From the NCBI RefSeq assembly GCF_007830355.1, contig NZ_VLKO01000006.1, positions 62,001 to 126,000 of the forward strand: 64,000 nt of DNA. The letters run 5' to 3'. The first letter of the stretch is position 1. Each line of letters opens with the position of its first letter. Position numbers and translations under genes: made by a program. The stretch is from Flavobacterium tiangeerense (lineage in GTDB: Bacteria; Bacteroidota; Bacteroidia; Flavobacteriales; Flavobacteriaceae). Of the stretch, positions 1 to 64,000 are shown piece after piece. The notes below the pieces were generated by a model. That model was not told the DNA's origin. It searched no databases and was given only the letters and a program-made list of their open reading frames with translations.

Positions 1-724
1 CACCTAAATAAGGATTCACGTTCCATCCACGGACATCATCATATACACACATACGAGGATACCATTGCGCCATGGTAAATATTTTTCCATTTTTAGTTTC
101 AAGAACTCCCATTCTATCCGATCCTTCATAAGGAGCAATAAATGAAAAGTCTATTTTAATTTTTGTAGAACCTCCTTTAGCATTCAGCGCTTGAGGCAAA
201 AAAACTTGCATTCTAGTATCTGAAATCAAATATTTTGCAGGTGTTTCTGAAGCTACACCTTTATTAGTACTAATTACAGATACTGATTTTATTTTGTGAC
301 CTCCGTCAAAAACTTGACCTTGCGCACCATTTCTACTACCTGATAATGGTACTATTGCACTTCCACGAGAATCAGCTTTAAAAAGATTTTGATCTAAATT
401 CATCCAAACAAATCCTAATTTATCAGGACTATTGTTGGTGTACGTTATAATTCCAGATCCTGAAATTTCATTGTTTTTCTCGTCAAGTTTAGCTGTTAGT
501 TTGTAACTAGCACTATTTTGCCAATATTCTGACCCTGGTTGACCACTTGCTGAACGTGTTGCGTTTCCATTTTTAGTGTAAAAATGAGGTCCAAAAGCAT
601 CGTGATAGTTGTACTTTGATACTGTATTAGCAGTATTTTCAGGAGTTTGCTGTGCATTCAAATTTATTATTCCAATAAATAATAAGCTCGCATGTACAAA
701 AAATCCGAGATTGATTTTCTTCAT
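1..724 (-). CDS. M1 family metallopeptidase, N-terminal part (runs off the window)
   Basis: The reading frame opens at the ATG complementary to 722-724 and runs without a stop to base 1, giving the first 241 residues. Residues 1-25 are a signal peptide (Lys-Lys start, hydrophobic core, Ala-Gln cleavage site), so the protein is exported. The following part (motifs SEYWQNSASYKLTAKLD and ITYTNNSPDKLGFVWMNL) looks like the N-terminal beta domain of Bacteroidota M1 aminopeptidases, which hydrolyse peptides with a zinc site HExxH. That site lies beyond the window edge, so catalytic competence cannot be judged. The gene diverges from the epimerase gene at 880; the 155-base gap carries the promoters of both. 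The family call rests on recalled resemblance of the N-domain only. Confidence 0.75.
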   Translation of the reverse strand, partial: MKKINLGFFVHASLLFIGIINLNAQQTPENTANTVSKYNYHDAFGPHFYTKNGNATRSASGQPGSEYWQNSASYKLTAKLDEKNNEISGSGIITYTNNSPDKLGFVWMNLDQNLFKADSRGSAIVPLSGSRNGAQGQVFDGGHKIKSVSVISTNKGVASETPAKYLISDTRMQVFLPQALNAKGGSTKIKIDFSFIAPYEGSDRMGVLETKNGKIFTMAQWYPRMCVYDDVRGWNVNPYLG

Positions 725-879
725 AGTTAATTGATTTTGTTTACAAATTAATGAAAAAAAAGAGAATTTTGCGTATAAAAAGTTTAAGAATTTTAGCACT
801 TTGAGAAAAAAACATCTTGTGATTAAATATTGAATATATTTACGGTAAATTTAGAGTATCTCAGTAAAACAAAATTATT

Positions 880-1731
880 TTGACTACAATTTTAAAAAAC
901 AATAAACTAACTGCAGCAATAGATCATCATGGTGCAGAACTCATTTCTCTTAAAAGCAGCAATACAAGGGAATACATGTGGAATGGTAATCCCGAATTCT
1001 GGGGCAAACATTCCCCTATTTTATTCCCAATAGTAGGAACTTTAAAAAACAATTCTTTTCATTATGAGAATAATGATTACCATTTAACCCGTCATGGTTT
1101 TGCAAGAGACATGGACTTTGAAGTTATTGAAGCAAATGATGAGAGAGCTATTTTTTCATTATCACGCACCAATGATACATTAAAAAATTATCCTTTTGAT
1201 TTCCAATTGCAAATCATTTATACTCTTAAAGAAACAAATTTATCAATTTCCTATCTGGTTAAAAACTTTGGAAAAAGAGCCATGCCCTTTTCTATTGGAG
1301 CCCATCCAGCCTTCGCTTTACCATTAAAATTTAAAGATTATGAAATTGAATTTGAACAAGAGGAGCCTCTAGAGTATCATTTATTAAAAAATGATTTAAT
1401 ATCACAGGAGACCCAAAAATTAAATCTTCAAAATAAAAAAGTAAAACTAAATTATGATTTATTTGCGCTTGATGCATTAATTTTCAAAACAATACAGTCC
1501 AAAAAACTTACAATTTTAGAAAATAAAAAACCTCTTTTAAAAGTTGAATATGAGGATTTTCCAAGTTTAGGAATTTGGACAAAAATATCAGCACCATTTA
1601 TTTGTATTGAACCTTGGTTTGGATATTCTGATGTACTGGAGAGTACCGGAGATTTACTACTAAAAGAGGGCATTCAAATTTTAGAACCAAACGCAACCTT
1701 TCAATCTATATTTACTATCAAAATTCTTTAA
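880..1731 (+). CDS. Aldose 1-epimerase family protein (LacX-like)
   Basis: 283 residues, full length for the family. Visible signatures are RHGFARD (residues 71-77), GAHPAF (140-145) and the late IEPW (243-246), matching the histidine- and glutamate-containing active site of galactose mutarotase-fold proteins of the LacX branch. These are cytosolic enzymes that interconvert sugar anomers; the substrate is not evident. The start is TTG at 880: an in-frame TAA lies five codons upstream and no ATG precedes the conserved N-terminus. The GNAT gene follows after 9 bases, so the two are probably co-transcribed. A TATATTTAC sequence about 40 bases upstream resembles a Bacteroidota -7 element with one mismatch. 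Confidence 0.85.
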   Translation: MTTILKNNKLTAAIDHHGAELISLKSSNTREYMWNGNPEFWGKHSPILFPIVGTLKNNSFHYENNDYHLTRHGFARDMDFEVIEANDERAIFSLSRTNDTLKNYPFDFQLQIIYTLKETNLSISYLVKNFGKRAMPFSIGAHPAFALPLKFKDYEIEFEQEEPLEYHLLKNDLISQETQKLNLQNKKVKLNYDLFALDALIFKTIQSKKLTILENKKPLLKVEYEDFPSLGIWTKISAPFICIEPWFGYSDVLESTGDLLLKEGIQILEPNATFQSIFTIKIL

Positions 1732-1740
1732 TAAAATTCT

Positions 1741-2292
1741 ATGTTGACTATCAATTTCACTCCATTTCCAAATCTTGAAACCGACCGTTTACTTTTAAGA
1801 AGAGTAAACGCAGGTGATGTAAAAGAAATTTTAATGTTACGATCTAATCCAAAAACTATGCAGTATATCCCTCGTCCTTTGTTAAAAACGGATGAAGAAG
1901 CTTTAGAGCATATTGCCATGATTGATCAAAAAATTGAAGTTAATGAGGGCATCAATTGGGCTATAACTTTAAAAGATAGTCCAAAACTTATCGGGATTAT
2001 TGGTCATTATCGCATTAAACCAGAACATTACCGAGCCGAAATTGGATACATGCTACTACCTGATTATCAAAGAAGAGGAATCATTACTGAGGCTGTCAAG
2101 GCTGCGGTTCATTATGGGTTTAACGACTTAAAACTACATTCAATAGAAGCGGTTATAGCTCCAGAAAATCTTGCATCAGCAAAAGTTTTAGAAAATAATA
2201 ATTTTGTAAAGGAAGCTCATTTTAAAGATTATGAATTTTACGAGGGCCGATTTTTAGATTCAGCTATTTACTCCCTAATCAACAAATCATAA
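1741..2292 (+). CDS. GNAT family N-acetyltransferase (RimJ/RimL-like)
   Basis: 183 residues. The N-terminal ETDRLLLRR (13-21) and the acetyl-CoA pyrophosphate-binding loop QRRGII (110-115) followed by an amphipathic helix place it in the RimJ/RimL acetyltransferase group, which transfers acetyl from acetyl-CoA to amino groups of proteins or small molecules. The acceptor cannot be inferred. It begins 9 bases after the epimerase stop codon, which suggests translational coupling. No signal peptide or membrane segment is present, so it is cytosolic. Confidence 0.88.
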   Translation: MLTINFTPFPNLETDRLLLRRVNAGDVKEILMLRSNPKTMQYIPRPLLKTDEEALEHIAMIDQKIEVNEGINWAITLKDSPKLIGIIGHYRIKPEHYRAEIGYMLLPDYQRRGIITEAVKAAVHYGFNDLKLHSIEAVIAPENLASAKVLENNNFVKEAHFKDYEFYEGRFLDSAIYSLINKS

Positions 2293-2345
2293 TTTTCATA
2301 AACTTAAAATCAACAAATTTTACTATGATTTTTGAAAATTACTGT

Positions 2346-2353
2346 TACTTTTG
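2346..2353 (+). promoter_or_regulatory. Putative -7 element (TAnnTTTG) of the 2400 gene
   Basis: TACTTTTG matches the Bacteroidota -7 consensus exactly and lies 46 bases before the ATG at 2400. No TTG/TTTG occurs at the expected 19-21 base distance upstream, so only half the promoter is supported. Confidence 0.4.
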
Positions 2354-2399
2354 TTGATGAAAAATTCCTCTTTAAAACATTATCCTACCGACCTTTTTT

Positions 2400-2951
2400 A
2401 TGAAAAAATTAATTGTTCTTATAATTTTAATTTCTAGTGCTACCCTTTCTGCTCAAACTTATGTTAAAGTAAATGCTTTTACAACGATTTTAACGATACC
2501 AAATGTAGGTATTGAAACGAGCATAGGTAAGAAATCAACTTTTCATTTTGATGCTTTGGCCTCTTTTTGGAAATCAGTAAACGGTAAACCCAGAGAATTT
2601 TATACTTTCACTCCAGAATATCGATACCATTTTAAAGAAAAATATAATGGTTTTTATGCAGGTGCACATATAGGAGCTAGTATTTTTAATTTCCAAAAGT
2701 GGAATTATTTAAACACTAATTTATACGAAAAGGGGTTTGGTTATTTTGCTGGTGCAACTATAGGATATCAAGTAAAAGTAAATGAAAAATTTATGATTGA
2801 CTGTTTCCTAGGTGGTGGTTGGCATCAAGGTTTTTACAAAGGATATGACTTAACCACAGGACAACGCTATGAAAACGTAAAAAATTACAACAAAAGTGGA
2901 GAATCACTTCCTTATAGAGGCGGTGTGATGGTTTCTTACAAAATAAATTAA
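2400..2951 (+). CDS. Predicted outer-membrane beta-barrel-like protein, function unknown
   Basis: 183 residues with a clear signal peptide (Lys-Lys start, hydrophobic stretch, cleavage after SAQ near residue 20). The mature part alternates short aromatic and glycine-rich beta strands (for example FYTFTPEYRYHF, GFYAGAHIGASIF, GYFAGATIGYQV), ending in YKIN, the pattern of small outer-membrane barrels such as the DUF3575-type proteins of Bacteroidota. I do not recognise a specific family. The gene ends in a 4-base convergent overlap with the VF530 gene. It has its own candidate -7 element and seems to be a single-gene unit. Confidence 0.65.
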   Translation: MKKLIVLIILISSATLSAQTYVKVNAFTTILTIPNVGIETSIGKKSTFHFDALASFWKSVNGKPREFYTFTPEYRYHFKEKYNGFYAGAHIGASIFNFQKWNYLNTNLYEKGFGYFAGATIGYQVKVNEKFMIDCFLGGGWHQGFYKGYDLTTGQRYENVKNYNKSGESLPYRGGVMVSYKIN

Positions 2952-3172
2952 AATTTATTTATACTTTTAACATATAAATCTTCAACTTGTTTACGAGCCC
3001 AATCTGTTTTTCTTAAAAAAGTCAAACTGGATTGAATGCTTGGATTACTTGAAAAACATTTAATTTTAATCAGTTCACTTAAGTTGTCAAATCCATAATG
3101 ACTGACAAGTTTTTCTACAATTTGCTGAAGTGTGATTCCGTGTAGCGGGTCGTTTGATTTTAATTTTTCCAT
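2948..3172 (-). CDS. VF530 family DNA-binding protein (DUF2132)
   Basis: 74 residues, full length for the VF530 family. The pattern NDPLHGITLQQIVEKLV followed by FSSNPSIQSSLTFLRKTDWAR is characteristic. Family members are small helical proteins proposed from structure to bind DNA; their cellular role is not established. The start ATG lies only 4 bases after a consensus -7 element, so the message may be nearly leaderless. The stop region overlaps that of the convergent gene at 2400 by 4 bases. Confidence 0.88.
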   Translation of the reverse strand: MEKLKSNDPLHGITLQQIVEKLVSHYGFDNLSELIKIKCFSSNPSIQSSLTFLRKTDWARKQVEDLYVKSINKF

Positions 3173-3176
3173 TGTA

Positions 3177-3184
3177 CAAATATA
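3177..3184 (-). promoter_or_regulatory. Consensus -7 element just upstream of VF530
   Basis: On the minus strand this reads TATATTTG, an exact TAnnTTTG box. Only 4 bases separate its G from the ATG, which puts the expected transcription start at or next to the start codon. No TTG is found 19-21 bases upstream. Confidence 0.5.
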
Positions 3185-3230
3185 TACATTCTAAAATTTA
3201 TGATTTATTAACCCCCTAAAAAATCTAACC

Positions 3231-3716
3231 ATGAAAAAAAAACTACTCATCCTTACCCTATTGTTTTTTAATATTTGTTTAGCACAACAAAATATCACTA
3301 CCTATTATTTTATTAGACATGCCGAAAAAGTAGATGATTCCAAAAATCCTGATTTATCAGAAATTGGATTAAAAAGAGCCAATCAATGGAATGCTATTTT
3401 TGCAGATGTTCATTTTGACGAAATTTACAGCACCGATTTTAAAAGAACCACACAAACTGCAGCACCTACAGCTACAGCTAAAAATATAAAAACTAAACTG
3501 TACGATCTTAAAGATTTAAATATTGAAAATTTCAGAAATGAAACTCTAAATAAAAAAGTTTTGATTGTAGGGCATAGTAATTCAATACCCAAGTTTGTAA
3601 ACCAAGTTATCAAATACAATTTGTTTCCTGATATTGAAGATACGGTTTTTGGGAACTTGTATGTAATTACAATTACTGGTGATACCATAAGTTACCATTT
3701 ATTGAAATTGCCATAA
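3231..3716 (+). CDS. Exported histidine phosphatase (phosphoglycerate mutase-like)
   Basis: 161 residues. Signal peptide 1-19 (ends LAQ). The phosphohistidine motif RHAEK sits at 29-33, a conserved Arg follows in STDFKRT (about residue 72) and the second catalytic histidine is in GHSN (114-117). These are the four-residue phosphate pocket of branch 1 histidine phosphatases. The signal peptide predicts a periplasmic or surface enzyme, unlike cytosolic phosphoglycerate mutase, so a periplasmic phosphomonoesterase is more likely. Substrate unknown. smpB follows on the same strand but has its own promoter. Confidence 0.85.
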   Translation: MKKKLLILTLLFFNICLAQQNITTYYFIRHAEKVDDSKNPDLSEIGLKRANQWNAIFADVHFDEIYSTDFKRTTQTAAPTATAKNIKTKLYDLKDLNIENFRNETLNKKVLIVGHSNSIPKFVNQVIKYNLFPDIEDTVFGNLYVITITGDTISYHLLKLP

Positions 3717-3718
3717 AC

Positions 3719-3749
3719 ATTGCTTGATATTTTAATTTTGCTACCTTTG
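3719..3749 (+). promoter_or_regulatory. Bacteroidota promoter of smpB
   Basis: TTG at 3720-3722, a 19-base spacer, then TACCTTTG at 3742-3749. Both elements and the spacing match the Bacteroidota sigma factor consensus. Four bases separate the -7 box from the smpB ATG at 3754, which predicts a leaderless or nearly leaderless transcript. Confidence 0.7.
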
Positions 3750-3753
3750 CACC

Positions 3754-4206
3754 ATGTTAAAAACAATTAATATTTACAATAAAAGAGCCAAATTCGATTA
3801 TGAAATTATCGAAACATTTACGGCTGGAATCGTTTTGGCTGGTACTGAGATAAAATCAATTCGTTTAGGCAAAGCCAATATTACAGAAAGTTTTTGTGAA
3901 TTCAGTAATCTAGAATTATTTGCCATAAATACCTACATTGAAGAATATTCATTTGGAAATCAATTCAACCATAAAGCCCGTAGCGAACGTAAATTACTCT
4001 TAAATAAAAAAGAACTTAAAAGTTTATCTAAAAGTGTTCAGGCTAAAGGCTTAACAATAGTTCCTCTTAAATTATTTACAAATGAAAAAGGAATGGCAAA
4101 ACTTCAAATAGGACTTTGTAAAGGAAAGAAAACTTATGACAAACGAGAATCTTTAAAAGAACAGGATACAAAACGAGACTTAGAACGCATAAAAAAATCA
4201 TTTTAA
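3754..4206 (+). CDS. smpB: SsrA-binding protein SmpB
   Basis: 150 residues, normal length. The opening NKRAKFDYEIIETFTAGIVL and the central GTEIKSIR and ITESFCEF segments are diagnostic; the basic C-terminal tail (KRDLERIKKSF) is the part that enters the ribosomal decoding centre. SmpB binds tmRNA and delivers it to stalled ribosomes for trans-translation. The tmRNA gene itself is not visible in this window. Its terminator stem begins inside the last codons. Promoter elements lie directly upstream. Confidence 0.97.
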   Translation: MLKTINIYNKRAKFDYEIIETFTAGIVLAGTEIKSIRLGKANITESFCEFSNLELFAINTYIEEYSFGNQFNHKARSERKLLLNKKELKSLSKSVQAKGLTIVPLKLFTNEKGMAKLQIGLCKGKKTYDKRESLKEQDTKRDLERIKKSF

Positions 4207-4224
4207 ATTAAAATGATTTTTTTT
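4191..4224 (+). terminator. Intrinsic terminator overlapping the end of smpB
   Basis: AAAAAATCATTTT and its complement AAAATGATTTTTT pair around a short AAATT loop, followed by a T tract. The left arm includes the last smpB codons and its stop codon. Confidence 0.65.
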
Positions 4225-4330
4225 GTTTTTGGTAAAGGCTATTTTGATGAAAAATCACAATAGCCAAGCAGATTAAAATATCTTATTTTCTATTCCAAAC
4301 CATTAAAAACAAATCTTTTTGGGCTAAGCC

Positions 4331-4388
4331 AAAAAAAAAATCATCTTCAACTCTTTTGTAATAAAACGCTGAAGATGATTTTTTTTTG
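4331..4388. terminator. Bidirectional terminator between smpB and pcm
   Basis: A perfect inverted repeat (ten A then TCATCTTCA at 4331-4349; the complement at 4370-4388) with a 20-base loop. The A run on one side and T run on the other make it a terminator in both directions, fitting the convergent smpB and pcm genes. Confidence 0.8.
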
Positions 4389-4390
4389 TT

Positions 4391-5032
4391 TTAATTCTTA
4401 TCTTCTAATAAGGGAACAAATCTAAATTCTCCAAATTCGTGCTTTTCAAATTGAGTTTCATTAATTCGAATCAGCAAGGTCATAATTTGCACGTCTTCAC
4501 CAAGTGGAATTACTAGCCTTCCTCCTATTTTTAATTGCGCCATCAACGGTTTAGGAATAATTGGCGCACCAGCCGTAACAATAATGCTGTCAAATGGTGC
4601 GTAATTTGGCAACCCTTTGTAGCCATCACCAAAAGAAGTATGTTTAGGACGAATATTCAGTTTAGGAAATAAGTTTGTAGTTTTTTTAAACAATTCATTT
4701 TGGCGTTCTACACTATACACTTTAGCTCCCATGGTACATAAAACTGCTGTTTGGTATCCAGAACCAGTACCGATTTCTAATATTTTATCTTCCTTTTTTA
4801 CTTCTAATAATTGGGATTGAAAAGCAACGGTGTACGGTTGTGAAATAGTTTGCCCAGCACCAATAGGAAAAGCCTTATCTTGATAAGCATAATTTTCAAA
4901 GCTTGAATCCAAAAATAGGTGACGTGGTATCTTTTTTATGGCTTCCAAAACATTTTTATCCGTGATCCCTTTTTGCTCTAAAACGCTTACTAATTGATTC
5001 CGAAGTCCTTGATGTTTGGCTGTATCTTTCAA
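4391..5032 (-). CDS. pcm: Protein-L-isoaspartate O-methyltransferase
   Basis: 213 residues. The SAM-binding motif ILEIGTGSGYQTAVL (84-98) and the upstream ISQPYTVAFQ (63-72), whose Ser/Gln/Pro segment contacts the isoaspartyl substrate, are both present. The enzyme methylates L-isoaspartyl residues of damaged proteins so that they can reset to aspartate. Start codon is TTG at 5032: an in-frame TAA lies two codons upstream and no ATG is available before the conserved N-terminus. It is a single-gene unit between a bidirectional terminator and the divergent oxidoreductase gene. Confidence 0.93.
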   Translation of the reverse strand: MKDTAKHQGLRNQLVSVLEQKGITDKNVLEAIKKIPRHLFLDSSFENYAYQDKAFPIGAGQTISQPYTVAFQSQLLEVKKEDKILEIGTGSGYQTAVLCTMGAKVYSVERQNELFKKTTNLFPKLNIRPKHTSFGDGYKGLPNYAPFDSIIVTAGAPIIPKPLMAQLKIGGRLVIPLGEDVQIMTLLIRINETQFEKHEFGEFRFVPLLEDKN

Positions 5033-5152
5033 AATTTATTTTTTTATTTCTGTAAAAATAGAAAAGAAAAACTGAAATCAAATATTGGTTTTTAAATAAT
5101 AATTTAGCGCACAATTTGTCTTAATTCAACAATAGATTAATCATTTAATTGC

Positions 5153-5160
5153 TATTTTTG
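5153..5160 (+). promoter_or_regulatory. Putative -7 element of the 5177 operon
   Basis: TATTTTTG matches TAnnTTTG and lies 16 bases before the ATG of the oxidoreductase gene. No TTG occurs at the ideal upstream distance. Confidence 0.4.
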
Positions 5161-5176
5161 TAAAAAATACACCCTT

Positions 5177-6142
5177 ATGCTAAAAATTGGAGTATTAGGT
5201 GCTGGTCACCTAGGAAAAATACATTTGCGTTTATTACAACAATCTGACAAATATGAATTGGTAGGGTTTTATGACCCAAATCAAGAGAATGCTGAAAAGA
5301 TATCAAAAGAGTTTGGATACAAACATTTTAGTACTATTGCAACTCTTATTCATGCTGTTGATGTAATTGATATTGTTACCCCAACACTTTCTCATTACAA
5401 ATGTGCAAAAGTAGCTATCAAATCAGGTAAACATGTTTTTATTGAAAAACCTATTTCAAACACAATAGAGGAAGCAGAAGAAATCATTGCTCTTGCCAAT
5501 GAATATAATGTTAAAGGGCAAGTAGGTCATGTTGAACGCTTCAATCCTGCATTTATAGCTACTAAAAACATGATTGAAAATCCCATGTTTATTGAAGCGC
5601 ATCGTTTGGCTGAATTTAATCCTCGTGGAACTGATGTCCCAGTGGTTCTAGATTTGATGATTCATGATATTGACGCTATTTTAAGTGTGGTTAAATCAAA
5701 AGTGAAGAATATTAGTGCCAGCGGCGTTTCTGTTATAAGTGATACACCTGATATTGCAAATGCTAGAATTGAATTTGAAAATGGTTGCGTAGCCAACTTG
5801 ACAGCTAGCCGAATTTCGATGAAGAACATGCGCAAATCTCGTTTCTTTCAAAAGGACGCTTACATCTCAGTTGATTTCTTAGAGAAAAAATGTGAAGTGG
5901 TTAAAATGAAAGATGCTCCGGAAGTTCCTGGCGACTTTGATATGATTTTACAAAATGCCGAAGGCGTAAAAAAACAGATCTACTTCTCCAATCCCGAAGT
6001 TGAGCAAAACAACGCCATTCTGGATGAGTTAGAATCGTTTGCAGATTCAATCAACAACAATACAACTCCAGTAGTGACTTTAGATCAAGCAACTGAAGCA
6101 TTACGAGTTGCTTATCAAATTATTGATTGTTTTAAAAAGTAA
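5177..6142 (+). CDS. Gfo/Idh/MocA family NAD(P)-dependent oxidoreductase
   Basis: 321 residues. A Rossmann motif GVLGAGHLGKIH (5-16) opens the protein, the family EKP motif is at 90-92 (its Lys is catalytic in the family) and MIHDID (161-166) supplies the usual catalytic histidine. Members oxidise or reduce sugars and related alcohols with NAD(P). The segment GHVERFNPA (117-125) is typical of a Bacteroidota subgroup whose substrate is unknown to me. It heads a tight plus-strand run with a small membrane protein and 3-hydroxyacyl-CoA dehydrogenase. Confidence 0.9.
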   Translation: MLKIGVLGAGHLGKIHLRLLQQSDKYELVGFYDPNQENAEKISKEFGYKHFSTIATLIHAVDVIDIVTPTLSHYKCAKVAIKSGKHVFIEKPISNTIEEAEEIIALANEYNVKGQVGHVERFNPAFIATKNMIENPMFIEAHRLAEFNPRGTDVPVVLDLMIHDIDAILSVVKSKVKNISASGVSVISDTPDIANARIEFENGCVANLTASRISMKNMRKSRFFQKDAYISVDFLEKKCEVVKMKDAPEVPGDFDMILQNAEGVKKQIYFSNPEVEQNNAILDELESFADSINNNTTPVVTLDQATEALRVAYQIIDCFKK

Positions 6143-6148
6143 TCATTG

Positions 6149-6745
6149 ATGGAAAATAAGTTAGAAATTAAATATCGAAATCAAAAACAGTCTTTTGAAA
6201 TTTTAGAAGATGAAATTATAGTAGATTTAGATACTCCAAAACACAAATTAAAGTACAACATCCCATTAGAAGAAATTAAAACGACTCAGTACATAAATAA
6301 GACTAAAGAAGACTCTACTTCAATGTTATTGAATTTTTCTTTATTTTTAAATTTATCATTCATTTTATATTTAGTTGTTGATAATTTTAAGTTAAGCCCC
6401 GTTTTAGTCCAAAGTATTTTTCTAACTACCTCATTAGCATTCGTGGCTGTGATGAAGTTTTTTTTTGATGGACATGATGAAAAGCATATTGATTCTTCCA
6501 AACTTTTTTATTTTATCTACACAAAAAAAAATGCTGAAGAAGTAGATGATTATATCGAGTTAGTATATAAGAAACAGATCGATTTTTTCAGAAAAAAGTA
6601 CTTTCTAATTGATCCTGTATTACCATATGGAGTCCAAAATGAGAGATATATTTGGCTTTACAGTAATAAATACATTAACGAAAATGAATACGAAGTAATA
6701 AAAGAAGATTTAGATAAATACTTCAGTTTTAACCCAACACTATAA
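6149..6745 (+). CDS. Hypothetical protein with two membrane segments
   Basis: 198 residues if translation begins at the ATG at 6149; a TTG directly before it is less likely. A hydrophilic N-terminal part (about 1-57) with a beta-rich look is followed by two hydrophobic helices (about 58-78 and 83-106) and a charged cytosolic C-terminal part. No family is recognised. It is sandwiched with gaps of 6 bases and 1 base between the Gfo/Idh oxidoreductase and 3-hydroxyacyl-CoA dehydrogenase genes, so it is almost certainly expressed with them, but the context does not reveal a function. Confidence 0.75.
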   Translation: MENKLEIKYRNQKQSFEILEDEIIVDLDTPKHKLKYNIPLEEIKTTQYINKTKEDSTSMLLNFSLFLNLSFILYLVVDNFKLSPVLVQSIFLTTSLAFVAVMKFFFDGHDEKHIDSSKLFYFIYTKKNAEEVDDYIELVYKKQIDFFRKKYFLIDPVLPYGVQNERYIWLYSNKYINENEYEVIKEDLDKYFSFNPTL

Positions 6746-6746
6746 T

Positions 6747-7634
6747 ATGAAAACAATAGCCGTAATCGGAGCAGGAACAATGGGTAATGGAATAGCACAT
6801 ACCTTTGCACAAAGTGGTTTTACCGTAAAATTAATAGATGTTTCTGAACAATCTCTGGATAAAGGAATGGCAACTATTGCCGCTAATTTAGACCGAATGA
6901 TTGCTAAAGGTACTATTAACGAAGAAGATAAAACAAAAACAATAACTAACATTATTACTTATAATGATATCGAAGACGGTGTTGTAGGTGTTGATTTAGT
7001 GGTAGAAGCTGCAACAGAAAATGTAGCATTAAAACTAAATATCTTCAAACAATTGAATGAAATTTGTTCGCAGGATACCATTTTGGCAACCAATACATCT
7101 TCTATTTCGATTACACAAATAGGATCGGTTGTGACTAATCCAGAACGTGTTATAGGCATGCACTTTATGAATCCGGTGCCTATTATGAAATTAGTAGAGA
7201 TTATCCGCGGTTACAACACCTCAGATGAAGTTACAAAAACCATAATGAGTCTTTCTGAAAAACTAGGAAAAACTCCTGTTGAAGTGAATGATTATCCGGG
7301 TTTTGTAGCCAATAGAATTTTAATGCCAATGATTAATGAAGCAATTGAAACCTTGTACAACAAAGTTGCGGGTGTATATGAAATTGATACGGTGATGAAA
7401 CTTGGAATGGGCCAACCCATGGGACCATTACAACTTGCAGATTTTATTGGCCTTGATGTATGTTTAGCCATTTTAAACGTAATGTATGATGGGTTCAAAA
7501 ATCCAAAATATGCTCCATGTCCATTATTAGTAAATATGGTTCGAGCTGGAAAACTAGGAATAAAATCAGGTGAAGGTTTCTACGATTATTCCGAAAGTAA
7601 AAAAGCAGAAAAAATTTCTAAACAATTTATTTAA
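6747..7634 (+). CDS. 3-hydroxyacyl-CoA (3-hydroxybutyryl-CoA) dehydrogenase
   Basis: 295 residues, the short monofunctional form. NAD-binding GAGTMGNGI (8-16), substrate/cofactor motif NTSS (116-119), catalytic His139 in GMHFMNPVP with Asn142, and the C-terminal dimerisation segment GMGQPMGPLQLADFIGLD are all visible. It oxidises 3-hydroxyacyl-CoA to 3-ketoacyl-CoA in fatty-acid or phenylacetate-type beta-oxidation; specificity is not decidable. No partner beta-oxidation genes are adjacent. It starts one base after the preceding stop codon. Confidence 0.93.
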   Translation: MKTIAVIGAGTMGNGIAHTFAQSGFTVKLIDVSEQSLDKGMATIAANLDRMIAKGTINEEDKTKTITNIITYNDIEDGVVGVDLVVEAATENVALKLNIFKQLNEICSQDTILATNTSSISITQIGSVVTNPERVIGMHFMNPVPIMKLVEIIRGYNTSDEVTKTIMSLSEKLGKTPVEVNDYPGFVANRILMPMINEAIETLYNKVAGVYEIDTVMKLGMGQPMGPLQLADFIGLDVCLAILNVMYDGFKNPKYAPCPLLVNMVRAGKLGIKSGEGFYDYSESKKAEKISKQFI

Positions 7635-7648
7635 TGTCATAAAGTTTG

Positions 7649-7712
7649 AAAGTCAAAAGTCTTAAAGTCCGCCTCTTTAAACTTTTGACTTTTAACTTTT
7701 GACTTTTGACTT
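7649..7712. repeat. Word-repeat hairpin between hydroxyacyl-CoA dehydrogenase and DUF1015
   Basis: AAAGTCAAAAGT at 7649-7660 is perfectly complementary to ACTTTTGACTTT at 7681-7692. The right side repeats the unit two further times (AACTTTTGACT at 7695-7705, ACTTTTGACTT at 7702-7712). The gap consists almost only of this vocabulary. It has no terminal T tract, so it is not a standard terminator. Confidence 0.75.
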
Positions 7713-7716
7713 AATT

Positions 7717-8937
7717 ATGGCTAAAATAGTTCCTTTTAAAGCAGTAAGACCTACCCGAGACAAAGTATGCCTTGTAACCTGTAGATCTTATGAAGAATAT
7801 GTAAATGCTGAATTAGCAGCACAACTGGATTTTAATCCACTTTCGTTTTTACACATTTTAAAACCTGCTTATACCAATCAAGAAACTGTTTCATTTGAAA
7901 AAAGATACAAGCAAGTTCATCAAAAATACGAAGAGTTCAAAAACGAGATCATTCTTGTAAAAGATAAAAAACCAGCAATTTACATTCATAAAATTGTTAC
8001 TAAAACACAATCTTTTATTGGAATCATAGCTGGAACAAGTGTTGCTGATTATTGCAATGAAATCATTAAAAAGCACGAAGATATTATTGCTTTTCGAGTT
8101 CGATTGCTAAAAGAATACATGAAATATTCTGAGTTTAATACAGAACCCGTTTTGATGACTTATCCTGACAACAAAACCATTGAAAACTGGATTTTTAATT
8201 GCACGCAGAAATTAGCTGATTTTGAATTTTCGACCACAAAGAAAGAAATTCATTATTTATGGAAGATAGACGATCCACTTGAAATCAATTGGATTCAAAA
8301 TATTTTTGAAAAAACAGAGAGTCTTTATATCGCGGACGGACATCATCGTACTGAAGCTTTAAAATTATTATCTGAGGAAAATACCGATGCTCAGAACACC
8401 TCTAAGAATCATATATTAAGCTACTTAATATCTGAAAACAACGTAAAAATTTACGAATTTAATCGTCTTGTAAAAGATTTAAATGGTTTGACAAAGGAAG
8501 AGTTTATGATTGCGTTGCAAAAGAATTTCAGCATTGAAAACAAATGGCAACAACCCTTTCAACCTTGTCAAAAACATCAGTTTGGGATGTATCTTGATAA
8601 TGAGTTTTATAGTTTAGTACTTCGTAGAGAAAATGAAATTTTCAATTCTGCTTTAGACAGTTTAGATACTCAAATTTTATATAAAGAAGTTTTATTACCC
8701 ATTTTAGGTATCGAGGATTTACGAAATGACGAACGAATTGAGTACCTTTCTGGAAAGCAATCTGTTTTAGAAGTAAAAAATAAAATTGACCAAGGCGAAT
8801 TTGAAATCGGATTTATATTATTTCCCTCAAACGTAGGAGAAATAAAAGCATTGGCCGATGCTAATTTAATCATGCCTCCAAAAAGTACGTACATAGAACC
8901 AAAGTTCAGAAGTGGATTAGTAGTCTATGAACTTTAA
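7717..8937 (+). CDS. DUF1015 family protein
   Basis: 406 residues from the ATG at 7717; an upstream in-frame TTG at 7699 lies inside the repeat sequence and is unlikely. Family hallmarks are the N-terminal IVPFKAVRPTRDK, the central ADGHHRTEAL (about residues 205-215) and a C-terminal MPPKSTYIEPKFRSGLVVYEL. The family is widespread and conserved; its biochemical function is not established as far as I know, although the His-rich motif suggests an enzymatic site. It precedes the YggS gene by 23 bases. Confidence 0.88.
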   Translation: MAKIVPFKAVRPTRDKVCLVTCRSYEEYVNAELAAQLDFNPLSFLHILKPAYTNQETVSFEKRYKQVHQKYEEFKNEIILVKDKKPAIYIHKIVTKTQSFIGIIAGTSVADYCNEIIKKHEDIIAFRVRLLKEYMKYSEFNTEPVLMTYPDNKTIENWIFNCTQKLADFEFSTTKKEIHYLWKIDDPLEINWIQNIFEKTESLYIADGHHRTEALKLLSEENTDAQNTSKNHILSYLISENNVKIYEFNRLVKDLNGLTKEEFMIALQKNFSIENKWQQPFQPCQKHQFGMYLDNEFYSLVLRRENEIFNSALDSLDTQILYKEVLLPILGIEDLRNDERIEYLSGKQSVLEVKNKIDQGEFEIGFILFPSNVGEIKALADANLIMPPKSTYIEPKFRSGLVVYEL

Positions 8938-8960
8938 TTTATAAAAATCAGGAATTCATC

Positions 8961-9623
8961 ATGTCAATAGCTACAAATTTACTTGGAATTAAAACTTCTT
9001 TACCTGAACATGTAACCTTAGTTGCAGTTTCAAAGACCAAACCGGTTTCGGATTTGATGGAAGCTTATGAAGCTGGTCAACGCATTTTTGGAGAAAACAA
9101 AATCCAGGAAATGGCTGATAAATGGGAAGAAATGCCCAAAGATATTCAGTGGCACATGATAGGTCATGTTCAAACGAATAAAGTAAAGTTTATGGCACCT
9201 TTTGTAAGTTTGATTCATGGTGTAGACAGTCTTAAACTATTACAAGAAATCAACAAACAAGCGTTAAAAAATAACCGAATTATTGATTGTTTATTGCAAA
9301 TTTACATTGCCGAGGAAGAAACAAAATTTGGTCTTGATCAGGATGAACTTGATTCCCTCCTAGCATCAAATGAATTCAAAGAACTGAAAAACATTAAAAT
9401 CGTTGGATTAATGGGAATGGGTACTTTTACTGATAATAAAGATCAAATAAAGAAAGAATTTACGCAATTGAAAACAATTTTCGAGAAAACTAAAAATTTA
9501 GAAATTGAAAACTGCCCACTAGAGACCCTCTCAATGGGGATGTCCGGTGACTATCAACTCGCAATTGAATGTGGCAGTACTATGGTTAGAATAGGAAGTA
9601 GTATCTTTGGAGGAAGAAATTAA
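8961..9623 (+). CDS. YggS family pyridoxal phosphate homeostasis protein
   Basis: 220 residues. The PLP-binding lysine is Lys25 in LVAVSKTKP, followed by FGENKIQE, WHMIGHVQTNK, LMGMGTF, SMGMSGD and the C-terminal VRIGSSIFG, all standard for the YggS/PROSC family. The protein binds pyridoxal 5'-phosphate in a TIM barrel and keeps free PLP and amino-acid pools balanced; no catalytic reaction is proven. It probably shares a transcript with the DUF1015 gene upstream. Confidence 0.94.
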   Translation: MSIATNLLGIKTSLPEHVTLVAVSKTKPVSDLMEAYEAGQRIFGENKIQEMADKWEEMPKDIQWHMIGHVQTNKVKFMAPFVSLIHGVDSLKLLQEINKQALKNNRIIDCLLQIYIAEEETKFGLDQDELDSLLASNEFKELKNIKIVGLMGMGTFTDNKDQIKKEFTQLKTIFEKTKNLEIENCPLETLSMGMSGDYQLAIECGSTMVRIGSSIFGGRN

Positions 9624-9646
9624 TTTCAATTTCAAAGTCGATAAAA

Positions 9647-10015
9647 ATGCTTGTAAACGAACCTAATTTAGAAAAAATATACAATTTTGAAGACCGTTTA
9701 GTTAGATTTGCGGGAGAATGTATTTTCTTCGTAAGAAAACTAGAAAAATCTTATGAAATTGATTATTATAAAAATCAACTCATACGCTCCTCTGGAAGTG
9801 CAGCATTAAATTATGGTGAAGCTCAAGGGACTATTACAAATAAAGATTTTATTTTTAAAGTTTCTCTTTCTGTTAAGGAACTTAAAGAGTCGAGAAATTC
9901 ATTAAAAGTTTTACATTACATAAAAGCAGGAGAATTAGAAGAAAGAAAATGGCTTTTGACAGAAGTTGAAGAATTAATCGCTATAGCTTCTAAAATGATA
10001 AACAACAAAAAATAA
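9647..10015 (+). CDS. Four-helix bundle protein (23S rRNA intervening-sequence / S23 family)
   Basis: 122 residues, entirely helical in appearance. The segment NQLIRSSGSAALNYGEAQG (about 45-62) is the family signature, as is the SLKVLHYIKAG stretch. Relatives are encoded in intervening sequences of 23S rRNA genes or stand free in Bacteroidota genomes; the accessory protein Avd of diversity-generating retroelements shares the fold. No rRNA or retroelement is near, and the function of free-standing copies is unknown. It follows yggS by 23 bases and is flanked by repetitive CAATTTC/GAAATTG words on both sides. Confidence 0.88.
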   Translation: MLVNEPNLEKIYNFEDRLVRFAGECIFFVRKLEKSYEIDYYKNQLIRSSGSAALNYGEAQGTITNKDFIFKVSLSVKELKESRNSLKVLHYIKAGELEERKWLLTEVEELIAIASKMINNKK

Positions 10016-10039
10016 TTCAATAACAATTACAATGTGTTT

Positions 10040-10125
10040 TCAATGGCAATAGAAATGGGAATTACAATTTTCAATTTTTAAGAATTTCCATTGATTTAAG
10101 ATATTTATTTTGAAATTGCTATTGA
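10040..10125 (+). repeat. Word-repeat hairpin upstream of the exonuclease gene
   Basis: TCAATGGCAAT (10040-10050) pairs with ATTGCTATTGA (10115-10125); the single non-Watson-Crick position is a G-U pair on plus-strand RNA. The 131-base gap is composed of ATTG/CAAT/GAAATT words in both orientations. Confidence 0.5.
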
Positions 10126-10146
10126 TTTTTGAAATTGATATTGAAA

Positions 10147-11508
10147 ATGTACGCAATACTCGACATAGAAACGACTGGGGGACAATTTAACGAAGAAGGA
10201 ATCACTGAAATTGCCATTTACAAATTTGATGGACATGAAATAGTGGATCAATTCATCAGCTTGGTAAATCCTGAAATTCCCATTCAGCCGTTTGTTGTAA
10301 AACTTACCGGTATCAATAATGCCATGCTCACATCAGCTCCCAAATTTTTTGAGGTAGCCAAACGCATCATTGAAATAACTGATGGGTGTGTGATTGTTGC
10401 TCATAATGCTTCTTTTGATTATAGAATCTTGAGAACAGAGTTTCGCAGATTGGGCTATGATTTTGAAGCCAAAACACTTTGTACTGTAGCCCTATCACAA
10501 AAATTATTACCAGAACAACCCTCACATAGTTTAGGAAAATTAGTGCGAGCACTTGGCATTCCAATGGCCGACAGGCATCGTGCCAGCGGAGACGCATTGG
10601 CTACCGTAAAATTGTTTAAAATCCTTTTAGAAAAAGATTTAGAAAAAGAAATTGTTAAAGATTTTATCAAACTAGAAGTTCAAAAAGGAATTGCACCAAA
10701 ACTATTAGACATTGTCTCTAGTTTACCAGCAAAAACTGGCGTTTACTACATACATAACGAAAAAGGAAATCTCATTTACATTGGCAAAAGCCGAAACATA
10801 AAGAAAAGAATCAACCAGCATTTTACAGGTACTACCAATAAATGCAAAAAAATTCAAGCCGAAGTTTATACCGTAACTTATGATGAAACGGGTAGTGAGT
10901 TAATTGCACTTTTAAAAGAAAGCGAAGAAATTAAAATCAACAAACCAATATACAATAGGGCACAACGCAAAAGTATTTTTCAACTTGCGCTCTATGCTGA
11001 GAAAGATGAAAAAGGGTATTTGAACTTAAAACTTCAAAAAGCCGATGGTCGTAAAAAAGAAATCACGTCTTTCACTTCTATCCAAGAAGGGAAAAATGCT
11101 TTATTTAGAATCACATCTCATTATAACCTATGCCAAAAACTAACGGGCTTGTACGCTAGTAAAACAAACTGCTTTCAATACACCATAAAAGAATGTGATG
11201 GCGCTTGCATAGGCAATGTAACTCCAGAGGAATACAACGCCAGAGTTCAAGCTTTTATTGACAAAAACAGTTTTGAAAATCAAAACATGATTTTAATTGA
11301 CAAAGGCCGAACCATAAGCGAACGCTCAGCGGTTTTGATAGAAAACGGAATTTACAAAGGGTATGCTTTTTATGATCTAAACTATCAAATAAACAATATA
11401 GAAATCCTAAGAAACATCATTATCCCAATGCAAAATAATCGGGATGTTAAGAATATTATTCAAGGCCATATCCGAAAAAATAAAACGTTAAAAATTATCC
11501 ATTTGTAA
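10147..11508 (+). CDS. DEDDh 3'-5' exonuclease fused to a GIY-YIG domain (DnaQ/UvrC-like)
   Basis: 453 residues from the ATG at 10147; upstream in-frame TTG codons lie in repeat DNA. Residues 1-165 form a DnaQ-type exonuclease: LDIETTGG with Asp6 and Glu8, AHNASFDYRIL near 85, and HRASGDA at 144-150 giving the DEDDh set. From about 195 a GIY-YIG domain begins (TGVYYIHN then LIYIGKSRNIKKRI), like the 3'-incision domain of UvrC and Cho. The C-terminal part contains a Cys-containing UvrC/Cho-like segment (DGACIG). This architecture is known in Bacteroidota and some other phyla; a DNA-repair or end-processing role is inferred. Confidence 0.9.
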   Translation: MYAILDIETTGGQFNEEGITEIAIYKFDGHEIVDQFISLVNPEIPIQPFVVKLTGINNAMLTSAPKFFEVAKRIIEITDGCVIVAHNASFDYRILRTEFRRLGYDFEAKTLCTVALSQKLLPEQPSHSLGKLVRALGIPMADRHRASGDALATVKLFKILLEKDLEKEIVKDFIKLEVQKGIAPKLLDIVSSLPAKTGVYYIHNEKGNLIYIGKSRNIKKRINQHFTGTTNKCKKIQAEVYTVTYDETGSELIALLKESEEIKINKPIYNRAQRKSIFQLALYAEKDEKGYLNLKLQKADGRKKEITSFTSIQEGKNALFRITSHYNLCQKLTGLYASKTNCFQYTIKECDGACIGNVTPEEYNARVQAFIDKNSFENQNMILIDKGRTISERSAVLIENGIYKGYAFYDLNYQINNIEILRNIIIPMQNNRDVKNIIQGHIRKNKTLKIIHL

Positions 11509-11620
11509 GACAACAGCGAAACTCACAAAACATTATTAAAAAAATAAATAACATTTATAACATTTGATTTTAACAATAAGGAGCAATTCCAGCTGTACAC
11601 TGCAACTCCTCGTGACTTCA

Positions 11621-11684
11621 GTTGTTTTTCTAAGGCATAAAAGGAGCTACATGCGGTCGCTCTTTTACACCAAGAAAAACGAAC
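11621..11684. repeat. Large imperfect palindrome upstream of miaA
   Basis: The left arm 11621-11647 (TTTTTCT, GG, TAAAA, GGAGC blocks) matches the complement of 11659-11684 with small bulges, around an 11-base centre TACATGCGGTC. Two of the mismatches are G-U pairs if the minus strand is transcribed. The surrounding sequence (about 11578-11720) is less AT-rich than the other gaps and ends GTTGCCATCTGGGCTAA. I recall similar dispersed elements in Flavobacterium intergenic DNA, but this cannot be checked here. Confidence 0.6.
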
Positions 11685-11727
11685 TTCAATCCCTGTGGGG
11701 TTTACGTTGCCATCTGGGCTAAAAAAT

Positions 11728-12645
11728 ATGAAATACTTAATCACTATCGTCGGTCCTACAGCTATCGGAAAAACTTCCTTGAGCATTGTCTTGGCAAGCC
11801 ACTTTAATTGCGAAATTATCTCCTGTGATAGCCGGCAATTTTTTAAAGAAATGACCATTGGCACCGCCGTTCCAAGCCTAGCTGAATTAGCAGCAGCCAA
11901 ACACCATTTTATTCAAAATAAATCTATTTTTGAAAATTATACCGTTGGGGATTTTGAAAAAGAAACCCTTGCTAAACTTAACGAACTATTTCAAAATAAT
12001 GATTACGCCATTTTAGTTGGCGGTTCTGGTTTATATGTTGATGCCATTCTAAAAGGCTTTGATGAATTTCCTGAAATTGATTCAACAATTCGTACAGATA
12101 TAACTACCAATTATGAAAAACTAGGAATTGGATATTTGCAACAAAAACTAGAAATTTTAGATCCTACGTATTACAAAACATTGACCTCAGATAATCCACA
12201 AACCTTGCAAAACCCGCAGCGCATGATGCGTTTTATAGAAGTATGCTTGGGAACAGGAAAACCGTATTCCTCTTTTTTAAACCAGAAAAAAAACAATCGT
12301 GACTTCACTCCTATTTTAATTGGTTTGGAAGCTGATCGAAAAATAATCTATAACCGCATCAATCAACGCGTTGATATTATGATGAATGAAGGATTACTTA
12401 ACGAGGCCAAAACTCTATATCCAAACAAGGAGTTAAACGCTTTACAAACTGTTGGATACAGAGAGTTATTTAGTTTTTTTGACAAAGCATTTTCATTAGA
12501 ATTTGCCATCGAAGAAATAAAGAAAAATACAAGACGATTTTCTAAACGTCAATTAACTTGGTTTAAAAGAAATGAAAACACCAAATGGTTTGACTTTGAA
12601 ACACCCTACGAAAAAATCATTGCCTACATAAATTCAAAAAAATAA
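11728..12645 (+). CDS. miaA: tRNA dimethylallyltransferase
   Basis: 305 residues from the ATG at 11728; an upstream GTG at 11695 lies in the palindromic element and would add residues not found in the family. P-loop GPTAIGKTS at 9-17, SCDSRQFF, VGGSGLYVDA, PQRMMRFIEV and YRELFSFF are typical. The enzyme adds dimethylallyl to A37 of tRNAs reading UNN codons. It seems to be transcribed apart from the preceding exonuclease gene because of the 219-base structured gap. Confidence 0.96.
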   Translation: MKYLITIVGPTAIGKTSLSIVLASHFNCEIISCDSRQFFKEMTIGTAVPSLAELAAAKHHFIQNKSIFENYTVGDFEKETLAKLNELFQNNDYAILVGGSGLYVDAILKGFDEFPEIDSTIRTDITTNYEKLGIGYLQQKLEILDPTYYKTLTSDNPQTLQNPQRMMRFIEVCLGTGKPYSSFLNQKKNNRDFTPILIGLEADRKIIYNRINQRVDIMMNEGLLNEAKTLYPNKELNALQTVGYRELFSFFDKAFSLEFAIEEIKKNTRRFSKRQLTWFKRNENTKWFDFETPYEKIIAYINSKK

Positions 12646-12675
12646 AATATATCGCAAATAAGGAAACAAATAATC

Positions 12676-12909
12676 ATGAAAGCTATAAAACAAATAGGTA
12701 AAGTTTTATTTTTAATTTTTACATTATATCTGATAATACCATACATATTAGCTTTGCAAATGAAAATTGAAGAACCAAATTTGAAAAATTTGGATATTAA
12801 AAGTTTCATCGTTTTGGCGATAATGCTACTATTTTTTATACTAATAAATATTAAGATGCTTTTTCCTAATTTTAAAATAGTTCATAAAAACAAGAATACC
12901 AATTCATAA
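12676..12909 (+). CDS. Small membrane protein, function unknown
   Basis: 77 residues with two hydrophobic helices (about 9-28 and 43-63) separated by a short acidic stretch (KIEEPNLKNL) and a Lys/Asn-rich tail. ATG at 12676, 30 bases after miaA. No family recognised. Codon use resembles the neighbours, and the two-helix hairpin topology with a charged C-terminus argues for a real protein, but its short length makes this less sure. It is followed by the thioesterase gene. Confidence 0.6.
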   Translation: MKAIKQIGKVLFLIFTLYLIIPYILALQMKIEEPNLKNLDIKSFIVLAIMLLFFILINIKMLFPNFKIVHKNKNTNS

Positions 12910-12919
12910 TTCATAATTA
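12896..12919 (+). repeat. AATTCATAATTC short tandem words
   Basis: The gap before the thioesterase gene consists of AATTCAT repeated (12900-12915) and AATTAT. It belongs to the same style of word-repeat spacer as the gaps at 7649 and 10040, but has no inverted partner. Confidence 0.5.
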
Positions 12920-12923
12920 TTAT

Positions 12924-13664
12924 ATGCCTATATCCCCTAAATTCACCTCTATTTTAAGCAAAGATTGGGAAATCAATTTTACGCAATGTGCGCCCAACGG
13001 ATATTTAAAATACACTGATTTATGTAATATTTTGCAATTAACTGCTGCGGCTCATTCTGAAGTTGGTGGTATCAGTTTTACTGACATGCAAGAGTTTAAT
13101 CAAGCATGGGTGTTGAGCCGAATGCGTGTTGAAATCAGCAAATTACCCAAATGGGGCGATACCGTTACGGTAAAAACATGGATCAATTCATTAGAAAACT
13201 CGCGATCCGTTAGAGCCCTAGAAATGTATCTGAATGGAGAAAAAATAGTAGGTTCTGAAACTTTTTGGGCGGTTTTTAATACAGAAAAACGACGCCCAGA
13301 AGCCTTAGCACTTCCATACGAGCACTTTGAGTTATACCCAGAGAAAAAACCAACAATAGAACGATTTTCTAAAATAAATTTCACTAATGAGAGAGAAATA
13401 GTGTTTGAAAAAACCGTTTTTTTATCAGATTTGGATATTGTAAATCATGTAAACAATGTCAAATATCTAGAATGGTGTCTAGATGTTGTTGACGAAAAAT
13501 TGTTATTAAAACAAAAGGTAGCCAGCATCGAAATGAATTTTTTAAAGGAATTATCATTAAAGGATACGGTTCAAATTCATGAAAGTATTCACAAAGAAGA
13601 AACCATATTTAGCATTACGAAAGATGACAAAACATGCTTTGCATTACAATTAAATTGGAAATGA
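12924..13664 (+). CDS. Acyl-ACP thioesterase (FatA/FatB-like)
   Basis: 246 residues forming two hot-dog domains. The N-terminal domain contains the substrate-channel segment (about 20-125; TQCAPNGYLKYTDLCNILQ, WVLSRMRVEI). The second carries the catalytic-type motif DIVNHVNNVKYLEWCLD (171-187) with Asp171, Asn174 and His175. It hydrolyses acyl-ACP to free fatty acid and ACP, ending fatty-acid synthesis. The cytosolic location and the presence of FabV in the window fit. A shared terminator separates it from the convergent response regulator. Confidence 0.9.
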   Translation: MPISPKFTSILSKDWEINFTQCAPNGYLKYTDLCNILQLTAAAHSEVGGISFTDMQEFNQAWVLSRMRVEISKLPKWGDTVTVKTWINSLENSRSVRALEMYLNGEKIVGSETFWAVFNTEKRRPEALALPYEHFELYPEKKPTIERFSKINFTNEREIVFEKTVFLSDLDIVNHVNNVKYLEWCLDVVDEKLLLKQKVASIEMNFLKELSLKDTVQIHESIHKEETIFSITKDDKTCFALQLNWK

Positions 13665-13667
13665 CAT

Positions 13668-13701
13668 AAAAAAGCCTCAAAAGTTAATTTGAGGCTTTTT
13701 G
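13668..13701. terminator. Bidirectional terminator, thioesterase / response regulator
   Basis: AAAAAGCCTCAAA (13669-13681) pairs perfectly with TTTGAGGCTTTTT (13688-13700) around a 6-base loop. Flanking A and T runs serve both convergent genes. Confidence 0.88.
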
Positions 13702-13704
13702 TAT

Positions 13705-14418
13705 TTATGCAACTTTGTTTTTTATAACTAATCTAAATCCTTCTCCATGGATGTTTAATATTTCTACATCCTCATCTGGTTTTAAATATTTTCTCAATTT
13801 AGCAATGTAAACGTCCATACTTCTTGAGGTAAAGTAATTATCATCTCTCCATATTTTTGTCAAGGCTAATTCTCTTGGCATTAAATCATTTTCATGCAGA
13901 ATTAGCATTTTCAACAATTCATTTTCTTTTGGTGACAACTTTATCGGCTCCTCTTCTTTGAAAGTTAAGAAACGTAATTTAGAATTCAAATGAAATTTAC
14001 CAATGTTAAATTCAAATTGCACATGCTCAGCCTTAGTATCAGAAGCTTTTCTTTGAATAATTGCTTTAATTTTCATTAATAAAACTTCAGAGTCAAATGG
14101 TTTATTCAAATAATCATCTGCTCCAGCTTTATATCCTTTTAAAACATCCTCTTTCATAGATTTTGCTGTTAAAAAAATAATTGGCACTTCATTATTTTTT
14201 TCTCTAATCTCTTTGGCTAATGTATATCCATCTTTGTATGGCATCATCACATCAAGGATGCACAAATCGTAGGTGTCTTTTTTAAATTTTTCAAAACCTT
14301 CCATACCATTTTTAGCTAAAGTCACATCAAAGTCATTTAACATTAAATAGTCTTTAAGGACTGCTCCAAAATTAAGATCATCTTCAACTAATAGTATTTT
14401 TTTATTTGTATTTTCCAT
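13705..14418 (-). CDS. OmpR-family response regulator (RprY-like)
   Basis: 237 residues. Receiver domain 6-122 with acidic pocket EDD (12-14), phosphoacceptor Asp56 in LCILDVMMP and the switch lysine in NKPFD. A winged-helix DNA-binding domain follows (about 140-232; LSPKENELLKML, SRSMDVYIAKLRKYL). It is encoded directly after its histidine kinase with a 3-base gap, so they form one two-component system. The pair resembles RprX/RprY of Bacteroides, which influences envelope and stress functions; target genes here are unknown. Confidence 0.92.
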   Translation of the reverse strand: MENTNKKILLVEDDLNFGAVLKDYLMLNDFDVTLAKNGMEGFEKFKKDTYDLCILDVMMPYKDGYTLAKEIREKNNEVPIIFLTAKSMKEDVLKGYKAGADDYLNKPFDSEVLLMKIKAIIQRKASDTKAEHVQFEFNIGKFHLNSKLRFLTFKEEEPIKLSPKENELLKMLILHENDLMPRELALTKIWRDDNYFTSRSMDVYIAKLRKYLKPDEDVEILNIHGEGFRLVIKNKVA

Positions 14419-14421
14419 ATT

Positions 14422-16005
14422 TTAATTTATTAATGGTAATTTTATTATGAAGGTACTTCCTTTTCCTTTTTCACTTTCTACGTAAACGTGACCGTTATGA
14501 TCATCTACTATTCTCTTTACATACGCAAGGCCTAAACCATGACCTTTTACGTTGTGTATATCTCCCGTGTGCTCACGGTAAAATTTTTCAAAAATTCTTT
14601 TTTGAGCAATTTTGCTCATACCTAAACCTTTATCTTTTACTTTTATAATCACCATATCCTTGATATTTTCGGTGAAAATTTCAATTTCTGGAGTGTTAGG
14701 TGAATATTTAACTGCATTTTCAAGTATGTTTACAATTACATTTGTAAAATGAACATCATTGATTAAGACTGTAGTTCTTACAGCTTTAAAATCACACTTT
14801 ATTGTACCTTGTCTATCTTCAATTATTAAATTAACATGATCAATAGCATCTTCAATTATTTCATGTATGTTATTAGAGTCTTTTGAAATATCTAACTCTT
14901 TCTTTTCTAATTTTGATATTCTCAATACATTTTCAACCTGCGCATGCATCCGCTTATTCTCATCCTTAATCATTTGTAGGTATCTCAAAACCTTTTCTTT
15001 ATCATCAATAATTTTAGGATTCCTAATAGCATCAAGAGCTAAATTTATGGTTGCAATAGGAGTTTTAAACTCATGCGTCATATTATTTATAAAATCATTT
15101 TTGATTTCAGATATCTGACGTTGTCTTATTAATTGATTCAACGCACTTGAATAAGCAATAATTATAATAAGAGTAAACACTATTGAAAGTATCGTAATAC
15201 TAACCAACTCTGATAATAAAAATTTCTTTTTATGAGGAAACGTCACTAACAATTGATACTTACTATTCCCTTCATTATCTGTAAAAATTGGAATAGAATA
15301 GGTAGCTTCTTTATTGTACTTAAAATCTCCAGACTTCACATTAGTTGCTAAATTATTATTGTACACACTGAACTCAAATTTAGTATCTACTCCAGATTCC
15401 ATCAATTCTTTGCGAATCATTTTATTCAAGGTCTCCTTAGTAACGCGTTCTTGTATTGGTAATACCGATGCGAAATCTTTATAAAATATTTCAAATGATG
15501 CATTATCAAGAACATTCAAATTTCCTGATTTCTCAATTTTTATATCCGGAATCAAACTTTGATTTCCACCTATTTTATCAATAGATTTGTCACTATAAAC
15601 TTCAGTAACTCTCTTAGCGCTAAAAGTTTTAAATTTTTCGCTATCAAATTTTTTATCAAAGAACGTAGGTGAAATATTATAATCTTCTGAAATTATACTA
15701 TTCGAATAAATAATAGTTTTATTCGTTTTTGGATTTTTTTGAACGTAATAAAATTCTAATAAATCATCTTTTTTCGGAATTTTTCCAGTACTGTCTTTAA
15801 TACGATTAATTTTATCATAAAAATTGTAGGCTTCTTGCTTTTGAATTTTTTCTGAAACGTTACCTAGTACTTGGTTTACATGAAATTTGAATTGCTCATC
15901 GTTATTTTCAAACGATGTATTAAACCAATATACTTGCACCAAAATTATCCCGATAAGAGACAAACTCATCAGTAAGACTAGTAATCTAAAAAAAAGTTTA
16001 TTCAT
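14422..16005 (-). CDS. Membrane sensor histidine kinase (RprX-like)
   Basis: 527 residues from the ATG at 16005 (a TTG precedes it). One membrane helix at about 5-25, a periplasmic sensor region to about 265, a second helix at about 268-290, then HisKA with MTHEFKTPIATI (His near 313), N box NAVKYSP, G1 KDKGLGM and G2 GHGLGLAYVK. It autophosphorylates on His and passes the phosphate to the regulator encoded 3 bases downstream. No HAMP domain is obvious between helix 2 and the H box. The signal is unknown. Confidence 0.92.
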   Translation of the reverse strand: MNKLFFRLLVLLMSLSLIGIILVQVYWFNTSFENNDEQFKFHVNQVLGNVSEKIQKQEAYNFYDKINRIKDSTGKIPKKDDLLEFYYVQKNPKTNKTIIYSNSIISEDYNISPTFFDKKFDSEKFKTFSAKRVTEVYSDKSIDKIGGNQSLIPDIKIEKSGNLNVLDNASFEIFYKDFASVLPIQERVTKETLNKMIRKELMESGVDTKFEFSVYNNNLATNVKSGDFKYNKEATYSIPIFTDNEGNSKYQLLVTFPHKKKFLLSELVSITILSIVFTLIIIIAYSSALNQLIRQRQISEIKNDFINNMTHEFKTPIATINLALDAIRNPKIIDDKEKVLRYLQMIKDENKRMHAQVENVLRISKLEKKELDISKDSNNIHEIIEDAIDHVNLIIEDRQGTIKCDFKAVRTTVLINDVHFTNVIVNILENAVKYSPNTPEIEIFTENIKDMVIIKVKDKGLGMSKIAQKRIFEKFYREHTGDIHNVKGHGLGLAYVKRIVDDHNGHVYVESEKGKGSTFIIKLPLIN

Positions 16006-16010
16006 CAATA

Positions 16011-16018
16011 CAAATTTA
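16011..16018 (-). promoter_or_regulatory. Consensus -7 element next to the kinase start
   Basis: Minus strand TAAATTTG, exact TAnnTTTG, 5 bases from the ATG. It predicts a very short or absent 5' leader; no ideal -33 element is seen. Confidence 0.45.
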
Positions 16019-16064
16019 GTATTTTAACAATATATTAAACGATAGATTAACCAAACATTAACAC

Positions 16065-16661
16065 CTAGGCTTGTTTTTGTTTAATCTTTAAAATTTTAAG
16101 AATTTTATCAACTTCCAGCTTTGAAGATTCTAAACTGATATTTTCAATCACAAAATCACTTTTTTCTACACGCTGTGCATCAGTCCATTGCGCATTTATA
16201 CGTTTCAAAACAAGATCTCTCGTTGTAGCATCCCTCTCAAGAACCCTATTAATCCTAGTTTCTAGCGGCGCTACTACTGACACTATTACATCACAATCTT
16301 TGTACTTATTACTTTCAAACAAAATAGCAGCTTCATAAATCACGTATTGGGCTTTATCATTTTGCTTTAACCATAACTCAAAATCTTTTTTTATGGCAGG
16401 GTGAACAATTTTGTTCAATATTTGCAACTTTTCTGGATCACTAAATACAATCTTGGCAAGTTCAGCTCTATCAAGCATTCCATCGTTAAAGACTATATTA
16501 CCAAAAACCTCTTTTATACTGTTCAAAACAAATGCTTCTTGCATTACTTTTTTTCCAGCATCATCTGCAATATAAATAGGAATACCTGCTGCCTTAAAAA
16601 AACCAGCAATTGTTGTTTTTCCACTGCCTATACCTCCTGTTAACCCAATAATTTTTGTCAT
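16065..16661 (-). CDS. coaE: Dephospho-CoA kinase
   Basis: 198 residues. P-loop GGIGSGKTT at 9-17, DDAGKKVM, VHPAIKKDF, YEAAILFES and NAQWTDAQRVEKSDFVIEN are typical of CoaE. It phosphorylates the 3'-hydroxyl of dephospho-CoA, the last step of coenzyme A synthesis; coaBC of the same pathway is at 21702. The start codon overlaps nothing, but only one base separates it from the glycosyltransferase gene upstream, so both share an mRNA. Confidence 0.95.
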   Translation of the reverse strand: MTKIIGLTGGIGSGKTTIAGFFKAAGIPIYIADDAGKKVMQEAFVLNSIKEVFGNIVFNDGMLDRAELAKIVFSDPEKLQILNKIVHPAIKKDFELWLKQNDKAQYVIYEAAILFESNKYKDCDVIVSVVAPLETRINRVLERDATTRDLVLKRINAQWTDAQRVEKSDFVIENISLESSKLEVDKILKILKIKQKQA

Positions 16662-16662
16662 A

Positions 16663-17664
16663 TTACACTTTGAAAAACATTTCAGGAAATGCTGTTTGAG
16701 GATCTTTTTTCAAAACAATAATCTGAATATACGATTTTAAAAAACCTGTTCCGTACCCATAAAACTGTTTCCAGACAGCTATCAGGGACAAATACCCAAT
16801 TTTTATACTTTTATTTTTAATTGATGCTACAATAAAAAGTATAGCAAAATATAAGAAATAAAGCTGCAAAAGGATATCAAAATTAAAGAACATCACCGCC
16901 AAAAAAGCAACAAGTATTCCTAAAATAAAAACCGTAGGAAAGAAAAAAGTAAGTTTATTGTGTTTAGGATACCAACTGTTTAAAATAGGTCTTGCTTTTC
17001 CAAATTTATGAACTTGAACTGAAAATTTTTCCCAATCAATACGTCTCTTATGATATACGTATGCTTTTGGAAAAAGTTTTGTTTCAAAACCTAAATTCCA
17101 CAAACGAATGGATAAATCAGGATCTTCACCAGGATGAATGTTTCCAAAACCCTTAGATGCCATAAAAGCTTTTCTAGACAATCCCATATTAAAACTTCGG
17201 GGTTGAAATTTATCTATTTTTTCTGAGCCTCCTCTTATTCCTCCCGTGGTAAGAAATGAAGTCATAGCAAAGTTAATTGCTTTTTGAATATCCGTAAAAC
17301 TATCTAATGCGCTATCAGGACCACCAAAACAGTCCACATAATTCTTTTGCAAAGCTAATTCGACTTCTGACAAATAATTTTCTGGAATTATACAATCAGA
17401 ATCAAAAATGATAAAATAATCTCCTCTAGCTTTACTCATACCATAATTTCTAGAATCACCAGGACCCGAGTTTTCTTTGTAATAATAAGCTATATCTAAT
17501 CTATTACCATATTTACTAGCAACATCTTGACACCGAATAGTAGAACCATCTTCGATTAACACAATTTCAAAAATTTCTTTGTATGTAGTACGTGATAAAC
17601 TTTCTAAAAGCTCATCAACCTCGTCTGGCCTATTGTATACGGGAATAATTAAGGAAAACATCAT
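16663..17664 (-). CDS. Family 2 glycosyltransferase with C-terminal membrane helices
   Basis: 333 residues. GT-A fold start MFSLIIPVYNRPDEV, nucleotide-sugar/metal motif DSDC (about 94-97), GGPDSALD, and NMGLSRKAF. The acceptor region holds GEDPDLSIRLWNLGF, a variant of the ED...RLW motif. Two or three hydrophobic helices follow (about 240-290), so it is a membrane-attached inverting transferase. Donor and acceptor are unknown; it may act in polysaccharide or glycolipid synthesis. It lies directly upstream of coaE in the same operon. Confidence 0.88.
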   Translation of the reverse strand: MMFSLIIPVYNRPDEVDELLESLSRTTYKEIFEIVLIEDGSTIRCQDVASKYGNRLDIAYYYKENSGPGDSRNYGMSKARGDYFIIFDSDCIIPENYLSEVELALQKNYVDCFGGPDSALDSFTDIQKAINFAMTSFLTTGGIRGGSEKIDKFQPRSFNMGLSRKAFMASKGFGNIHPGEDPDLSIRLWNLGFETKLFPKAYVYHKRRIDWEKFSVQVHKFGKARPILNSWYPKHNKLTFFFPTVFILGILVAFLAVMFFNFDILLQLYFLYFAILFIVASIKNKSIKIGYLSLIAVWKQFYGYGTGFLKSYIQIIVLKKDPQTAFPEMFFKV

Positions 17665-17713
17665 CTTATTAAAAGTGGTATTTAGGGTATTTTTTATGAA
17701 TCAAAAATTTTAA

Positions 17714-17721
17714 CAAAGATA
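17714..17721 (-). promoter_or_regulatory. Putative -7 element of the glycosyltransferase-coaE operon
   Basis: Minus strand TATCTTTG, exact consensus, 49 bases before the ATG. The nearest upstream TTG is about 23 bases away, slightly long. Confidence 0.45.
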
Positions 17722-17733
17722 ATCTTTATCCAT

Positions 17734-17766
17734 AAAAAAACCATCAACTATTAATTGATGGTTTTA
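17734..17766 (-). terminator. Terminator of fabV
   Basis: AAAACCATCAA at 17737-17747 pairs with TTGATGGTTTT at 17755-17765 around a 7-base loop; on the minus strand it is followed by seven T. Confidence 0.82.
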
Positions 17767-17789
17767 AAATATTATTTAAGGAAAGCTTA

Positions 17790-18980
17790 CTACATTATAC
17801 TTTCAATAGCTACAACTTCATTAGCATCTGCTGCATAATCAACTCCAGCTACATCAAATCCAAACAAGTTATAAAAATCTTTTCTATACCCTTCTAAATC
17901 TGATATTTCCTGTAAATTTTCAGTAACTGCTTCGTTCCATAAAAAAGCAACTTTCTCTTGAACGTCAGATCTCATTTCAAGATCGTCAATTCTAATCCTT
18001 CCTTTTTCATCTACCGGAATTTCACCTCCAGTGAACAAACGCTCTTGGTACAAACGCTGAATTTGCTCTATACACCCTTCATGAATTCCTTCTTCTTTCA
18101 TGATTTTGTACAACAACGAAATATACAATGGAATAACCGGAATTGCGGAGCTTGCTTGTGTAACCAATGCTTTATTAACCGATACAAATGCTTTTCCATC
18201 GATGCTTTTTAATGCATCTGTAATAGCAAATGCCGTTGCTTCAAGATGATCTTTTGCACGTCCTATAGTTCCTTTTCTATATACAGCCTCTGTTAATGAT
18301 GGCCCAATATAAGAATAAGCAACAGTAGCAACTCCTGGTGCCAATAGATTTTCAGCTTTTAAAGCATCTATCCACATAGCCCAATCTTCACCACCCATAA
18401 CCGCTACAGTATTTTCAATATCGTCACCACTGCAAGGAGCTATCGAAATTTCAGATACTTTACCTGAGTGAAAATCAACAGTTTTATTTGTAAATACATC
18501 ACCGATAGGCTTTAATACTGATCTGTGTAAAACACCTGTAACAGGATGCATACGCACTGGCGAAGCTAAACTGTAAATTATAAGATCAATTTGTCCTAAA
18601 TCAGCTTTGATAAGATCAATAGTTTGTTGTTTTATTTCATTAGAAAAAGCATCACCGTTGATACTCTTAGCATACAAACCTGCTTTATGTGCTTCATTTT
18701 CAAAAGCTGCTGAATTATACCAACCTGGTGAGGCTGTTTTTCCTTCACTAGGCGCTTTCTCAAAGAAAACACCAATAGTTGCAGCTTCAGAACCAAAGGC
18801 ACTTGTAATACGAGAAGCTAAACCAAATCCTGTTGATGCGCCTATTACTAAAACTCTTTTGGCTCCATCAATAGTTCCTTTAGCTTTAACATATTCTATT
18901 TGATTTTTTACATTTTGCTCACATCCTACTGGTTGCGCTGTCGTGCAAATAAATCCTCTCATTCTTGGTTCTATGATCAT
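17790..18980 (-). CDS. fabV: Enoyl-ACP / trans-2-enoyl-CoA reductase FabV
   Basis: 396 residues, full length. Nucleotide-binding GASTGFGLASR (47-57) and the FabV catalytic motif Y-x8-K, here Tyr234 and Lys243 in YRKGTIGRAK, are intact. The enzyme reduces trans-2-enoyl-ACP (or CoA) with NADH in the last step of each fatty-acid elongation round. The FabV class is intrinsically insensitive to triclosan (family knowledge). Single-gene unit with its own terminator and -7 box. No fabI is seen in the window. Confidence 0.95.
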   Translation of the reverse strand: MIIEPRMRGFICTTAQPVGCEQNVKNQIEYVKAKGTIDGAKRVLVIGASTGFGLASRITSAFGSEAATIGVFFEKAPSEGKTASPGWYNSAAFENEAHKAGLYAKSINGDAFSNEIKQQTIDLIKADLGQIDLIIYSLASPVRMHPVTGVLHRSVLKPIGDVFTNKTVDFHSGKVSEISIAPCSGDDIENTVAVMGGEDWAMWIDALKAENLLAPGVATVAYSYIGPSLTEAVYRKGTIGRAKDHLEATAFAITDALKSIDGKAFVSVNKALVTQASSAIPVIPLYISLLYKIMKEEGIHEGCIEQIQRLYQERLFTGGEIPVDEKGRIRIDDLEMRSDVQEKVAFLWNEAVTENLQEISDLEGYRKDFYNLFGFDVAGVDYAADANEVVAIESIM

Positions 18981-19043
18981 ATTTTTGGGTATTATTTTTA
19001 TAAATAAATGTTTTTAGTTTTAAGATTATGATGAAAAAACGAA

Positions 19044-19051
19044 CAAATATA
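19044..19051 (-). promoter_or_regulatory. Putative -7 element of fabV
   Basis: Minus strand TATATTTG, exact consensus, 63 bases upstream of the fabV ATG. A TTG lies 16 bases further upstream, shorter than ideal. Confidence 0.4.
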
Positions 19052-19061
19052 ATAGAAAAAA

Positions 19062-20714
19062 TTAGTTCAACAAGGCTTTAGCATGATTAAGGGCAGAGTC
19101 TGTAACGGCAGTTCCCGATAACATTTGAGCAATTTCAACTATTCTTTCATCAGTGGTTAATAACTTCAATTCTGATTGTGTATCATCGTCAATTGTTGAT
19201 TTAAACACTTTAAAATGCGCATCTCCTTTGGCAGCAATTTGAGGCAAATGGGTAATAGCAAAAATTTGCATTGATTGACTCATTTGTTTCATGATCTCTC
19301 CCATTCGTATTGCAATTTCACCCGAAACTCCCGTATCAATTTCATCAAAAATTAAAGTTGGTAGTTTTGAATATTGAGCCAAAATAGCTTTTACAGCCAG
19401 CATAATACGAGACATCTCTCCTCCCGATGCTACCTTTTTCAATATCCCGAAATCAGTTCCTTTATTTGCAGAAAACAAGAATTGAAGCTCGTCTTTACCA
19501 TTTGCAAAAAATGATTCTGAAGCTGATAAAACAATATTAAAACGTACATTAGGCATTCCCAACGTACTTAAAATCTGAATTAATTTTTCTGATAAAACAG
19601 GTATAGCAGCAGATCTATTATTGCTTATATCTAATGCTAATTTGTTGAGATCATTCTTTTTTTGTTCTATGGAAACCGTTAAATTTCCAATTTCATCTTC
19701 CATACTGCCAAGTTCTAAAACAGAATTTTCAAGTTGAGATTGAATTACTAATAATTCTTCAACAGTTGCAACTTGGTGCTTTTTTTGAAGGTTAAAAATA
19801 AGTTGTAATTTTTGACTTATTAGGTTAAGTTGCTCGGGATCATTAATTAATCTATCCGAAAGACGAACCATCTCCTCTGTAACATCATCAAACTCTATCG
19901 TAATACTTGTAATTCGCTCAAGCAAAGATTGGTATTCAGTAGAAAATGAAGCAATTTTTTGTATCGAATTTTTGATTTCGTTCAGATTGTATAATACTCC
20001 TATTTGTTCTTCATTGGCTATAGCCAAAGATTTACTCATAGATTCTTTAATAATCTCTACATTATTTAGCTTCTCAAAATCAGATTCTAAAATTTCTTGT
20101 TCACCAGATTTTAATTTAGCCTCAACAAGTTCATTCAGTAAAAAGGTATTATATTCCTGCTCTTTCTTAGCTTCACTTTGTTTTTTCAACAAAGCATTTA
20201 ACTTTGAGGTATCTGACTTGTACCCTTTTAATAAAAATTGATATTTAGTAATAATCTCCTTATTACTCGCAATTGCATCTATAATATCAAATTGAACATT
20301 CTCATCTGAAAGTTCTTGAGTTTGTTGTTGTGAATGTATATCGAGTAAAAAAACACTCAAATCCTGTAACTCCTGAAGATTTACTGGACTGTCATTTACA
20401 AAAGCTCTAGATTTCCCCGAAGGAAGTATTTCACGTCTTATGATGGTATCGTTTTCAAAATCCAAGTCATTAGATTCAAAAAAGGAGTTTAAACTGTATT
20501 TAGAAATATCAAAATGTGCTTCAATAACACATTTTTCTTCTTTGTTTTTTAATGAAGTTAAATCGGCTCTTTTTCCTAAAACAAGACCTAGAGCACCTAA
20601 AATTATAGATTTACCTGCTCCTGTTTCTCCTGTTATAATAGAAAAACCGCTAGAAAAATCAATAGTTAATTTCTCTATCAAAGCATAGTTTTTTATAGAA
20701 AGTGACGTTATCAT
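19062..20714 (-). CDS. recN: DNA repair protein RecN
   Basis: 550 residues. SMC-like ATPase: Walker A GETGAGKS (29-36), long coiled-coil centre (about 160-380), ABC signature SGGEMSRI (about 437) and Walker B PTLIFDEIDTG. RecN helps recombinational double-strand break repair. It is the last gene of a conserved Bacteroidota block after bamD, rpoZ, coaBC and DUF4835, but a consensus -7 element just upstream suggests additional separate transcription. Confidence 0.95.
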   Translation of the reverse strand: MITSLSIKNYALIEKLTIDFSSGFSIITGETGAGKSIILGALGLVLGKRADLTSLKNKEEKCVIEAHFDISKYSLNSFFESNDLDFENDTIIRREILPSGKSRAFVNDSPVNLQELQDLSVFLLDIHSQQQTQELSDENVQFDIIDAIASNKEIITKYQFLLKGYKSDTSKLNALLKKQSEAKKEQEYNTFLLNELVEAKLKSGEQEILESDFEKLNNVEIIKESMSKSLAIANEEQIGVLYNLNEIKNSIQKIASFSTEYQSLLERITSITIEFDDVTEEMVRLSDRLINDPEQLNLISQKLQLIFNLQKKHQVATVEELLVIQSQLENSVLELGSMEDEIGNLTVSIEQKKNDLNKLALDISNNRSAAIPVLSEKLIQILSTLGMPNVRFNIVLSASESFFANGKDELQFLFSANKGTDFGILKKVASGGEMSRIMLAVKAILAQYSKLPTLIFDEIDTGVSGEIAIRMGEIMKQMSQSMQIFAITHLPQIAAKGDAHFKVFKSTIDDDTQSELKLLTTDERIVEIAQMLSGTAVTDSALNHAKALLN

Positions 20715-20740
20715 GTAATTGTTATTTGGAAATAGGTGTA

Positions 20741-20748
20741 CAAATATA
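20741..20748 (-). promoter_or_regulatory. Putative -7 element of recN
   Basis: Minus strand TATATTTG, exact consensus, 26 bases before the recN ATG, between the DUF4835 stop and recN. No -33 TTG at the ideal distance. Confidence 0.4.
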
Positions 20749-20755
20749 GTAAACC

Positions 20756-21640
20756 CTAGAATTTAATAGAAGACCATTTACTTGAATTCAATGGTGACGT
20801 TTTGTTGAGACCATCAACTAAATCTGAAATAGGGATGCTAGGACCACCTGAAAATATAGAGACAATTTCATCAGATTTGGCGTCAAAAAAGACACGGGTT
20901 AAAAAAGCATTTGGTCGTGACCCACTAAGTTTAGACAAACCAGCTAGTGCAAGTTTTACTTTTTCTTTTCCAAGTTTCAAATCCTGACTCATTATATCTA
21001 GACCCAAATGATAATCCAGCATTGTCTCTCTAATTTGTTTAAAAGGAGGAGCTAATAAATCGTTTATTAAAAAAAAGCGGTTTTGATTCCCATCAGCTTG
21101 ACTCCAACCTCGAGCACCACTTTGTTGTGCTACGTTACAAATATTTTGAGCAATCTCTAAATTTGGATTACCTGATTCTAACACAAACGTATCAGCATCC
21201 AAACCTAAAATTAAATAGCTGTAAAAAGACACAACCGACACCAAGTTTGAATCAAATGAAGCTGGATTGAAAAATAGATTTTCAAACTCTATATATCTAA
21301 AATTAAAATCCTTATCGTTAAAATTGAAAACTGGTGACGCATATGTAGAATTAAAAGTAGGCCTAGAAGACTGGACTTGTATGCTTGCTGTAAACTGATC
21401 TGCACTATTAGAAAGTATAGTAATATACATAGAGCAGTTTATTTTTTCAACTTGCTTCATGGGTTGTCCTGTCCAATCTGTTTTATTTACAAATTCATTT
21501 AATGAGGTTTGTAGTGTTTTGAAAACTTGTTGATTGGTGGCACTCAATCGTTGCGAATCAACCGTAACTGTACAGTTTAACTGTTGTGAATGAACAATTC
21601 CACAAATAAAAAATAACAAAAAAGGGATTATTTTATTCAT
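20756..21640 (-). CDS. DUF4835 family exported protein (called PorD in some annotations)
   Basis: 294 residues from the ATG at 21640; a TTG two codons upstream is less likely. Signal peptide 1-18 ending VHSQ. The mature protein starts LNCTVTVDSQRLSATNQQVF and contains MSMYITI-like beta strands, typical of the DUF4835 family confined to Bacteroidota. Some annotations link this family to the type IX secretion system, a link I cannot test here. It lies between coaBC and recN, an order common in Flavobacteriia. Confidence 0.85.
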   Translation of the reverse strand: MNKIIPFLLFFICGIVHSQQLNCTVTVDSQRLSATNQQVFKTLQTSLNEFVNKTDWTGQPMKQVEKINCSMYITILSNSADQFTASIQVQSSRPTFNSTYASPVFNFNDKDFNFRYIEFENLFFNPASFDSNLVSVVSFYSYLILGLDADTFVLESGNPNLEIAQNICNVAQQSGARGWSQADGNQNRFFLINDLLAPPFKQIRETMLDYHLGLDIMSQDLKLGKEKVKLALAGLSKLSGSRPNAFLTRVFFDAKSDEIVSIFSGGPSIPISDLVDGLNKTSPLNSSKWSSIKF

Positions 21641-21701
21641 CTTCAAATTTCTGTTATACGATTATATTTTGATTAAATTGAATTGAAAAAAAAAATTAGA
21701 A

Positions 21702-22919
21702 TTATATCTTTATTTCAAAATGTTGACATACTTTATCCATAATATCATCTGCAACTTTTTCTTTGGATTTTAAATCCATTGGAGAGACTTGGAATAATTG
21801 ATCTATAAATGTTACTTTATTCGTTAGCTTTCCAAAACCTGCGCCTTGATCTTGTAGCGAATTAAGAACGATCAAATCTAAGTTTTTTTTCTTGATTTTC
21901 AACTTTGCATTTTCAATTTCATTTTCAGTTTCTAATGCAAAACCTATTAAAAACTGATTTTTTTTCTTTTCTCCCATAGAGGCAAGAATATCTTTAGTCT
22001 TTTCAAGTTCAATTGTAAAGCTTTCTTCGGTTTTTTTAATTTTTTGTTCAGCAATATTTTTCGGTCTATAATCAGCAACTGCTGCGGCTGCAATGGCAAC
22101 ATCAACTGAATCATATACATTATGACAGGCCTGATACATATCCTCTGCAGATACTACTGGTATCACTTGTATCAAACTATTACTAACTTTAAAATGTGTA
22201 GGCCCTGTGACTAAGTAAACTGTTGCTCCTCTATTTGCAGCACTAATAGCAATATCAAAACCCATTTTACCAGATGAATGATTCCCAATAAAACGAACTG
22301 GATCTATCGCTTCATAAGTTGGACCCGCAGTAATTAAAATTCTTTTTCCCCGAAGTGGTAACTTACTATTTAAATCATTTTCAATAAACGCAATAACATT
22401 TTCAGGCTCAGCCATTCGTCCTTCACCAGATAATCCGCTAGCCAACTCACCTGTTTCAGCAGGAATCAAAATATTACCATAACGAATTAACGATTCAAAA
22501 CTTTTTAAAGTAGAAGCATGTTTATACATGTCTAGATCCATCGCTGGTGCAAAGTAAACCGGACATTTTGCTGATAGATAGGTAGCAATTACAAGATTAT
22601 CACAAGTTCCATTAGTCATCTTAGACAATGTATTTGCAGTAGCCGGAGCAATTATCATTAAATCAGCCCAAAGTGCTAATTCAACATGATTGTTCCACTG
22701 CTCATTATCATTTTCTTGATCATAAAAATTAGAGTGAACTGGATTTTTTGATAGAGTAGATAACGTAAGTGGAGTGACAAAATCCTTAGAAGCAGGTGTC
22801 ATTATCACTTGGACATGTGCACCTGCTTTAATAAAAAGTCGTACTAATGTAGCTGTTTTATAGGCTGCAATTCCACCAGAAATTCCAAGTAGAATTTTCT
22901 TACCTTGTAAAACTGACAT
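21702..22919 (-). CDS. coaBC: Phosphopantothenoylcysteine decarboxylase / phosphopantothenate-cysteine ligase
   Basis: 405 residues, fused form. The FMN-dependent CoaC part (1-185) has the catalytic His78 in NNHVEL and the Cys106 motif GTCDNLV after APATANTLSKM. The CoaB part (about 190-400) starts GKRILITAGPTYEAIDPVRFIGN, followed by SGKMGFDIA and the VADYRP and KIKK motifs. Together they convert phosphopantothenate plus cysteine to phosphopantetheine in CoA synthesis. It follows rpoZ after 8 bases. Confidence 0.96.
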   Translation of the reverse strand: MSVLQGKKILLGISGGIAAYKTATLVRLFIKAGAHVQVIMTPASKDFVTPLTLSTLSKNPVHSNFYDQENDNEQWNNHVELALWADLMIIAPATANTLSKMTNGTCDNLVIATYLSAKCPVYFAPAMDLDMYKHASTLKSFESLIRYGNILIPAETGELASGLSGEGRMAEPENVIAFIENDLNSKLPLRGKRILITAGPTYEAIDPVRFIGNHSSGKMGFDIAISAANRGATVYLVTGPTHFKVSNSLIQVIPVVSAEDMYQACHNVYDSVDVAIAAAAVADYRPKNIAEQKIKKTEESFTIELEKTKDILASMGEKKKNQFLIGFALETENEIENAKLKIKKKNLDLIVLNSLQDQGAGFGKLTNKVTFIDQLFQVSPMDLKSKEKVADDIMDKVCQHFEIKI

Positions 22920-22927
22920 AGTACTAA

Positions 22928-23245
22928 TTATTTATTTGAATCTCTATGATATATTTTACCATCTAACCATTCTTGAACTGCTAACGCATGTGGCTTAGGT
23001 AATTTTTCATAAAATTTAGAAACTTCAATTTGTTCTTTATTTTCAAAGACTTCTTCAAGACTATCATTATAAGTAGCAAACTCTTCTAATTTCTCTGTCA
23101 GTTCTTTTTTAATTTCAGAGTTAATTTGATTTGCTCTTTTAGCCATAATCGTTATTGCTTCATATACGTTACCCGTTGGTTCTTCAATTACCGTTTTGTT
23201 GTATGTAATTGTGTTTACAGGAGCATTCGTCTTTTTTAAATCCAT
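22928..23245 (-). CDS. rpoZ: RNA polymerase omega subunit
   Basis: 105 residues, the Bacteroidota form. GNVYEAITIMAKRANQIN (about 26-43) corresponds to the conserved omega helix that clamps the beta-prime C-terminus. Omega aids assembly of core RNA polymerase. The C-terminal extension (KPHALAVQEWLDGKIYHR) is usual in this phylum. Neighbours bamD and coaBC are 8 bases away on each side, so they are co-transcribed. Confidence 0.9.
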   Translation of the reverse strand: MDLKKTNAPVNTITYNKTVIEEPTGNVYEAITIMAKRANQINSEIKKELTEKLEEFATYNDSLEEVFENKEQIEVSKFYEKLPKPHALAVQEWLDGKIYHRDSNK

Positions 23246-23253
23246 GACTTTAT

Positions 23254-24054
23254 TTATTTAGTAAAATTTTGTAACTCTTTTTCTATTCTCACTAACATGT
23301 CGTTAGCTTCTTTCTTGTATTTTGATTCTGGATTAAATTTCACCAAGTTAGCCTGAGCAACTTTAGCAACATTCAACCTCTCTTGCATTTTTGATGGAAT
23401 ACTATTAATAGCTAGTTGATAGGCTGAATCCAGTTTATAATACAAAGCGTCTTCTTTGTATTTCGTACCTGGATAATCAACTATAAAGTTCTCAAGCGCA
23501 ACTATTGCTGATTTGTAATCAGAAATGGTGTGATACCCTTTTGCGTTTTCATATACTTTTTTCTCGATTTTTTCACTCAAATCCTTTACTACTAAATTAG
23601 CATCCTTTGCATATTGAGAATTTGGATATGCATCTATAAAGTTTTGAAGCTTATCTAATGCCTTGTTAGTATAGGTTTGATCCAAACTATAAACAGGAGA
23701 TAACATCGAATAACTTTTTGCTCCTAAATAAGCTGCTTCTTCCAGTTTTTCGCTTTTTGGATAACCAGAAACAAAACTATCAAACTGATATCCCGCTAAG
23801 TAATATTGTTTTGTTTTGTAATAGGACTGAGAAAACATAAAAAATAATTTTTCAGCTTGCGGTTTTCCTCTGTATGCAGGTGCAATTTGTTCAAAAATCT
23901 TTAATGCTTTAGAGTATTTACCAGCATCATATAACTTGGTTCCCATTTCAAATTTCACAGCAACATCCTCAGATTTTAATGCTTTTTGATATTCATTACA
24001 AGAGCTGAGTAAGGCAACAGTTAAAACGAGATATATTATTTTTTTCATTTTCAT
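23254..24054 (-). CDS. bamD: Outer membrane protein assembly factor BamD
   Basis: 266 residues. Lipoprotein signal with lipobox LLSSC, Cys19. The mature part is built of TPR-like helix pairs (repeated KALKIFEQIAPAYRGKPQAE, DSFVSGYPKSEKLEEAAYLG, YPGTKYKEDALYYK). As a lipoprotein of the inner leaflet of the outer membrane it works with BamA to insert beta-barrels. First gene of the bamD-rpoZ-coaBC-DUF4835 operon with a well-formed promoter 58 bases upstream. Confidence 0.92.
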   Translation of the reverse strand: MKMKKIIYLVLTVALLSSCNEYQKALKSEDVAVKFEMGTKLYDAGKYSKALKIFEQIAPAYRGKPQAEKLFFMFSQSYYKTKQYYLAGYQFDSFVSGYPKSEKLEEAAYLGAKSYSMLSPVYSLDQTYTNKALDKLQNFIDAYPNSQYAKDANLVVKDLSEKIEKKVYENAKGYHTISDYKSAIVALENFIVDYPGTKYKEDALYYKLDSAYQLAINSIPSKMQERLNVAKVAQANLVKFNPESKYKKEANDMLVRIEKELQNFTK

Positions 24055-24111
24055 ATTTTATAATGATTTGCAAGCTAAAAAAACCTACCTATCATTCCGA
24101 AGTTTCGGTGG

Positions 24112-24142
24112 CAAATTTAGGTATTAATTCAGCGAATACAAA
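24112..24142 (-). promoter_or_regulatory. Bacteroidota promoter of the bamD-rpoZ-coaBC operon
   Basis: On the minus strand TTTG (24142-24139), a 19-base spacer and TAAATTTG (24119-24112) match the full consensus. The leader of about 55 bases contains a short CCGAA/TTCGG stem. Confidence 0.8.
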
Positions 24143-24179
24143 ATATATTTTTTTTGTTAAAAATATCGAATTCAAAAAC

Positions 24180-25061
24180 CTATCCGTTGATTTTTTTTAC
24201 AAATGTATCAATTCTTTTTTCTAGTGATTCATCCACGGTTACTAATGGTAATCTTACCGCATTTGAAGCAATACCTAAGGATTGAAAGATTTGCTTAATT
24301 CCTGCGGGATTTCCTTGTTCAAAAATCATATCAATACTATCAGCAAGTAGATATTGGGTTTTAAAAGCTTCGTCAACTTTACGTTCTAAACCAAGTCGAA
24401 TCATATTTGAAAATTCCCTTGGAAAACCTTGACCAATTACAGAAATTACACCTGCTCCTCCAGCCAAAACCATTGGTAAAGCAATCATATCATCTCCAGA
24501 AATTACTAAAAAGTCCGATGGTTTATTCTGTAACAATTGCATGGCTTGCACTAAATCACCAGCTGCCTCTTTTATGGCTACTACATTTTTAAATTCATGT
24601 GCTAAACGCAATACAGTGCTTGGCAGCATATTACTTGCCGTTCTTCCTGGAACATTATACAAAATTACAGGTATCGGAGAAGCCTCTGCAACTGCTTTAA
24701 AATGCTGATAAATTCCTTCTTGAGTTGGTTTATTATAATATGGTGATACAGATAAAATTGCCGTAAATGCTGACAAATCTCTAGTCTCTAACTCTGCAAC
24801 AACCTTAGCGGTATTGTTTCCTCCTACTCCTAAAACAAGTGGCAATGCACCATTATTTGCTTCAATGACAGTTGTAATAACTAGTTCTTTTTCCTCTTGT
24901 GATAAGGTAGCATTCTCTGCAGTAGTACCTAATACTACAAGATATTCTATTCCACCTTCAATGGAATAATTGACTATTCTTTTTAAAGCATCAACATCTA
25001 TTGAAAAATCGCTTTTAAAAGGAGTTACAAGAGCAACACCTGTACCTATTAATGATTGCAT
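24180..25061 (-). CDS. dapA: 4-hydroxy-tetrahydrodipicolinate synthase
   Basis: 293 residues, TIM barrel. GTTAEN (45-50), catalytic Tyr135 in [10 protein letters not shown] and the Schiff-base Lys164 in VAIKEAAGD are intact. It condenses pyruvate with aspartate semialdehyde in the diaminopimelate/lysine pathway. Six bases separate it from the DUF6913 gene upstream, so they share a transcript. No other lysine genes are nearby. Confidence 0.96.
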
Positions 25062-25067
25062 ATTGAA

Positions 25068-25586
25068 TTATATTTTATTTAGTAATTTTAAAATTTTAAA
25101 AAACTCTTTTACAAAAACCACATGATTTTCAAGAGTAGTTTGGATGGTAAAATGATGTAATCGAGTATCAACTGTTGCAAAACCTACTTTAAAATCAGCC
25201 TTTGTTGAATGTGTAAGTTGCATTAAAATAGCCTCTTCTAGATCATAATAACTAATTAACACATCATACTTTTTACTCAAAAACTCTTTTGGAGCTACAC
25301 CACTAAAACCTCCGTTCCATTGTAAATGAGCGTGTTCCAAATTCGGAAACTCATCTTTAATTTGATTGACCGAATCTTTCTTAAGCTGAAGGATAGCTAT
25401 ATTTTCACGAAGAATTCCTCCCAACACAAGTTCCTTAATCAAAAGTTTTGTTTTTGTAAAACCGACTCCATCAACTATAACTCCAATAGTTTTTACCGAT
25501 GAAGGTACCATCAAAAGAGATGAACTTTGTAATTTTTTATTTAATGTTTTTTTTACCCAAAAATTTTTAATATGATTCAAAAACAT
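25068..25586 (-). CDS. DUF6913 family protein
   Basis: 172 residues, no signal peptide. The pattern KTIGVIVDGVGF, WNGGFSGVAPKEF and KYDVLISYYDLEEAILMQLTH looks like a small alpha/beta (Rossmann-like) protein restricted to Bacteroidota. Function unknown. It precedes dapA in the same operon in this and, as far as I recall, other Flavobacteriia; the association suggests co-regulation but not a defined role. Confidence 0.75.
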   Translation of the reverse strand: MFLNHIKNFWVKKTLNKKLQSSSLLMVPSSVKTIGVIVDGVGFTKTKLLIKELVLGGILRENIAILQLKKDSVNQIKDEFPNLEHAHLQWNGGFSGVAPKEFLSKKYDVLISYYDLEEAILMQLTHSTKADFKVGFATVDTRLHHFTIQTTLENHVVFVKEFFKILKLLNKI

Positions 25587-25633
25587 ATTACTTTTACCTG
25601 ATTACAAAATTAATTAATAAAGTCGCATTTAAA

Positions 25634-26416
25634 ATGGTAAATCTAAAAAAGTATAACGATGTTTCTAAACTTTTTGTTATATTCTTAACATTTTTTTTTA
25701 TTGCATCCTGCAGTAAACAAAGTTACACTGTTACTAAAATTGAAGGTAAAAGAGTTACAGTAACTGATAAACAAGGAACAAACCTTGAAATAGAAAATTT
25801 TGTCAAACCTTATAGAGAGCATATCAATAAAGATCTTGACAGCGTACTTGCCTATTGTCCAGAAACATTAGATAAAAGCAACGGGAAATGGCAAACAAAA
25901 ATTGGCAATCTTATGGCTGATGTAACTTTGTCACGAGGAAATATTGTTTTTCAGGCCAGAGAAAAAAAGAAAATTGATATTTGCATTTTAAATAGTGGCG
26001 GAATAAGGTCTATATTACCCAAAGGGAATGTGACAGCAAGAACAGCATTTGAAATCATGCCTTTTGAAAACAGTCTCGTAGTAATTGCTTTAAAAGGAGA
26101 ACAAATACTTGAGATGGTTACTTTTTTTATTGCTGAAAAAAAACCACATCCATTGGCTGGAATAACTTTTACTATTGATACTAATAACAATCCTAAAAAC
26201 ATAATGGTTCAAGGAAATCCACTAGATGCAAACACCACGTACTATGTAGGAACCAATGATTATCTTGCTAATGGTGGTGATAACATGAACTTTTTCAAAA
26301 AAGGAATTCAAAAGTTTGATTTAGAATACAAACTACGTAACATACTAATCGATTATTTTAAAGAAGTAGATACCATACCTGTGATTGATGATGTTAGAAT
26401 TACTGAAGAAAAGTAA
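25634..26416 (+). CDS. Lipoprotein with 5'-nucleotidase C-terminal domain
   Basis: 260 residues. Signal peptide with lipobox IASC (Cys26), so it is lipid-anchored in the envelope. The rest is only the substrate-binding C-terminal domain of the UshA-type 5'-nucleotidase family: NSGGIRSILPKGNVTARTAFEIMPFENSLVV and the late NDYLANGGDNMNFF. The metallophosphatase half is a separate gene at 26559. In classical enzymes both domains lie in one chain and rotate against each other, so these two proteins may act together or separately. Confidence 0.88.
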   Translation: MVNLKKYNDVSKLFVIFLTFFFIASCSKQSYTVTKIEGKRVTVTDKQGTNLEIENFVKPYREHINKDLDSVLAYCPETLDKSNGKWQTKIGNLMADVTLSRGNIVFQAREKKKIDICILNSGGIRSILPKGNVTARTAFEIMPFENSLVVIALKGEQILEMVTFFIAEKKPHPLAGITFTIDTNNNPKNIMVQGNPLDANTTYYVGTNDYLANGGDNMNFFKKGIQKFDLEYKLRNILIDYFKEVDTIPVIDDVRITEEK

Positions 26417-26450
26417 TATCTAATTTTTATTAATGATTTTAAATTAGATA
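26417..26450 (+). repeat. AT-rich hairpin between the two nucleotidase halves
   Basis: TATCTAATTT (26417-26426) pairs perfectly with AAATTAGATA (26441-26450), loop 14. It starts right after the stop codon and has no T tract, so it is at most a weak terminator or processing site. Confidence 0.5.
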
Positions 26451-26558
26451 CTAAATAACAATACCTTTTTTGGAAAAACGCACCTACGTTTACAGCAAAA
26501 AAAATAAAAAGCAATCCTAATTCATTTTCAAAAAAATCAATTAGACAAAATATACACC

Positions 26559-27470
26559 ATGAAAAGAAGAGAATTTATAGAGAAAACCGCTGCTGGATCA
26601 GCTTTATTGAGTTTAGGTTTATCCCTAAGTAGTTTTGATACAACCACAGCAAAACAGCTTACCATTTTACATACTAATGATGTTCATAGTTATATAGATC
26701 CATTTCCTGCTGATCATCCGCGTAATGCAAACATGGGCGGAGTAGCGCGAAGAGCTGCTCTTATTGAAAGCATTAGAAAAGAAAATCCGAATGTCCTTCT
26801 CCTTGATGCTGGTGATATTTTTCAAGGCACACCCTATTTTAACTACTACGGAGGGGAACTGGAATTTAAATTAATGAGTATGATGCAATATGACGCCTCT
26901 ACCATAGGTAATCATGATTTTGACAATGGTGTTGATGGACTACGCGCTCAAATGCATCACGCAAAATTTGAATTTCTTTCAGCCAATTATGATTTTAAAA
27001 ATACAGTTATGGATGGATTTGTAAAACCATTCAAAATTTTTAATAAAAATGGTATTAAAGTTGGAGTTTTTGGACTAGGAATTGAACTTGCAGGACTTGT
27101 AGATAAAGGCATGTATAAAGAAACCGTTTATAATAATCCCCTTGAAATTGCTCAAGATATGGTTCGAATTTTAAAACAAGAAAACAAATGCGATATTGTG
27201 ATTTGCTTGTCTCACTTAGGATATAAATACAAAGACGAACCAAACAAAATTTGTGATTTGAAACTTGCCGAACTTACTCAAGATATTGACTTGATCATTG
27301 GTGGACATACCCATACATTTTTAGACAAACCTTCGGTGGTAAAAAACAAACTAGGAAAAGATGTATTAGTAAATCAAGTGGGATGTTACGGAATCAATTT
27401 AGGTAGAATTGATTTTTATGTAGACAATGACAAAACAAAAGCTTTTGAAGGAAAGTCTATCATAGTTTAG
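26559..27470 (+). CDS. Exported metallophosphatase / 5'-nucleotidase catalytic domain
   Basis: 303 residues. Twin-arginine-like start MKRREF followed by a hydrophobic stretch suggests Tat export of the folded metalloprotein. The calcineurin-like motifs are complete: HTNDVH (38-43), DAGD (83-86), GNHD (117-120), SHLG (about 218) and GGHTH (about 247). The protein stops where the C-terminal nucleotidase domain would start; that domain is supplied by the gene at 25634. The domain order in the genome is thus reversed (C-domain gene first). Likely periplasmic nucleotide or phosphoester hydrolysis. Confidence 0.92.
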   Translation: MKRREFIEKTAAGSALLSLGLSLSSFDTTTAKQLTILHTNDVHSYIDPFPADHPRNANMGGVARRAALIESIRKENPNVLLLDAGDIFQGTPYFNYYGGELEFKLMSMMQYDASTIGNHDFDNGVDGLRAQMHHAKFEFLSANYDFKNTVMDGFVKPFKIFNKNGIKVGVFGLGIELAGLVDKGMYKETVYNNPLEIAQDMVRILKQENKCDIVICLSHLGYKYKDEPNKICDLKLAELTQDIDLIIGGHTHTFLDKPSVVKNKLGKDVLVNQVGCYGINLGRIDFYVDNDKTKAFEGKSIIV

Positions 27471-27498
27471 CTTTACTTTTAATTTCAAAAATGACTAA

Positions 27499-28203
27499 CT
27501 ATTGCACTCTATCTTTATGAATATTTTCTGTATCAATTACAAATCTGTAAAATGCATAATAACTACTTACATATAACACCATTCCTAACGGTCTAAAAAA
27601 AGTGGGTGGAAAAGTTGACAAAAAACATTTTTCAATAAAAACTGTGAAATACAATGCCGTAAAGAGGAGTCCATAAATATACAACCAAGGTGAATCGTTG
27701 TTATCATTCATAAAATAATTTGATATTACCAGCCCTGCCATAATTGATATTACAATGTTTTGAATCACTATTCCATAAAAACTTGATGTATTAATTTCAT
27801 CTGCAATAGAAAGTAGGTAAGAAAAAATAAATAAAGTGGGGATAATTGCTATTACCACTGGGATAAAATCTTTCACTTTATTTATTTTTATAATATAACT
27901 TATAAGTAAAGACCTGTGTATAATATAACCCGCTAGCGCTGCAAGGGAAAAATAAGATGAATTAGGTATTAACAAAACACTCACAATAAATAAAAAAATA
28001 CTAGCTAAAATAAAAAGTGTATTTCTAACTTTTGAAGTAATTAAATATAAGATTAAAATCAAAAGGGCTATAAAGGGTTTAAATGCAAAAAGTATCGGTT
28101 CAAAAGATGACAATTCTGCAATAACCTCAATTAATGCAAATACAAACATAAAAGCTATTAATGCCTTTTCGATCAAACTACTTTTAACATTATAAATTTT
28201 CAT
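27499..28203 (-). CDS. Multi-pass membrane protein, divergent YhhN-like
   Basis: 234 residues with about seven or eight hydrophobic helices. The FAFKPFIALL segment and the helix with a central His (AGYIIHRSLLISYI) parallel positions in YhhN/TMEM86 lysoplasmalogenases (compare the protein at 51778), but the Gly-Asp of that family is missing. It could be an inactive or functionally shifted paralog, or unrelated. It begins 1 base before the ligA stop codon region on the same strand and so is co-transcribed with ligA. Confidence 0.5.
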   Translation of the reverse strand: MKIYNVKSSLIEKALIAFMFVFALIEVIAELSSFEPILFAFKPFIALLILILYLITSKVRNTLFILASIFLFIVSVLLIPNSSYFSLAALAGYIIHRSLLISYIIKINKVKDFIPVVIAIIPTLFIFSYLLSIADEINTSSFYGIVIQNIVISIMAGLVISNYFMNDNNDSPWLYIYGLLFTALYFTVFIEKCFLSTFPPTFFRPLGMVLYVSSYYAFYRFVIDTENIHKDRVQ

Positions 28204-28204
28204 T

Positions 28205-30261
<2,057 letters not shown>

Positions 30262-30280
30262 AAAAGAATTAGCAATATAT

Positions 30281-30754
30281 TTAAGAAGCTATAATTGTAT
30301 TTATTTGCTGGTATAATTGACCGTCACTTAAAAAAGAACCTTGTTGTATCAATTCAAAAATTGAAGAATTGCGTTCTTCAGTAAATTCTTTTTTACCTAC
30401 TTTCATTTCAATGGTATCTGTAAACATATTGTCGCTAAGCCATTGCAATCCCTCACGAGTTAAAAAATCGACATCTGGAACCAGAGATTTTAAAACAATA
30501 GATTGTACATGTGTATCAAAACAGTGAAAAAGAAAAATATGATTTTTAGAAAAATGTTCTAAATAAGTTGCTTTAGAAAGTACACCTTCCCAAATCAAAT
30601 CTGAGAAAACATCCAATTCTTGTTCAGCCACTTCTGGTTTTTCAGCTTTAATTTTATCCCACTCTGCTTTATCAATAGCTTGAGTGGCTAAAAAATTTGT
30701 AAATTCTTGCGTCAGTTCTTCAAACTGCTCTTTGGTCAATCGAGTATATTTCAT
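30281..30754 (-). CDS. DUF6495 family protein
   Basis: 157 residues, acidic, mostly helical, with no signal peptide or membrane segment. The segments MKYTRLTKEQFEELTQEF, FSDLIWEGVLSKATYLEHFS and GLQWLSDNMFTD are characteristic of a Bacteroidota-restricted family without known function. It precedes ligA on the same strand with a 75-base gap that is mostly the hairpin. Context gives no role. Confidence 0.75.
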   Translation of the reverse strand: MKYTRLTKEQFEELTQEFTNFLATQAIDKAEWDKIKAEKPEVAEQELDVFSDLIWEGVLSKATYLEHFSKNHIFLFHCFDTHVQSIVLKSLVPDVDFLTREGLQWLSDNMFTDTIEMKVGKKEFTEERNSSIFELIQQGSFLSDGQLYQQINTIIAS

Positions 30755-30824
30755 TGTATAATTGTTAATCTAAAATTATAATTCAAAAATGCTTTTCGTG
30801 AATGCAAATTTAAAACTAAATCAT

Positions 30825-30855
30825 AAAAAAGCCTTCTTTTTCAAGAAGGCTTTCT
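30825..30855 (-). terminator. Terminator of the TonB-dependent receptor gene
   Basis: On the minus strand AAAGCCTTCTT and AAGAAGGCTTT pair around a short loop, followed by six T. Confidence 0.85.
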
Positions 30856-30872
30856 ATTAATTTCTAAATAGA

Positions 30873-33800
30873 TTAGAAAATATATCTAATTCCAAACTGT
30901 GCTTGCCATCTTGATAATAAACTTGCATCGTAATTGAACGTTTTAGTTTGTGTTCCATTAAAAGTATAAGTAGGAATTTTTGTAGTTTGATTAACAGTTA
31001 CTCCTATTGGTTGAATACTAGTAGGAACTTGTACTAATCCCCAATCAGAATTTAATAAATTTCCAACATTTAAGATATCAATACTAAACTGTATTGTATT
31101 TGTTTTATCTGAAGTAGAAGATGGTTTAAAATTATAATCTTGAATTAATTTCATATCCCATTTTCCTCTCCATGGTGCTAATGCGCCATAACGCTCAGCA
31201 TATTGACCTCTTCTTTCACTTAAATATTTATCTTGATTGATGAAAGCATCAAATGCTGCACCTTGTCCCGCTCCACTAAATGTCATAGCTCCAATTTCAG
31301 CCGTCGTAGGCACATAAATTAAATCATTATTAACAGATCCGTCATTGTTAATATCACCTCCATAGATATAATTAAAACGACCACCCTGTGCATATTCGAA
31401 AAATGTTGAAACAGTAGTTGCCCACTTGTCATTCGAACCGTATTTCCATTTCTTAGATGCAACACCAATAAAACGGTGCGTATCTCCGTATTTTGAATTA
31501 GACAAAACGGCATCATTTACATTACCCAAAGCTGGATTAAATGCAAATGCATCACCCGTGATTTCAGCTTCAATAGAGTTTACATCTTTAGCTATTAAAT
31601 AATTATAAGCTAAACTGGCAAATAAACCGTTATCAAAGTTTTTTTGCAACTTAAATGATGTGTTTAAAACATATCCTTTATTAGAATTAGTCATTACATA
31701 AGCGTTATTAGCGCCTTTGTCTGTAGCATTGTAAATTACTCTTTTATCAACACCCGCAAGAATTCCAGATGGAGTTCTTAAACCCCAGTTTTGCACATGA
31801 ACACCGTTGATATCTTTGTTGTAAGACATATCAAAAGTTGCAATATAATTGTTTTTGAAACGGTGATCTAAACCTAAACTTGATCTCCATACTTGAGGCC
31901 ACTTAAAGTTTTTATCCATAATTTGAAAGAAACCATCATCAGCACCACTCACTTGATTTCCTAACCATACAAATGGAAGTTTTCCAGTAAATACACCAGA
32001 TCCACCACGTATTTGAGTTGTTTTATCTCCTTTAACATCCCAATTGAAACCCATTCTTGGTGACCAAAGTAATTTATCTGTTGGTAATGTAGTCGAAATT
32101 AATGTTTCATTAGCCTTCGTTTTAGGATTGTAATACAAGACACTGTTATTTCTTGTAGCTCCGTTTTGAGTATCAATATATTTTTGAATCAAATCAGAAG
32201 TATCAAAATACAACGGTTTGTCAACTCTTAATCCTAATGAAAGTTTGAAATTATCGGTAATATTCCAATCATCTTGAGCATATAATGCAGCTTGACCTAC
32301 ATTAAGCTCAGCCAATTTCCATCCATTATCTGAACCTACTTTAAAGTTGTTCTTAGCTGCATCAGTAGTTTGTGCATACAATAAATTTTGAGCAATAATA
32401 CTTGTTGCAAATGGTTTAGCAGCATCATTCAAAAAGTCTTGAACACTAAAGTATGGAGAGAAAAAAGTTCCAGCATATCCATTTGGATTACCAAAATTGT
32501 CATATCCTGCCAAATTAAATGAATTTTCAAATTGATATTTCTCAAAAGAAGCACCAAAAGTAAAAGCATGCTTACCTGCTGTATAACTTAAATTGTTTGT
32601 GATTTGAAGCACTTTTTGGTCTAGAGTATTGTTGATCGAAAAAGGTTCGTGACCAGCAATAATGTAATTTGAACCATTACTCTGAATATTAATTACTGGA
32701 GCTGGCTCAGAAAAAGGATCTCTAAAATCATTAAAATGAGTATAACCCGCTTGTAATTTATTAGAAACAGTTTCGCTTATTTTGGAGTTTAACTCAACTA
32801 AAAAAGATCTTAATTCATTGTTAATTTGATATCCAGATTTTTCGAATTGTAGTGTATTTGCATCTGGACCTCTAAATCCTAAAGCAGATGGATGAGCAGG
32901 TTTGTCTTTTGCAGCATTCAAAAAGTTGTAAATAACAGCCAATTTATTGTTGTCATTAATGTTCCAATCTAATTTTATAATCCCTTTATTAGAATTCGTA
33001 TTGTGTTTAAATCCTTGGTAAGCACCTGTGTTGTAACCCAATCTTCCTAAAGCAGCTGATACTGCAACCAAATCAGATTCTAAAACTCTTGATTCATTTA
33101 CACCTGTAACACCATCACCATTATTAGCAACAAAATTTGATCCTAAGTCACTACGCTTATCAATTTCATAATTGGCAAAGAAAAATAACTTGTCTTTTAC
33201 TATTGGACCTCCAAAGCTAAATCCAGCTTGTGTTTGCTCCAACGAAGGTACAAAAATCTCTTGTCCTTTTATTTTACTTCCTGTTAGATCTTGATTTCTA
33301 AAGAAAGCATAAGCAGTACCATGAAATTCATTGGTACCTGATTTAGTAACTGCATTTACAGATGCACCTGTAAAACCAGATAAGGTAACATCATAAGGCG
33401 CTGTAGCAACCTGAATTTGTTCTATTGCATCCAACGAAATAGGTTGAGAACCCGTTTGCCCACCTGGAGTTGCAGCATCTAATCCAAAAGGATTATTAAA
33501 AACGGCTCCGTTCAAAGAATAACTGTTGTATTGATCGTTACGTCCTCCAAAAGAACCTCCACTTGCAGATGGCTCTAAACGAGTAAAATCATCCGCTGAC
33601 CTTGAGATTGACGGCAACGAAGTTAATTCTTTTCTACCAATGGTAGTTTCGGCACCTGTTCTTCCATTACCAAATACTTTGTTTTTAGAACCTGTAACTT
33701 TTACCTCGCTAAGTTGTTGACTCACGTCGCTTAGTTGCGCATCTAAAATTAATGCTTTACCTAACTCTAAAAATACTTCATTGTACACTTGAGATTCATA

Positions 33801-34049
33801 ACCTACAAAGGAAATAGTAATTTTATAAGGTCCACCAATACGCATGTTAAGCATATTGTACCTACCGTCTACATTCGAAACTCCAGAATATTTAGATCCT
33901 GTAGGAGTATGAATAGCTAAAATAGTTGCAGCTGGAAGTGTTTCACCTGCTGAACTTTTTACAATTCCTTTAATACTTGATGTTGTAGTTTGTCCTAACA
34001 AGGTAACAGAACTACAAAAAATCAGAAGTAATGTAATTAATTTTTTCAT
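30873..34049 (-). CDS. Oar-like TonB-dependent outer-membrane receptor with carboxypeptidase-regulatory domain
   Basis: 1058 residues. Signal peptide 1-20. A carboxypeptidase-regulatory-like beta sandwich (about 22-105; GIVKSSAGETLPAATILAI) precedes the plug (about 115-240; LTSLPSISRSADDFTRLEP, NAVTKSGTNEFHG) and a large 22-strand barrel ending in RYIF. Oar-type receptors transport large substrates such as peptides across the outer membrane, powered by TonB. No SusD-like partner is encoded next to it, which fits Oar rather than SusC proteins. Substrate unknown. Its -7 element abuts the terminator of the ribosomal operon. Confidence 0.92.
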   Translation of the reverse strand: MKKLITLLLIFCSSVTLLGQTTTSSIKGIVKSSAGETLPAATILAIHTPTGSKYSGVSNVDGRYNMLNMRIGGPYKITISFVGYESQVYNEVFLELGKALILDAQLSDVSQQLSEVKVTGSKNKVFGNGRTGAETTIGRKELTSLPSISRSADDFTRLEPSASGGSFGGRNDQYNSYSLNGAVFNNPFGLDAATPGGQTGSQPISLDAIEQIQVATAPYDVTLSGFTGASVNAVTKSGTNEFHGTAYAFFRNQDLTGSKIKGQEIFVPSLEQTQAGFSFGGPIVKDKLFFFANYEIDKRSDLGSNFVANNGDGVTGVNESRVLESDLVAVSAALGRLGYNTGAYQGFKHNTNSNKGIIKLDWNINDNNKLAVIYNFLNAAKDKPAHPSALGFRGPDANTLQFEKSGYQINNELRSFLVELNSKISETVSNKLQAGYTHFNDFRDPFSEPAPVINIQSNGSNYIIAGHEPFSINNTLDQKVLQITNNLSYTAGKHAFTFGASFEKYQFENSFNLAGYDNFGNPNGYAGTFFSPYFSVQDFLNDAAKPFATSIIAQNLLYAQTTDAAKNNFKVGSDNGWKLAELNVGQAALYAQDDWNITDNFKLSLGLRVDKPLYFDTSDLIQKYIDTQNGATRNNSVLYYNPKTKANETLISTTLPTDKLLWSPRMGFNWDVKGDKTTQIRGGSGVFTGKLPFVWLGNQVSGADDGFFQIMDKNFKWPQVWRSSLGLDHRFKNNYIATFDMSYNKDINGVHVQNWGLRTPSGILAGVDKRVIYNATDKGANNAYVMTNSNKGYVLNTSFKLQKNFDNGLFASLAYNYLIAKDVNSIEAEITGDAFAFNPALGNVNDAVLSNSKYGDTHRFIGVASKKWKYGSNDKWATTVSTFFEYAQGGRFNYIYGGDINNDGSVNNDLIYVPTTAEIGAMTFSGAGQGAAFDAFINQDKYLSERRGQYAERYGALAPWRGKWDMKLIQDYNFKPSSTSDKTNTIQFSIDILNVGNLLNSDWGLVQVPTSIQPIGVTVNQTTKIPTYTFNGTQTKTFNYDASLLSRWQAQFGIRYIF

Positions 34050-34076
34050 TTGCTTAATTGTGTGTTATTTGTGGCG

Positions 34077-34084
34077 CAAAATTA
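34077..34084 (-). promoter_or_regulatory. Putative -7 element of the TonB receptor gene
   Basis: Minus strand TAATTTTG, exact consensus, 27 bases before the ATG. It starts one base after the T tract of the rplI terminator, so any -33 element would fall inside that hairpin. Confidence 0.45.
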
Positions 34085-34085
34085 A

Positions 34086-34117
34086 GCAAAAAAAAATCAC
34101 TCCGAAGAGTGATTTTA
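34086..34117 (-). terminator. Terminator of rpsF-rpsR-rplI with UUCG loop
   Basis: Minus-strand stem AAATCACTC / GAGTGATTT closed by C-UUCG-G, the very stable tetraloop, followed by nine T. Confidence 0.88.
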
Positions 34118-34147
34118 ATAAATTATTAACAAAAAGTTAATGATTTT

Positions 34148-34588
34148 TTATTTTTCTGCAACAATCTCATAGTCTAATTCAACTATAACATCTCTGTGTA
34201 AACGAACACTTGCATTATATTTACCAGTACGTTTTACGATACCGCTAGTGATAAATTTTCTGTCAATTGTTTGACCACCTTTAGCTAATGCTTCAGCAAT
34301 GTCAATATTAGTGATAGAACCAAATAATTTTTCACCACCTGCTTTAGCAAATATTTTAATTTCAATAGCTTTTAAAGCTTCACCTAAAGCTTTTGCATCA
34401 GCAACTACTTTAGCTTCTTTGTGAGCTCTTTGCTTTAAGTTTTCAGCTAATACTTTCTTTGCAGATGAAGTAGCTAATTGAGCAAATCCTTGTGGAATTA
34501 AAAAATTACGACCATAACCGTTTTTTACAGTTACTACATCATCTTTAAATCCTAAATTTTGAACATCTTGTTTTAAAATAAGTTCCAT
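34148..34588 (-). CDS. rplI: 50S ribosomal protein L9
   Basis: 146 residues. The N-terminal RNA-binding domain has LKQDVQNLGFKDDVVTVKNGYGRNFLIPQG, the L9 signature; a long connecting helix leads to the C-terminal domain (LFGSITNIDIAEAL). It binds 23S rRNA. Last gene of the rpsF-rpsR-rplI operon. An AAAGGA purine stretch lies upstream of the ATG, and the seven bases just before the ATG can pair with a segment 38 bases further upstream. Confidence 0.97.
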   Translation of the reverse strand: MELILKQDVQNLGFKDDVVTVKNGYGRNFLIPQGFAQLATSSAKKVLAENLKQRAHKEAKVVADAKALGEALKAIEIKIFAKAGGEKLFGSITNIDIAEALAKGGQTIDRKFITSGIVKRTGKYNASVRLHRDVIVELDYEIVAEK

Positions 34589-34640
34589 GTTGTTGTCCTT
34601 TATTATAGAAGTTAGGTTTCATGATTAGAAAACCAACAAC
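34589..34640 (-). promoter_or_regulatory. Possible hairpin covering the rplI start region
   Basis: On the minus-strand mRNA GTTGTTG (34640-34634) can pair with CAACAAC (34595-34589), which directly precedes the ATG; a second short GGTTT/AAACC stem nests inside. This could tune L9 translation; the 7-bp stem is modest. Confidence 0.35.
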
Positions 34641-34652
34641 TGAGTTTTAATA

Positions 34653-34949
34653 TTATTTAAGTAAATCCGCCACGTAAGGCATCAAAGCAATGTGACGTGC
34701 TCTTTTCACAGCAACTGAAACTTTTCTTTGGTATTTTAATGAAGTTCCTGTTAAACGACGTGGTAAAATTTTACCTTGCTCATTAACGAATTTCAATAAG
34801 AAATCAGCATCTTTGTAATCAATATACTTGATACCTGATTTTTTGAAACGACAATACTTTTTAGTTTTGTTTGTTTCTATGTTCAAAGGCGTTAAATATC
34901 TTATATCTCCGTCTTTTTTTCCTGAAGCCGATTGTTGTAATGTTGCCAT
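34653..34949 (-). CDS. rpsR: 30S ribosomal protein S18
   Basis: 98 residues, with a Bacteroidota-type N-terminal extension. [41 protein letters not shown] is the S18 core; the Cys-containing YCRFKK start is typical. It binds the small subunit platform together with S6, encoded 5 bases upstream. Confidence 0.97.
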
Positions 34950-34954
34950 AATAA

Positions 34955-35296
34955 TTAAGCTTTTGTAGATTTTAATTTAGTTCTTCTTCTCTCAGCCCAT
35001 GAAATAGCATGTTTATCAAGACTTACAGTCAAGAAACGCATTACTCTTTCGTCACGTCTAAATTCAGTTTCAAAAGCGATAAGAACCTCACCAGCTACTT
35101 TGAACTCGAATAAATGGTAAAAACCACTTTTCTTGTTTTGAATTTCGTAAGCCATTTTTTTAAGACCCCAGTCTTCTTTAGACACCATTTCAGCACCTCT
35201 ACTAGTAAGAAAATCTTCAAATTTGCTTACTGTTTCCTTTACCTGAACTTCAGATAAAACGGGATTTAAAATGAAAACAGTTTCATAATGATTCAT
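34955..35296 (-). CDS. rpsF: 30S ribosomal protein S6
   Basis: 113 residues. [36 protein letters not shown] and [12 protein letters not shown] are the S6 pattern. S6 binds S18 and 16S rRNA in the platform. First gene of the operon. A -7 box 29 bases upstream predicts a leader of about 25 bases, too short for the known S6:S18-binding leader structure. Confidence 0.97.
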
Positions 35297-35324
35297 AAAA
35301 ATATATTTATTGTTAATTTGGGTG

Positions 35325-35332
35325 CAAAAGTA
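35325..35332 (-). promoter_or_regulatory. -7 element of the rpsF operon
   Basis: Minus strand TACTTTTG, exact consensus, 28 bases before the rpsF ATG. The upstream spacer is purely A/T without a TTG. Confidence 0.55.
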
Positions 35333-35458
35333 ATAAAAAATTTAAATAAAAAAATATTTTTGTTGTTTTTATCGACGTAAAGTAAAAAAATCCGATTAAT
35401 TGAAACAACTTAAATTAAAAGTAGTATATTTACGCAATCTAATAAATAAAACTTTATT

Positions 35459-36154
35459 ATGAAATTAAACTGTGTAGTAGTCGATGATAGTTCTATACAA
35501 AGAATGATCATCGCAAAGTTAGTAAATAACCATCAAAATCTTAATCTTCTTGGAGATTTCTCTAATGCTATTGAGGCTAAAAATTATATGTCTATTCATG
35601 ATGTTGATCTTATATTTTTAGACATTGAAATGCCTGTAATAAGTGGTTTTGATTTTTTAGATGGTTTAAAAACGAAACCACAAATCGTTTTCATTACATC
35701 AAAAGCAGAGTATGCCATGAAAGCATTTGATTATGATGCTACGGATTATCTTCAAAAACCAATTGCAATAGACCGTTTTAATGCAGCAGTTAAAAGAGCA
35801 ATTGACAATTACCAATTAAAGAAAGAAAACAAGGAAGAAGAAGGAGAACATATATTCATAAAAAGTAATCTAAAAAAACTTAAAATTTTTACTTCTAAGA
35901 TTAAATGGATCGAAGCCTTTGGAGATTATGTAAAAGTAGTTACAGAAGACGACAGTAATTTAGTTCTCTCTACTATGAAAGCTTTTGAAAACGATTTACC
36001 CAAAGATAAATTTGTTCGCGTACATAAATCATATATTATCAATATAGACAAAGTAGAACGATTTAACAGCAAGTTTGCTGAAATAGGATCAACTAAAATT
36101 CCATTAAGTCGTCATAAAAAAGAGGATTTAGTAAAAGCTTTATCTTTTACCTAA
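35459..36154 (+). CDS. LytTR-family response regulator
   Basis: 231 residues. Receiver domain 1-120 with acidic pair Asp9-Asp10, phosphoacceptor Asp55 in LIFLDIEMP, and the switch lysine in LQKPI. A LytTR DNA-binding domain follows (about 128-228; WIEAFGDYVKVV, FVRVHKSYIIN, IPLSRHKKEDL). It should be phosphorylated by a partner of the LytS/YehU type; no such kinase is adjacent, so it is an orphan. A TATATTTA sequence upstream resembles a -7 box with one mismatch. The gene stands alone on the plus strand between two minus-strand blocks. Confidence 0.92.
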   Translation: MKLNCVVVDDSSIQRMIIAKLVNNHQNLNLLGDFSNAIEAKNYMSIHDVDLIFLDIEMPVISGFDFLDGLKTKPQIVFITSKAEYAMKAFDYDATDYLQKPIAIDRFNAAVKRAIDNYQLKKENKEEEGEHIFIKSNLKKLKIFTSKIKWIEAFGDYVKVVTEDDSNLVLSTMKAFENDLPKDKFVRVHKSYIINIDKVERFNSKFAEIGSTKIPLSRHKKEDLVKALSFT

Positions 36155-36166
36155 ATCATTATACTA

Positions 36167-38617
36167 TTAATAGTAGTCAACATTTAAAATTACTTTAATC
36201 GCTCTAAATTGCGCAACAGCCTCAAAACTATTCATTATTTTATGGATAGTTTTTTTTGTGTTTACTAGAGATGTAGTATTCGGAATTTTAATAAGTATCG
36301 TACGTATATATTCATTCCTAATTCTACTTATTGCAGGTTCCTCTGGCCCTAATACTGGCATATTCAAATTTTGACTTAATACCTGATACAACCAAGCTGA
36401 ACCTTCGTTAACTTTGTCATAATTACGCTGTTTAAGTGTTATCTTGATTAACTTAAAATAAGGCGGGTATTTATAAATTTGACGGTCATACAGTTGTTCC
36501 TGATACATTCCGTTGTAATCATTATGAGTTACCTGTTGTATTGTATTGTGATTGGGATTATAGGTTTGAATAATTACTTTACCTTGTTTTACAGATCGTC
36601 CTGCACGTCCTGAAACTTGAGTCATCATCTGGAAACTTCTTTCAAATGCCCTAAAATCTGGATGAAATAACATATTATCAGCGTTCAAAATCCCAACTAA
36701 AGTAACATTATCAAAATCCAACCCTTTGGCAAGCATTTGAGTACCAACTAAAATATCGATTTCTCTATTTTTAAAACTATCGATAATTTTTTCAAAACCA
36801 AATTTCCCTCTTGTAGTATCTTGATCCATCCTACCTATTTTTGAATTTGGAAACAAAACAGCTAATTCTTGTTCTATTTGTTCCGTTCCAAACCCTTTAG
36901 TAATCAAATCCAAGCTTGAACAAGCATGACAATTTGTAGGCTTAGCCATACTATAGCCACAGTAATGACAGCGCAATTGATTCTTATTCTTATGAAATGT
37001 CAAACTTACATCACACTGCTGGCAATGAGGCACATGCCCACACGTAATGCACTCCATTACAGGAGAATACCCTCTCCTATTTTGAAACAAAATAACTTGC
37101 TCGCCTAAAACTAGCGCATCCGTAATAGATTGAATAAGATCATCACTAAAATGGCCGTTCATTTTCTTTCTGAAATACTTATCTTTTAAATCAACTAATT
37201 CTATTTGTGGCATCATCACATTTCCATGACGCTGGCTAAGTTTTACCAGTCCAAATTTACCTGATTTAGCATTGTAATACGTCTCTATACTTGGAGTAGC
37301 AGATCCTAATAAAACCTTAGCTTTATGGGCTTGAGCCAAAACTATTGCTGCATCACGTGCGTGATAACGTGGCGCAGGATCAACTTGTTTGAAAGTTTGT
37401 TCATGTTCTTCATCAACAATTAGTAATCCTAAATTTTGAAAAGGTAAAAACAAAGCCGATCTGGCTCCTATTATTACCTGTGCTTTATCAGATTTTTGTA
37501 AAACTTGATTCCAAACCTCAATACGTTCATTATTATTATACTTTGAATGAAAAACAGCTACTTTATCACCAAAATAAGCTCTCAACCTGCCCACTAACTG
37601 CGTAGTCAAGGCTATCTCTGGAAGTAGATACAAAATTTGATTTCCTGATTTAAGGTATTCTTCTATGAGCTTTATGTAAATTTCAGTTTTTCCGCTAGAA
37701 GTTACTCCATGCAACAAACAAACCTCCTTAGTAGAAAAATCATCTTTAATTTCACTTAATGCAAGCTGCTGATACGTATTTAATTCAAGCAAATCCTCAG
37801 TCAATTTACCTTCAAAAAGCACTCTGTCTTGTTGTAAATAATAATCTTCAAAAATCTCTTTCTCAATTAATGCCTTTACAATTACAGAAGACGAATGGCT
37901 TACTTCAATTATTTTTTTTACAGTAATAGGTTTCTTTTCAGTTGCACTTATTTGAAAATAAGACATCACAACATCTCTTTGCTTTGCAGCATTTTTTAAA
38001 GTTTCTAACAATTCATTCAATCCCTGATTCGAATCAAATTTAGGATGCAATCGAACATAGCGAACCAACTTAGGCTTATAATTTTCTTGAACTTCTTCAT
38101 GAAGAACTAGAATATTTTTATCAACTAATTTTTGAATAACAGGAAAGATATTTTTTTTATTCAAGATGGAAATTATATCCTGAATTTTTAATGAATTTTG
38201 TTGCTGAAGTGCTTCGTAAACAAGAAACTCATCATCTGATAATTGATTAGGATCAACAAAAGAATTACTTTTTTGCGAGATAACTGTTTCACTCTCTAGA
38301 AGCAAAGCGCTTGGCAATGCTCCTCTGTATACATCCCCAATAGCACACATATAGTAGGATGAGATCCATTGCCAATGCTGAATTTGAATTTCAGTTACTA
38401 TAGGAGCTTCATCAAGAATTTGGTTTATGTCTTTAGCGTCGTATAGCGAAGGTTGATTTTGATGAATTTCTATAACAAGTGCCGTGTAAACTTTACTTTT
38501 CCCAAACGGAACAGCAACTCGCATTCCCTTTTTTAAAAAACGGAATTCAACTTCAGTTACAGCGTATGTAAAGGTTTTAGCTAAGGAAAGTGGTAAGATT
38601 ACTTCAACAAAATACAT
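36167..38617 (-). CDS. priA: Primosomal protein N' (replication restart helicase PriA)
   Basis: 816 residues from the ATG at 38617 (a TTG codon precedes it). Walker A GVTSSGKTEIY (about 300-310), DEEH box in LLIVDEEHEQTF, the zinc-binding cysteine clusters CITCGHVPHCQQC and CHYCGYS ... CHAC, and helicase motif VSGRAGR. PriA restarts stalled replication forks by 3'-5' unwinding and primosome loading. A perfect 15-bp word-repeat hairpin lies just upstream. The gene is convergent with the LytTR regulator with a 12-base gap. Confidence 0.96.
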   Translation of the reverse strand: MYFVEVILPLSLAKTFTYAVTEVEFRFLKKGMRVAVPFGKSKVYTALVIEIHQNQPSLYDAKDINQILDEAPIVTEIQIQHWQWISSYYMCAIGDVYRGALPSALLLESETVISQKSNSFVDPNQLSDDEFLVYEALQQQNSLKIQDIISILNKKNIFPVIQKLVDKNILVLHEEVQENYKPKLVRYVRLHPKFDSNQGLNELLETLKNAAKQRDVVMSYFQISATEKKPITVKKIIEVSHSSSVIVKALIEKEIFEDYYLQQDRVLFEGKLTEDLLELNTYQQLALSEIKDDFSTKEVCLLHGVTSSGKTEIYIKLIEEYLKSGNQILYLLPEIALTTQLVGRLRAYFGDKVAVFHSKYNNNERIEVWNQVLQKSDKAQVIIGARSALFLPFQNLGLLIVDEEHEQTFKQVDPAPRYHARDAAIVLAQAHKAKVLLGSATPSIETYYNAKSGKFGLVKLSQRHGNVMMPQIELVDLKDKYFRKKMNGHFSDDLIQSITDALVLGEQVILFQNRRGYSPVMECITCGHVPHCQQCDVSLTFHKNKNQLRCHYCGYSMAKPTNCHACSSLDLITKGFGTEQIEQELAVLFPNSKIGRMDQDTTRGKFGFEKIIDSFKNREIDILVGTQMLAKGLDFDNVTLVGILNADNMLFHPDFRAFERSFQMMTQVSGRAGRSVKQGKVIIQTYNPNHNTIQQVTHNDYNGMYQEQLYDRQIYKYPPYFKLIKITLKQRNYDKVNEGSAWLYQVLSQNLNMPVLGPEEPAISRIRNEYIRTILIKIPNTTSLVNTKKTIHKIMNSFEAVAQFRAIKVILNVDYY

Positions 38618-38630
38618 CAATTTTACAATT

Positions 38631-38677
38631 AAGAGTTATGAGTTTGAGTTATGTAATATGGTAAACTCATAACTCTT
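38631..38677. repeat. Word-repeat hairpin between priA and DUF2147
   Basis: AAGAGTTATGAGTTT (38631-38645) is perfectly complementary to AAACTCATAACTCTT (38663-38677). The word GAGTTATG also occurs twice directly (38633, 38646). No T tract follows on either strand. Confidence 0.75.
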
Positions 38678-38687
38678 ATTGTTTTTA

Positions 38688-39116
38688 TTATCTAACTCTA
38701 TTCCAGGTTTGTGTTCTTCCAAACAAAGATACGCCAATGTAACCGCGAACATTTAGTTTGTCATTCCCTTCAAGAGCAATAAAACATTTATACTGCTTAC
38801 CTGTAACCGGATCCAAGATTTTTCCTGAATTGTATTCTTTACCATCTTTTTTAAGACCTTTGATGATAACTAAACCCATAATAGATTTATTTTTCTCTTC
38901 TCCTGTACATGCTGTACAAACACTTTTCTTCTTTTCTACATCAATAATATCAATGATTTTACCATAAATCATCCCTGATCGTTCGTAAATTTCTACAATA
39001 GATTTGGCTTTGCCGGTTTCATCATCAATAGTTTTCCATTTTCCTAAAACCGATTGATTTTGACCATAAAAACACACGGAAAAAAATAATGCAATAATTG
39101 TAATCGTATTTTTCAT
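38688..39116 (-). CDS. DUF2147 domain protein, exported
   Basis: 142 residues from the ATG at 39116, which is followed by a typical signal peptide (NTITIIALFFSVCFYGQ); the longer frame upstream would hide it. The mature part has VLGKWKTIDDETGKAKSIVEIY, CTACTGEEKNKSIMGL and WNRVR, the DUF2147 pattern: a small lipocalin-like beta-barrel secreted to the periplasm. The CTAC cysteines are a common feature. Ligand unknown. It lies 63 bases after YihY on the same strand. Confidence 0.88.
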   Translation of the reverse strand: MKNTITIIALFFSVCFYGQNQSVLGKWKTIDDETGKAKSIVEIYERSGMIYGKIIDIIDVEKKKSVCTACTGEEKNKSIMGLVIIKGLKKDGKEYNSGKILDPVTGKQYKCFIALEGNDKLNVRGYIGVSLFGRTQTWNRVR

Positions 39117-39179
39117 TTTCTTGATTTTTGTACCTCTTACAAGGCAACGCTGTCCAAAACAGCTTTTATAATTAAACAC

Positions 39180-40088
39180 TTACTCACTCTTTAATTTCAA
39201 CTTATTGATGGTTGCATTCAACTCAAATCCCAAAAGCAAAATCATGCAATTGATCCAAATATAAAACATCAATATTAATAAGGTCCCTATTGAACCGTAC
39301 AATTCATTGTATTTTGAAAACTTTACAACCCAAATACCAAATAGATACGAGTCTAAAATGATCAAAATTGTAGTAAAAACAGAACCAATTGAGATGAAAG
39401 CCCTATTTTTATCATGTTTTGTTCCAAATTTAAACAAAATGGAAGTAGTCATTAAAATCATCAAAATAACGAAGGCATACCTTCCTAGAACTATCAATTG
39501 AATTTGATCACTAAAAACTGTCTTCTGCAAAAGCACTTCAAATACAACGATAGTTGCAACCGTTACGATTAACAAAAAAGACAACAACATTGACATTCCC
39601 AAAGCAACAATATATTGTCTAATAAAACCTCTTTTTACCAGTACATGCCTAGAAGTTTCAAAACCTCCTAAAATTCCATTTAATCCATTTGCCATTAAAA
39701 AAATAGACAAAATAAATCCAGATGACAATAAACCTGAGTCACTGTTATTCAAAATATCACTTATTATTTTATAAATGGCATCATACGTATTTGGCGGAAC
39801 TCCATCTTTTACAAATAGCAAAAAATCTTCTTGAAAACCATCAATAGGTATGAACGGAATAAGATTTAATATAAACAACGCAAAAGGAAACAAAGCCATA
39901 AAAAAACTAAATGCAACAGCACTAGCATGATAGGTTACCGCACTTTCAATAATCCCTATAACGTACAGTTCAATTAAATAATAAAGAGACAAGCCTTGTA
40001 GCCATGGTAGTTTTATTTTTTTTAAACCAATAACTACATTCCTTATAAGAGGAATTTCAAGTAATCTGTCTTCCGTTTTTTTACTCAT
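39180..40088 (-). CDS. YihY/BrkB family inner-membrane protein
   Basis: 302 residues with six predicted hydrophobic helices. YHASAVAFSFFMALFPFALFIL (about 53-74) and GSIGTLLILMFYIWINCMILLLG (about 270) are family hallmarks. The family was once thought to be RNase BN, which is now discounted; transport or lipid-related roles are suggested but unproven. Its start overlaps the nadC stop by 4 bases, so translation is coupled. Confidence 0.92.
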   Translation of the reverse strand: MSKKTEDRLLEIPLIRNVVIGLKKIKLPWLQGLSLYYLIELYVIGIIESAVTYHASAVAFSFFMALFPFALFILNLIPFIPIDGFQEDFLLFVKDGVPPNTYDAIYKIISDILNNSDSGLLSSGFILSIFLMANGLNGILGGFETSRHVLVKRGFIRQYIVALGMSMLLSFLLIVTVATIVVFEVLLQKTVFSDQIQLIVLGRYAFVILMILMTTSILFKFGTKHDKNRAFISIGSVFTTILIILDSYLFGIWVVKFSKYNELYGSIGTLLILMFYIWINCMILLLGFELNATINKLKLKSE

Positions 40089-40942
40089 ATTGCTTTTAAA
40101 CTCAAATCCATGTTATAAACTGAATGTGTTAAAGCCCCTGATGAAATATAATTTACGCCACACTCTGCATAATTACGAATCGTTTCTTCATTAATATTGC
40201 CCGATGATTCTGTTAAACACTTAGATCCAATTAAAGCTACTGCTTTTTTTGTATCCTCAAAATTAAAATTATCAATCAATATTCTGTAGACTCCATCGTT
40301 TTCCAAAATTTCTTTAATTTCTTCTAAATTTCGAGCTTCTACTATAATTTTTAAATCTAGATCATTAGCCGCTAGAAATACTTTAGTCTTGGCTATAGCC
40401 AAAGAAATGCCACCAGCAAAATCATTGTGATTATCCTTAAGCATTATCATATCATACAACGCAAAGCGATGATTTTCTCCTCCTCCAATTTTTACGGCCC
40501 ATTTTTCACAAGCTCTAAATCCTGGTGTTGTCTTTCTAGTATCTAGAATTTTTGTATTTGTACCTTCAAGCAAAGCAGCAAACTTCTTAGTTTTTGTTGC
40601 TATAGCTGACATGCGTTGCATGGCATTCAAAACAACGCGTTCTGATTTTAAAATGGATTGAGAACTACCCGATACATGAAACACAACATCTCCTTTAACT
40701 ACAGCAGCACCATCTTCAATAAAGGTTTCAACAATCAAACGAGGATCAACATATTGAAAAACCATTTTTGCAAATGCTACTCCTGCAATGATACCATTTT
40801 CTTTTACTAATAATTTAGCTTTACCGCTAGCCGTCTCAGGAATACAAGCTAAAGAGCTGTAATCACCAGGCCCAACATCTTCTCTTATGGAATTTTCGAT
40901 AAGTAATTGTAACTCTTCTTGAAATTTTTCTTCGCTAATCAT
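40085..40942 (-). CDS. nadC: Nicotinate-nucleotide diphosphorylase (carboxylating)
   Basis: 285 residues, full length. EDVGPGDYSS, KLLVKENGIIAG, RKTTPGFRACEKWAVKIGGGENHR and LKDNH are the quinolinate phosphoribosyltransferase motifs, with the Arg/Lys/His set that binds quinolinate and PRPP. It makes nicotinate mononucleotide in de novo NAD synthesis. nadA and nadB are not in the window. Confidence 0.96.
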   Translation of the reverse strand: MISEEKFQEELQLLIENSIREDVGPGDYSSLACIPETASGKAKLLVKENGIIAGVAFAKMVFQYVDPRLIVETFIEDGAAVVKGDVVFHVSGSSQSILKSERVVLNAMQRMSAIATKTKKFAALLEGTNTKILDTRKTTPGFRACEKWAVKIGGGENHRFALYDMIMLKDNHNDFAGGISLAIAKTKVFLAANDLDLKIIVEARNLEEIKEILENDGVYRILIDNFNFEDTKKAVALIGSKCLTESSGNINEETIRNYAECGVNYISSGALTHSVYNMDLSLKAI

Positions 40943-41148
40943 AGTAAAAAATTTAACTGCTAAAGTAAGATATTATTTCTCTAAAATAAAACATCTCAAG
41001 CGCCTTATTTTAAAAACTGTTGCTTAAAAGTGTAACCAATTGATATTTTGACTAATCCCCTTTTTCAATACGAATCAAATAAAAAAATGCAACCATCAAT
41101 AAACTTGAAACTATTCATCAACAAGATTTGAAATTTAAGAAAGCCTCC

Positions 41149-41178
41149 TTGTAAAACTTTGTGAATTTTGTATCTTTG
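41149..41178 (+). promoter_or_regulatory. Bacteroidota promoter of the 41201 lipoprotein gene
   Basis: TTG at 41149-41151, 19-base spacer, TATCTTTG at 41171-41178. The start codon is 22 bases downstream. Confidence 0.75.
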
Positions 41179-41200
41179 AAAAGAATTTTTTGAACCTATC

Positions 41201-41656
41201 ATGAAAAAAATATACGCTTTAGCACTCCTATCTAGCTTGTTAATTGTTTCTTGTAAAAAAGAAGCCGAAACGACTACTAGTCTAAAAAAGAATGTAGTCC
41301 CATTTACTGAAGTGGGAAATCAAATGAAAAATGAAGCCGCAATTGCAAATCAGCCTCAACAAAAAGTATTAACAAACTCAGTGCCAAATACTGCTCCTGT
41401 ACAAAAAGGTATGAATCCTGCGCACGGACAACCAGGTCATCGATGTGATATTCCTGTAGGTGCACCTTTAAAAAGCACTCCTGCTCCTAGCACTCCAACA
41501 CCTAGACCACAAACTGTAACTGCACCTGTAAACACAGTTACAACTGTTACAAAACCTGCAGAAAACACTGTTACTCCCGAAGGAATGAACCCTCCTCATG
41601 GTCAAGAAAACCATAGATGTGATATTGCTGTAGGAGCTCCATTACCTAAACAATAG
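41201..41656 (+). CDS. Lipoprotein with two copies of an HGQ-HRCD motif
   Basis: 151 residues. Lipoprotein signal, lipobox IVSC with Cys18. After a Lys/Glu/Thr-rich linker two near-identical 21-residue blocks occur: residues 70-90 (GMNPAHGQPGHRCDIPVGAPL) and 128-148, 17 of 21 identical, joined by a Pro/Thr-rich, disordered-looking linker and ending the protein. The block contains His, His and Cys in fixed spacing (H-x4-H-x-C), reminiscent of metal or haem ligands, but no function is known to me. I recall the block in other Bacteroidota lipoproteins. Followed by the CIA30 gene. Confidence 0.8.
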   Translation: MKKIYALALLSSLLIVSCKKEAETTTSLKKNVVPFTEVGNQMKNEAAIANQPQQKVLTNSVPNTAPVQKGMNPAHGQPGHRCDIPVGAPLKSTPAPSTPTPRPQTVTAPVNTVTTVTKPAENTVTPEGMNPPHGQENHRCDIAVGAPLPKQ

Positions 41657-41689
41657 TTGTTAGTACTTTAATTATTTATACACTTGTAG

Positions 41690-42181
41690 ATGAAACCATT
41701 ACTGCTATTTCATTTTGATCATAGTTGTGACTTGTCACAATGGAGAATTGTAAATGACTCTGTGATGGGTGGTATATCTAGTAGTTTCATTATCTGTAAT
41801 ACCGATGGGAAAGGCCTCTTTACTGGAACTGTTTCATTAGAAAATAACGGTGGTTTTTGTGCTGTAAAATACACTTTTGATTCGTTATCATTGCAAGATG
41901 CAAAGTCATTTTCTGTGAGATTGAAAGGTGATGGAAAAGCATACCAATTTCGGGTTAAAAATAAAATAAGCGAAGCTCATTCTTATGTTTTTGCATTTGA
42001 AACCACAACAGATAGGCAAACTATAAATATTCCCATCAGTGAATTGAAACCAGCGTTTAGAGGTCAAAAACTGAACTTACCTGCATATGATGGAAAACAA
42101 CTTCAAGAAATTACTTTCTTAATTGGCAATAAAAAAAACGAGACTTTTGAGTTAGCAATAGAAAGTATTACTATCATATAG
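41690..42181 (+). CDS. CIA30-like (complex I intermediate-associated 30) domain protein
   Basis: 163 residues, no signal peptide. WRIVNDSVMGGISSSF near the start, ENNGGFCAVK, and the C-terminal beta strands (LKPAFRGQKLNLPAYDG, ITFLIGNKKNETFELAIESI) match the CIA30 / NDUFAF1 galactose-binding-like fold. In mitochondria the homolog assists complex I assembly; in bacteria the role is unknown and a carbohydrate-binding-like fold is all that can be said. It follows the lipoprotein by 33 bases. Confidence 0.85.
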   Translation: MKPLLLFHFDHSCDLSQWRIVNDSVMGGISSSFIICNTDGKGLFTGTVSLENNGGFCAVKYTFDSLSLQDAKSFSVRLKGDGKAYQFRVKNKISEAHSYVFAFETTTDRQTINIPISELKPAFRGQKLNLPAYDGKQLQEITFLIGNKKNETFELAIESITII

Positions 42182-42238
42182 ATATTACAATCGCCAAGAA
42201 AAAAACTTAATTTTTCTGTGTGAATTATAAAAAATCAG

Positions 42239-42712
42239 ATGAATATCAAACTAATAGCCATTGGCAAAACAGACAATAAAGAATTGCAATCTTTAATCAA
42301 TGATTACACCAAACGATTGTCCTTTTACATCAAATTTGATTTAGAAATTATTCCTGACATCAAAAATGTAAAGAATTTATCTGAAAGTCAGCAAAAGGAG
42401 AAAGAAGGCGAATTGATTTTAGCAAAAATAAATCCTACTGATCAACTTATTTTGCTAGATGAAAATGGGAAAAATTTTTCGAGTGTACGTTTTTCAGAAG
42501 AACTACAAAAGAAAATGAATTCAGGTGTAAAAACTCTAGTTTTTGTTATTGGCGGTCCTTATGGATTTTCAGATACTGTTTATGCTAAAGCACAAGGAAA
42601 AATATCATTGTCTTTAATGACTTTCTCCCATCAAATGGTTCGGTTGTTTTTTATCGAGCAATTGTATCGCGGCTTCACGATTTTAAGAAACGAACCGTAT
42701 CATCATCAATAA
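42239..42712 (+). CDS. rlmH: 23S rRNA (pseudouridine1915-N3)-methyltransferase
   Basis: 157 residues, full length. Knotted SPOUT fold: LLDENGKNFSSVRFSE, SAM-binding FVIGGPYGFS (about 101-110), and the C-terminal QLYRGFTILRNEPYHHQ, which is the most conserved RlmH segment. It methylates pseudouridine 1915 in helix 69 of 23S rRNA. Convergent with the next gene; 5 bases separate their stop codons. Confidence 0.97.
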   Translation: MNIKLIAIGKTDNKELQSLINDYTKRLSFYIKFDLEIIPDIKNVKNLSESQQKEKEGELILAKINPTDQLILLDENGKNFSSVRFSEELQKKMNSGVKTLVFVIGGPYGFSDTVYAKAQGKISLSLMTFSHQMVRLFFIEQLYRGFTILRNEPYHHQ

Positions 42713-42717
42713 CTAGC

Positions 42718-43338
42718 TTAATAAATAAATTCTTGATTGGTTTTAGAGTTTAATTTTGAACTTTCAAGTTGAATTTTATTTTGCAAATAATTACCAAATG
42801 TCATGTTTTTATCAAAACAAAAAAAGTAGTGGCTGGGTTTATTATTTGATATTTTTTCTAAATAAGATTTCAGCTCTTCTTGCTTAACCAAGATACCATC
42901 AACTAAAATTTGATTGTTTGCTTTAAAAGTTACAGCAACTCTAGCATTTGGTTTTTCCGTTTTATAATACACATTGGTAAAAGGAATAAAAGCTAGATTT
43001 TTACCGATCGTATCTGCATAGGAATAGTAATTTTCGGCCTTTTCATTCTTGTGTGCTTTATCTTCTCGCTTTTTTTGCTGCAATTTTATTATTTCTGGGA
43101 TTACGAGTCGTAGCGGCAAGCGTTTATCCACATTTACAATCCAATTGGTCGAAATAATACTGTTTTTCCTATTCACTACCGCAAGTGTATCCTTACCCTT
43201 GGTACTAAAAAAAATATAAATGGGTGATAAATCCTTTACCTCCTTAACAATTGTCAAATTAGACTTTGGTAACAAAACCTGCTCTTGTTTTCCGCATGAA
43301 ACCAACACAAATAGTGTAATAACTATAAAATATTTCAT
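42718..43338 (-). CDS. Hypothetical lipoprotein
   Basis: 206 residues. Lipoprotein signal with lipobox LVSC (Cys15), then SIYIFFSTKGKDTLAVVNRK and a Lys/Glu-rich middle. I do not recognise a domain. It follows folP (3-base gap) on the minus strand, so it is likely co-transcribed with folP, but its envelope location gives no obvious link to folate synthesis. Confidence 0.7.
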   Translation of the reverse strand: MKYFIVITLFVLVSCGKQEQVLLPKSNLTIVKEVKDLSPIYIFFSTKGKDTLAVVNRKNSIISTNWIVNVDKRLPLRLVIPEIIKLQQKKREDKAHKNEKAENYYSYADTIGKNLAFIPFTNVYYKTEKPNARVAVTFKANNQILVDGILVKQEELKSYLEKISNNKPSHYFFCFDKNMTFGNYLQNKIQLESSKLNSKTNQEFIY

Positions 43339-43341
43339 CTT

Positions 43342-44166
43342 TTAAGAATTAAGTTTGTTGTACAAAGTCACACATTCCATAGCTTCTTTAACATCGTGTA
43401 CGCGTAGAATTTTGGCACCCTTGGTCAATGCCAAAGTATTCATAACGGTTGTACCGTTGAGCGCGTCATGCGCCGTAGTATTTAGTGTTTTGTAAATCAT
43501 TGATTTTCTGGAAACCCCTACTAAAAGAGGTACATTTAAACTAGAAAACAATTCTAACTTACTAAAAACATCAAAGTTTTGAGCAGTAGTCTTGGCAAAG
43601 CCAAAGCCTGGATCTACAATTATATCATTGATTCCTAAAGCTCTAGCTTGCGCTATTTTTTCAGAAAAATAAAATATCATTTCTTTTACAATATCGTCAT
43701 AGTCCGTGAGTGTTTGCATAGTTTGAGGATTTCCCCGCATGTGCATCATTATGTAAGGAACGTTATATTTAGCAATGATTTGGAACATTTTAGAATCTAA
43801 ATTCCCTGCGGCAATATCATTTATTAGAGCTGCTCCACTCTCAATTGTGGCTCGAGCAACTTCGCTTCTAAAAGTGTCAATAGAAAGAATTGTATCTGGA
43901 AAATGTTTTAGAACCAAATCTACAACAGGCACAATTCTAGAAATCTCTTCGTTTTCCGAAACAAATTCAGCATTTGGCTTACTAGAATACGCCCCAATAT
44001 CTATAAAAGTTGCGCCGTCAATTCGCATTTTCTCAACTTGAGAAAGAATATCCGATTCATTTTTATATTTTCCACCATCAAAAAAAGAATTAGGTGTTAC
44101 ATTTAAAACTCCCATTACTTTGGGCGTTGACAAGTCAATAAGTAATCCTTTGCAATTAATAGTCAT
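43342..44166 (-). CDS. folP: Dihydropteroate synthase
   Basis: 274 residues from the ATG at 44166; the longer frame adds 13 residues outside the family. VMGVLNVTPNSFFDGG (about 18-33), IDIGAYSSKP (pterin pocket), DTFRSEVA, INDIAAG and the catalytic SRKSMI are intact. It joins p-aminobenzoate to the pterin pyrophosphate to make dihydropteroate and is the target of sulfonamides. Divergent from the DUF1599 gene. Confidence 0.96.
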   Translation of the reverse strand: MTINCKGLLIDLSTPKVMGVLNVTPNSFFDGGKYKNESDILSQVEKMRIDGATFIDIGAYSSKPNAEFVSENEEISRIVPVVDLVLKHFPDTILSIDTFRSEVARATIESGAALINDIAAGNLDSKMFQIIAKYNVPYIMMHMRGNPQTMQTLTDYDDIVKEMIFYFSEKIAQARALGINDIIVDPGFGFAKTTAQNFDVFSKLELFSSLNVPLLVGVSRKSMIYKTLNTTAHDALNGTTVMNTLALTKGAKILRVHDVKEAMECVTLYNKLNS

Positions 44167-44264
44167 TTTGTGTTTTTCAGTGTTCGTTTGTAGGTAAAAG
44201 TTCAAATGCCAACATCATTTACATTCAAGCATGATAATCAAAGTATGGTTAAGCGTTTTTGTAC

Positions 44265-44295
44265 TTTGTACTTCAATCTTAATTCTTTACTTTTG
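44265..44295 (+). promoter_or_regulatory. Bacteroidota promoter of the DUF1599 gene
   Basis: TTTG at 44265-44268, 19-base spacer, TACTTTTG at 44288-44295. Both boxes and spacing are ideal. The ATG at 44326 is 30 bases downstream, supporting that start. Confidence 0.82.
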
Positions 44296-44325
44296 AAAAA
44301 ATTTGAATACAAATATACATCAATA

Positions 44326-44871
44326 ATGAAGAATACTTCAAAAGAATATGACGGGGTTATAACCATCTGTAGAACCCTATTTGTTAACAAAATGAAAGAT
44401 TACGGTTGTGCTTGGCGCATACTTAGACTTCCTTCATTGACAGATCAAATTTACATCAAAGCCCAAAGAACTAGAGGTTTACAAGAAAATGAAGTTCGTA
44501 AAATTGATGAAGATGAAACAGGTGAATTCATAGGAATTATAAACTACTCCATCATGGCTTTGATTCAACTGGAACTTGGAGTGGTAGAACAACCCGATTT
44601 AGAAGTGACACACGCTACTCAATTATACGATGCTAAAATTGAATTGACTAAAAAACTCATGGAGGATAAAAATCATGATTACGGAGAGGCATGGCGTGAA
44701 ATGCGCGTAAGTTCTCTTACTGATTTGATTTTACAAAAATTACTTCGCGTGAAGCAAATTGAAGACAATAAAGGAAAAACATTAGTCTCTGAAGGCATTG
44801 ACGCTAATTATCAGGACATGATAAATTATGCTGTTTTTGCATTAATTTTAATGGGTTTTGGAAATAAATAA
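44326..44871 (+). CDS. DUF1599 domain protein with internal duplication
   Basis: 181 residues from the ATG at 44326, which is placed correctly for the promoter; the open frame continues upstream but without family similarity. The protein consists of two similar halves: DYGCAWRILRLPSLTD (about 24-39) and DYGEAWREMRVSSLTD (about 124-139), each followed by a helix and an INY motif (IINYSIMALIQLELG, MINYAVFALILMGFG). The family is Bacteroidota-typical and of unknown function. It is followed by the DoxX-like gene after 19 bases. Confidence 0.88.
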   Translation: MKNTSKEYDGVITICRTLFVNKMKDYGCAWRILRLPSLTDQIYIKAQRTRGLQENEVRKIDEDETGEFIGIINYSIMALIQLELGVVEQPDLEVTHATQLYDAKIELTKKLMEDKNHDYGEAWREMRVSSLTDLILQKLLRVKQIEDNKGKTLVSEGIDANYQDMINYAVFALILMGFGNK

Positions 44872-44890
44872 GAACTACTAAGTACTCAAT

Positions 44891-45991
44891 ATGAAAAATA
44901 TAATAACTCAATTTTCAAGAATTTTTGTTGGAATCCTATTCATTATTTCAGGATTGATAAAACTCAACGATCCGATAGGCTTTTCATACAAACTAGCGGA
45001 ATATTTTAGCGAACCCGTTTTTAATATGCCTATTTTTATACCGCTTTCATTATCACTTGCCTTATTCCTTGTGATTCTAGAGGTGGTTTTAGGGATCATG
45101 TTGCTCATTGGTTACAAATCTAAATTTACAATTTGGAGCTTACTTATACTCATTGTTTTGTTTACCTTTTTAACCTTTTACTCCGCTTATTTTAATGTGG
45201 TCAAAGATTGTGGTTGTTTTGGCGATGCTTTAAAACTAACACCTTGGCAATCCTTCACCAAAGACATTGTCTTATTGTTCTTTATACTTGTCTTGTTTTT
45301 CAACAAAAAACTAGTGAAACCATTATTTCCTAGAATTCTTCAAAACGCTATTTTTATATTGAGCATCTTAGCTTGTTGCTTTTTGGGGTATTGGGTATTA
45401 AATCATTTACCAGTAATTGATTTCAGACCATACAAAGTAGGGAACAATATTCAAAAAGGAATGCGAATTCCTGATGGTGCTCAAAAATCAGTTGTTGAAA
45501 TGATTTTCATTTACAAAGTGGGTGGTATAGAAAAAGAATTTACCGAAAAAGATTTGATGTCAATTCCTGAGGGTGCTGTTTTTGTGGATCGTAAAGACAA
45601 AGTAATTTCTGAAGGGTACGTACCTCCTATTCATGATTTTACAATGGAAAAAGACGACACTGATTATAAGGATGAATTTCTTCAAGAACCAAAACTCATC
45701 ATGATTACAGCGTATGACTTAGATTTAGCCGACGCAACTGGGATGCAAAAAGCAGAAAAGCTAAAACAAGAGGCTGTAGCCAAAGGATATAAAGTAATAG
45801 GTTTAACTGCCTCTGCTCCAGAAAAATTAGAGTCTGCTAAGAAAAAATTCAATTTTACATTTGACTTTTATTTTTGTGATGCCATTACGGTTAAAACCAT
45901 TGAAAGAGCAAATCCAAGTATCATAATTCTAGATAAAGGAACTGTCATTCAAAAAGTTCATCATAATGATATTGATCAATTAAAATTATAA
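44891..45991 (+). CDS. BT_3928-type DoxX/MauE-like membrane protein with C-terminal periplasmic domain
   Basis: 366 residues. Four N-terminal helices (about 7-160) form a DoxX/MauE unit, with the family motif DCGCFG at 106-111, a redox cysteine pair seen in MauE-type disulfide proteins. The soluble C-terminal part (about 250-366) has a thioredoxin-like look (KLIMITAYDLDLA, YKVIGLTASAP, IIILDKGTVIQKV) but no CxxC. It is probably an envelope redox or disulfide-relay protein; a thioredoxin-like protein is encoded next but one downstream. Ends in a strong terminator. Confidence 0.85.
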   Translation: MKNIITQFSRIFVGILFIISGLIKLNDPIGFSYKLAEYFSEPVFNMPIFIPLSLSLALFLVILEVVLGIMLLIGYKSKFTIWSLLILIVLFTFLTFYSAYFNVVKDCGCFGDALKLTPWQSFTKDIVLLFFILVLFFNKKLVKPLFPRILQNAIFILSILACCFLGYWVLNHLPVIDFRPYKVGNNIQKGMRIPDGAQKSVVEMIFIYKVGGIEKEFTEKDLMSIPEGAVFVDRKDKVISEGYVPPIHDFTMEKDDTDYKDEFLQEPKLIMITAYDLDLADATGMQKAEKLKQEAVAKGYKVIGLTASAPEKLESAKKKFNFTFDFYFCDAITVKTIERANPSIIILDKGTVIQKVHHNDIDQLKL

Positions 45992-46010
45992 TTCCATCCT
46001 ATGTTTCAAG

Positions 46011-46049
46011 AAAAAAGTCTTAAAGTAAATACCCTTTAAGACTTTTTTG
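46011..46049 (+). terminator. Terminator after the DoxX-like gene
   Basis: AAAAAAGTCTTAAAG (46011-46025) pairs perfectly with CTTTAAGACTTTTTT (46034-46048) around 8 bases, followed by T residues. Confidence 0.87.
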
Positions 46050-46172
46050 TTTTCGTAGCTTTTTGAAGAAATACTACATTATTATCAAGCATTTATAATC
46101 TTTACAACTTTAAATAGAGTTACTATCAATTTTAATTGTAATTTTATTCTTTATTAATAAAAAAACAAAAAC

Positions 46173-46364
46173 ATGAGTAAAGGAGTAGTTAAATTCTTCA
46201 ATGAAGCTAAAGGTTTCGGATTCATTACAGAAGAAGGTTCAGGAACAGATCATTTTGTACATATTTCTGGTATAGTAGATCAAATTCGCGAAGGTGATAC
46301 AGTAGAATTTGAATTAGAAAATGGAAAAAAGGGATTAATTGCAGTCCAAGTTGTAGTAATCTAA
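46173..46364 (+). CDS. cspA: Cold-shock protein, CspA family
   Basis: 63 residues, slightly shorter than E. coli CspA. MSKGVVKFFNEAKGFGFITEE contains RNP1 (KGFGFI) and FVHIS is RNP2. It is an OB-fold single-stranded nucleic acid binder. The 120-base AT-rich leader after the DoxX terminator may carry the cold-shock 5' UTR. It is a single-gene unit between two terminators, interrupting what looks like a DoxX-thioredoxin-tpiA series. Confidence 0.96.
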   Translation: MSKGVVKFFNEAKGFGFITEEGSGTDHFVHISGIVDQIREGDTVEFELENGKKGLIAVQVVVI

Positions 46365-46385
46365 CATTAGGTACACTAAAAAATT

Positions 46386-46419
46386 AAAGCTCGTTGGTTT
46401 TTCCATCGAGTTTTTTTTT
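46386..46419 (+). terminator. Terminator of the cold-shock gene
   Basis: CTCG / CGAG stem extended by A-T pairs with a bulged G, loop of about 13 bases, followed by nine T. A weak stem but a good T tract. Confidence 0.6.
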
Positions 46420-46555
46420 GCTTCAAGCTCTCATTCTGAAATAGCGATACATCAAAATAATTGTACGATCTTAAACTATATCGATATTGTAGTATTAATT
46501 TCGAAAAATGACATCAAATTCTATTTTTAGGACTAGAGCTTTCAAATTCTTTGAT

Positions 46556-46563
46556 TAACTTTG
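46556..46563 (+). promoter_or_regulatory. Putative -7 element of the thioredoxin-like gene
   Basis: TAACTTTG, exact TAnnTTTG, 18 bases before the ATG at 46582. No ideal -33. Confidence 0.4.
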
Positions 46564-46581
46564 TTTAAAACAAATATAAAA

Positions 46582-47082
46582 ATGAAAAAAATAATAGCTT
46601 TATTAGTAGTATTTGCAACCTTTTCTTGCACTACAAATGCTCAAAAAACTGAATTCACAAAGAAAGCATTGACAGAAACATTGTTAGCAACTAATGGCAG
46701 TCAAGTAGCATTCAAAAACATTCTAAAAAAACACAAAGGAAAAACACTTGTTATAGAAGTATGGGCTTCATGGTGTGGTGACTGTGTAAAAGCAATGCCG
46801 AAATTAAAAGAGCTTCAAGCAAGTAATCCAGATGTGAGCTATTTATTTATATCAATGGATAAAACTGCAGATAAATGGAAAGAAGGAATTGAAAAACACC
46901 AACTTAAAGGGGATCACTATATGGCTAATGACCAAATGAAAGGTGTATTTGCTAAAGAAGTTGATGTTGACTGGATTCCGAGATACATTATAGTGGACAA
47001 AAATGGAAAAATTGTTTTGTACCGAGCTATAGAGACAGATTTTGAAAAAATAAATGAAACTTTAAAAAGTTTAAAAAAATAA
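46582..47082 (+). CDS. Thioredoxin-like (TlpA-type) envelope protein
   Basis: 166 residues from the ATG at 46582; a TTG seven codons upstream would spoil the signal sequence. Signal with possible lipobox TFSC (Cys16). The redox site WASWCGDC has Cys65 and Cys68, and the cis-Pro loop is VDWIPRY. It is a periplasmic thiol-disulfide oxidoreductase of the TlpA/ResA kind; the acidic GD between the cysteines is typical of Bacteroidota members. tpiA follows after 46 bases. Together with the DoxX-like gene it may form an envelope redox unit. Confidence 0.9.
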   Translation: MKKIIALLVVFATFSCTTNAQKTEFTKKALTETLLATNGSQVAFKNILKKHKGKTLVIEVWASWCGDCVKAMPKLKELQASNPDVSYLFISMDKTADKWKEGIEKHQLKGDHYMANDQMKGVFAKEVDVDWIPRYIIVDKNGKIVLYRAIETDFEKINETLKSLKK

Positions 47083-47128
47083 CAATCAAAATGCTTTTAG
47101 CATTATAAATTTATAAGAAAACCGAACC

Positions 47129-47881
47129 ATGAGAAAAAAAATTGTAGCTGGAAATTGGAAAATGCATAAAAATGCAGAACAAACTGAGGATTTATTGAAC
47201 GAGTTAATTGCAAAGTTACCAACTGAAACAAATGCACATGTTATGGTTGCACCTACATTTGTTAACCTAGCATCAGCAGTGGATCACTTAGAGTTTACCA
47301 ATATTGAAGTTGCAGCTCAAAATCTTCATGCAGCAGAGGGCGGTGCATTTACTGGAGAAATTTCGGCAGATATGTTGAAAAGTGTAGGTGTTACAAATGT
47401 CATCTTGGGTCATTCAGAAAGAAGAGCTATGTTTCATGAAACTGACGCTGTAATTGCTGCAAAAGTGGATACTGCATTAAGACACGAAATGACTGTTTTA
47501 TTCTGCTTTGGCGAAGAATTAAAAGACAGACAAACTGGAAACTATTTCAATATAGTAGAAAATCAATTGCGTGATGGATTGTTTCACATTGAAGCAAAAA
47601 ATTGGGACAAAATTGTTTTGGCTTATGAACCCGTTTGGGCAATTGGAACTGGAGAAACAGCCTCTCCAGATCAAGCACAAGAAATGCATGAATTCATTAG
47701 AGAAACCGTGAGAAAATCTTTTGGAAATGATATTGCTGACAATGTATCTATACTTTACGGAGGTAGTGTAAAACCAGACAATGCTGTTGAAATATTCTCA
47801 AAGCCAGATGTTGATGGAGGATTAATAGGAGGAGCAGCATTAAAAGCTGATGATTTTGTTGCAATTGTAAATGCAATATAA
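47129..47881 (+). CDS. tpiA: Triosephosphate isomerase
   Basis: 250 residues. Active-site residues Asn9 and Lys11 (AGNWKMHK), electrophile His95 (LGHSERR) and base Glu167 (AYEPVWAIGTG) are intact, as is the phosphate loop YGGSVKPDN and GGLIGGAAL. It interconverts dihydroxyacetone phosphate and glyceraldehyde 3-phosphate. Its position next to a thioredoxin-like gene and prmA is common in Bacteroidota. Confidence 0.97.
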   Translation: MRKKIVAGNWKMHKNAEQTEDLLNELIAKLPTETNAHVMVAPTFVNLASAVDHLEFTNIEVAAQNLHAAEGGAFTGEISADMLKSVGVTNVILGHSERRAMFHETDAVIAAKVDTALRHEMTVLFCFGEELKDRQTGNYFNIVENQLRDGLFHIEAKNWDKIVLAYEPVWAIGTGETASPDQAQEMHEFIRETVRKSFGNDIADNVSILYGGSVKPDNAVEIFSKPDVDGGLIGGAALKADDFVAIVNAI

Positions 47882-47900
47882 ATCCATATAATCTTAAACT

Positions 47901-47935
47901 AAAAGCGGTACATTCTAGATGTACCGCTTTTTTTA
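47901..47935. terminator. Bidirectional terminator, tpiA / porin
   Basis: AAAAGCGGTACAT (47901-47913) pairs perfectly with ATGTACCGCTTTT (47919-47931), loop 5. The porin reading frame ends inside it at 47933. Confidence 0.88.
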
Positions 47936-49156
47936 TATCCCAATTTCTATTTGAAAGCGCAAAAACCAATTGTTTCTTTTGTCTCCGTTAAAATAATGAA
48001 GTGTATCAAAAGTGAGTTCACTTTGTACTTTAAAAGCATGTTCCCAAATATACTTGGTTACACCGATGCTGAATTGTTTGGAATTTGGAGCTAAACTTTT
48101 AATATCATCACCCACTTTTTGACTGGAGAAACGACTTATGAATTCATAATTTGATGGGAAATTATAACTCAATTGATAATCAAATCCTTCACCAACAAAA
48201 GCATAACTCACCTGAGAAATATCTAATGGATTGATAGTAATTGCATTTTTTGATGTTGAACGTGACATATAACTCGACATTGCAGCCCACCCATTGTACT
48301 TGAACATGGCGTCAATCAAAACTGATTTCATAGTTCTTTCTTGGAATAAATCATTTCCAAGTTGACCTTGTGTACGTTTTGCATTATTATTTTGCTGAAA
48401 AGCACCAGACAACATAAATTTAGGTTTTTGTTCACGAACAATATCTCCCTCAAAATAAGTCCCATCTCTTGAAAAAGCTCCAAACGGCAATAGCTCTACT
48501 TTTGTGGTTACTGCAATACCTGCATCAGCATTTCCGGTTATATTACGTCCTTCTCCAGTTGATAACGCTCCTTTTAAATTATAAGAAAAATCATTTTGAA
48601 ATTCATTGATATTGTGCACCTGAAAACCAAAATCCCGATCAATTGTAAACTTAGAATTATTAATTGATCTGTCAGTAAGTTGCAATCCTCCTGAGGAATT
48701 TACACGTTGCCTATTGCCGGGAAGTTTTGTTTGACCAAAACTTAAATTCCAATTTTTGTTCGGTCTATAAAAAACAACTGCGTCCCTAATTATATTTAGA
48801 TTTTCACCATCTTTGATTTCGCCTACATCACCCGGAGCAAATGAAAGTTGAATAGCATATAAAAACTTTGGCGAACCCACATACCCATCAAAACGTAATC
48901 TCAACCTGCGTATTTGACCGTCGTATCCTGCTGGTTCATCTTCATTATTTATGTAGGATACTCTGTTTTGTATTCTAAAACGAATATTCATTTGAAATAA
49001 ACTATCAGGAGATGTAATTCCAATACCTTTTCCAAAACTATAATAAGGCAAAGCTGATAATTTTAAATCATTATCTGCTTTGTTTTGTTGTATTGAAACC
49101 TGAGCAAAAACAACTACTCCAATCATAAGGAATAGCAGTAAAATAAGTTTTTTCAT
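47933..49156 (-). CDS. Phosphate-selective porin O/P family outer-membrane protein
   Basis: 407 residues from the ATG at 49156. Signal peptide ending VFAQ (residue 18). GQIRRLRLRFDGYVGSPKFLYAIQLSFA, NLSFGQTKLPGNRQRV and a C-terminal strand ending FQIEIGI are the Porin_O_P pattern of a 16-strand barrel. Members of this family in Pseudomonas prefer phosphate; specificity here is unknown. Single-gene unit, divergent from prmA with a 92-base gap. Confidence 0.88.
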   Translation of the reverse strand: MKKLILLLFLMIGVVVFAQVSIQQNKADNDLKLSALPYYSFGKGIGITSPDSLFQMNIRFRIQNRVSYINNEDEPAGYDGQIRRLRLRFDGYVGSPKFLYAIQLSFAPGDVGEIKDGENLNIIRDAVVFYRPNKNWNLSFGQTKLPGNRQRVNSSGGLQLTDRSINNSKFTIDRDFGFQVHNINEFQNDFSYNLKGALSTGEGRNITGNADAGIAVTTKVELLPFGAFSRDGTYFEGDIVREQKPKFMLSGAFQQNNNAKRTQGQLGNDLFQERTMKSVLIDAMFKYNGWAAMSSYMSRSTSKNAITINPLDISQVSYAFVGEGFDYQLSYNFPSNYEFISRFSSQKVGDDIKSLAPNSKQFSIGVTKYIWEHAFKVQSELTFDTLHYFNGDKRNNWFLRFQIEIGI

Positions 49157-49227
49157 TATAAAACACTGTTTGATGCACAAATGTAAAATAAATTTTAAAT
49201 TACAAATGCCAATTAGTGCGTGATTCT

Positions 49228-49235
49228 TACCTTTG
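49228..49235 (+). promoter_or_regulatory. -7 element of prmA
   Basis: TACCTTTG, exact consensus, 13 bases before the prmA ATG. No ideal -33 TTG. Confidence 0.5.
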
Positions 49236-49248
49236 CAAAAAAACTATC

Positions 49249-50085
49249 ATGTCAAACATATATATTGGATATCATTTTACAATAAGTCCAAAAGAAATCG
49301 GATCTGAAATATTAATAGCTGAATTAGGAGAAAAAGCATTTGAGAGCTTTACCGAAACTGAAAATGGAATTTCTGCTTTTGTTCAGAAGGATTTGTGGGA
49401 CGAAATGATTTTGGATGACATTCAAATATTGCAATCTGAGGAGTTTATAATTGATTACACTTTTGAAGAAATTGAGCAAGTAAACTGGAATGAAGAATGG
49501 GAAAAAAACTTTGATCCTATTGATGTCGATGGAAAATGCCACGTTCGAGCGCCTTTTCATCCAAAAACCGATGCAGAATATGATATCATTATAGAACCGA
49601 AAATGAGTTTTGGAACGGGTCACCATGAAACTACACACATGATGATTCAGCATTTATTAGAAATAGATGTTACCGGAATGAAAACACTTGACATGGGTTG
49701 TGGTACTGCCATTCTTGCCATTCTTGCCGAAATGAAAGGAGCTCAACCGATTGATGCTATTGATATAGACAACTGGTGTTATCTTAACTCAATAGAAAAT
49801 GCAGAACGCAATAATTGTACTCATATTACCGTTTATGAAGGTGAAGCTGCATTACTTGAAGGTAAAAATTACGATTTAATAATTGCAAATATCAACCGTA
49901 ACATTTTACTTAATGACATGAGTGCGTATGTAAAGAGTTTAAACACAAACGGAACCTTGCTCCTAAGCGGCTTTTATGAAGAAGACATCCCTTTTATTGA
50001 TGCTTCTTGTCAAGAAAACGGTTTGAAATATGTCAAAAAATTTCAAAGAAACAATTGGGTCTCTTTAAAATATGTAAATGAGTAG
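49249..50085 (+). CDS. prmA: Ribosomal protein L11 methyltransferase
   Basis: 278 residues from the ATG at 49249; the frame extends 11 codons upstream through the promoter. The N-terminal substrate domain has WNEEWEKNFDPI and the SAM part FGTGHHETTHMM, LDMGCGTAILAI and IANINRNILL. It trimethylates ribosomal protein L11. clpS follows after 42 bases. Confidence 0.95.
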   Translation: MSNIYIGYHFTISPKEIGSEILIAELGEKAFESFTETENGISAFVQKDLWDEMILDDIQILQSEEFIIDYTFEEIEQVNWNEEWEKNFDPIDVDGKCHVRAPFHPKTDAEYDIIIEPKMSFGTGHHETTHMMIQHLLEIDVTGMKTLDMGCGTAILAILAEMKGAQPIDAIDIDNWCYLNSIENAERNNCTHITVYEGEAALLEGKNYDLIIANINRNILLNDMSAYVKSLNTNGTLLLSGFYEEDIPFIDASCQENGLKYVKKFQRNNWVSLKYVNE

Positions 50086-50127
50086 TATTATTTTTTTATT
50101 AATTACGAAAGTATAAAAACCTACAAA

Positions 50128-50403
50128 ATGAGTATTAAAGAAAAAGTAAGAGAAAGAGTAAGTTTAAAAGAATTAATTAGTTTAGACAATGAAATAGTAG
50201 TTTACAACGATGATGTAAATACTTTTGAGCATGTAATTGAAACTTTAATCCGAGTTTGTAATCATACTCCCGAACAAGCAGAACAGTGTTCATTAATTGT
50301 ACATTATAATGGGAAATGTACCGTAAAAACGGGCTCATACGATAAATTAAAACCACAATGTACTCAATTATTAGAAGCTGGATTAAATGCGGAGATAATT
50401 TAA
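50128..50403 (+). CDS. clpS: ATP-dependent Clp protease adaptor ClpS
   Basis: 91 residues, the Bacteroidota short form. VVYNDDVNTFEHVIETLIRVC (about 24-44) is the N-degron-binding helix region, and the pocket residues Asn-Asp-Asp are intact; HYNGKCTVKTG follows. ClpS hands N-end-rule substrates to ClpAP. In this window no clpA is nearby. It probably shares the prmA transcript. Confidence 0.94.
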   Translation: MSIKEKVRERVSLKELISLDNEIVVYNDDVNTFEHVIETLIRVCNHTPEQAEQCSLIVHYNGKCTVKTGSYDKLKPQCTQLLEAGLNAEII

Positions 50404-50424
50404 GAATAATAAAATCTCCTTTTA
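50391..50424 (+). terminator. Weak terminator after clpS
   Basis: GGAGAT (50391-50396) pairs with ATCTCC (50414-50419), then TTTTAT. The stem is short and includes the clpS stop codon region. Confidence 0.4.
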
Positions 50425-50496
50425 TAAAATAAAACACTGTGAATAATTCATAAACATTCTCTTTTATTCTATATTTGAATAAAAAAAAGTGTTTAT

Positions 50497-51768
50497 ATGG
50501 AAGAATATGGTAAAATTTTAGTTTTTGTAATGCCTGTCTTTTTGATATTGATTATCATCGAGAAAGTTTATGGGCATTACAAAGGGGAAGACACTTCACC
50601 TAACATGGATTCTGTTTCAAGCGTAAGTTCTGGAATGATTAACTCCTTAAAAGATGTTTTGGGGCTTAGCATAACCCTAGTTTCATACGATTGGATTGTA
50701 TCTAAAATAGCTTTATTCAATCTTGAAGCTTCCATTTTAACCTATTTTATTGGATTTGTAGCTATTGATTTTTATGGCTATTGGAGCCATCGTTTGTCGC
50801 ATCAAATTAATTTTCTGTGGAACAAACATGCCATTCACCACAGTAGTGAGGAATTCAATTTGGCTTGTGCTCTACGCCAACCTGTTTCCAGTTTCGTCAA
50901 TTTGTTTACCTTTTTATTGATTCCTGCAGCACTTTTTGGAGTTCCCTCCAAAGTGATTGCAATTACCCTACCGATTCATTTATTTCTTCAATTTTGGTAC
51001 CATACTAAACACATTAAAAAAATTGGTTTTCTAGAAAATATACTGGTTTCTCCCTCCCATCATAGGGTTCATCATGCTATCAACCCCGAATATATGGACA
51101 AAAACCATTCACAAATATTCATCATTTGGGATAAATTGTTTGGTACTTTTCAAGCGGAATTAGAAAGTGTTCCACCTGTTTTTGGAATCACACGACCAGC
51201 TAGAACATGGAATCCAATACGGATTAATTTTCAGCATCTATGGTTACTCATTACCGATGCTTGGCGCGCCGAAAACTGGAAAGATAAGTTTACCATTTGG
51301 TTTAAACCAACTGGCTGGCGTCCAGAAAATTTTGAAGAAAAATATCCCGTAACAAAAATTACTAATGTCTATGATTTTGAAAAATACGGTGTTCAACATT
51401 CTAAAAAACTGATGTACTGGTCCCTTTTTCAAGCTATTATGACGTTGTTATTGATTAGTTATATGTATAATTCTATCGCAATAATAGGTTTGCCAAATGT
51501 ATTTATTTATGGAGCATTCATCTTCCTTACCGTTTACAGTTATACGGAACTTATGGACACGCATAAAGCTTCTGTGTTTTGGGAAGGTATCCGTTTTATA
51601 TTTGGAATTGGACTGATTTTCTATTTTGGAGATTGGTTCGGTATGGATCAACTCTTTCCTTTTGCGAGTTATATTATCGGCGGTTACCTGGTATTATCCT
51701 TAGCCGTAACGGTATATTTTGTCAGCATAAACTTTGAAAAAGAAACAATGATTGTAGCTCAATCTTAA
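50497..51768 (+). CDS. Membrane fatty-acid hydroxylase superfamily, AGMO-like (sterol desaturase family)
   Basis: 423 residues with several hydrophobic helices. The histidine boxes that bind di-iron are present: HRLSH (98-102), HAIHH (111-115) and HHRVHH (188-193), with further His161, His169 and His172. The spacing and SHRLSHQ / HAIHHSSEEFN sequence resemble alkylglycerol monooxygenase (AGMO, TMEM195), which cleaves ether bonds of alkylglycerols, more than sterol desaturases. The C-terminal 170 residues are hydrophobic with four more helices. A lysoplasmalogenase gene follows after 9 bases, supporting an ether-lipid substrate. Assignment to AGMO is inferred from motif resemblance. Confidence 0.85.
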   Translation: MEEYGKILVFVMPVFLILIIIEKVYGHYKGEDTSPNMDSVSSVSSGMINSLKDVLGLSITLVSYDWIVSKIALFNLEASILTYFIGFVAIDFYGYWSHRLSHQINFLWNKHAIHHSSEEFNLACALRQPVSSFVNLFTFLLIPAALFGVPSKVIAITLPIHLFLQFWYHTKHIKKIGFLENILVSPSHHRVHHAINPEYMDKNHSQIFIIWDKLFGTFQAELESVPPVFGITRPARTWNPIRINFQHLWLLITDAWRAENWKDKFTIWFKPTGWRPENFEEKYPVTKITNVYDFEKYGVQHSKKLMYWSLFQAIMTLLLISYMYNSIAIIGLPNVFIYGAFIFLTVYSYTELMDTHKASVFWEGIRFIFGIGLIFYFGDWFGMDQLFPFASYIIGGYLVLSLAVTVYFVSINFEKETMIVAQS

Positions 51769-51777
51769 AACGAAACA

Positions 51778-52449
51778 ATGAAAAGCACCATAATATTAAA
51801 AAGTTTCATTGGGTTTAGTCTAGTTTACCTTTTGATAATTCTTTTTGAAAAAGAAGAAATTGCCTGGTTTTTGAAACCGCTTTTATTGCCATTTCTAATT
51901 CTGGCTGTTTATATTAGTGAAAGATTTAGTACCAAAAATATTCTTTTAACAGCTTTAACTTTGTCGTGGATTGGTGATATAATTTTGATGTTTGCTGACA
52001 AAGGAGAATTGTATTTTATTGCAGGATTGATTGCCTTTTTACTTTCACACATTTCTTATATTATACTCTTTAGTAAACAATTAAGGATCTATATAAAGAA
52101 AAGTAAAATCATTTACTGGATAGGAGTTACAGCAATTGCCTTATATTTAATTGTAATGATGTTGATTTTGCTACCAAGTCTAGGAGACTTAAAAGCTCCT
52201 GTTTTTGTTTATGCACTAACAATTTCCATTATGTTGTTATTTGCTCTTAAAGGATTTTTAAACTGGCAAAAACCTGCCAGTATATATATTTTAATAGGCG
52301 CTATCATTTTTGTCGCTTCAGATAGTATTTTGGCCTTTGATAAATTCTATGCACCGTTAAAATGCAGTTCCTTCTTGATTATGGTAACTTATTTAATTGC
52401 ACAATATTTAATTGTTACTGGCATTTTGAAACTAAACAAAAAAAAGTAG
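51778..52449 (+). CDS. YhhN/TMEM86-family lysoplasmalogenase
   Basis: 223 residues with about eight helices. Family residues visible are Lys-Pro at 33-34 (FLKPLLLP), Gly-Asp at 66-67 (SWIGDIILMF), His91 and a late ASDSILAF. Human TMEM86 proteins and bacterial relatives hydrolyse the vinyl-ether bond of lysoplasmalogens. It starts 9 bases after the AGMO-like gene, so they share a transcript. The terminator overlaps its stop codon. Confidence 0.88.
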   Translation: MKSTIILKSFIGFSLVYLLIILFEKEEIAWFLKPLLLPFLILAVYISERFSTKNILLTALTLSWIGDIILMFADKGELYFIAGLIAFLLSHISYIILFSKQLRIYIKKSKIIYWIGVTAIALYLIVMMLILLPSLGDLKAPVFVYALTISIMLLFALKGFLNWQKPASIYILIGAIIFVASDSILAFDKFYAPLKCSSFLIMVTYLIAQYLIVTGILKLNKKK

Positions 52450-52476
52450 CATTTCCATAGGAAAATGCTACTTTGG
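52440..52476. terminator. Terminator between the lysoplasmalogenase and YeeE genes
   Basis: AAAGTAGCATTT (52443-52454) pairs perfectly with AAATGCTACTTT (52463-52474), loop 8. On the minus strand it is followed by a run of eight T, so it works best for the YeeE pair; the TAG of the lysoplasmalogenase lies in the left arm. Confidence 0.78.
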
Positions 52477-52493
52477 TATTAGATATTTTTCAA

Positions 52494-52910
52494 TTAATGA
52501 GGTAATTTATTTTTCAATAAACCATATAAAAAAGTTCCCAAAAGAGCCCCAAAAAGAACTATAAGAACGGTCCAAAAACCAGCACCAAGCAATATGAATA
52601 TAGGCCCTGGACAAGAACCTACTAATGCCCAACCCAAACCAAAAAACAATCCGCCAATCCAGTAGCGAGCAGATCCTTTTTCTTTATCGGGAATTTCTAT
52701 AGATTCTCCTTTGATGTCTTTGATATTATTTCTTTTTATGATTTGAATCCCAATAATTCCTGTCAATATAGCCACCGAAATAATTCCGTACATGTGAAAA
52801 GATTGAAACTGAAACATTTCATAAATTCTATACCAAGAAACAGCTTCGGATTTTGTTAAAACAATTCCGAAAATGAAACCAACCGCTAAAAATTTTATAC
52901 TATTTTTCAT
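52494..52910 (-). CDS. YeeE/YedE family transporter subunit (DUF6691 type)
   Basis: 138 residues with about four helices. The segment GWALVGSCPGPIFILLGAG carries the conserved Cys100 in SCPGP. It is the C-terminal half of the YeeE/TsuA architecture, which imports thiosulfate or other sulfur compounds through a row of cysteines. The N-terminal half is the gene just upstream (gap 13). This split form is common in Bacteroidota. Confidence 0.88.
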   Translation of the reverse strand: MKNSIKFLAVGFIFGIVLTKSEAVSWYRIYEMFQFQSFHMYGIISVAILTGIIGIQIIKRNNIKDIKGESIEIPDKEKGSARYWIGGLFFGLGWALVGSCPGPIFILLGAGFWTVLIVLFGALLGTFLYGLLKNKLPH

Positions 52911-52923
52911 TTATATATGAGAA

Positions 52924-53484
52924 TTAATTTAGGATTAAAGGAAGTAAAAAATGAGCCATAATAAGACCCCCAATAAAAAAACCGATAACCGCTTTTAAAG
53001 AAGGTAGTTGTAAATTACTCAAGCCTGAAATTGCATGTCCTGAGGTACATCCACCAGCATAACGGGAACCAAAACCAATCAAAATACCACCAATAAGCAG
53101 TATACAAATACTTTTTGGGGATTCTAAAATAGCTGTTCCAAAAAGTGCATCCGGCATTAATTTTCCGTTTGGAGCTTCAATACCTAGTTGTGCTAATTGT
53201 GCTATTGTTTTAGGATTAATGTCCACATTTGAAGCATCACTCATGAAATGAACGGCGACAAATCCACCTAACATAGCTCCAAGAACGACTACTAAATTCC
53301 AGCGTTGTGCTTTCCAATCAAAATCAAAAAACGATACTCGCTTGCCTAAACCTGCAATAGAACAAAGCGATCTTAAATTAGAAGACATTCCGAAAGACTT
53401 CCCAAAATAAATAAGTGCTAACATAATAAATCCTATCAGTAAACCAGAAACATACCAAGGCCATGTTTGAAAAACTATATCCAT
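52924..53484 (-). CDS. YeeE/YedE family transporter subunit
   Basis: 186 residues, about five helices. Conserved cysteines are Cys41 (LRSLCSIAG) and Cys146 in YAGGCTSGHAISG, with His150. Partner of the following DUF6691 gene; together they correspond to one YeeE channel. Family knowledge points to uptake of thiosulfate or related sulfur species; the substrate here is not shown by sequence. A consensus -7 box lies 22 bases upstream. Confidence 0.9.
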   Translation of the reverse strand: MDIVFQTWPWYVSGLLIGFIMLALIYFGKSFGMSSNLRSLCSIAGLGKRVSFFDFDWKAQRWNLVVVLGAMLGGFVAVHFMSDASNVDINPKTIAQLAQLGIEAPNGKLMPDALFGTAILESPKSICILLIGGILIGFGSRYAGGCTSGHAISGLSNLQLPSLKAVIGFFIGGLIMAHFLLPLILN

Positions 53485-53505
53485 ATTCTATTTATTTAAT
53501 TTCTG

Positions 53506-53513
53506 CAAATATA
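53506..53513 (-). promoter_or_regulatory. Putative -7 element of the YeeE pair
   Basis: Minus strand TATATTTG, exact consensus, 21 bases before the ATG. Confidence 0.4.
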
Positions 53514-53606
53514 ATAAGCATTGATACACACTTGGAAATAAAAATTGGCTAAAGCTCAAACATAATAATTTACGACAACAAAAACCGTTATAATAAGGGT
53601 TCTGAT

Positions 53607-53614
53607 TATATTTG
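53607..53614 (+). promoter_or_regulatory. Putative -7 element of the 53654 lipoprotein gene
   Basis: TATATTTG, exact consensus, 39 bases before the ATG. Confidence 0.4.
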
Positions 53615-53653
53615 TATTATCAAATCAAGATTAAACACAGAAAAATTTAAGCT

Positions 53654-54103
53654 ATGAAAAATACACTAGTTATATTTATACTCTTCATTACTTTATCGGG
53701 GTGTACGAGTACAAAATCTACATTACAAAATACCGACGACAATGCTCCAGACTTACAACTCACACAGAAAAATACATTTATTATAACTGAATATAGCACG
53801 GATAAAAAATACGGTTACAATAAAGATTATCCTGTCAATATTTTTTTTAATAACACCAATAACGAAACTATTAATCAAGAGCGTTTTATAAATGCACTTG
53901 CAGGACCTAAAGGAGAAAAAATCACCTTTACCAAACTAGAAAGTTGTTGCCCTTTTCCTACTAAGCGAAGCGACATGGGTGCAGGTCTGCTTGATGTTTA
54001 TGAATTAAAATGGAATGGCCAAAAAACACCTGTATTGCTATATCTAAATATCTATGAAAAAGGAGTCATCAAAGTTCCTGTAGGTCTTACTTTAAAAAAA
54101 TGA
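53654..54103 (+). CDS. Hypothetical lipoprotein upstream of kdsA
   Basis: 149 residues. Lipobox LSGC (Cys17). The mature part has KTFIITEYSTDKKYGYNKDYPVNIFF-like beta strands, ESCCPFPTKR with an adjacent cysteine pair, and LLDVYELKWNGQKTPVLLYLNIYEKG. I recall close relatives in Flavobacterium being labelled 2-dehydro-3-deoxyphosphooctonate aldolase, which would be a propagated error because the sequence has no KdsA motif; the true kdsA is the next gene. Function unknown. Confidence 0.75.
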   Translation: MKNTLVIFILFITLSGCTSTKSTLQNTDDNAPDLQLTQKNTFIITEYSTDKKYGYNKDYPVNIFFNNTNNETINQERFINALAGPKGEKITFTKLESCCPFPTKRSDMGAGLLDVYELKWNGQKTPVLLYLNIYEKGVIKVPVGLTLKK

Positions 54104-54224
54104 AGAATTTCTATTAGGTTATTATCTCAAAATAAGTTGAAAAACAGAATTAGCATAGTAATTTATTATTAATAATACTTTTAAAAACTTTATGATTTCA
54201 TCAATTTAAAATAAATCATAACTA

Positions 54225-54232
54225 CATTTGCA
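54225..54232 (+). promoter_or_regulatory. -7 element of kdsA
   Basis: TACATTTG, exact consensus, 17 bases before the kdsA ATG. Confidence 0.45.
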
Positions 54233-54249
54233 AACTGAAAACACACACT

Positions 54250-55068
54250 ATGAATATTCAAAATATCCCACAAATCAAACATACTGACAGCGGTAATTTC
54301 TTTTTACTTGCGGGTCCTTGCGCTATTGAAGGCGAGACAATGGCTTTACAAATTGCTGAAAAACTAGTTGGAATTACGAATGATTTAAAAATACCTTTTG
54401 TTTTTAAAGGATCTTTTAAAAAAGCAAATCGCTCTAGAATTGATAGCTTTTCTGGAATTGGAGATGAAAAAGCATTAAAAATACTGAGAAAAGTTTCTGA
54501 AACATTTAATGTACCAACTGTAACGGATATTCATACCAATGAAGATGCTGCAATGGCGGCACAATATGTTGATGTGCTACAAATTCCAGCTTTCTTGGTA
54601 AGACAAACTGACCTTGTAGTAGCTGCGGCTAATACTGGTAAAGTTGTAAACTTAAAAAAAGGACAATTTATGAGTCCAGAAAGCATGAAACATGCTGTTC
54701 AAAAAGTATTGGATTGCCAAAACACAAATGTAATTGTGACAGATCGAGGTACCATGTTTGGGTATCAAGATATGATTGTAGATTTTAGAGGCATACCTAC
54801 TATGCAACAATATGCTTCAACTGTTCTAGATGTTACGCATTCTTTACAACAACCAAATCAAACTGCAGGTGTCACAGGTGGCAGACCAGACATGATAGAA
54901 ACTATTGCGAAAGCCGGAATTGCTGTAGGAGTTGATGGAATTTTCATTGAAACTCATTTTGATCCTGCAAATGCAAAAAGTGATGGCGCAAATATGTTGC
55001 ATTTAGATTATTTTGAATCGCTTATGGTTAAACTTGTTGCCATAAGACAAACCATTAATAACTTTTAA
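54250..55068 (+). CDS. kdsA: 3-deoxy-8-phosphooctulonate synthase
   Basis: 272 residues. LLAGPCAIEGE (about 18-28), FVFKGSFKKANRSR, TDIHTNEDA, QIPAFLVRQTDL, NLKKGQFMSP and VTDRGTMFGY are the KdsA signature; it condenses arabinose 5-phosphate with phosphoenolpyruvate to the Kdo precursor of lipopolysaccharide. The Asn in KKANRSR fits the metal-independent class. An outer-membrane protein gene follows after 18 bases. Confidence 0.96.
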   Translation: MNIQNIPQIKHTDSGNFFLLAGPCAIEGETMALQIAEKLVGITNDLKIPFVFKGSFKKANRSRIDSFSGIGDEKALKILRKVSETFNVPTVTDIHTNEDAAMAAQYVDVLQIPAFLVRQTDLVVAAANTGKVVNLKKGQFMSPESMKHAVQKVLDCQNTNVIVTDRGTMFGYQDMIVDFRGIPTMQQYASTVLDVTHSLQQPNQTAGVTGGRPDMIETIAKAGIAVGVDGIFIETHFDPANAKSDGANMLHLDYFESLMVKLVAIRQTINNF

Positions 55069-55086
55069 TTTAGAAAATTTCAATCA

Positions 55087-55932
55087 TTGAAAAAAATAGC
55101 ATTATACATCGCAATCGTAGCATTTTCAAGTATACAAATTGTAAATGCACAGCAAGACGAAAAGATTCAAGAAAGGTATACCGCTCATAATAAGGGTAAA
55201 TTTTTTGTTTCATGGGGAGGTAATAGAGATAGTTATATCAAGTCTGATGTTACCTTTAAAGGAAAAGATTACAATTTCACATTAGATAATATTACTGCTG
55301 ATGATAAACCGAAAGGTTGGCATATTGACTATTTGAATCCTACAAGAATGACTATCCCGCAAACTAACCTCAGGTTAGGTTATTTTATAAACGATCATTA
55401 CAGCATTGCAATTGGAGTAGACCACATGAAATATGTCATGACACAAGGGCAAACTGCAAATATCTCGGGTACTATTTCAGCTGGCACTCCTTATGATGGT
55501 GTTTATAACAATAGTCCAATTGTTTTATCAAAAGATTTTTTAATGTACGAACATACAGATGGTTTAAATTATGTTAACACAGAATTTTCTCGACACGATG
55601 ACATTTCTAAATTATTTAAAATTAAGAACACAGATAAAATTCAAGTTAATGTAACAGAAGGTTTAGGTCTTGGACTACTATATCCTAAAACCAATACTAC
55701 ATTATTAGGAAAAGAAAGACATGATGATTTTCATGTTTCAGGCTTCGGAACTTCACTTAAAGCAGGATTAAATGTTACTTTTTTTAAACATTTTTATATT
55801 CAAGGAGAATTAAAAGGAGGATATATTAACATGCCGGATATTAGAACAACAAAAAGCGCTGAAGATAGTGCATCACAGAATTTTTTCTTTTTTCAAAGAA
55901 TCATTGCATTTGGAGGGATTTTTAAAGTCTAA
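55087..55932 (+). CDS. Outer-membrane beta-barrel protein of unknown function (TTG start)
   Basis: 281 residues. TTG at 55087 is the only usable start: the kdsA stop codon TAA is in the same frame 7 codons upstream and the signal peptide (KKIALYIAIVAFSSIQIVNAQ) begins right there. The mature protein alternates aromatic beta strands (GYFINDHYSIAIGVDHMKYVM, VNVTEGLGLGLLYP, FYIQGELKGGYINM) and ends IIAFGGIFKV, like a barrel terminal strand. No family recognised. Short spacing to kdsA implies co-transcription and an envelope role. Confidence 0.75.
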   Translation: MKKIALYIAIVAFSSIQIVNAQQDEKIQERYTAHNKGKFFVSWGGNRDSYIKSDVTFKGKDYNFTLDNITADDKPKGWHIDYLNPTRMTIPQTNLRLGYFINDHYSIAIGVDHMKYVMTQGQTANISGTISAGTPYDGVYNNSPIVLSKDFLMYEHTDGLNYVNTEFSRHDDISKLFKIKNTDKIQVNVTEGLGLGLLYPKTNTTLLGKERHDDFHVSGFGTSLKAGLNVTFFKHFYIQGELKGGYINMPDIRTTKSAEDSASQNFFFFQRIIAFGGIFKV

Positions 55933-55955
55933 CATTACATTAACATCCAACACAT

Positions 55956-55983
55956 AAGCTATCAAATTGATAGCTTTTTTTTT
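55956..55983 (+). terminator. Terminator of the kdsA operon
   Basis: AAGCTATC pairs with GATAGCTT around AAATT, followed by nine T. Confidence 0.85.
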
Positions 55984-56099
55984 ATACAAACAATTTTCAA
56001 TTCAATACATAAATTTATGACCATTATTAAATTTTATTATTTAAATTTATAAATCGTTTTACTTTATAAAATTTAAGACAAATAAAATAAAAATCCTCA

Positions 56100-57194
56100 A
56101 TGTACAAGGAAACAATCCATGAAGCTTCATCAAGAACAAATTATCATTTTGACAATTTTTTTAATATCTCAGCTGATTTCATATGCATTGCTGGTTTTGA
56201 TGGATATTTCAAAAGAATTAATCCTGCAGTTTCAAAATTATTAGGTTTTACAGAAGAGGAGTTGTATGCCAGACCAATTAGTAGTTTTGTATACGCTCCC
56301 GACCTGCAAATTACTATAGAAACTAGAGAAGAAGTTTATAAAAACAACCCACTTTTAAATTTTGAAAACCGCTATTTAACTAAAAGTGGCGAAATAGTTT
56401 GGTTATCTTGGACATCAATGCCTGTTCAGTCGGAGAAATTAGTGTATGCCATCGCAAAAAATATCACTCATAAAAAAAAGGTTGAAGAAGAGCGCAATTT
56501 ACTCCTTACTAATCTTACGCAAATTAATAAAGAACTAACTCTGTTGTCTCACAAAACATCGCATGATTTAAAATCTCCCATAAATAACATGCTCTCGGTT
56601 TTCAGTCTTATTGATGTCTCAAAAATAAATGATCCTGAAACATTAGAATTAATAAATATTCTAAAACAAACTAGTGAAAATTTAAAGCAAACTCTAAATG
56701 AGTCAATTGATGATTTAGTAGACAAAACAAATATTAATACAGCAATTGAAGAAATCAATTTAAAAGAATCCCTTACTGAAGTTCTTGAATCTATAAGTTC
56801 CTTAGTAAATGATTCCAAAGCAGCAATTCATATTGACTTTTCAGAATTTGAAAATGTAATATTTAATAAAGCATATATAAAAAGTATTTTTTTGAATTTA
56901 ATAACTAATTCCATAAAGTATGCTAAGCCTAATCAATCGCCCGTAATAACTATTAATTCTAGAAAAATAAATGGAGTACACCAATTAATTTTTGCTGATA
57001 ACGGAGTCGGTTTTGATATGGATAAAGTAAAAGATAAAATTTTTGGACTATATGAAAAGTTCCATAGTAATATTGATAGTAATGGAATAGGATTGTATTT
57101 GGTTTACAATCACATTACCAGTTTAGGCGGAAGAATTGCGGTAGAAAGTAAAATAAATGAAGGTGCCACATTTATTATTTCATTCAAATATTGA
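56100..57194 (+). CDS. Cytosolic PAS-domain sensor histidine kinase
   Basis: 364 residues without membrane segments. PAS domain at about 20-128 (FNISADFICIAGFDGYFKRINPA ... GEIVWLSWTSMP). The dimerisation helix has HKTSHDLKSPINNML with His155 as likely phosphoacceptor; the ATPase part has NSIKYAKP, FADNGVGFDM and NGIGLYLVYN. No regulator gene is adjacent, so it is an orphan kinase; the signal might be a small ligand or redox state bound by PAS. It stands alone, convergent with the M28 peptidase. Confidence 0.92.
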   Translation: MYKETIHEASSRTNYHFDNFFNISADFICIAGFDGYFKRINPAVSKLLGFTEEELYARPISSFVYAPDLQITIETREEVYKNNPLLNFENRYLTKSGEIVWLSWTSMPVQSEKLVYAIAKNITHKKKVEEERNLLLTNLTQINKELTLLSHKTSHDLKSPINNMLSVFSLIDVSKINDPETLELINILKQTSENLKQTLNESIDDLVDKTNINTAIEEINLKESLTEVLESISSLVNDSKAAIHIDFSEFENVIFNKAYIKSIFLNLITNSIKYAKPNQSPVITINSRKINGVHQLIFADNGVGFDMDKVKDKIFGLYEKFHSNIDSNGIGLYLVYNHITSLGGRIAVESKINEGATFIISFKY

Positions 57195-57229
57195 AAAAAA
57201 TAATTGTGACACCTCCACAAACATTGAAT

Positions 57230-58609
57230 TTATTTAGCTATTCCGTTTTGATCCATTAAGTATACTAATGAAGCCATAGCTGCAGCTCCTAGTTCTAGCT
57301 CTCTTTTATGAACTGCATCAAAAGTATCATTAGACGCATGATGATGATCAAAATAACGTTGTGAATCTGGCTGTAACCCCACTTTTACTATGTGTTTTGA
57401 TTGCAATGGACCTATGTCAACACCAGAATTACCTTTGACGAACTTATGTATTAAAAAAGGTTCAAATAAAGATCCCCAACTTTTTATCTGATTAAAGTTT
57501 ACCTCATCGGCATCTATTGAGAAACCTCTTGGAGAAAATCCACCCGAATCACTTTCTAAAGCAAAAATATGATTTTCCTTGTTTTTGCTAGATTGAATTT
57601 CATATTCCTTACCGCCTTTAACACCGTTTTCTTCGTTCATAAATAAAACTACTCGCAAGGTATTTTTTGGTTTATACCCAATATTCTTGAAGATATTTAA
57701 TACTTCCATACTTTGCACACAACCTGCACCATCATCATGAGAACCGTCTCCTAGATCCCAAGAATCAAGATGCCCACCTACAACCATAATTTGCTCTGGA
57801 TGTTCTGTACCTGTCATCTCGCCTACCACATTATAGGACAGTACATCGTCAAAAGTTTCACAAGATTGTTTTAAATAAAAACTAGCATTCGGATTGGTTT
57901 TTAAACTTTTACTTAAAAGTTCGGCTCCGTTTGTACTTATTGCGGCAGCAGGGATTCGTTGTTCCTTAGCAATATCTCCGTAATTAGTAGCGCCAGTATG
58001 TGGTAAATCGTCTAAACGTAAGTTCATAGATCTCACAATAACTGCCAAAGCACCCAGTTTTCCTGCCTCTCTAGCACCAGATGATCTTTGGTCTACGCAA
58101 CCACTGTATGCTTTAAAAGTCTCCACAAACTCAGGATTCATGGGTCTATTAAAAAATATAATTTTTCCTTTTACTTTCGCTTCGCCAAGTGTTGCAAGCT
58201 CTTCTAAGCTTTTTACTTCAATAACGGCAGCTTGCAATCCTTTTTTCGGAGTTGCTACTGAACCTCCCAAGGCACAGATAGGAAAACTAATTTTTTGTTT
58301 CCCTAGTTGTAAATAGCCTATTTCTTTTTCACCTCTTACCCATTTTGGGACCATTACCTCTTGCAAGTACACTTTGTCTAATCCTAATGTTTCTAATTGC
58401 GCTTTAGTATATAAAACGGCTTTCTCAGCTCCTGCAGAACCTGATAATCTGGAACCAATAGCATTTGACAAGTGGTCAAGCCAAGGATAGCACTTTGCAT
58501 TAGTTAAAGACGATTTATATATATCTTTTAAGGTTTGTTCTTCTTTTGATTGTGCAAAGAGGCTACACGTAGCCATAAAAAGTGACGCAACAACAATTGA
58601 TTTTTTCAT
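57230..58609 (-). CDS. Exported M28 family metallopeptidase (carboxypeptidase Q-like)
   Basis: 459 residues. Signal peptide 1-20 (SLFAQ). A protease-associated segment (about 105-250) interrupts the start; the peptidase part has the zinc motifs GGHLDSWDLGDGSHDDGAG (about 275-293), MNEENG, ESDSGGF and the late FDHHHASNDTFDAV. These give the two-zinc aminopeptidase/carboxypeptidase site. It should cleave peptides or dipeptides in the periplasm. Single gene with no clear operon partners. Confidence 0.93.
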   Translation of the reverse strand: MKKSIVVASLFMATCSLFAQSKEEQTLKDIYKSSLTNAKCYPWLDHLSNAIGSRLSGSAGAEKAVLYTKAQLETLGLDKVYLQEVMVPKWVRGEKEIGYLQLGKQKISFPICALGGSVATPKKGLQAAVIEVKSLEELATLGEAKVKGKIIFFNRPMNPEFVETFKAYSGCVDQRSSGAREAGKLGALAVIVRSMNLRLDDLPHTGATNYGDIAKEQRIPAAAISTNGAELLSKSLKTNPNASFYLKQSCETFDDVLSYNVVGEMTGTEHPEQIMVVGGHLDSWDLGDGSHDDGAGCVQSMEVLNIFKNIGYKPKNTLRVVLFMNEENGVKGGKEYEIQSSKNKENHIFALESDSGGFSPRGFSIDADEVNFNQIKSWGSLFEPFLIHKFVKGNSGVDIGPLQSKHIVKVGLQPDSQRYFDHHHASNDTFDAVHKRELELGAAAMASLVYLMDQNGIAK

Positions 58610-58863
58610 AGTGAATTTAGACTTTCTAAGAATTCTTAATTATAATTTAGGTTTTGGTTTTCGTTGCAATTTCGTAATTCCAAACGAATAATGTAAGGGT
58701 AATTTAAAAAAAGTAAATTTTATGTTGTTTCAGGATTATTTGTTTTGTGGCTATTAAGGTCTTTTTTTAAATAATTTTCATTGGAACAGTGGGATATCGA
58801 ATTCATGGATATTTCTCATGCATCTATTTTATAATTCGCATTTAACAAAACCTCAGAAGATGA

Positions 58864-59544
58864 TTATTTTAAATTCAATCGCTCAATTTTATTACCAATT
58901 GTAAATAATTTCATCTCATTTTCTAAAATACTAAACTCATCTTTCAAAACGCTTTGAATAATTTTCCCGCTTTTTAAAAGCATTATTTCATCGCAAGTAT
59001 CACTTAAAGTCGAAAAAATATGAGACGAAATAATAATTGATTTCCCCATTTCTTTGAGTTTTTGAATTATTTCAATTATGATTATATTACTTTGAATATC
59101 AACGCCGTTAAAGGGTTCGTCTAAAATAATAACTTTATTTTCTTGCAATAGCAAAGCAGTTAATGCCAGTTTTTTTTTCATTCCTGTTGAATATTTTACA
59201 GCATATTCATGTAATGGTAAATCAAAAATATTTCTTTCACCCAAATCAGTAATCGAAATATTTCTAGCATTGCATAATAACTTGATGTACTCATTACCAG
59301 TTATTTTTGGAAAAAAGAAAGGTTCTGTTTGTAAATATCCTAAATAATTTTTTAGCAATCCAAATTCATATTTTACTATTCCTTCATGTTTTTCTAATCC
59401 AGCAATACAGTTAAATAAGGTTGTTTTTCCTGCCCCATTTTCTCCGACTATTCCATACACTTTGCCTTTCAAAAAATTTAAATTTATGTTTTCTAAAACT
59501 ATTTTAGATCCATATGATTTTGACAAATTTTCAATACTAATCAT
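58864..59544 (-). CDS. ABC transporter ATP-binding protein
   Basis: 226 residues. Walker A GENGAGKTT (34-42), Q loop LQTEPFF, signature YSTGMKKKLALTALLL (a variant SxGM form found in ABC-2 type exporters), Walker B KVIILDEPFNGVD and H loop ISSHIFS. It powers an exporter with the membrane protein encoded just upstream, whose stop codon shares one base with this ATG. Substrate unknown; no peptide or lantibiotic gene is adjacent. Confidence 0.93.
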   Translation of the reverse strand: MISIENLSKSYGSKIVLENINLNFLKGKVYGIVGENGAGKTTLFNCIAGLEKHEGIVKYEFGLLKNYLGYLQTEPFFFPKITGNEYIKLLCNARNISITDLGERNIFDLPLHEYAVKYSTGMKKKLALTALLLQENKVIILDEPFNGVDIQSNIIIIEIIQKLKEMGKSIIISSHIFSTLSDTCDEIMLLKSGKIIQSVLKDEFSILENEMKLFTIGNKIERLNLK

Positions 59545-60458
59545 TATAATATCTCTTTTAATTTTTTAAGTGACTGCATGTATAAATAGTGAATAATAAA
59601 CAATAACAATGGTGGAAGCCATAAAGTTAGTCCAAATACAATTCCATATCTGATATTTAATTTATCAGGGAAAATGGAGTACTTTGCTAACATGGCTGTT
59701 AAGATAAACAGGTATCCTAAAAATTGAAAAACTAAAATAATTTCAATCTCAGAATAGAAGAACACTGATAAACCTATAATTATTGGCAAACATAAAATTG
59801 TTGCGTACAAGATTATGATCTTTAATTTGTATCTAATAAAATCTTTAGGAGACTTAGAAAAAATCCAGACATAAAATTTATCTTCAGTAGTTGTGTAATA
59901 GTTTAAACAGGATAGCATAACAACTATGAGTGAAAAAATTCCTAAATTAAAATTATGCACACTAATAGCCATAAATGTCAAAAAATAAGCGAATATGTAG
60001 ATGTAATAATTTGTTCTAAAACCAACAGCAAACTCAAATGGGTATTTGTAAAAAGGAGTTGGAAACGTAAAATTAGCTTTGGTTTTAAAACTCATTAGTG
60101 ATAAAAAACAAACTGTAATAAGAAGAATAACCGCATTAAAATATTTTTCTTGATAACATAAAAAAATTATGAATGCACTAGAAATAATTAAGTTTTCGAG
60201 GATTCTTATTTTGAAACATTCAACTCTTGAAAAATGAAGCTTTAAAAATTCATTTTTACGTATTTCATTTAAACTTACTATAACACCTAAAGAAATTACC
60301 ATGAAGATATAGTCAGCATATTGCGTTTTTTCAAATAATTTATTTGATGAAAATACAAATACACAAAAACCTACCACATAACCTATTATTGGTTCAATTC
60401 CCCACTCGGTTAACTGTCTGTTAAACATTCTAAAACGTAAAATAAAATAGTCTTTCAT
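59544..60458 (-). CDS. ABC-2 type-like permease, partner of the ATP-binding protein
   Basis: 304 residues from the ATG at 60458; a TTG 5 codons upstream is less likely. Eight to nine hydrophobic helices, no recognisable motif. It overlaps the ATPase start by one base, so both are translated together. Its residues MKDYFILRFRMFNRQLTEWGIEPIIGYVVGFCVFVFSSN-like start (long cytosolic start, then helices) resembles Bacteroidota ABC-2 permeases. Likely a single-component exporter membrane part. Confidence 0.8.
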   Translation of the reverse strand: MKDYFILRFRMFNRQLTEWGIEPIIGYVVGFCVFVFSSNKLFEKTQYADYIFMVISLGVIVSLNEIRKNEFLKLHFSRVECFKIRILENLIISSAFIIFLCYQEKYFNAVILLITVCFLSLMSFKTKANFTFPTPFYKYPFEFAVGFRTNYYIYIFAYFLTFMAISVHNFNLGIFSLIVVMLSCLNYYTTTEDKFYVWIFSKSPKDFIRYKLKIIILYATILCLPIIIGLSVFFYSEIEIILVFQFLGYLFILTAMLAKYSIFPDKLNIRYGIVFGLTLWLPPLLLFIIHYLYMQSLKKLKEIL

Positions 60459-60524
60459 TGTAATAAATGGCAAGATTGCAATTATCTAGTAACTAATTTC
60501 ATTATTTGATCGGATCTGTTGCAA

Positions 60525-62624
60525 CTATTTTTCTAATGGCTCAAAACTAACAGCTGTACCTCCGCCCGCTGCCAAGATTAATTTTAGTTTTGATTTATTA
60601 GTGACCGTCATTGTTTTTATTAGATAGGCAATTGGATTGTTTTTCCAGTCTGCATTTGCTGCATCGGCATATACAGTTGCTTTGTACTTTTTACTTGGAG
60701 TAAGAAAATCCAATTTCACTTCTGAAGTTCTTGCATTTTCATCCGTGATTGCTCCTAAAAACCACGTTTCTTTTCCTTTTGTTTTTCGGGCAACTGTTAC
60801 GTAATCTCCAGGTTCAGCTTCTAAATATTTGCTTTCGTCCCAATCTGTTTCAACGTCTTTGATAAACTGAAAAGCATCCGGATATTTTTCGTAATTTTCT
60901 AATAAATCAGCAGCCATTTGTAACGGAGAATACATGGTTACATACAATGCTAATTGTTTGGCTAAAGTGGTATGAACCTGCTCTGTTTTGTTTTTGTCGT
61001 AATAACTCATTTTTATTTCAAAAATTCCTGGCGTATAATCCATAGGTCCACCTAATAGTCTGGTAAATGGCAAAATAGTTTCGTGCATAGGAGGATTTCC
61101 AACACTCCAAGCATTGAATTCATTTCCACGAGCCGCTTCGGCAGCAATATAATTTGGATACGTTCGTCCAAAGCCGGTTGGTCTTGACGATTCATGAGAG
61201 TTAATCATAATCTTGTAATCGGCAGCGCGCTTTGCAACGAAATTAAAATGGTTTACCATGGATTGCCCGTCATGAAATTCTCCACGTGGAATAATTTTAC
61301 CTACATAACCCGATTTTACGGCAGGATAATCGAATTTTTTCATCAAATCAAAAGCGCGATCCAAGTGTCTTTCATAATTACTGACAGAACCCGATGTTTC
61401 ATGATGCATAATCATTTTGACGTTTTTTTCTTTGGCGTAAGCCGAAAGTGCTGCGATATCAAAATCTGGATATGGCGTTGTAAAGTCAAAAACCTCTTCT
61501 TTCCAGTTGCCATTCCAGTCTTCCCAACCTACATTCCAACCTTCAACTAGAACACCATCAAAACCGTTTTTAGCAGCAAAATCAATGTATCGTTTGGTAT
61601 TTTCGGTAGTAGCACCATGTTTTCCTGAGGCTTTTGGCGCATCCGCAAAATTAGTAGCATTTTGAGAACCTGCATAATCCCAAGTTGATTTCCCGACATG
61701 CATTTCCCACCAAATTCCAACATATTTCATGGGTTTTATCCAAGAAGTATCCTCAATTTTTGAAGGTTCATTCAGGTTCAAAATCATCTTTGAACCAACA
61801 ATATCTCTAGCATCATCGCTAATCATTATGGTTCTCCAAGGCGATACACAAGGCGTTTGCAAGTAGGCTTTGTCACCAATAGCATTCGGAACTAATTCGG
61901 CTTTTAATTTATAATTGGTCACATCAGCATTCAAATGCATGACTGGATAATTGACTACAGCCGCTTCAAAAATATTGAGATACAATCCGGATGGTGCTTT
62001 CATCATCAAGGGCGTTTGAACCATAAATTTCCCTGGAATAGATTTTACTCCAATACCATTGTTCATATTGATTTTGCTATTATCAATTTCTGAAAATTTA
62101 GTTTCGTTGTATTCGTATTCATTGCTGTCAAAATCACCTGGAATCCAAAAAACTTTATTATTTTCAGTAAGATTAAATTGGGTAACCTCATCAGAAATGA
62201 TGAAATAATTCAGCTCCGCTTGTTTTGGGAAATCATATCTAAAAGCTACCCCTTCGTCAAAAACTCGGAAAATGATATTCATTTTTACCTTCGTTTCCTT
62301 ATTAAGGAGCGAAACAGTAAGTTCATTATAGTGATTTTTAATACTCGACTGCTCTCCTAAAACGGGCTTCCACGATTCGTTAAAGCTAGAAGTTTTTGAA
62401 TCCAGAATATCAAAATTAGCATCTAAAGCTGGTTTCTCTTTTAATTTGATACCTAAAGCACTTTCTAAAACGACAGTCTTGTTTTTGTAATTTACAGAAT
62501 AGCTTGGTTGACCATTAGGAGCTAGAGTAAAATTTACGGCTATTTTTCCCGATGGAGATTGAATGCTTTGAGCATAGCCAAAATAGGACAAGACTAGCAA
62601 GGAAATAATTATAAATTTTTTCAT
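60525..62624 (-). CDS. Glycoside hydrolase family 97 (alpha-glucosidase-like)
   Basis: 699 residues. Signal peptide ending GYAQ (19). An N-terminal beta-sandwich (about 20-280) precedes the TIM barrel. The SusB-type residues are visible: Glu409 in HHETSG, Glu478 in INSHESSRPTG and glutamates at 496 and 502 in EAARGNEF. This set fits the inverting alpha-glucosidase branch, which keeps Glu where the retaining branch uses Asp as nucleophile. It is an exported, calcium-dependent enzyme for alpha-glucans. No SusC/SusD pair is adjacent. The neighbour on the same strand is ackA. Confidence 0.92.
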   Translation of the reverse strand: MKKFIIISLLVLSYFGYAQSIQSPSGKIAVNFTLAPNGQPSYSVNYKNKTVVLESALGIKLKEKPALDANFDILDSKTSSFNESWKPVLGEQSSIKNHYNELTVSLLNKETKVKMNIIFRVFDEGVAFRYDFPKQAELNYFIISDEVTQFNLTENNKVFWIPGDFDSNEYEYNETKFSEIDNSKINMNNGIGVKSIPGKFMVQTPLMMKAPSGLYLNIFEAAVVNYPVMHLNADVTNYKLKAELVPNAIGDKAYLQTPCVSPWRTIMISDDARDIVGSKMILNLNEPSKIEDTSWIKPMKYVGIWWEMHVGKSTWDYAGSQNATNFADAPKASGKHGATTENTKRYIDFAAKNGFDGVLVEGWNVGWEDWNGNWKEEVFDFTTPYPDFDIAALSAYAKEKNVKMIMHHETSGSVSNYERHLDRAFDLMKKFDYPAVKSGYVGKIIPRGEFHDGQSMVNHFNFVAKRAADYKIMINSHESSRPTGFGRTYPNYIAAEAARGNEFNAWSVGNPPMHETILPFTRLLGGPMDYTPGIFEIKMSYYDKNKTEQVHTTLAKQLALYVTMYSPLQMAADLLENYEKYPDAFQFIKDVETDWDESKYLEAEPGDYVTVARKTKGKETWFLGAITDENARTSEVKLDFLTPSKKYKATVYADAANADWKNNPIAYLIKTMTVTNKSKLKLILAAGGGTAVSFEPLEK

Positions 62625-62635
62625 ATTTTATTTTT

Positions 62636-63835
62636 TTAACTAGTCAGCAATTCAAATACTTGTTTGGCAATTTCTACTTCTTCATTTGTAGGAACCACTA
62701 AAATTTTTGTTTGTGAATCAGCGGCATTAATTTCTCGAATCTCTTTGGATCGAATTTCATTTTTGGATGCATCTAATACAATTCCGAAATACTCCATATC
62801 GGTGCACACTAACTTCCGGATATATGATGAATTTTCACCTATTCCTGCAGTAAAAACAATCGCATCTAATCCGTTTAAAACCGCTGCATAAGAACCTATG
62901 TATTTCTTGATACGGTAGGCATTCATGGCCAAAGCCAATTGGCAATCAACATTTCCGTTTTCAGCATTGGCTTCAATATCCCTTAAATCACTGTAACCGG
63001 TGAGGCCTAACATGCCACTTTGTTTTTGCAGCATCGTGTTTACAGAATCTAGTGAATAGCCTAAAGTGTTTACCAAGTAAAAAATTACGGATTGATCCAC
63101 ATCTCCACTTCGTGTACCCATAATCAATCCATTCATGGGACCAAAACCTAAAGTATGATCCATACTTTTTCCTTCTTTTATTGCTGTCATGCTACAACCA
63201 TTTCCTAAATGAATGGTTATAATTTTAGAACTTGAGGTAAGCGAATTTTGTTTTAAATATTGAATGGCGTTCTCCGAAACATATTTGTGACTCGTGCCGT
63301 GAAAACCGTATACCCTAATTTTATTTTCGGTCAAAAGATACTTTGGAATTGCATATTGATGTGCTACAACGGGAATACTTTGATGAAAAGCCGTGTCAAA
63401 AACAGCAACTTGTTGTGCTGCTGTAAAAATTTCTTCGGCAACAATTATTCCTTCAAGATTAGCAGGATTATGCAAGGGAGCCAACTCAAATAGTTGTCTT
63501 ATTTTATCTTTAACAGCATCATTAATAAGTACTGTATTCGAAAAATCATTCCCGCCATGTACCACTCGATGTCCTACCGCTTTAACTTCATCAGTACTTT
63601 GAATAACACCAATATTAGGATTCATCAGGAGCTGAGCAATTTTCTCTAAGCCGATTTTATGATTGGGAATTGAAAGTGTTTCTTCTAATTTAGTGGTACT
63701 CGTTACGTATGTTAAATTGGAAGTTTCAAGACCTATTCTATCAATCATCCCTGAGCAAATAACCTCGTTTGCTGGCATGTTAAGCAATTGATACTTTATC
63801 GATGAACTTCCTGAGTTTATGATAACTATTTTCAT
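62636..63835 (-). CDS. ackA: Acetate kinase
   Basis: 399 residues. IINSGSSSIKYQLL (4-17), VGHRVVHGG, AVFDTAFHQSIP, YGFHGTSHKYV, HLGNGCSM and FTAGIGENS are the acetokinase motifs, including the catalytic Asp in FDTAFH. It interconverts acetyl phosphate plus ADP with acetate plus ATP. Downstream of the phosphotransacetylase gene, whose end is at the window edge; the gap between them is an 84-base AT-rich hairpin region. Confidence 0.97.
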   Translation of the reverse strand: MKIVIINSGSSSIKYQLLNMPANEVICSGMIDRIGLETSNLTYVTSTTKLEETLSIPNHKIGLEKIAQLLMNPNIGVIQSTDEVKAVGHRVVHGGNDFSNTVLINDAVKDKIRQLFELAPLHNPANLEGIIVAEEIFTAAQQVAVFDTAFHQSIPVVAHQYAIPKYLLTENKIRVYGFHGTSHKYVSENAIQYLKQNSLTSSSKIITIHLGNGCSMTAIKEGKSMDHTLGFGPMNGLIMGTRSGDVDQSVIFYLVNTLGYSLDSVNTMLQKQSGMLGLTGYSDLRDIEANAENGNVDCQLALAMNAYRIKKYIGSYAAVLNGLDAIVFTAGIGENSSYIRKLVCTDMEYFGIVLDASKNEIRSKEIREINAADSQTKILVVPTNEEVEIAKQVFELLTS

Positions 63836-63846
63836 TTAAATTTTAT

Positions 63847-63896
63847 TAAAAGATTAAAAAATTGAAATATTAACTGATTAATTTTTTAATCTTTTA
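63847..63896. repeat. Perfect 17-bp word-repeat hairpin between pta and ackA
   Basis: TAAAAGATTAAAAAATT (63847-63863) is fully complementary to AATTTTTTAATCTTTTA (63880-63896). On the minus strand the second arm follows pta; no long T tract. Its words (AAGATTAAA) recur in the flank at 63902-63918. Confidence 0.75.
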
Positions 63897-63919
63897 ATAC
63901 TTCAATCTTTAAATTAAAA

Positions 63920-64000
63920 CTACAATCCTTGTGCTTGAATTGCTGTAATTACAACTGTATTTATGATGTCATCAATGGTACAACCCCTACTTAAATCATT
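63920..64000 (-). CDS. pta: Phosphate acetyltransferase, C-terminal fragment
   Basis: The last 26 codons lie in the window, stop codon TAG at 63920-63922. The encoded tail NDLSRGCTIDDIINTVVITAIQAQ matches the C-terminus of phosphotransacetylase, with SRGC and a final helix. The enzyme converts acetyl-CoA and phosphate to acetyl phosphate and CoA, the substrate for ackA just downstream. The gene continues beyond the window. Confidence 0.85.
   Translation of the reverse strand, partial: NDLSRGCTIDDIINTVVITAIQAQGL

Follow-up and report, generated by a model that had tools for sequence, protein, structure and literature searches.

An AGMO-like membrane oxygenase gene recurrently paired with a YhhN-family gene in Flavobacterium and other bacteria

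The gene pair and its flanks

The window, a stretch of 64,000 nucleotides from Flavobacterium tiangeerense, holds two genes for predicted membrane enzymes: an AGMO-like di-iron oxygenase of the FA_hydroxylase family and, directly behind it, a YhhN-family putative lysoplasmalogenase (Table 1). We confirmed from the open reading frames and the sequence the earlier note's claim that these genes lie here 9 bases apart, an operon-like spacing from which we infer that the two may be co-transcribed. Each family has a single match in the entire window genome, and the nearest named relative in a scan of named genomes was that of F. segetis (84% identity).

Table 1. Features at and around the gene pair, in window positions
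Feature	Positions	Strand	Evidence
prmA, upstream of clpS	49216-50085		Pfam PrmA
clpS, upstream neighbour	50128-50403	+	Pfam ClpS, synteny
TATATTTG, candidate Bacteroidota -7 promoter element just 5' of the oxygenase ATG	50470-50477	+	Pattern match
AGMO-like di-iron membrane oxygenase gene (FA_hydroxylase family), 423 aa	50497-51768	+	ORF, Pfam
Gap of 9 bases, oxygenase stop to YhhN ATG	51769-51777	+	Sequence; operon-like spacing
YhhN-family putative lysoplasmalogenase gene, 223 aa	51778-52449	+	ORF, Pfam
14-pair hairpin between the gene pair and the convergent sulphur-transport genes	52443-52474	unstranded	T-run on minus strand

The upstream genes prmA and clpS are kept in that position in Flavobacterium loci and form context outside the module. 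Downstream lie two convergent, short and adjoining genes (positions 52494-53484), each with a Pfam Sulf_transp match, which look like the halves of one YeeE/YedE-type sulphur transporter. The Bacteroidota -7 promoter element has the consensus TAnnTTTG. This pattern is abundant in the window (146 found versus 116 expected), and the candidate upstream of the oxygenase gene is hence weak; a scan for sigma-70 promoters was uninformative (13 found versus 10.8 expected). The "shared terminator" of the earlier note holds in part: the hairpin exists and overlaps the 3' end of the YhhN gene, but with the T-run on the minus strand it scores as terminating the convergent sulphur-transport genes instead.

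Functional residues of the two proteins

The oxygenase matches Pfam PF04116, FA_hydroxylase (E 6.4e-26; 91.8 bits, cut-off 31), its only Pfam match at E <= 5, and its AlphaFold model has a pLDDT of 93.6. Alkylglycerol monooxygenase (AGMO, TMEM195; EC 1.14.16.5) is the animal enzyme that cleaves ether lipids. We compared the two through the published human residue positions and their spacing, as given in excerpts of PMC3617469 and PMC7911779, which list nine histidines and six other residues as essential and a single glutamate as the cofactor contact. The window protein conserves 14 of these 16 positions. The histidine boxes are intact, as had been claimed: the eight-histidine motif and the ninth histidine (human H132, 136, 145, 148, 149, 201, 221, 224 and 225) are all present in AGMO spacing as window H98, 102, 111, 114, 115, 169, 189, 192 and 193. 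The essential residues Q162, D233, N235, W243 and D244 correspond to window Q128, D201, N203, W211 and D212. Spacing is exact from human 132 to 162 and from 201 to 244, with two extra residues between these segments.

The two exceptions are Glu137, the tetrahydrobiopterin contact, which is Gln103 in the window protein, and the essential Tyr236, which is His204. An excerpt of the 2013 AGMO review states that Glu137 is absent from every other superfamily member (PMC3617469). The C-terminal domain of AGMO (Pfam AGMP_C) gave no match in the window protein at E <= 5. Among relatives, 32 of the 51 members of alignment A2 match it weakly at that threshold (best 5.4e-5), and six of ten relatives scanned singly do so, every one under the 28.3-bit cut-off. 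Thus Q162, D233, N235 and the nine histidines bear out the AGMO features sought in this product, while Glu137 and Tyr236 are replaced and AGMP_C is undetected, and we call the predicted enzyme AGMO-like, not a demonstrated AGMO. The window genome carries Pterin_4a and Biopterin_H genes, so a pterin cofactor for the oxygenase is possible, as a prediction from genome content.

Positions 137 and 236 seem to co-vary in bacterial relatives of AGMO: Glu often occurs with Tyr, Gln with His, and Lys, His, Ser or Arg with Leu. The oxygenase of Algoriphagus boritolerans (L150, 6001-7245) has both Glu137 and Gln162 together with a complete D-N-Y-W-D pattern, and its relatives also have Glu137 and Tyr236. 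Judged by these residues, proteins of this type would make stronger candidates for an AGMO than the window protein does.

The YhhN protein matches Pfam PF07947 (E 1.6e-44, 152.3 bits against a cut-off of 25.6), again its sole Pfam match. Its AlphaFold model is all-helical, with a pLDDT of 94.2. Lysoplasmalogenases of the YhhN/TMEM86 family are classed as EC 3.3.2.2. Window residues K33, G66, D67, H91, G174, S181, D182 and Y205 correspond to K43, G81, D82, H104, G182, S189, D190 and Y213 of TMEM86A, which have been mutated in human TMEM86A/B; in the excerpted report, activity depends on seven of the eight, the first glycine being the exception (PMC11994398). All eight are present, which bears out the Lys, GD and His residues read from the sequence earlier, and between 88 and 92 of the 92 rows in an alignment that includes the window protein share each of them. 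These residues and the confident all-helical model suggest that the window YhhN is likely a lysoplasmalogenase by chemistry.

Searches of solved structures matched neither protein by sequence at E <= 1 and neither model by Foldseek at E <= 0.001. With VIA-align, the yeast hydroxylase Scs7p (4zr0_B) scored Z 5.8 (rmsd 5.8, 177 residues aligned), level with unrelated membrane proteins. We read this model-based match as compatible with the oxygenase assignment, not as evidence for it.

Recurrence of the pair across genomes

We searched 247 genomes of the window's phylum and found an AGMO-like match (E <= 1e-20) in 66 and YhhN in 48. Within Flavobacterium, 10 of the 15 sampled genomes have an orthologue of the oxygenase (65-100% identity), and YhhN lies directly behind it in all ten. 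Among the best 80 of 592 stretches from a collection of named genomes, nine of the ten loci titled Flavobacterium have the pairing, L130 being the exception; none of the remaining 70 is paired, some of these loci ending at contig ends. Outside the genus, the close orthologues of the phylum sample (49-59% identity) have no adjacent YhhN in 15 of 15 cases, and 12 of these 15 have YhhN elsewhere in the genome. Within the genus, one genome keeps prmA-clpS-YhhN without the oxygenase (G170, locus L080) and one locus, from a UBA6135 MAG, keeps the oxygenase without YhhN (L130), so the two genes can separate. In G210 they are adjacent in reversed order.

A second oxygenase subfamily, about 36% identical to the window protein, is also paired with YhhN in two further orders. 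In the order of genome G080 (260 genomes), all 67 orthologues (63-100% identity to G080) are followed on the same strand by YhhN as the next gene, whereas among the matches listed it adjoins 0 of 83 paralogues; 121 of the 260 genomes have YhhN. The order of G045, covered by 199 genomes, has 29 orthologues (47-100% identity); 22 of them, spread over four families, are paired, and in-frame stops lie within three of the 22 paired matches (G526, G508 and G535). Genome G646 has YhhN paired with a distant oxygenase, 33% identical to the query. With the ATG closest to the end of the oxygenase gene taken as the YhhN start, the gap from oxygenase stop to YhhN falls between -26 and +17 bases in each of the 67 loci measured. 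In family f3, YhhN starts before the oxygenase stop in 51 of 53 loci (two genomes counted twice).

The neighbourhood search proposed in the earlier note for the most part favoured conservation beyond the genus: the pair occurs in two further orders, in G646 and, reversed, in G210, but beside none of the close non-Flavobacterium orthologues. That close orthologues are paired only in Flavobacterium would fit chance synteny retained by common descent within the genus. We find this scarcely credible, as it is contradicted by the subfamily paired in two orders, by the distant G646 and the reversed G210, by co-occurrence of the genes without adjacency, and by the phylogeny. On an oxygenase tree of 177 rows (L095, L337 and L338 excluded), adjacency must have changed at least six times, or seven with the reversed G210, and a YhhN tree of 51 rows requires four changes; long branches and numerous weak forks mark both trees, and gain and loss are indistinguishable on them.

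Elsewhere, other genes stand beside the oxygenase. In eight loci (L064, L065, L067, L142, L149, L150, L164 and L194), the oxygenase is followed by XdhC-like and MobA-like genes, not YhhN; five are titled Algoriphagus, L067 and L150 are probably one genome, and the Pfam assignments were made on one example of each gene. AGMO-like genes lie 0-1 gene from a menaquinone cluster in five genomes of family f23 (L082, L084, L085, L087 and L088), and in G118, of another family, one adjoins menC with menA nearby (L101); the menaquinone genes are named by NCBIfam in L088 and L101 and by sequence clustering only in the other four loci. Such neighbours would suit an oxygenase that modifies a polyprenyl or quinone lipid, with YhhN a separate housekeeping gene. 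We regard this as very improbable for the pair, as the link is absent from the window and confined to oxygenase loci without an adjacent YhhN, and the genes stand on opposite strands in L084 and L101.

Co-occurrence points the same way as adjacency. Genomes with an oxygenase of the Gln162 type, a dividing mark picked after the sequences were inspected, have YhhN in 38 of 50 cases, versus 10 of the 197 other genomes in the phylum sample. The misses are therefore 12 of 50 Gln162-type genomes without YhhN and 10 of 48 YhhN genomes without this oxygenase type. Sixteen genomes have AGMO-like proteins that all lack Gln162, and YhhN occurs in one of them, G170. (L289 and L290 were excluded from this typing, G410 lying outside the phylum sample and L290 being a stray stretch of G084.) Counted by genome in the window's class, 33 have both, 5 the oxygenase only, 3 YhhN only and 20 neither. 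By genus the counts are 21, 9, 5 and 86 in the phylum (p 3.5e-12) and 18, 4, 2 and 11 in the class (p 0.0002), p values that are overstated since genera are not fully independent. The repeated adjacency of the two genes in several distinct bacterial lineages supports a functional link between the oxygenase and YhhN well, and the two probably act together on lipids.

Possible joint function and comparison with known enzymes

The joint function that had been suggested for the pair, oxidative cleavage of alkyl ethers combined with hydrolysis of vinyl ethers, is possible, and the earlier interpretation has partial support. In our preferred reading, to which we give a probability of about 0.42, the two membrane enzymes would dispose of foreign sn-1 ether-linked lysolipids, both yielding fatty aldehyde. 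Such lysolipids would be taken up from animals, protists or plasmalogen-making bacteria. The AGMO-like di-iron oxygenase would hydroxylate the carbon adjoining the ether oxygen of alkyl lysolipids, and the resulting hemiacetal would break down to fatty aldehyde and the glycerol head group. YhhN would hydrate the vinyl ether of alkenyl lysolipids to the same kinds of product. The pair would in this way cover both ether types, the aldehyde being passed on to oxidation.

A foreign origin of the substrate has a precedent in one plasmalogen-free bacterial species, whose YhhN cleaves lysoplasmalogen and protects spheroplasts against it; excerpts of that report call the presence of the enzyme curious and propose a foreign substrate (PMC9052158). 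The ether reading is weakened by the replacement of Glu137 and Tyr236 and the undetected AGMP_C in the oxygenase, by the unpaired close orthologues outside the genus and the unmatched genomes in the co-occurrence counts, and by relatives whose described substrates are not ethers (ornithine lipid for OlsE, and prodigiosin). Neither gene of the unit encodes an aldehyde dehydrogenase or a phospholipase, as judged by open reading frames and Pfam, which also counts against it.

The main rival to ether-lysolipid clearing is hydroxylation of an endogenous, non-ether membrane lipid (ornithine, lysine, glycine lipid or similar) by the oxygenase, with YhhN handling the lyso-lipid of the same remodelling pathway. 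The replaced AGMO residues would suit such a substrate, and every one of the 51 proteins in alignment A2 matches the model of the ornithine lipid hydroxylase OlsE. Hydroxylated lipids of this kind also occur in the phylum: according to excerpts of PMC4484230, Flavobacterium johnsoniae makes ornithine lipids whose fatty acids carry hydroxyl groups, and Pseudopedobacter saltans has hydroxylated ornithine and lysine lipids, whose hydroxylation the excerpts assign to no pathway. The window oxygenase itself scores 60.1 bits against the OlsE model (2.2e-16), well below the 475-bit cut-off of this NCBIfam equivalog, and we rejected its identification as OlsE. The excerpts of PMC4484230 further report that BLAST found no OlsC, OlsD or OlsE homologues in Pedobacter or P. 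saltans. On the YhhN side, every residue tested in lysoplasmalogenases is retained, and the bacterial YhhN assayed in the excerpted work was inactive on ester lysolipids (PMC9052158). We consider this rival doubtful.

We also asked where a vinyl-ether substrate could come from. CarF/PEDS1 (PF10520) is the aerobic desaturase that makes vinyl ethers, and it works on the alkyl-ether carbon adjoining the oxygen. Only 2 of the 247 genomes match PF10520 at E <= 0.001 and 1 of 247 exceeds the cut-off, and a search of the window genome gave no match. The positive control was G158, of the same phylum (4.4e-31); its desaturase at L333 (G158:C38:401839-402303) is the sole CarF/PEDS1-type protein above the cut-off, and G158 also has YhhN and an AGMO-like gene. 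The rarity of CarF makes it unlikely that the YhhN substrates are made by this route; the substrate is probably foreign or produced by the partner oxygenase.

The second of these sources corresponds to a sequential route, in which the oxygenase, with His and Gln in place of Tyr236 and Glu137, would desaturate an alkyl lysolipid to a vinyl ether that YhhN then hydrolyses to aldehyde, the lysoplasmalogen being a mere intermediate in CarF-free bacteria. We know of no description of such a two-step pathway of ether cleavage. It would account for a vinyl-ether hydrolase recurring beside an alkyl-ether-type oxygenase in CarF-free genomes, and the AGMO-essential Tyr236 is His in 67 of 67 YhhN-following copies among 208 open reading frames, a set that has some genomes twice, G080 and G138 included (two counted twice among the 67). 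In the order of G045, His236 occurs in 22 of 22 paired loci, but also in 7 of 8 non-adjacent ones, the eighth having Tyr. It likewise occurs in 18 of 140 unpaired copies, two of which (L127 and L165) lie at contig ends, where pairing is indeterminate, and the paired G646 and the reversed G210 have Leu236 and Tyr236. The first oxygenase tree was cut from 208 to 130 rows by removing near-identical rows, six truncated loci and open reading frames shorter than 270 aa. It gave three phylogenetically independent pairs for His236 versus YhhN, and the 177-row tree gave five; none was opposite in direction, but the pairs were too few and the test was not significant. We judge the sequential route unlikely.

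The same exceptions, the unpaired His236 copies and the non-significant phylogenetic test led us to reject His236 as a signature of YhhN-linked oxygenases; by Fisher's test at genome level, its association with YhhN presence in Gln162-type genomes has p = 0.007 if the window genus is included and p = 0.08 if it is left out. Glu137 was rejected as a discriminator because paired copies differ at position 137 (E, Q, G, R or T in the order of G045, K in G646).

Among the matches listed from open-access literature there was no report of the recurrent oxygenase-YhhN pair, which is weak evidence of absence as subscription papers lie mostly outside this scope. As far as can be told, the combination is new, and each enzyme comes from a known family or superfamily. 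For the puzzle of why a plasmalogen-free bacterium should have a lysoplasmalogenase, the recurrent pair provides a specific partner enzyme and a pathway open to testing. It also supplies bacterial relatives of AGMO, which an excerpt of the 2013 review describes as labile and unpurified (PMC3617469). Should the oxygenase not act on ethers, the pair would nonetheless indicate an unassigned oxygenase of membrane lipids in a phylum where hydroxylated amino lipids occur.

Among known systems, the plasmanylethanolamine desaturase CarF/PEDS1 belongs to a different family; PF10520 (Lipid_desat) is unmatched in the oxygenase at E <= 5 and, as noted, in the window genome. OlsE shares the superfamily, and oxygenase residues 50-231 match its model; the C-terminal part of the window protein is longer (423 aa against a 293-position model). 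The prodigiosin cyclase PRUB680 is likewise bacterial and called AGMO-like, a likeness drawn from its description in an excerpted review (PMC7822155), in which its substrate is a tripyrrole pigment. With AGMO itself (445 aa), the window protein has in common the FA_hydroxylase core, the nine histidines, the five essential residues from Q162 to D244 and a similar length; it differs in being bacterial and YhhN-paired, in Gln at 137 and His at 236, and in the undetected AGMP_C. The second protein shares with YhhN/TMEM86 lysoplasmalogenases a Pfam match above the cut-off, the eight functional residues and an all-helical model, and what sets the window copy apart is that it is encoded directly behind an oxygenase, with a predicted activity.
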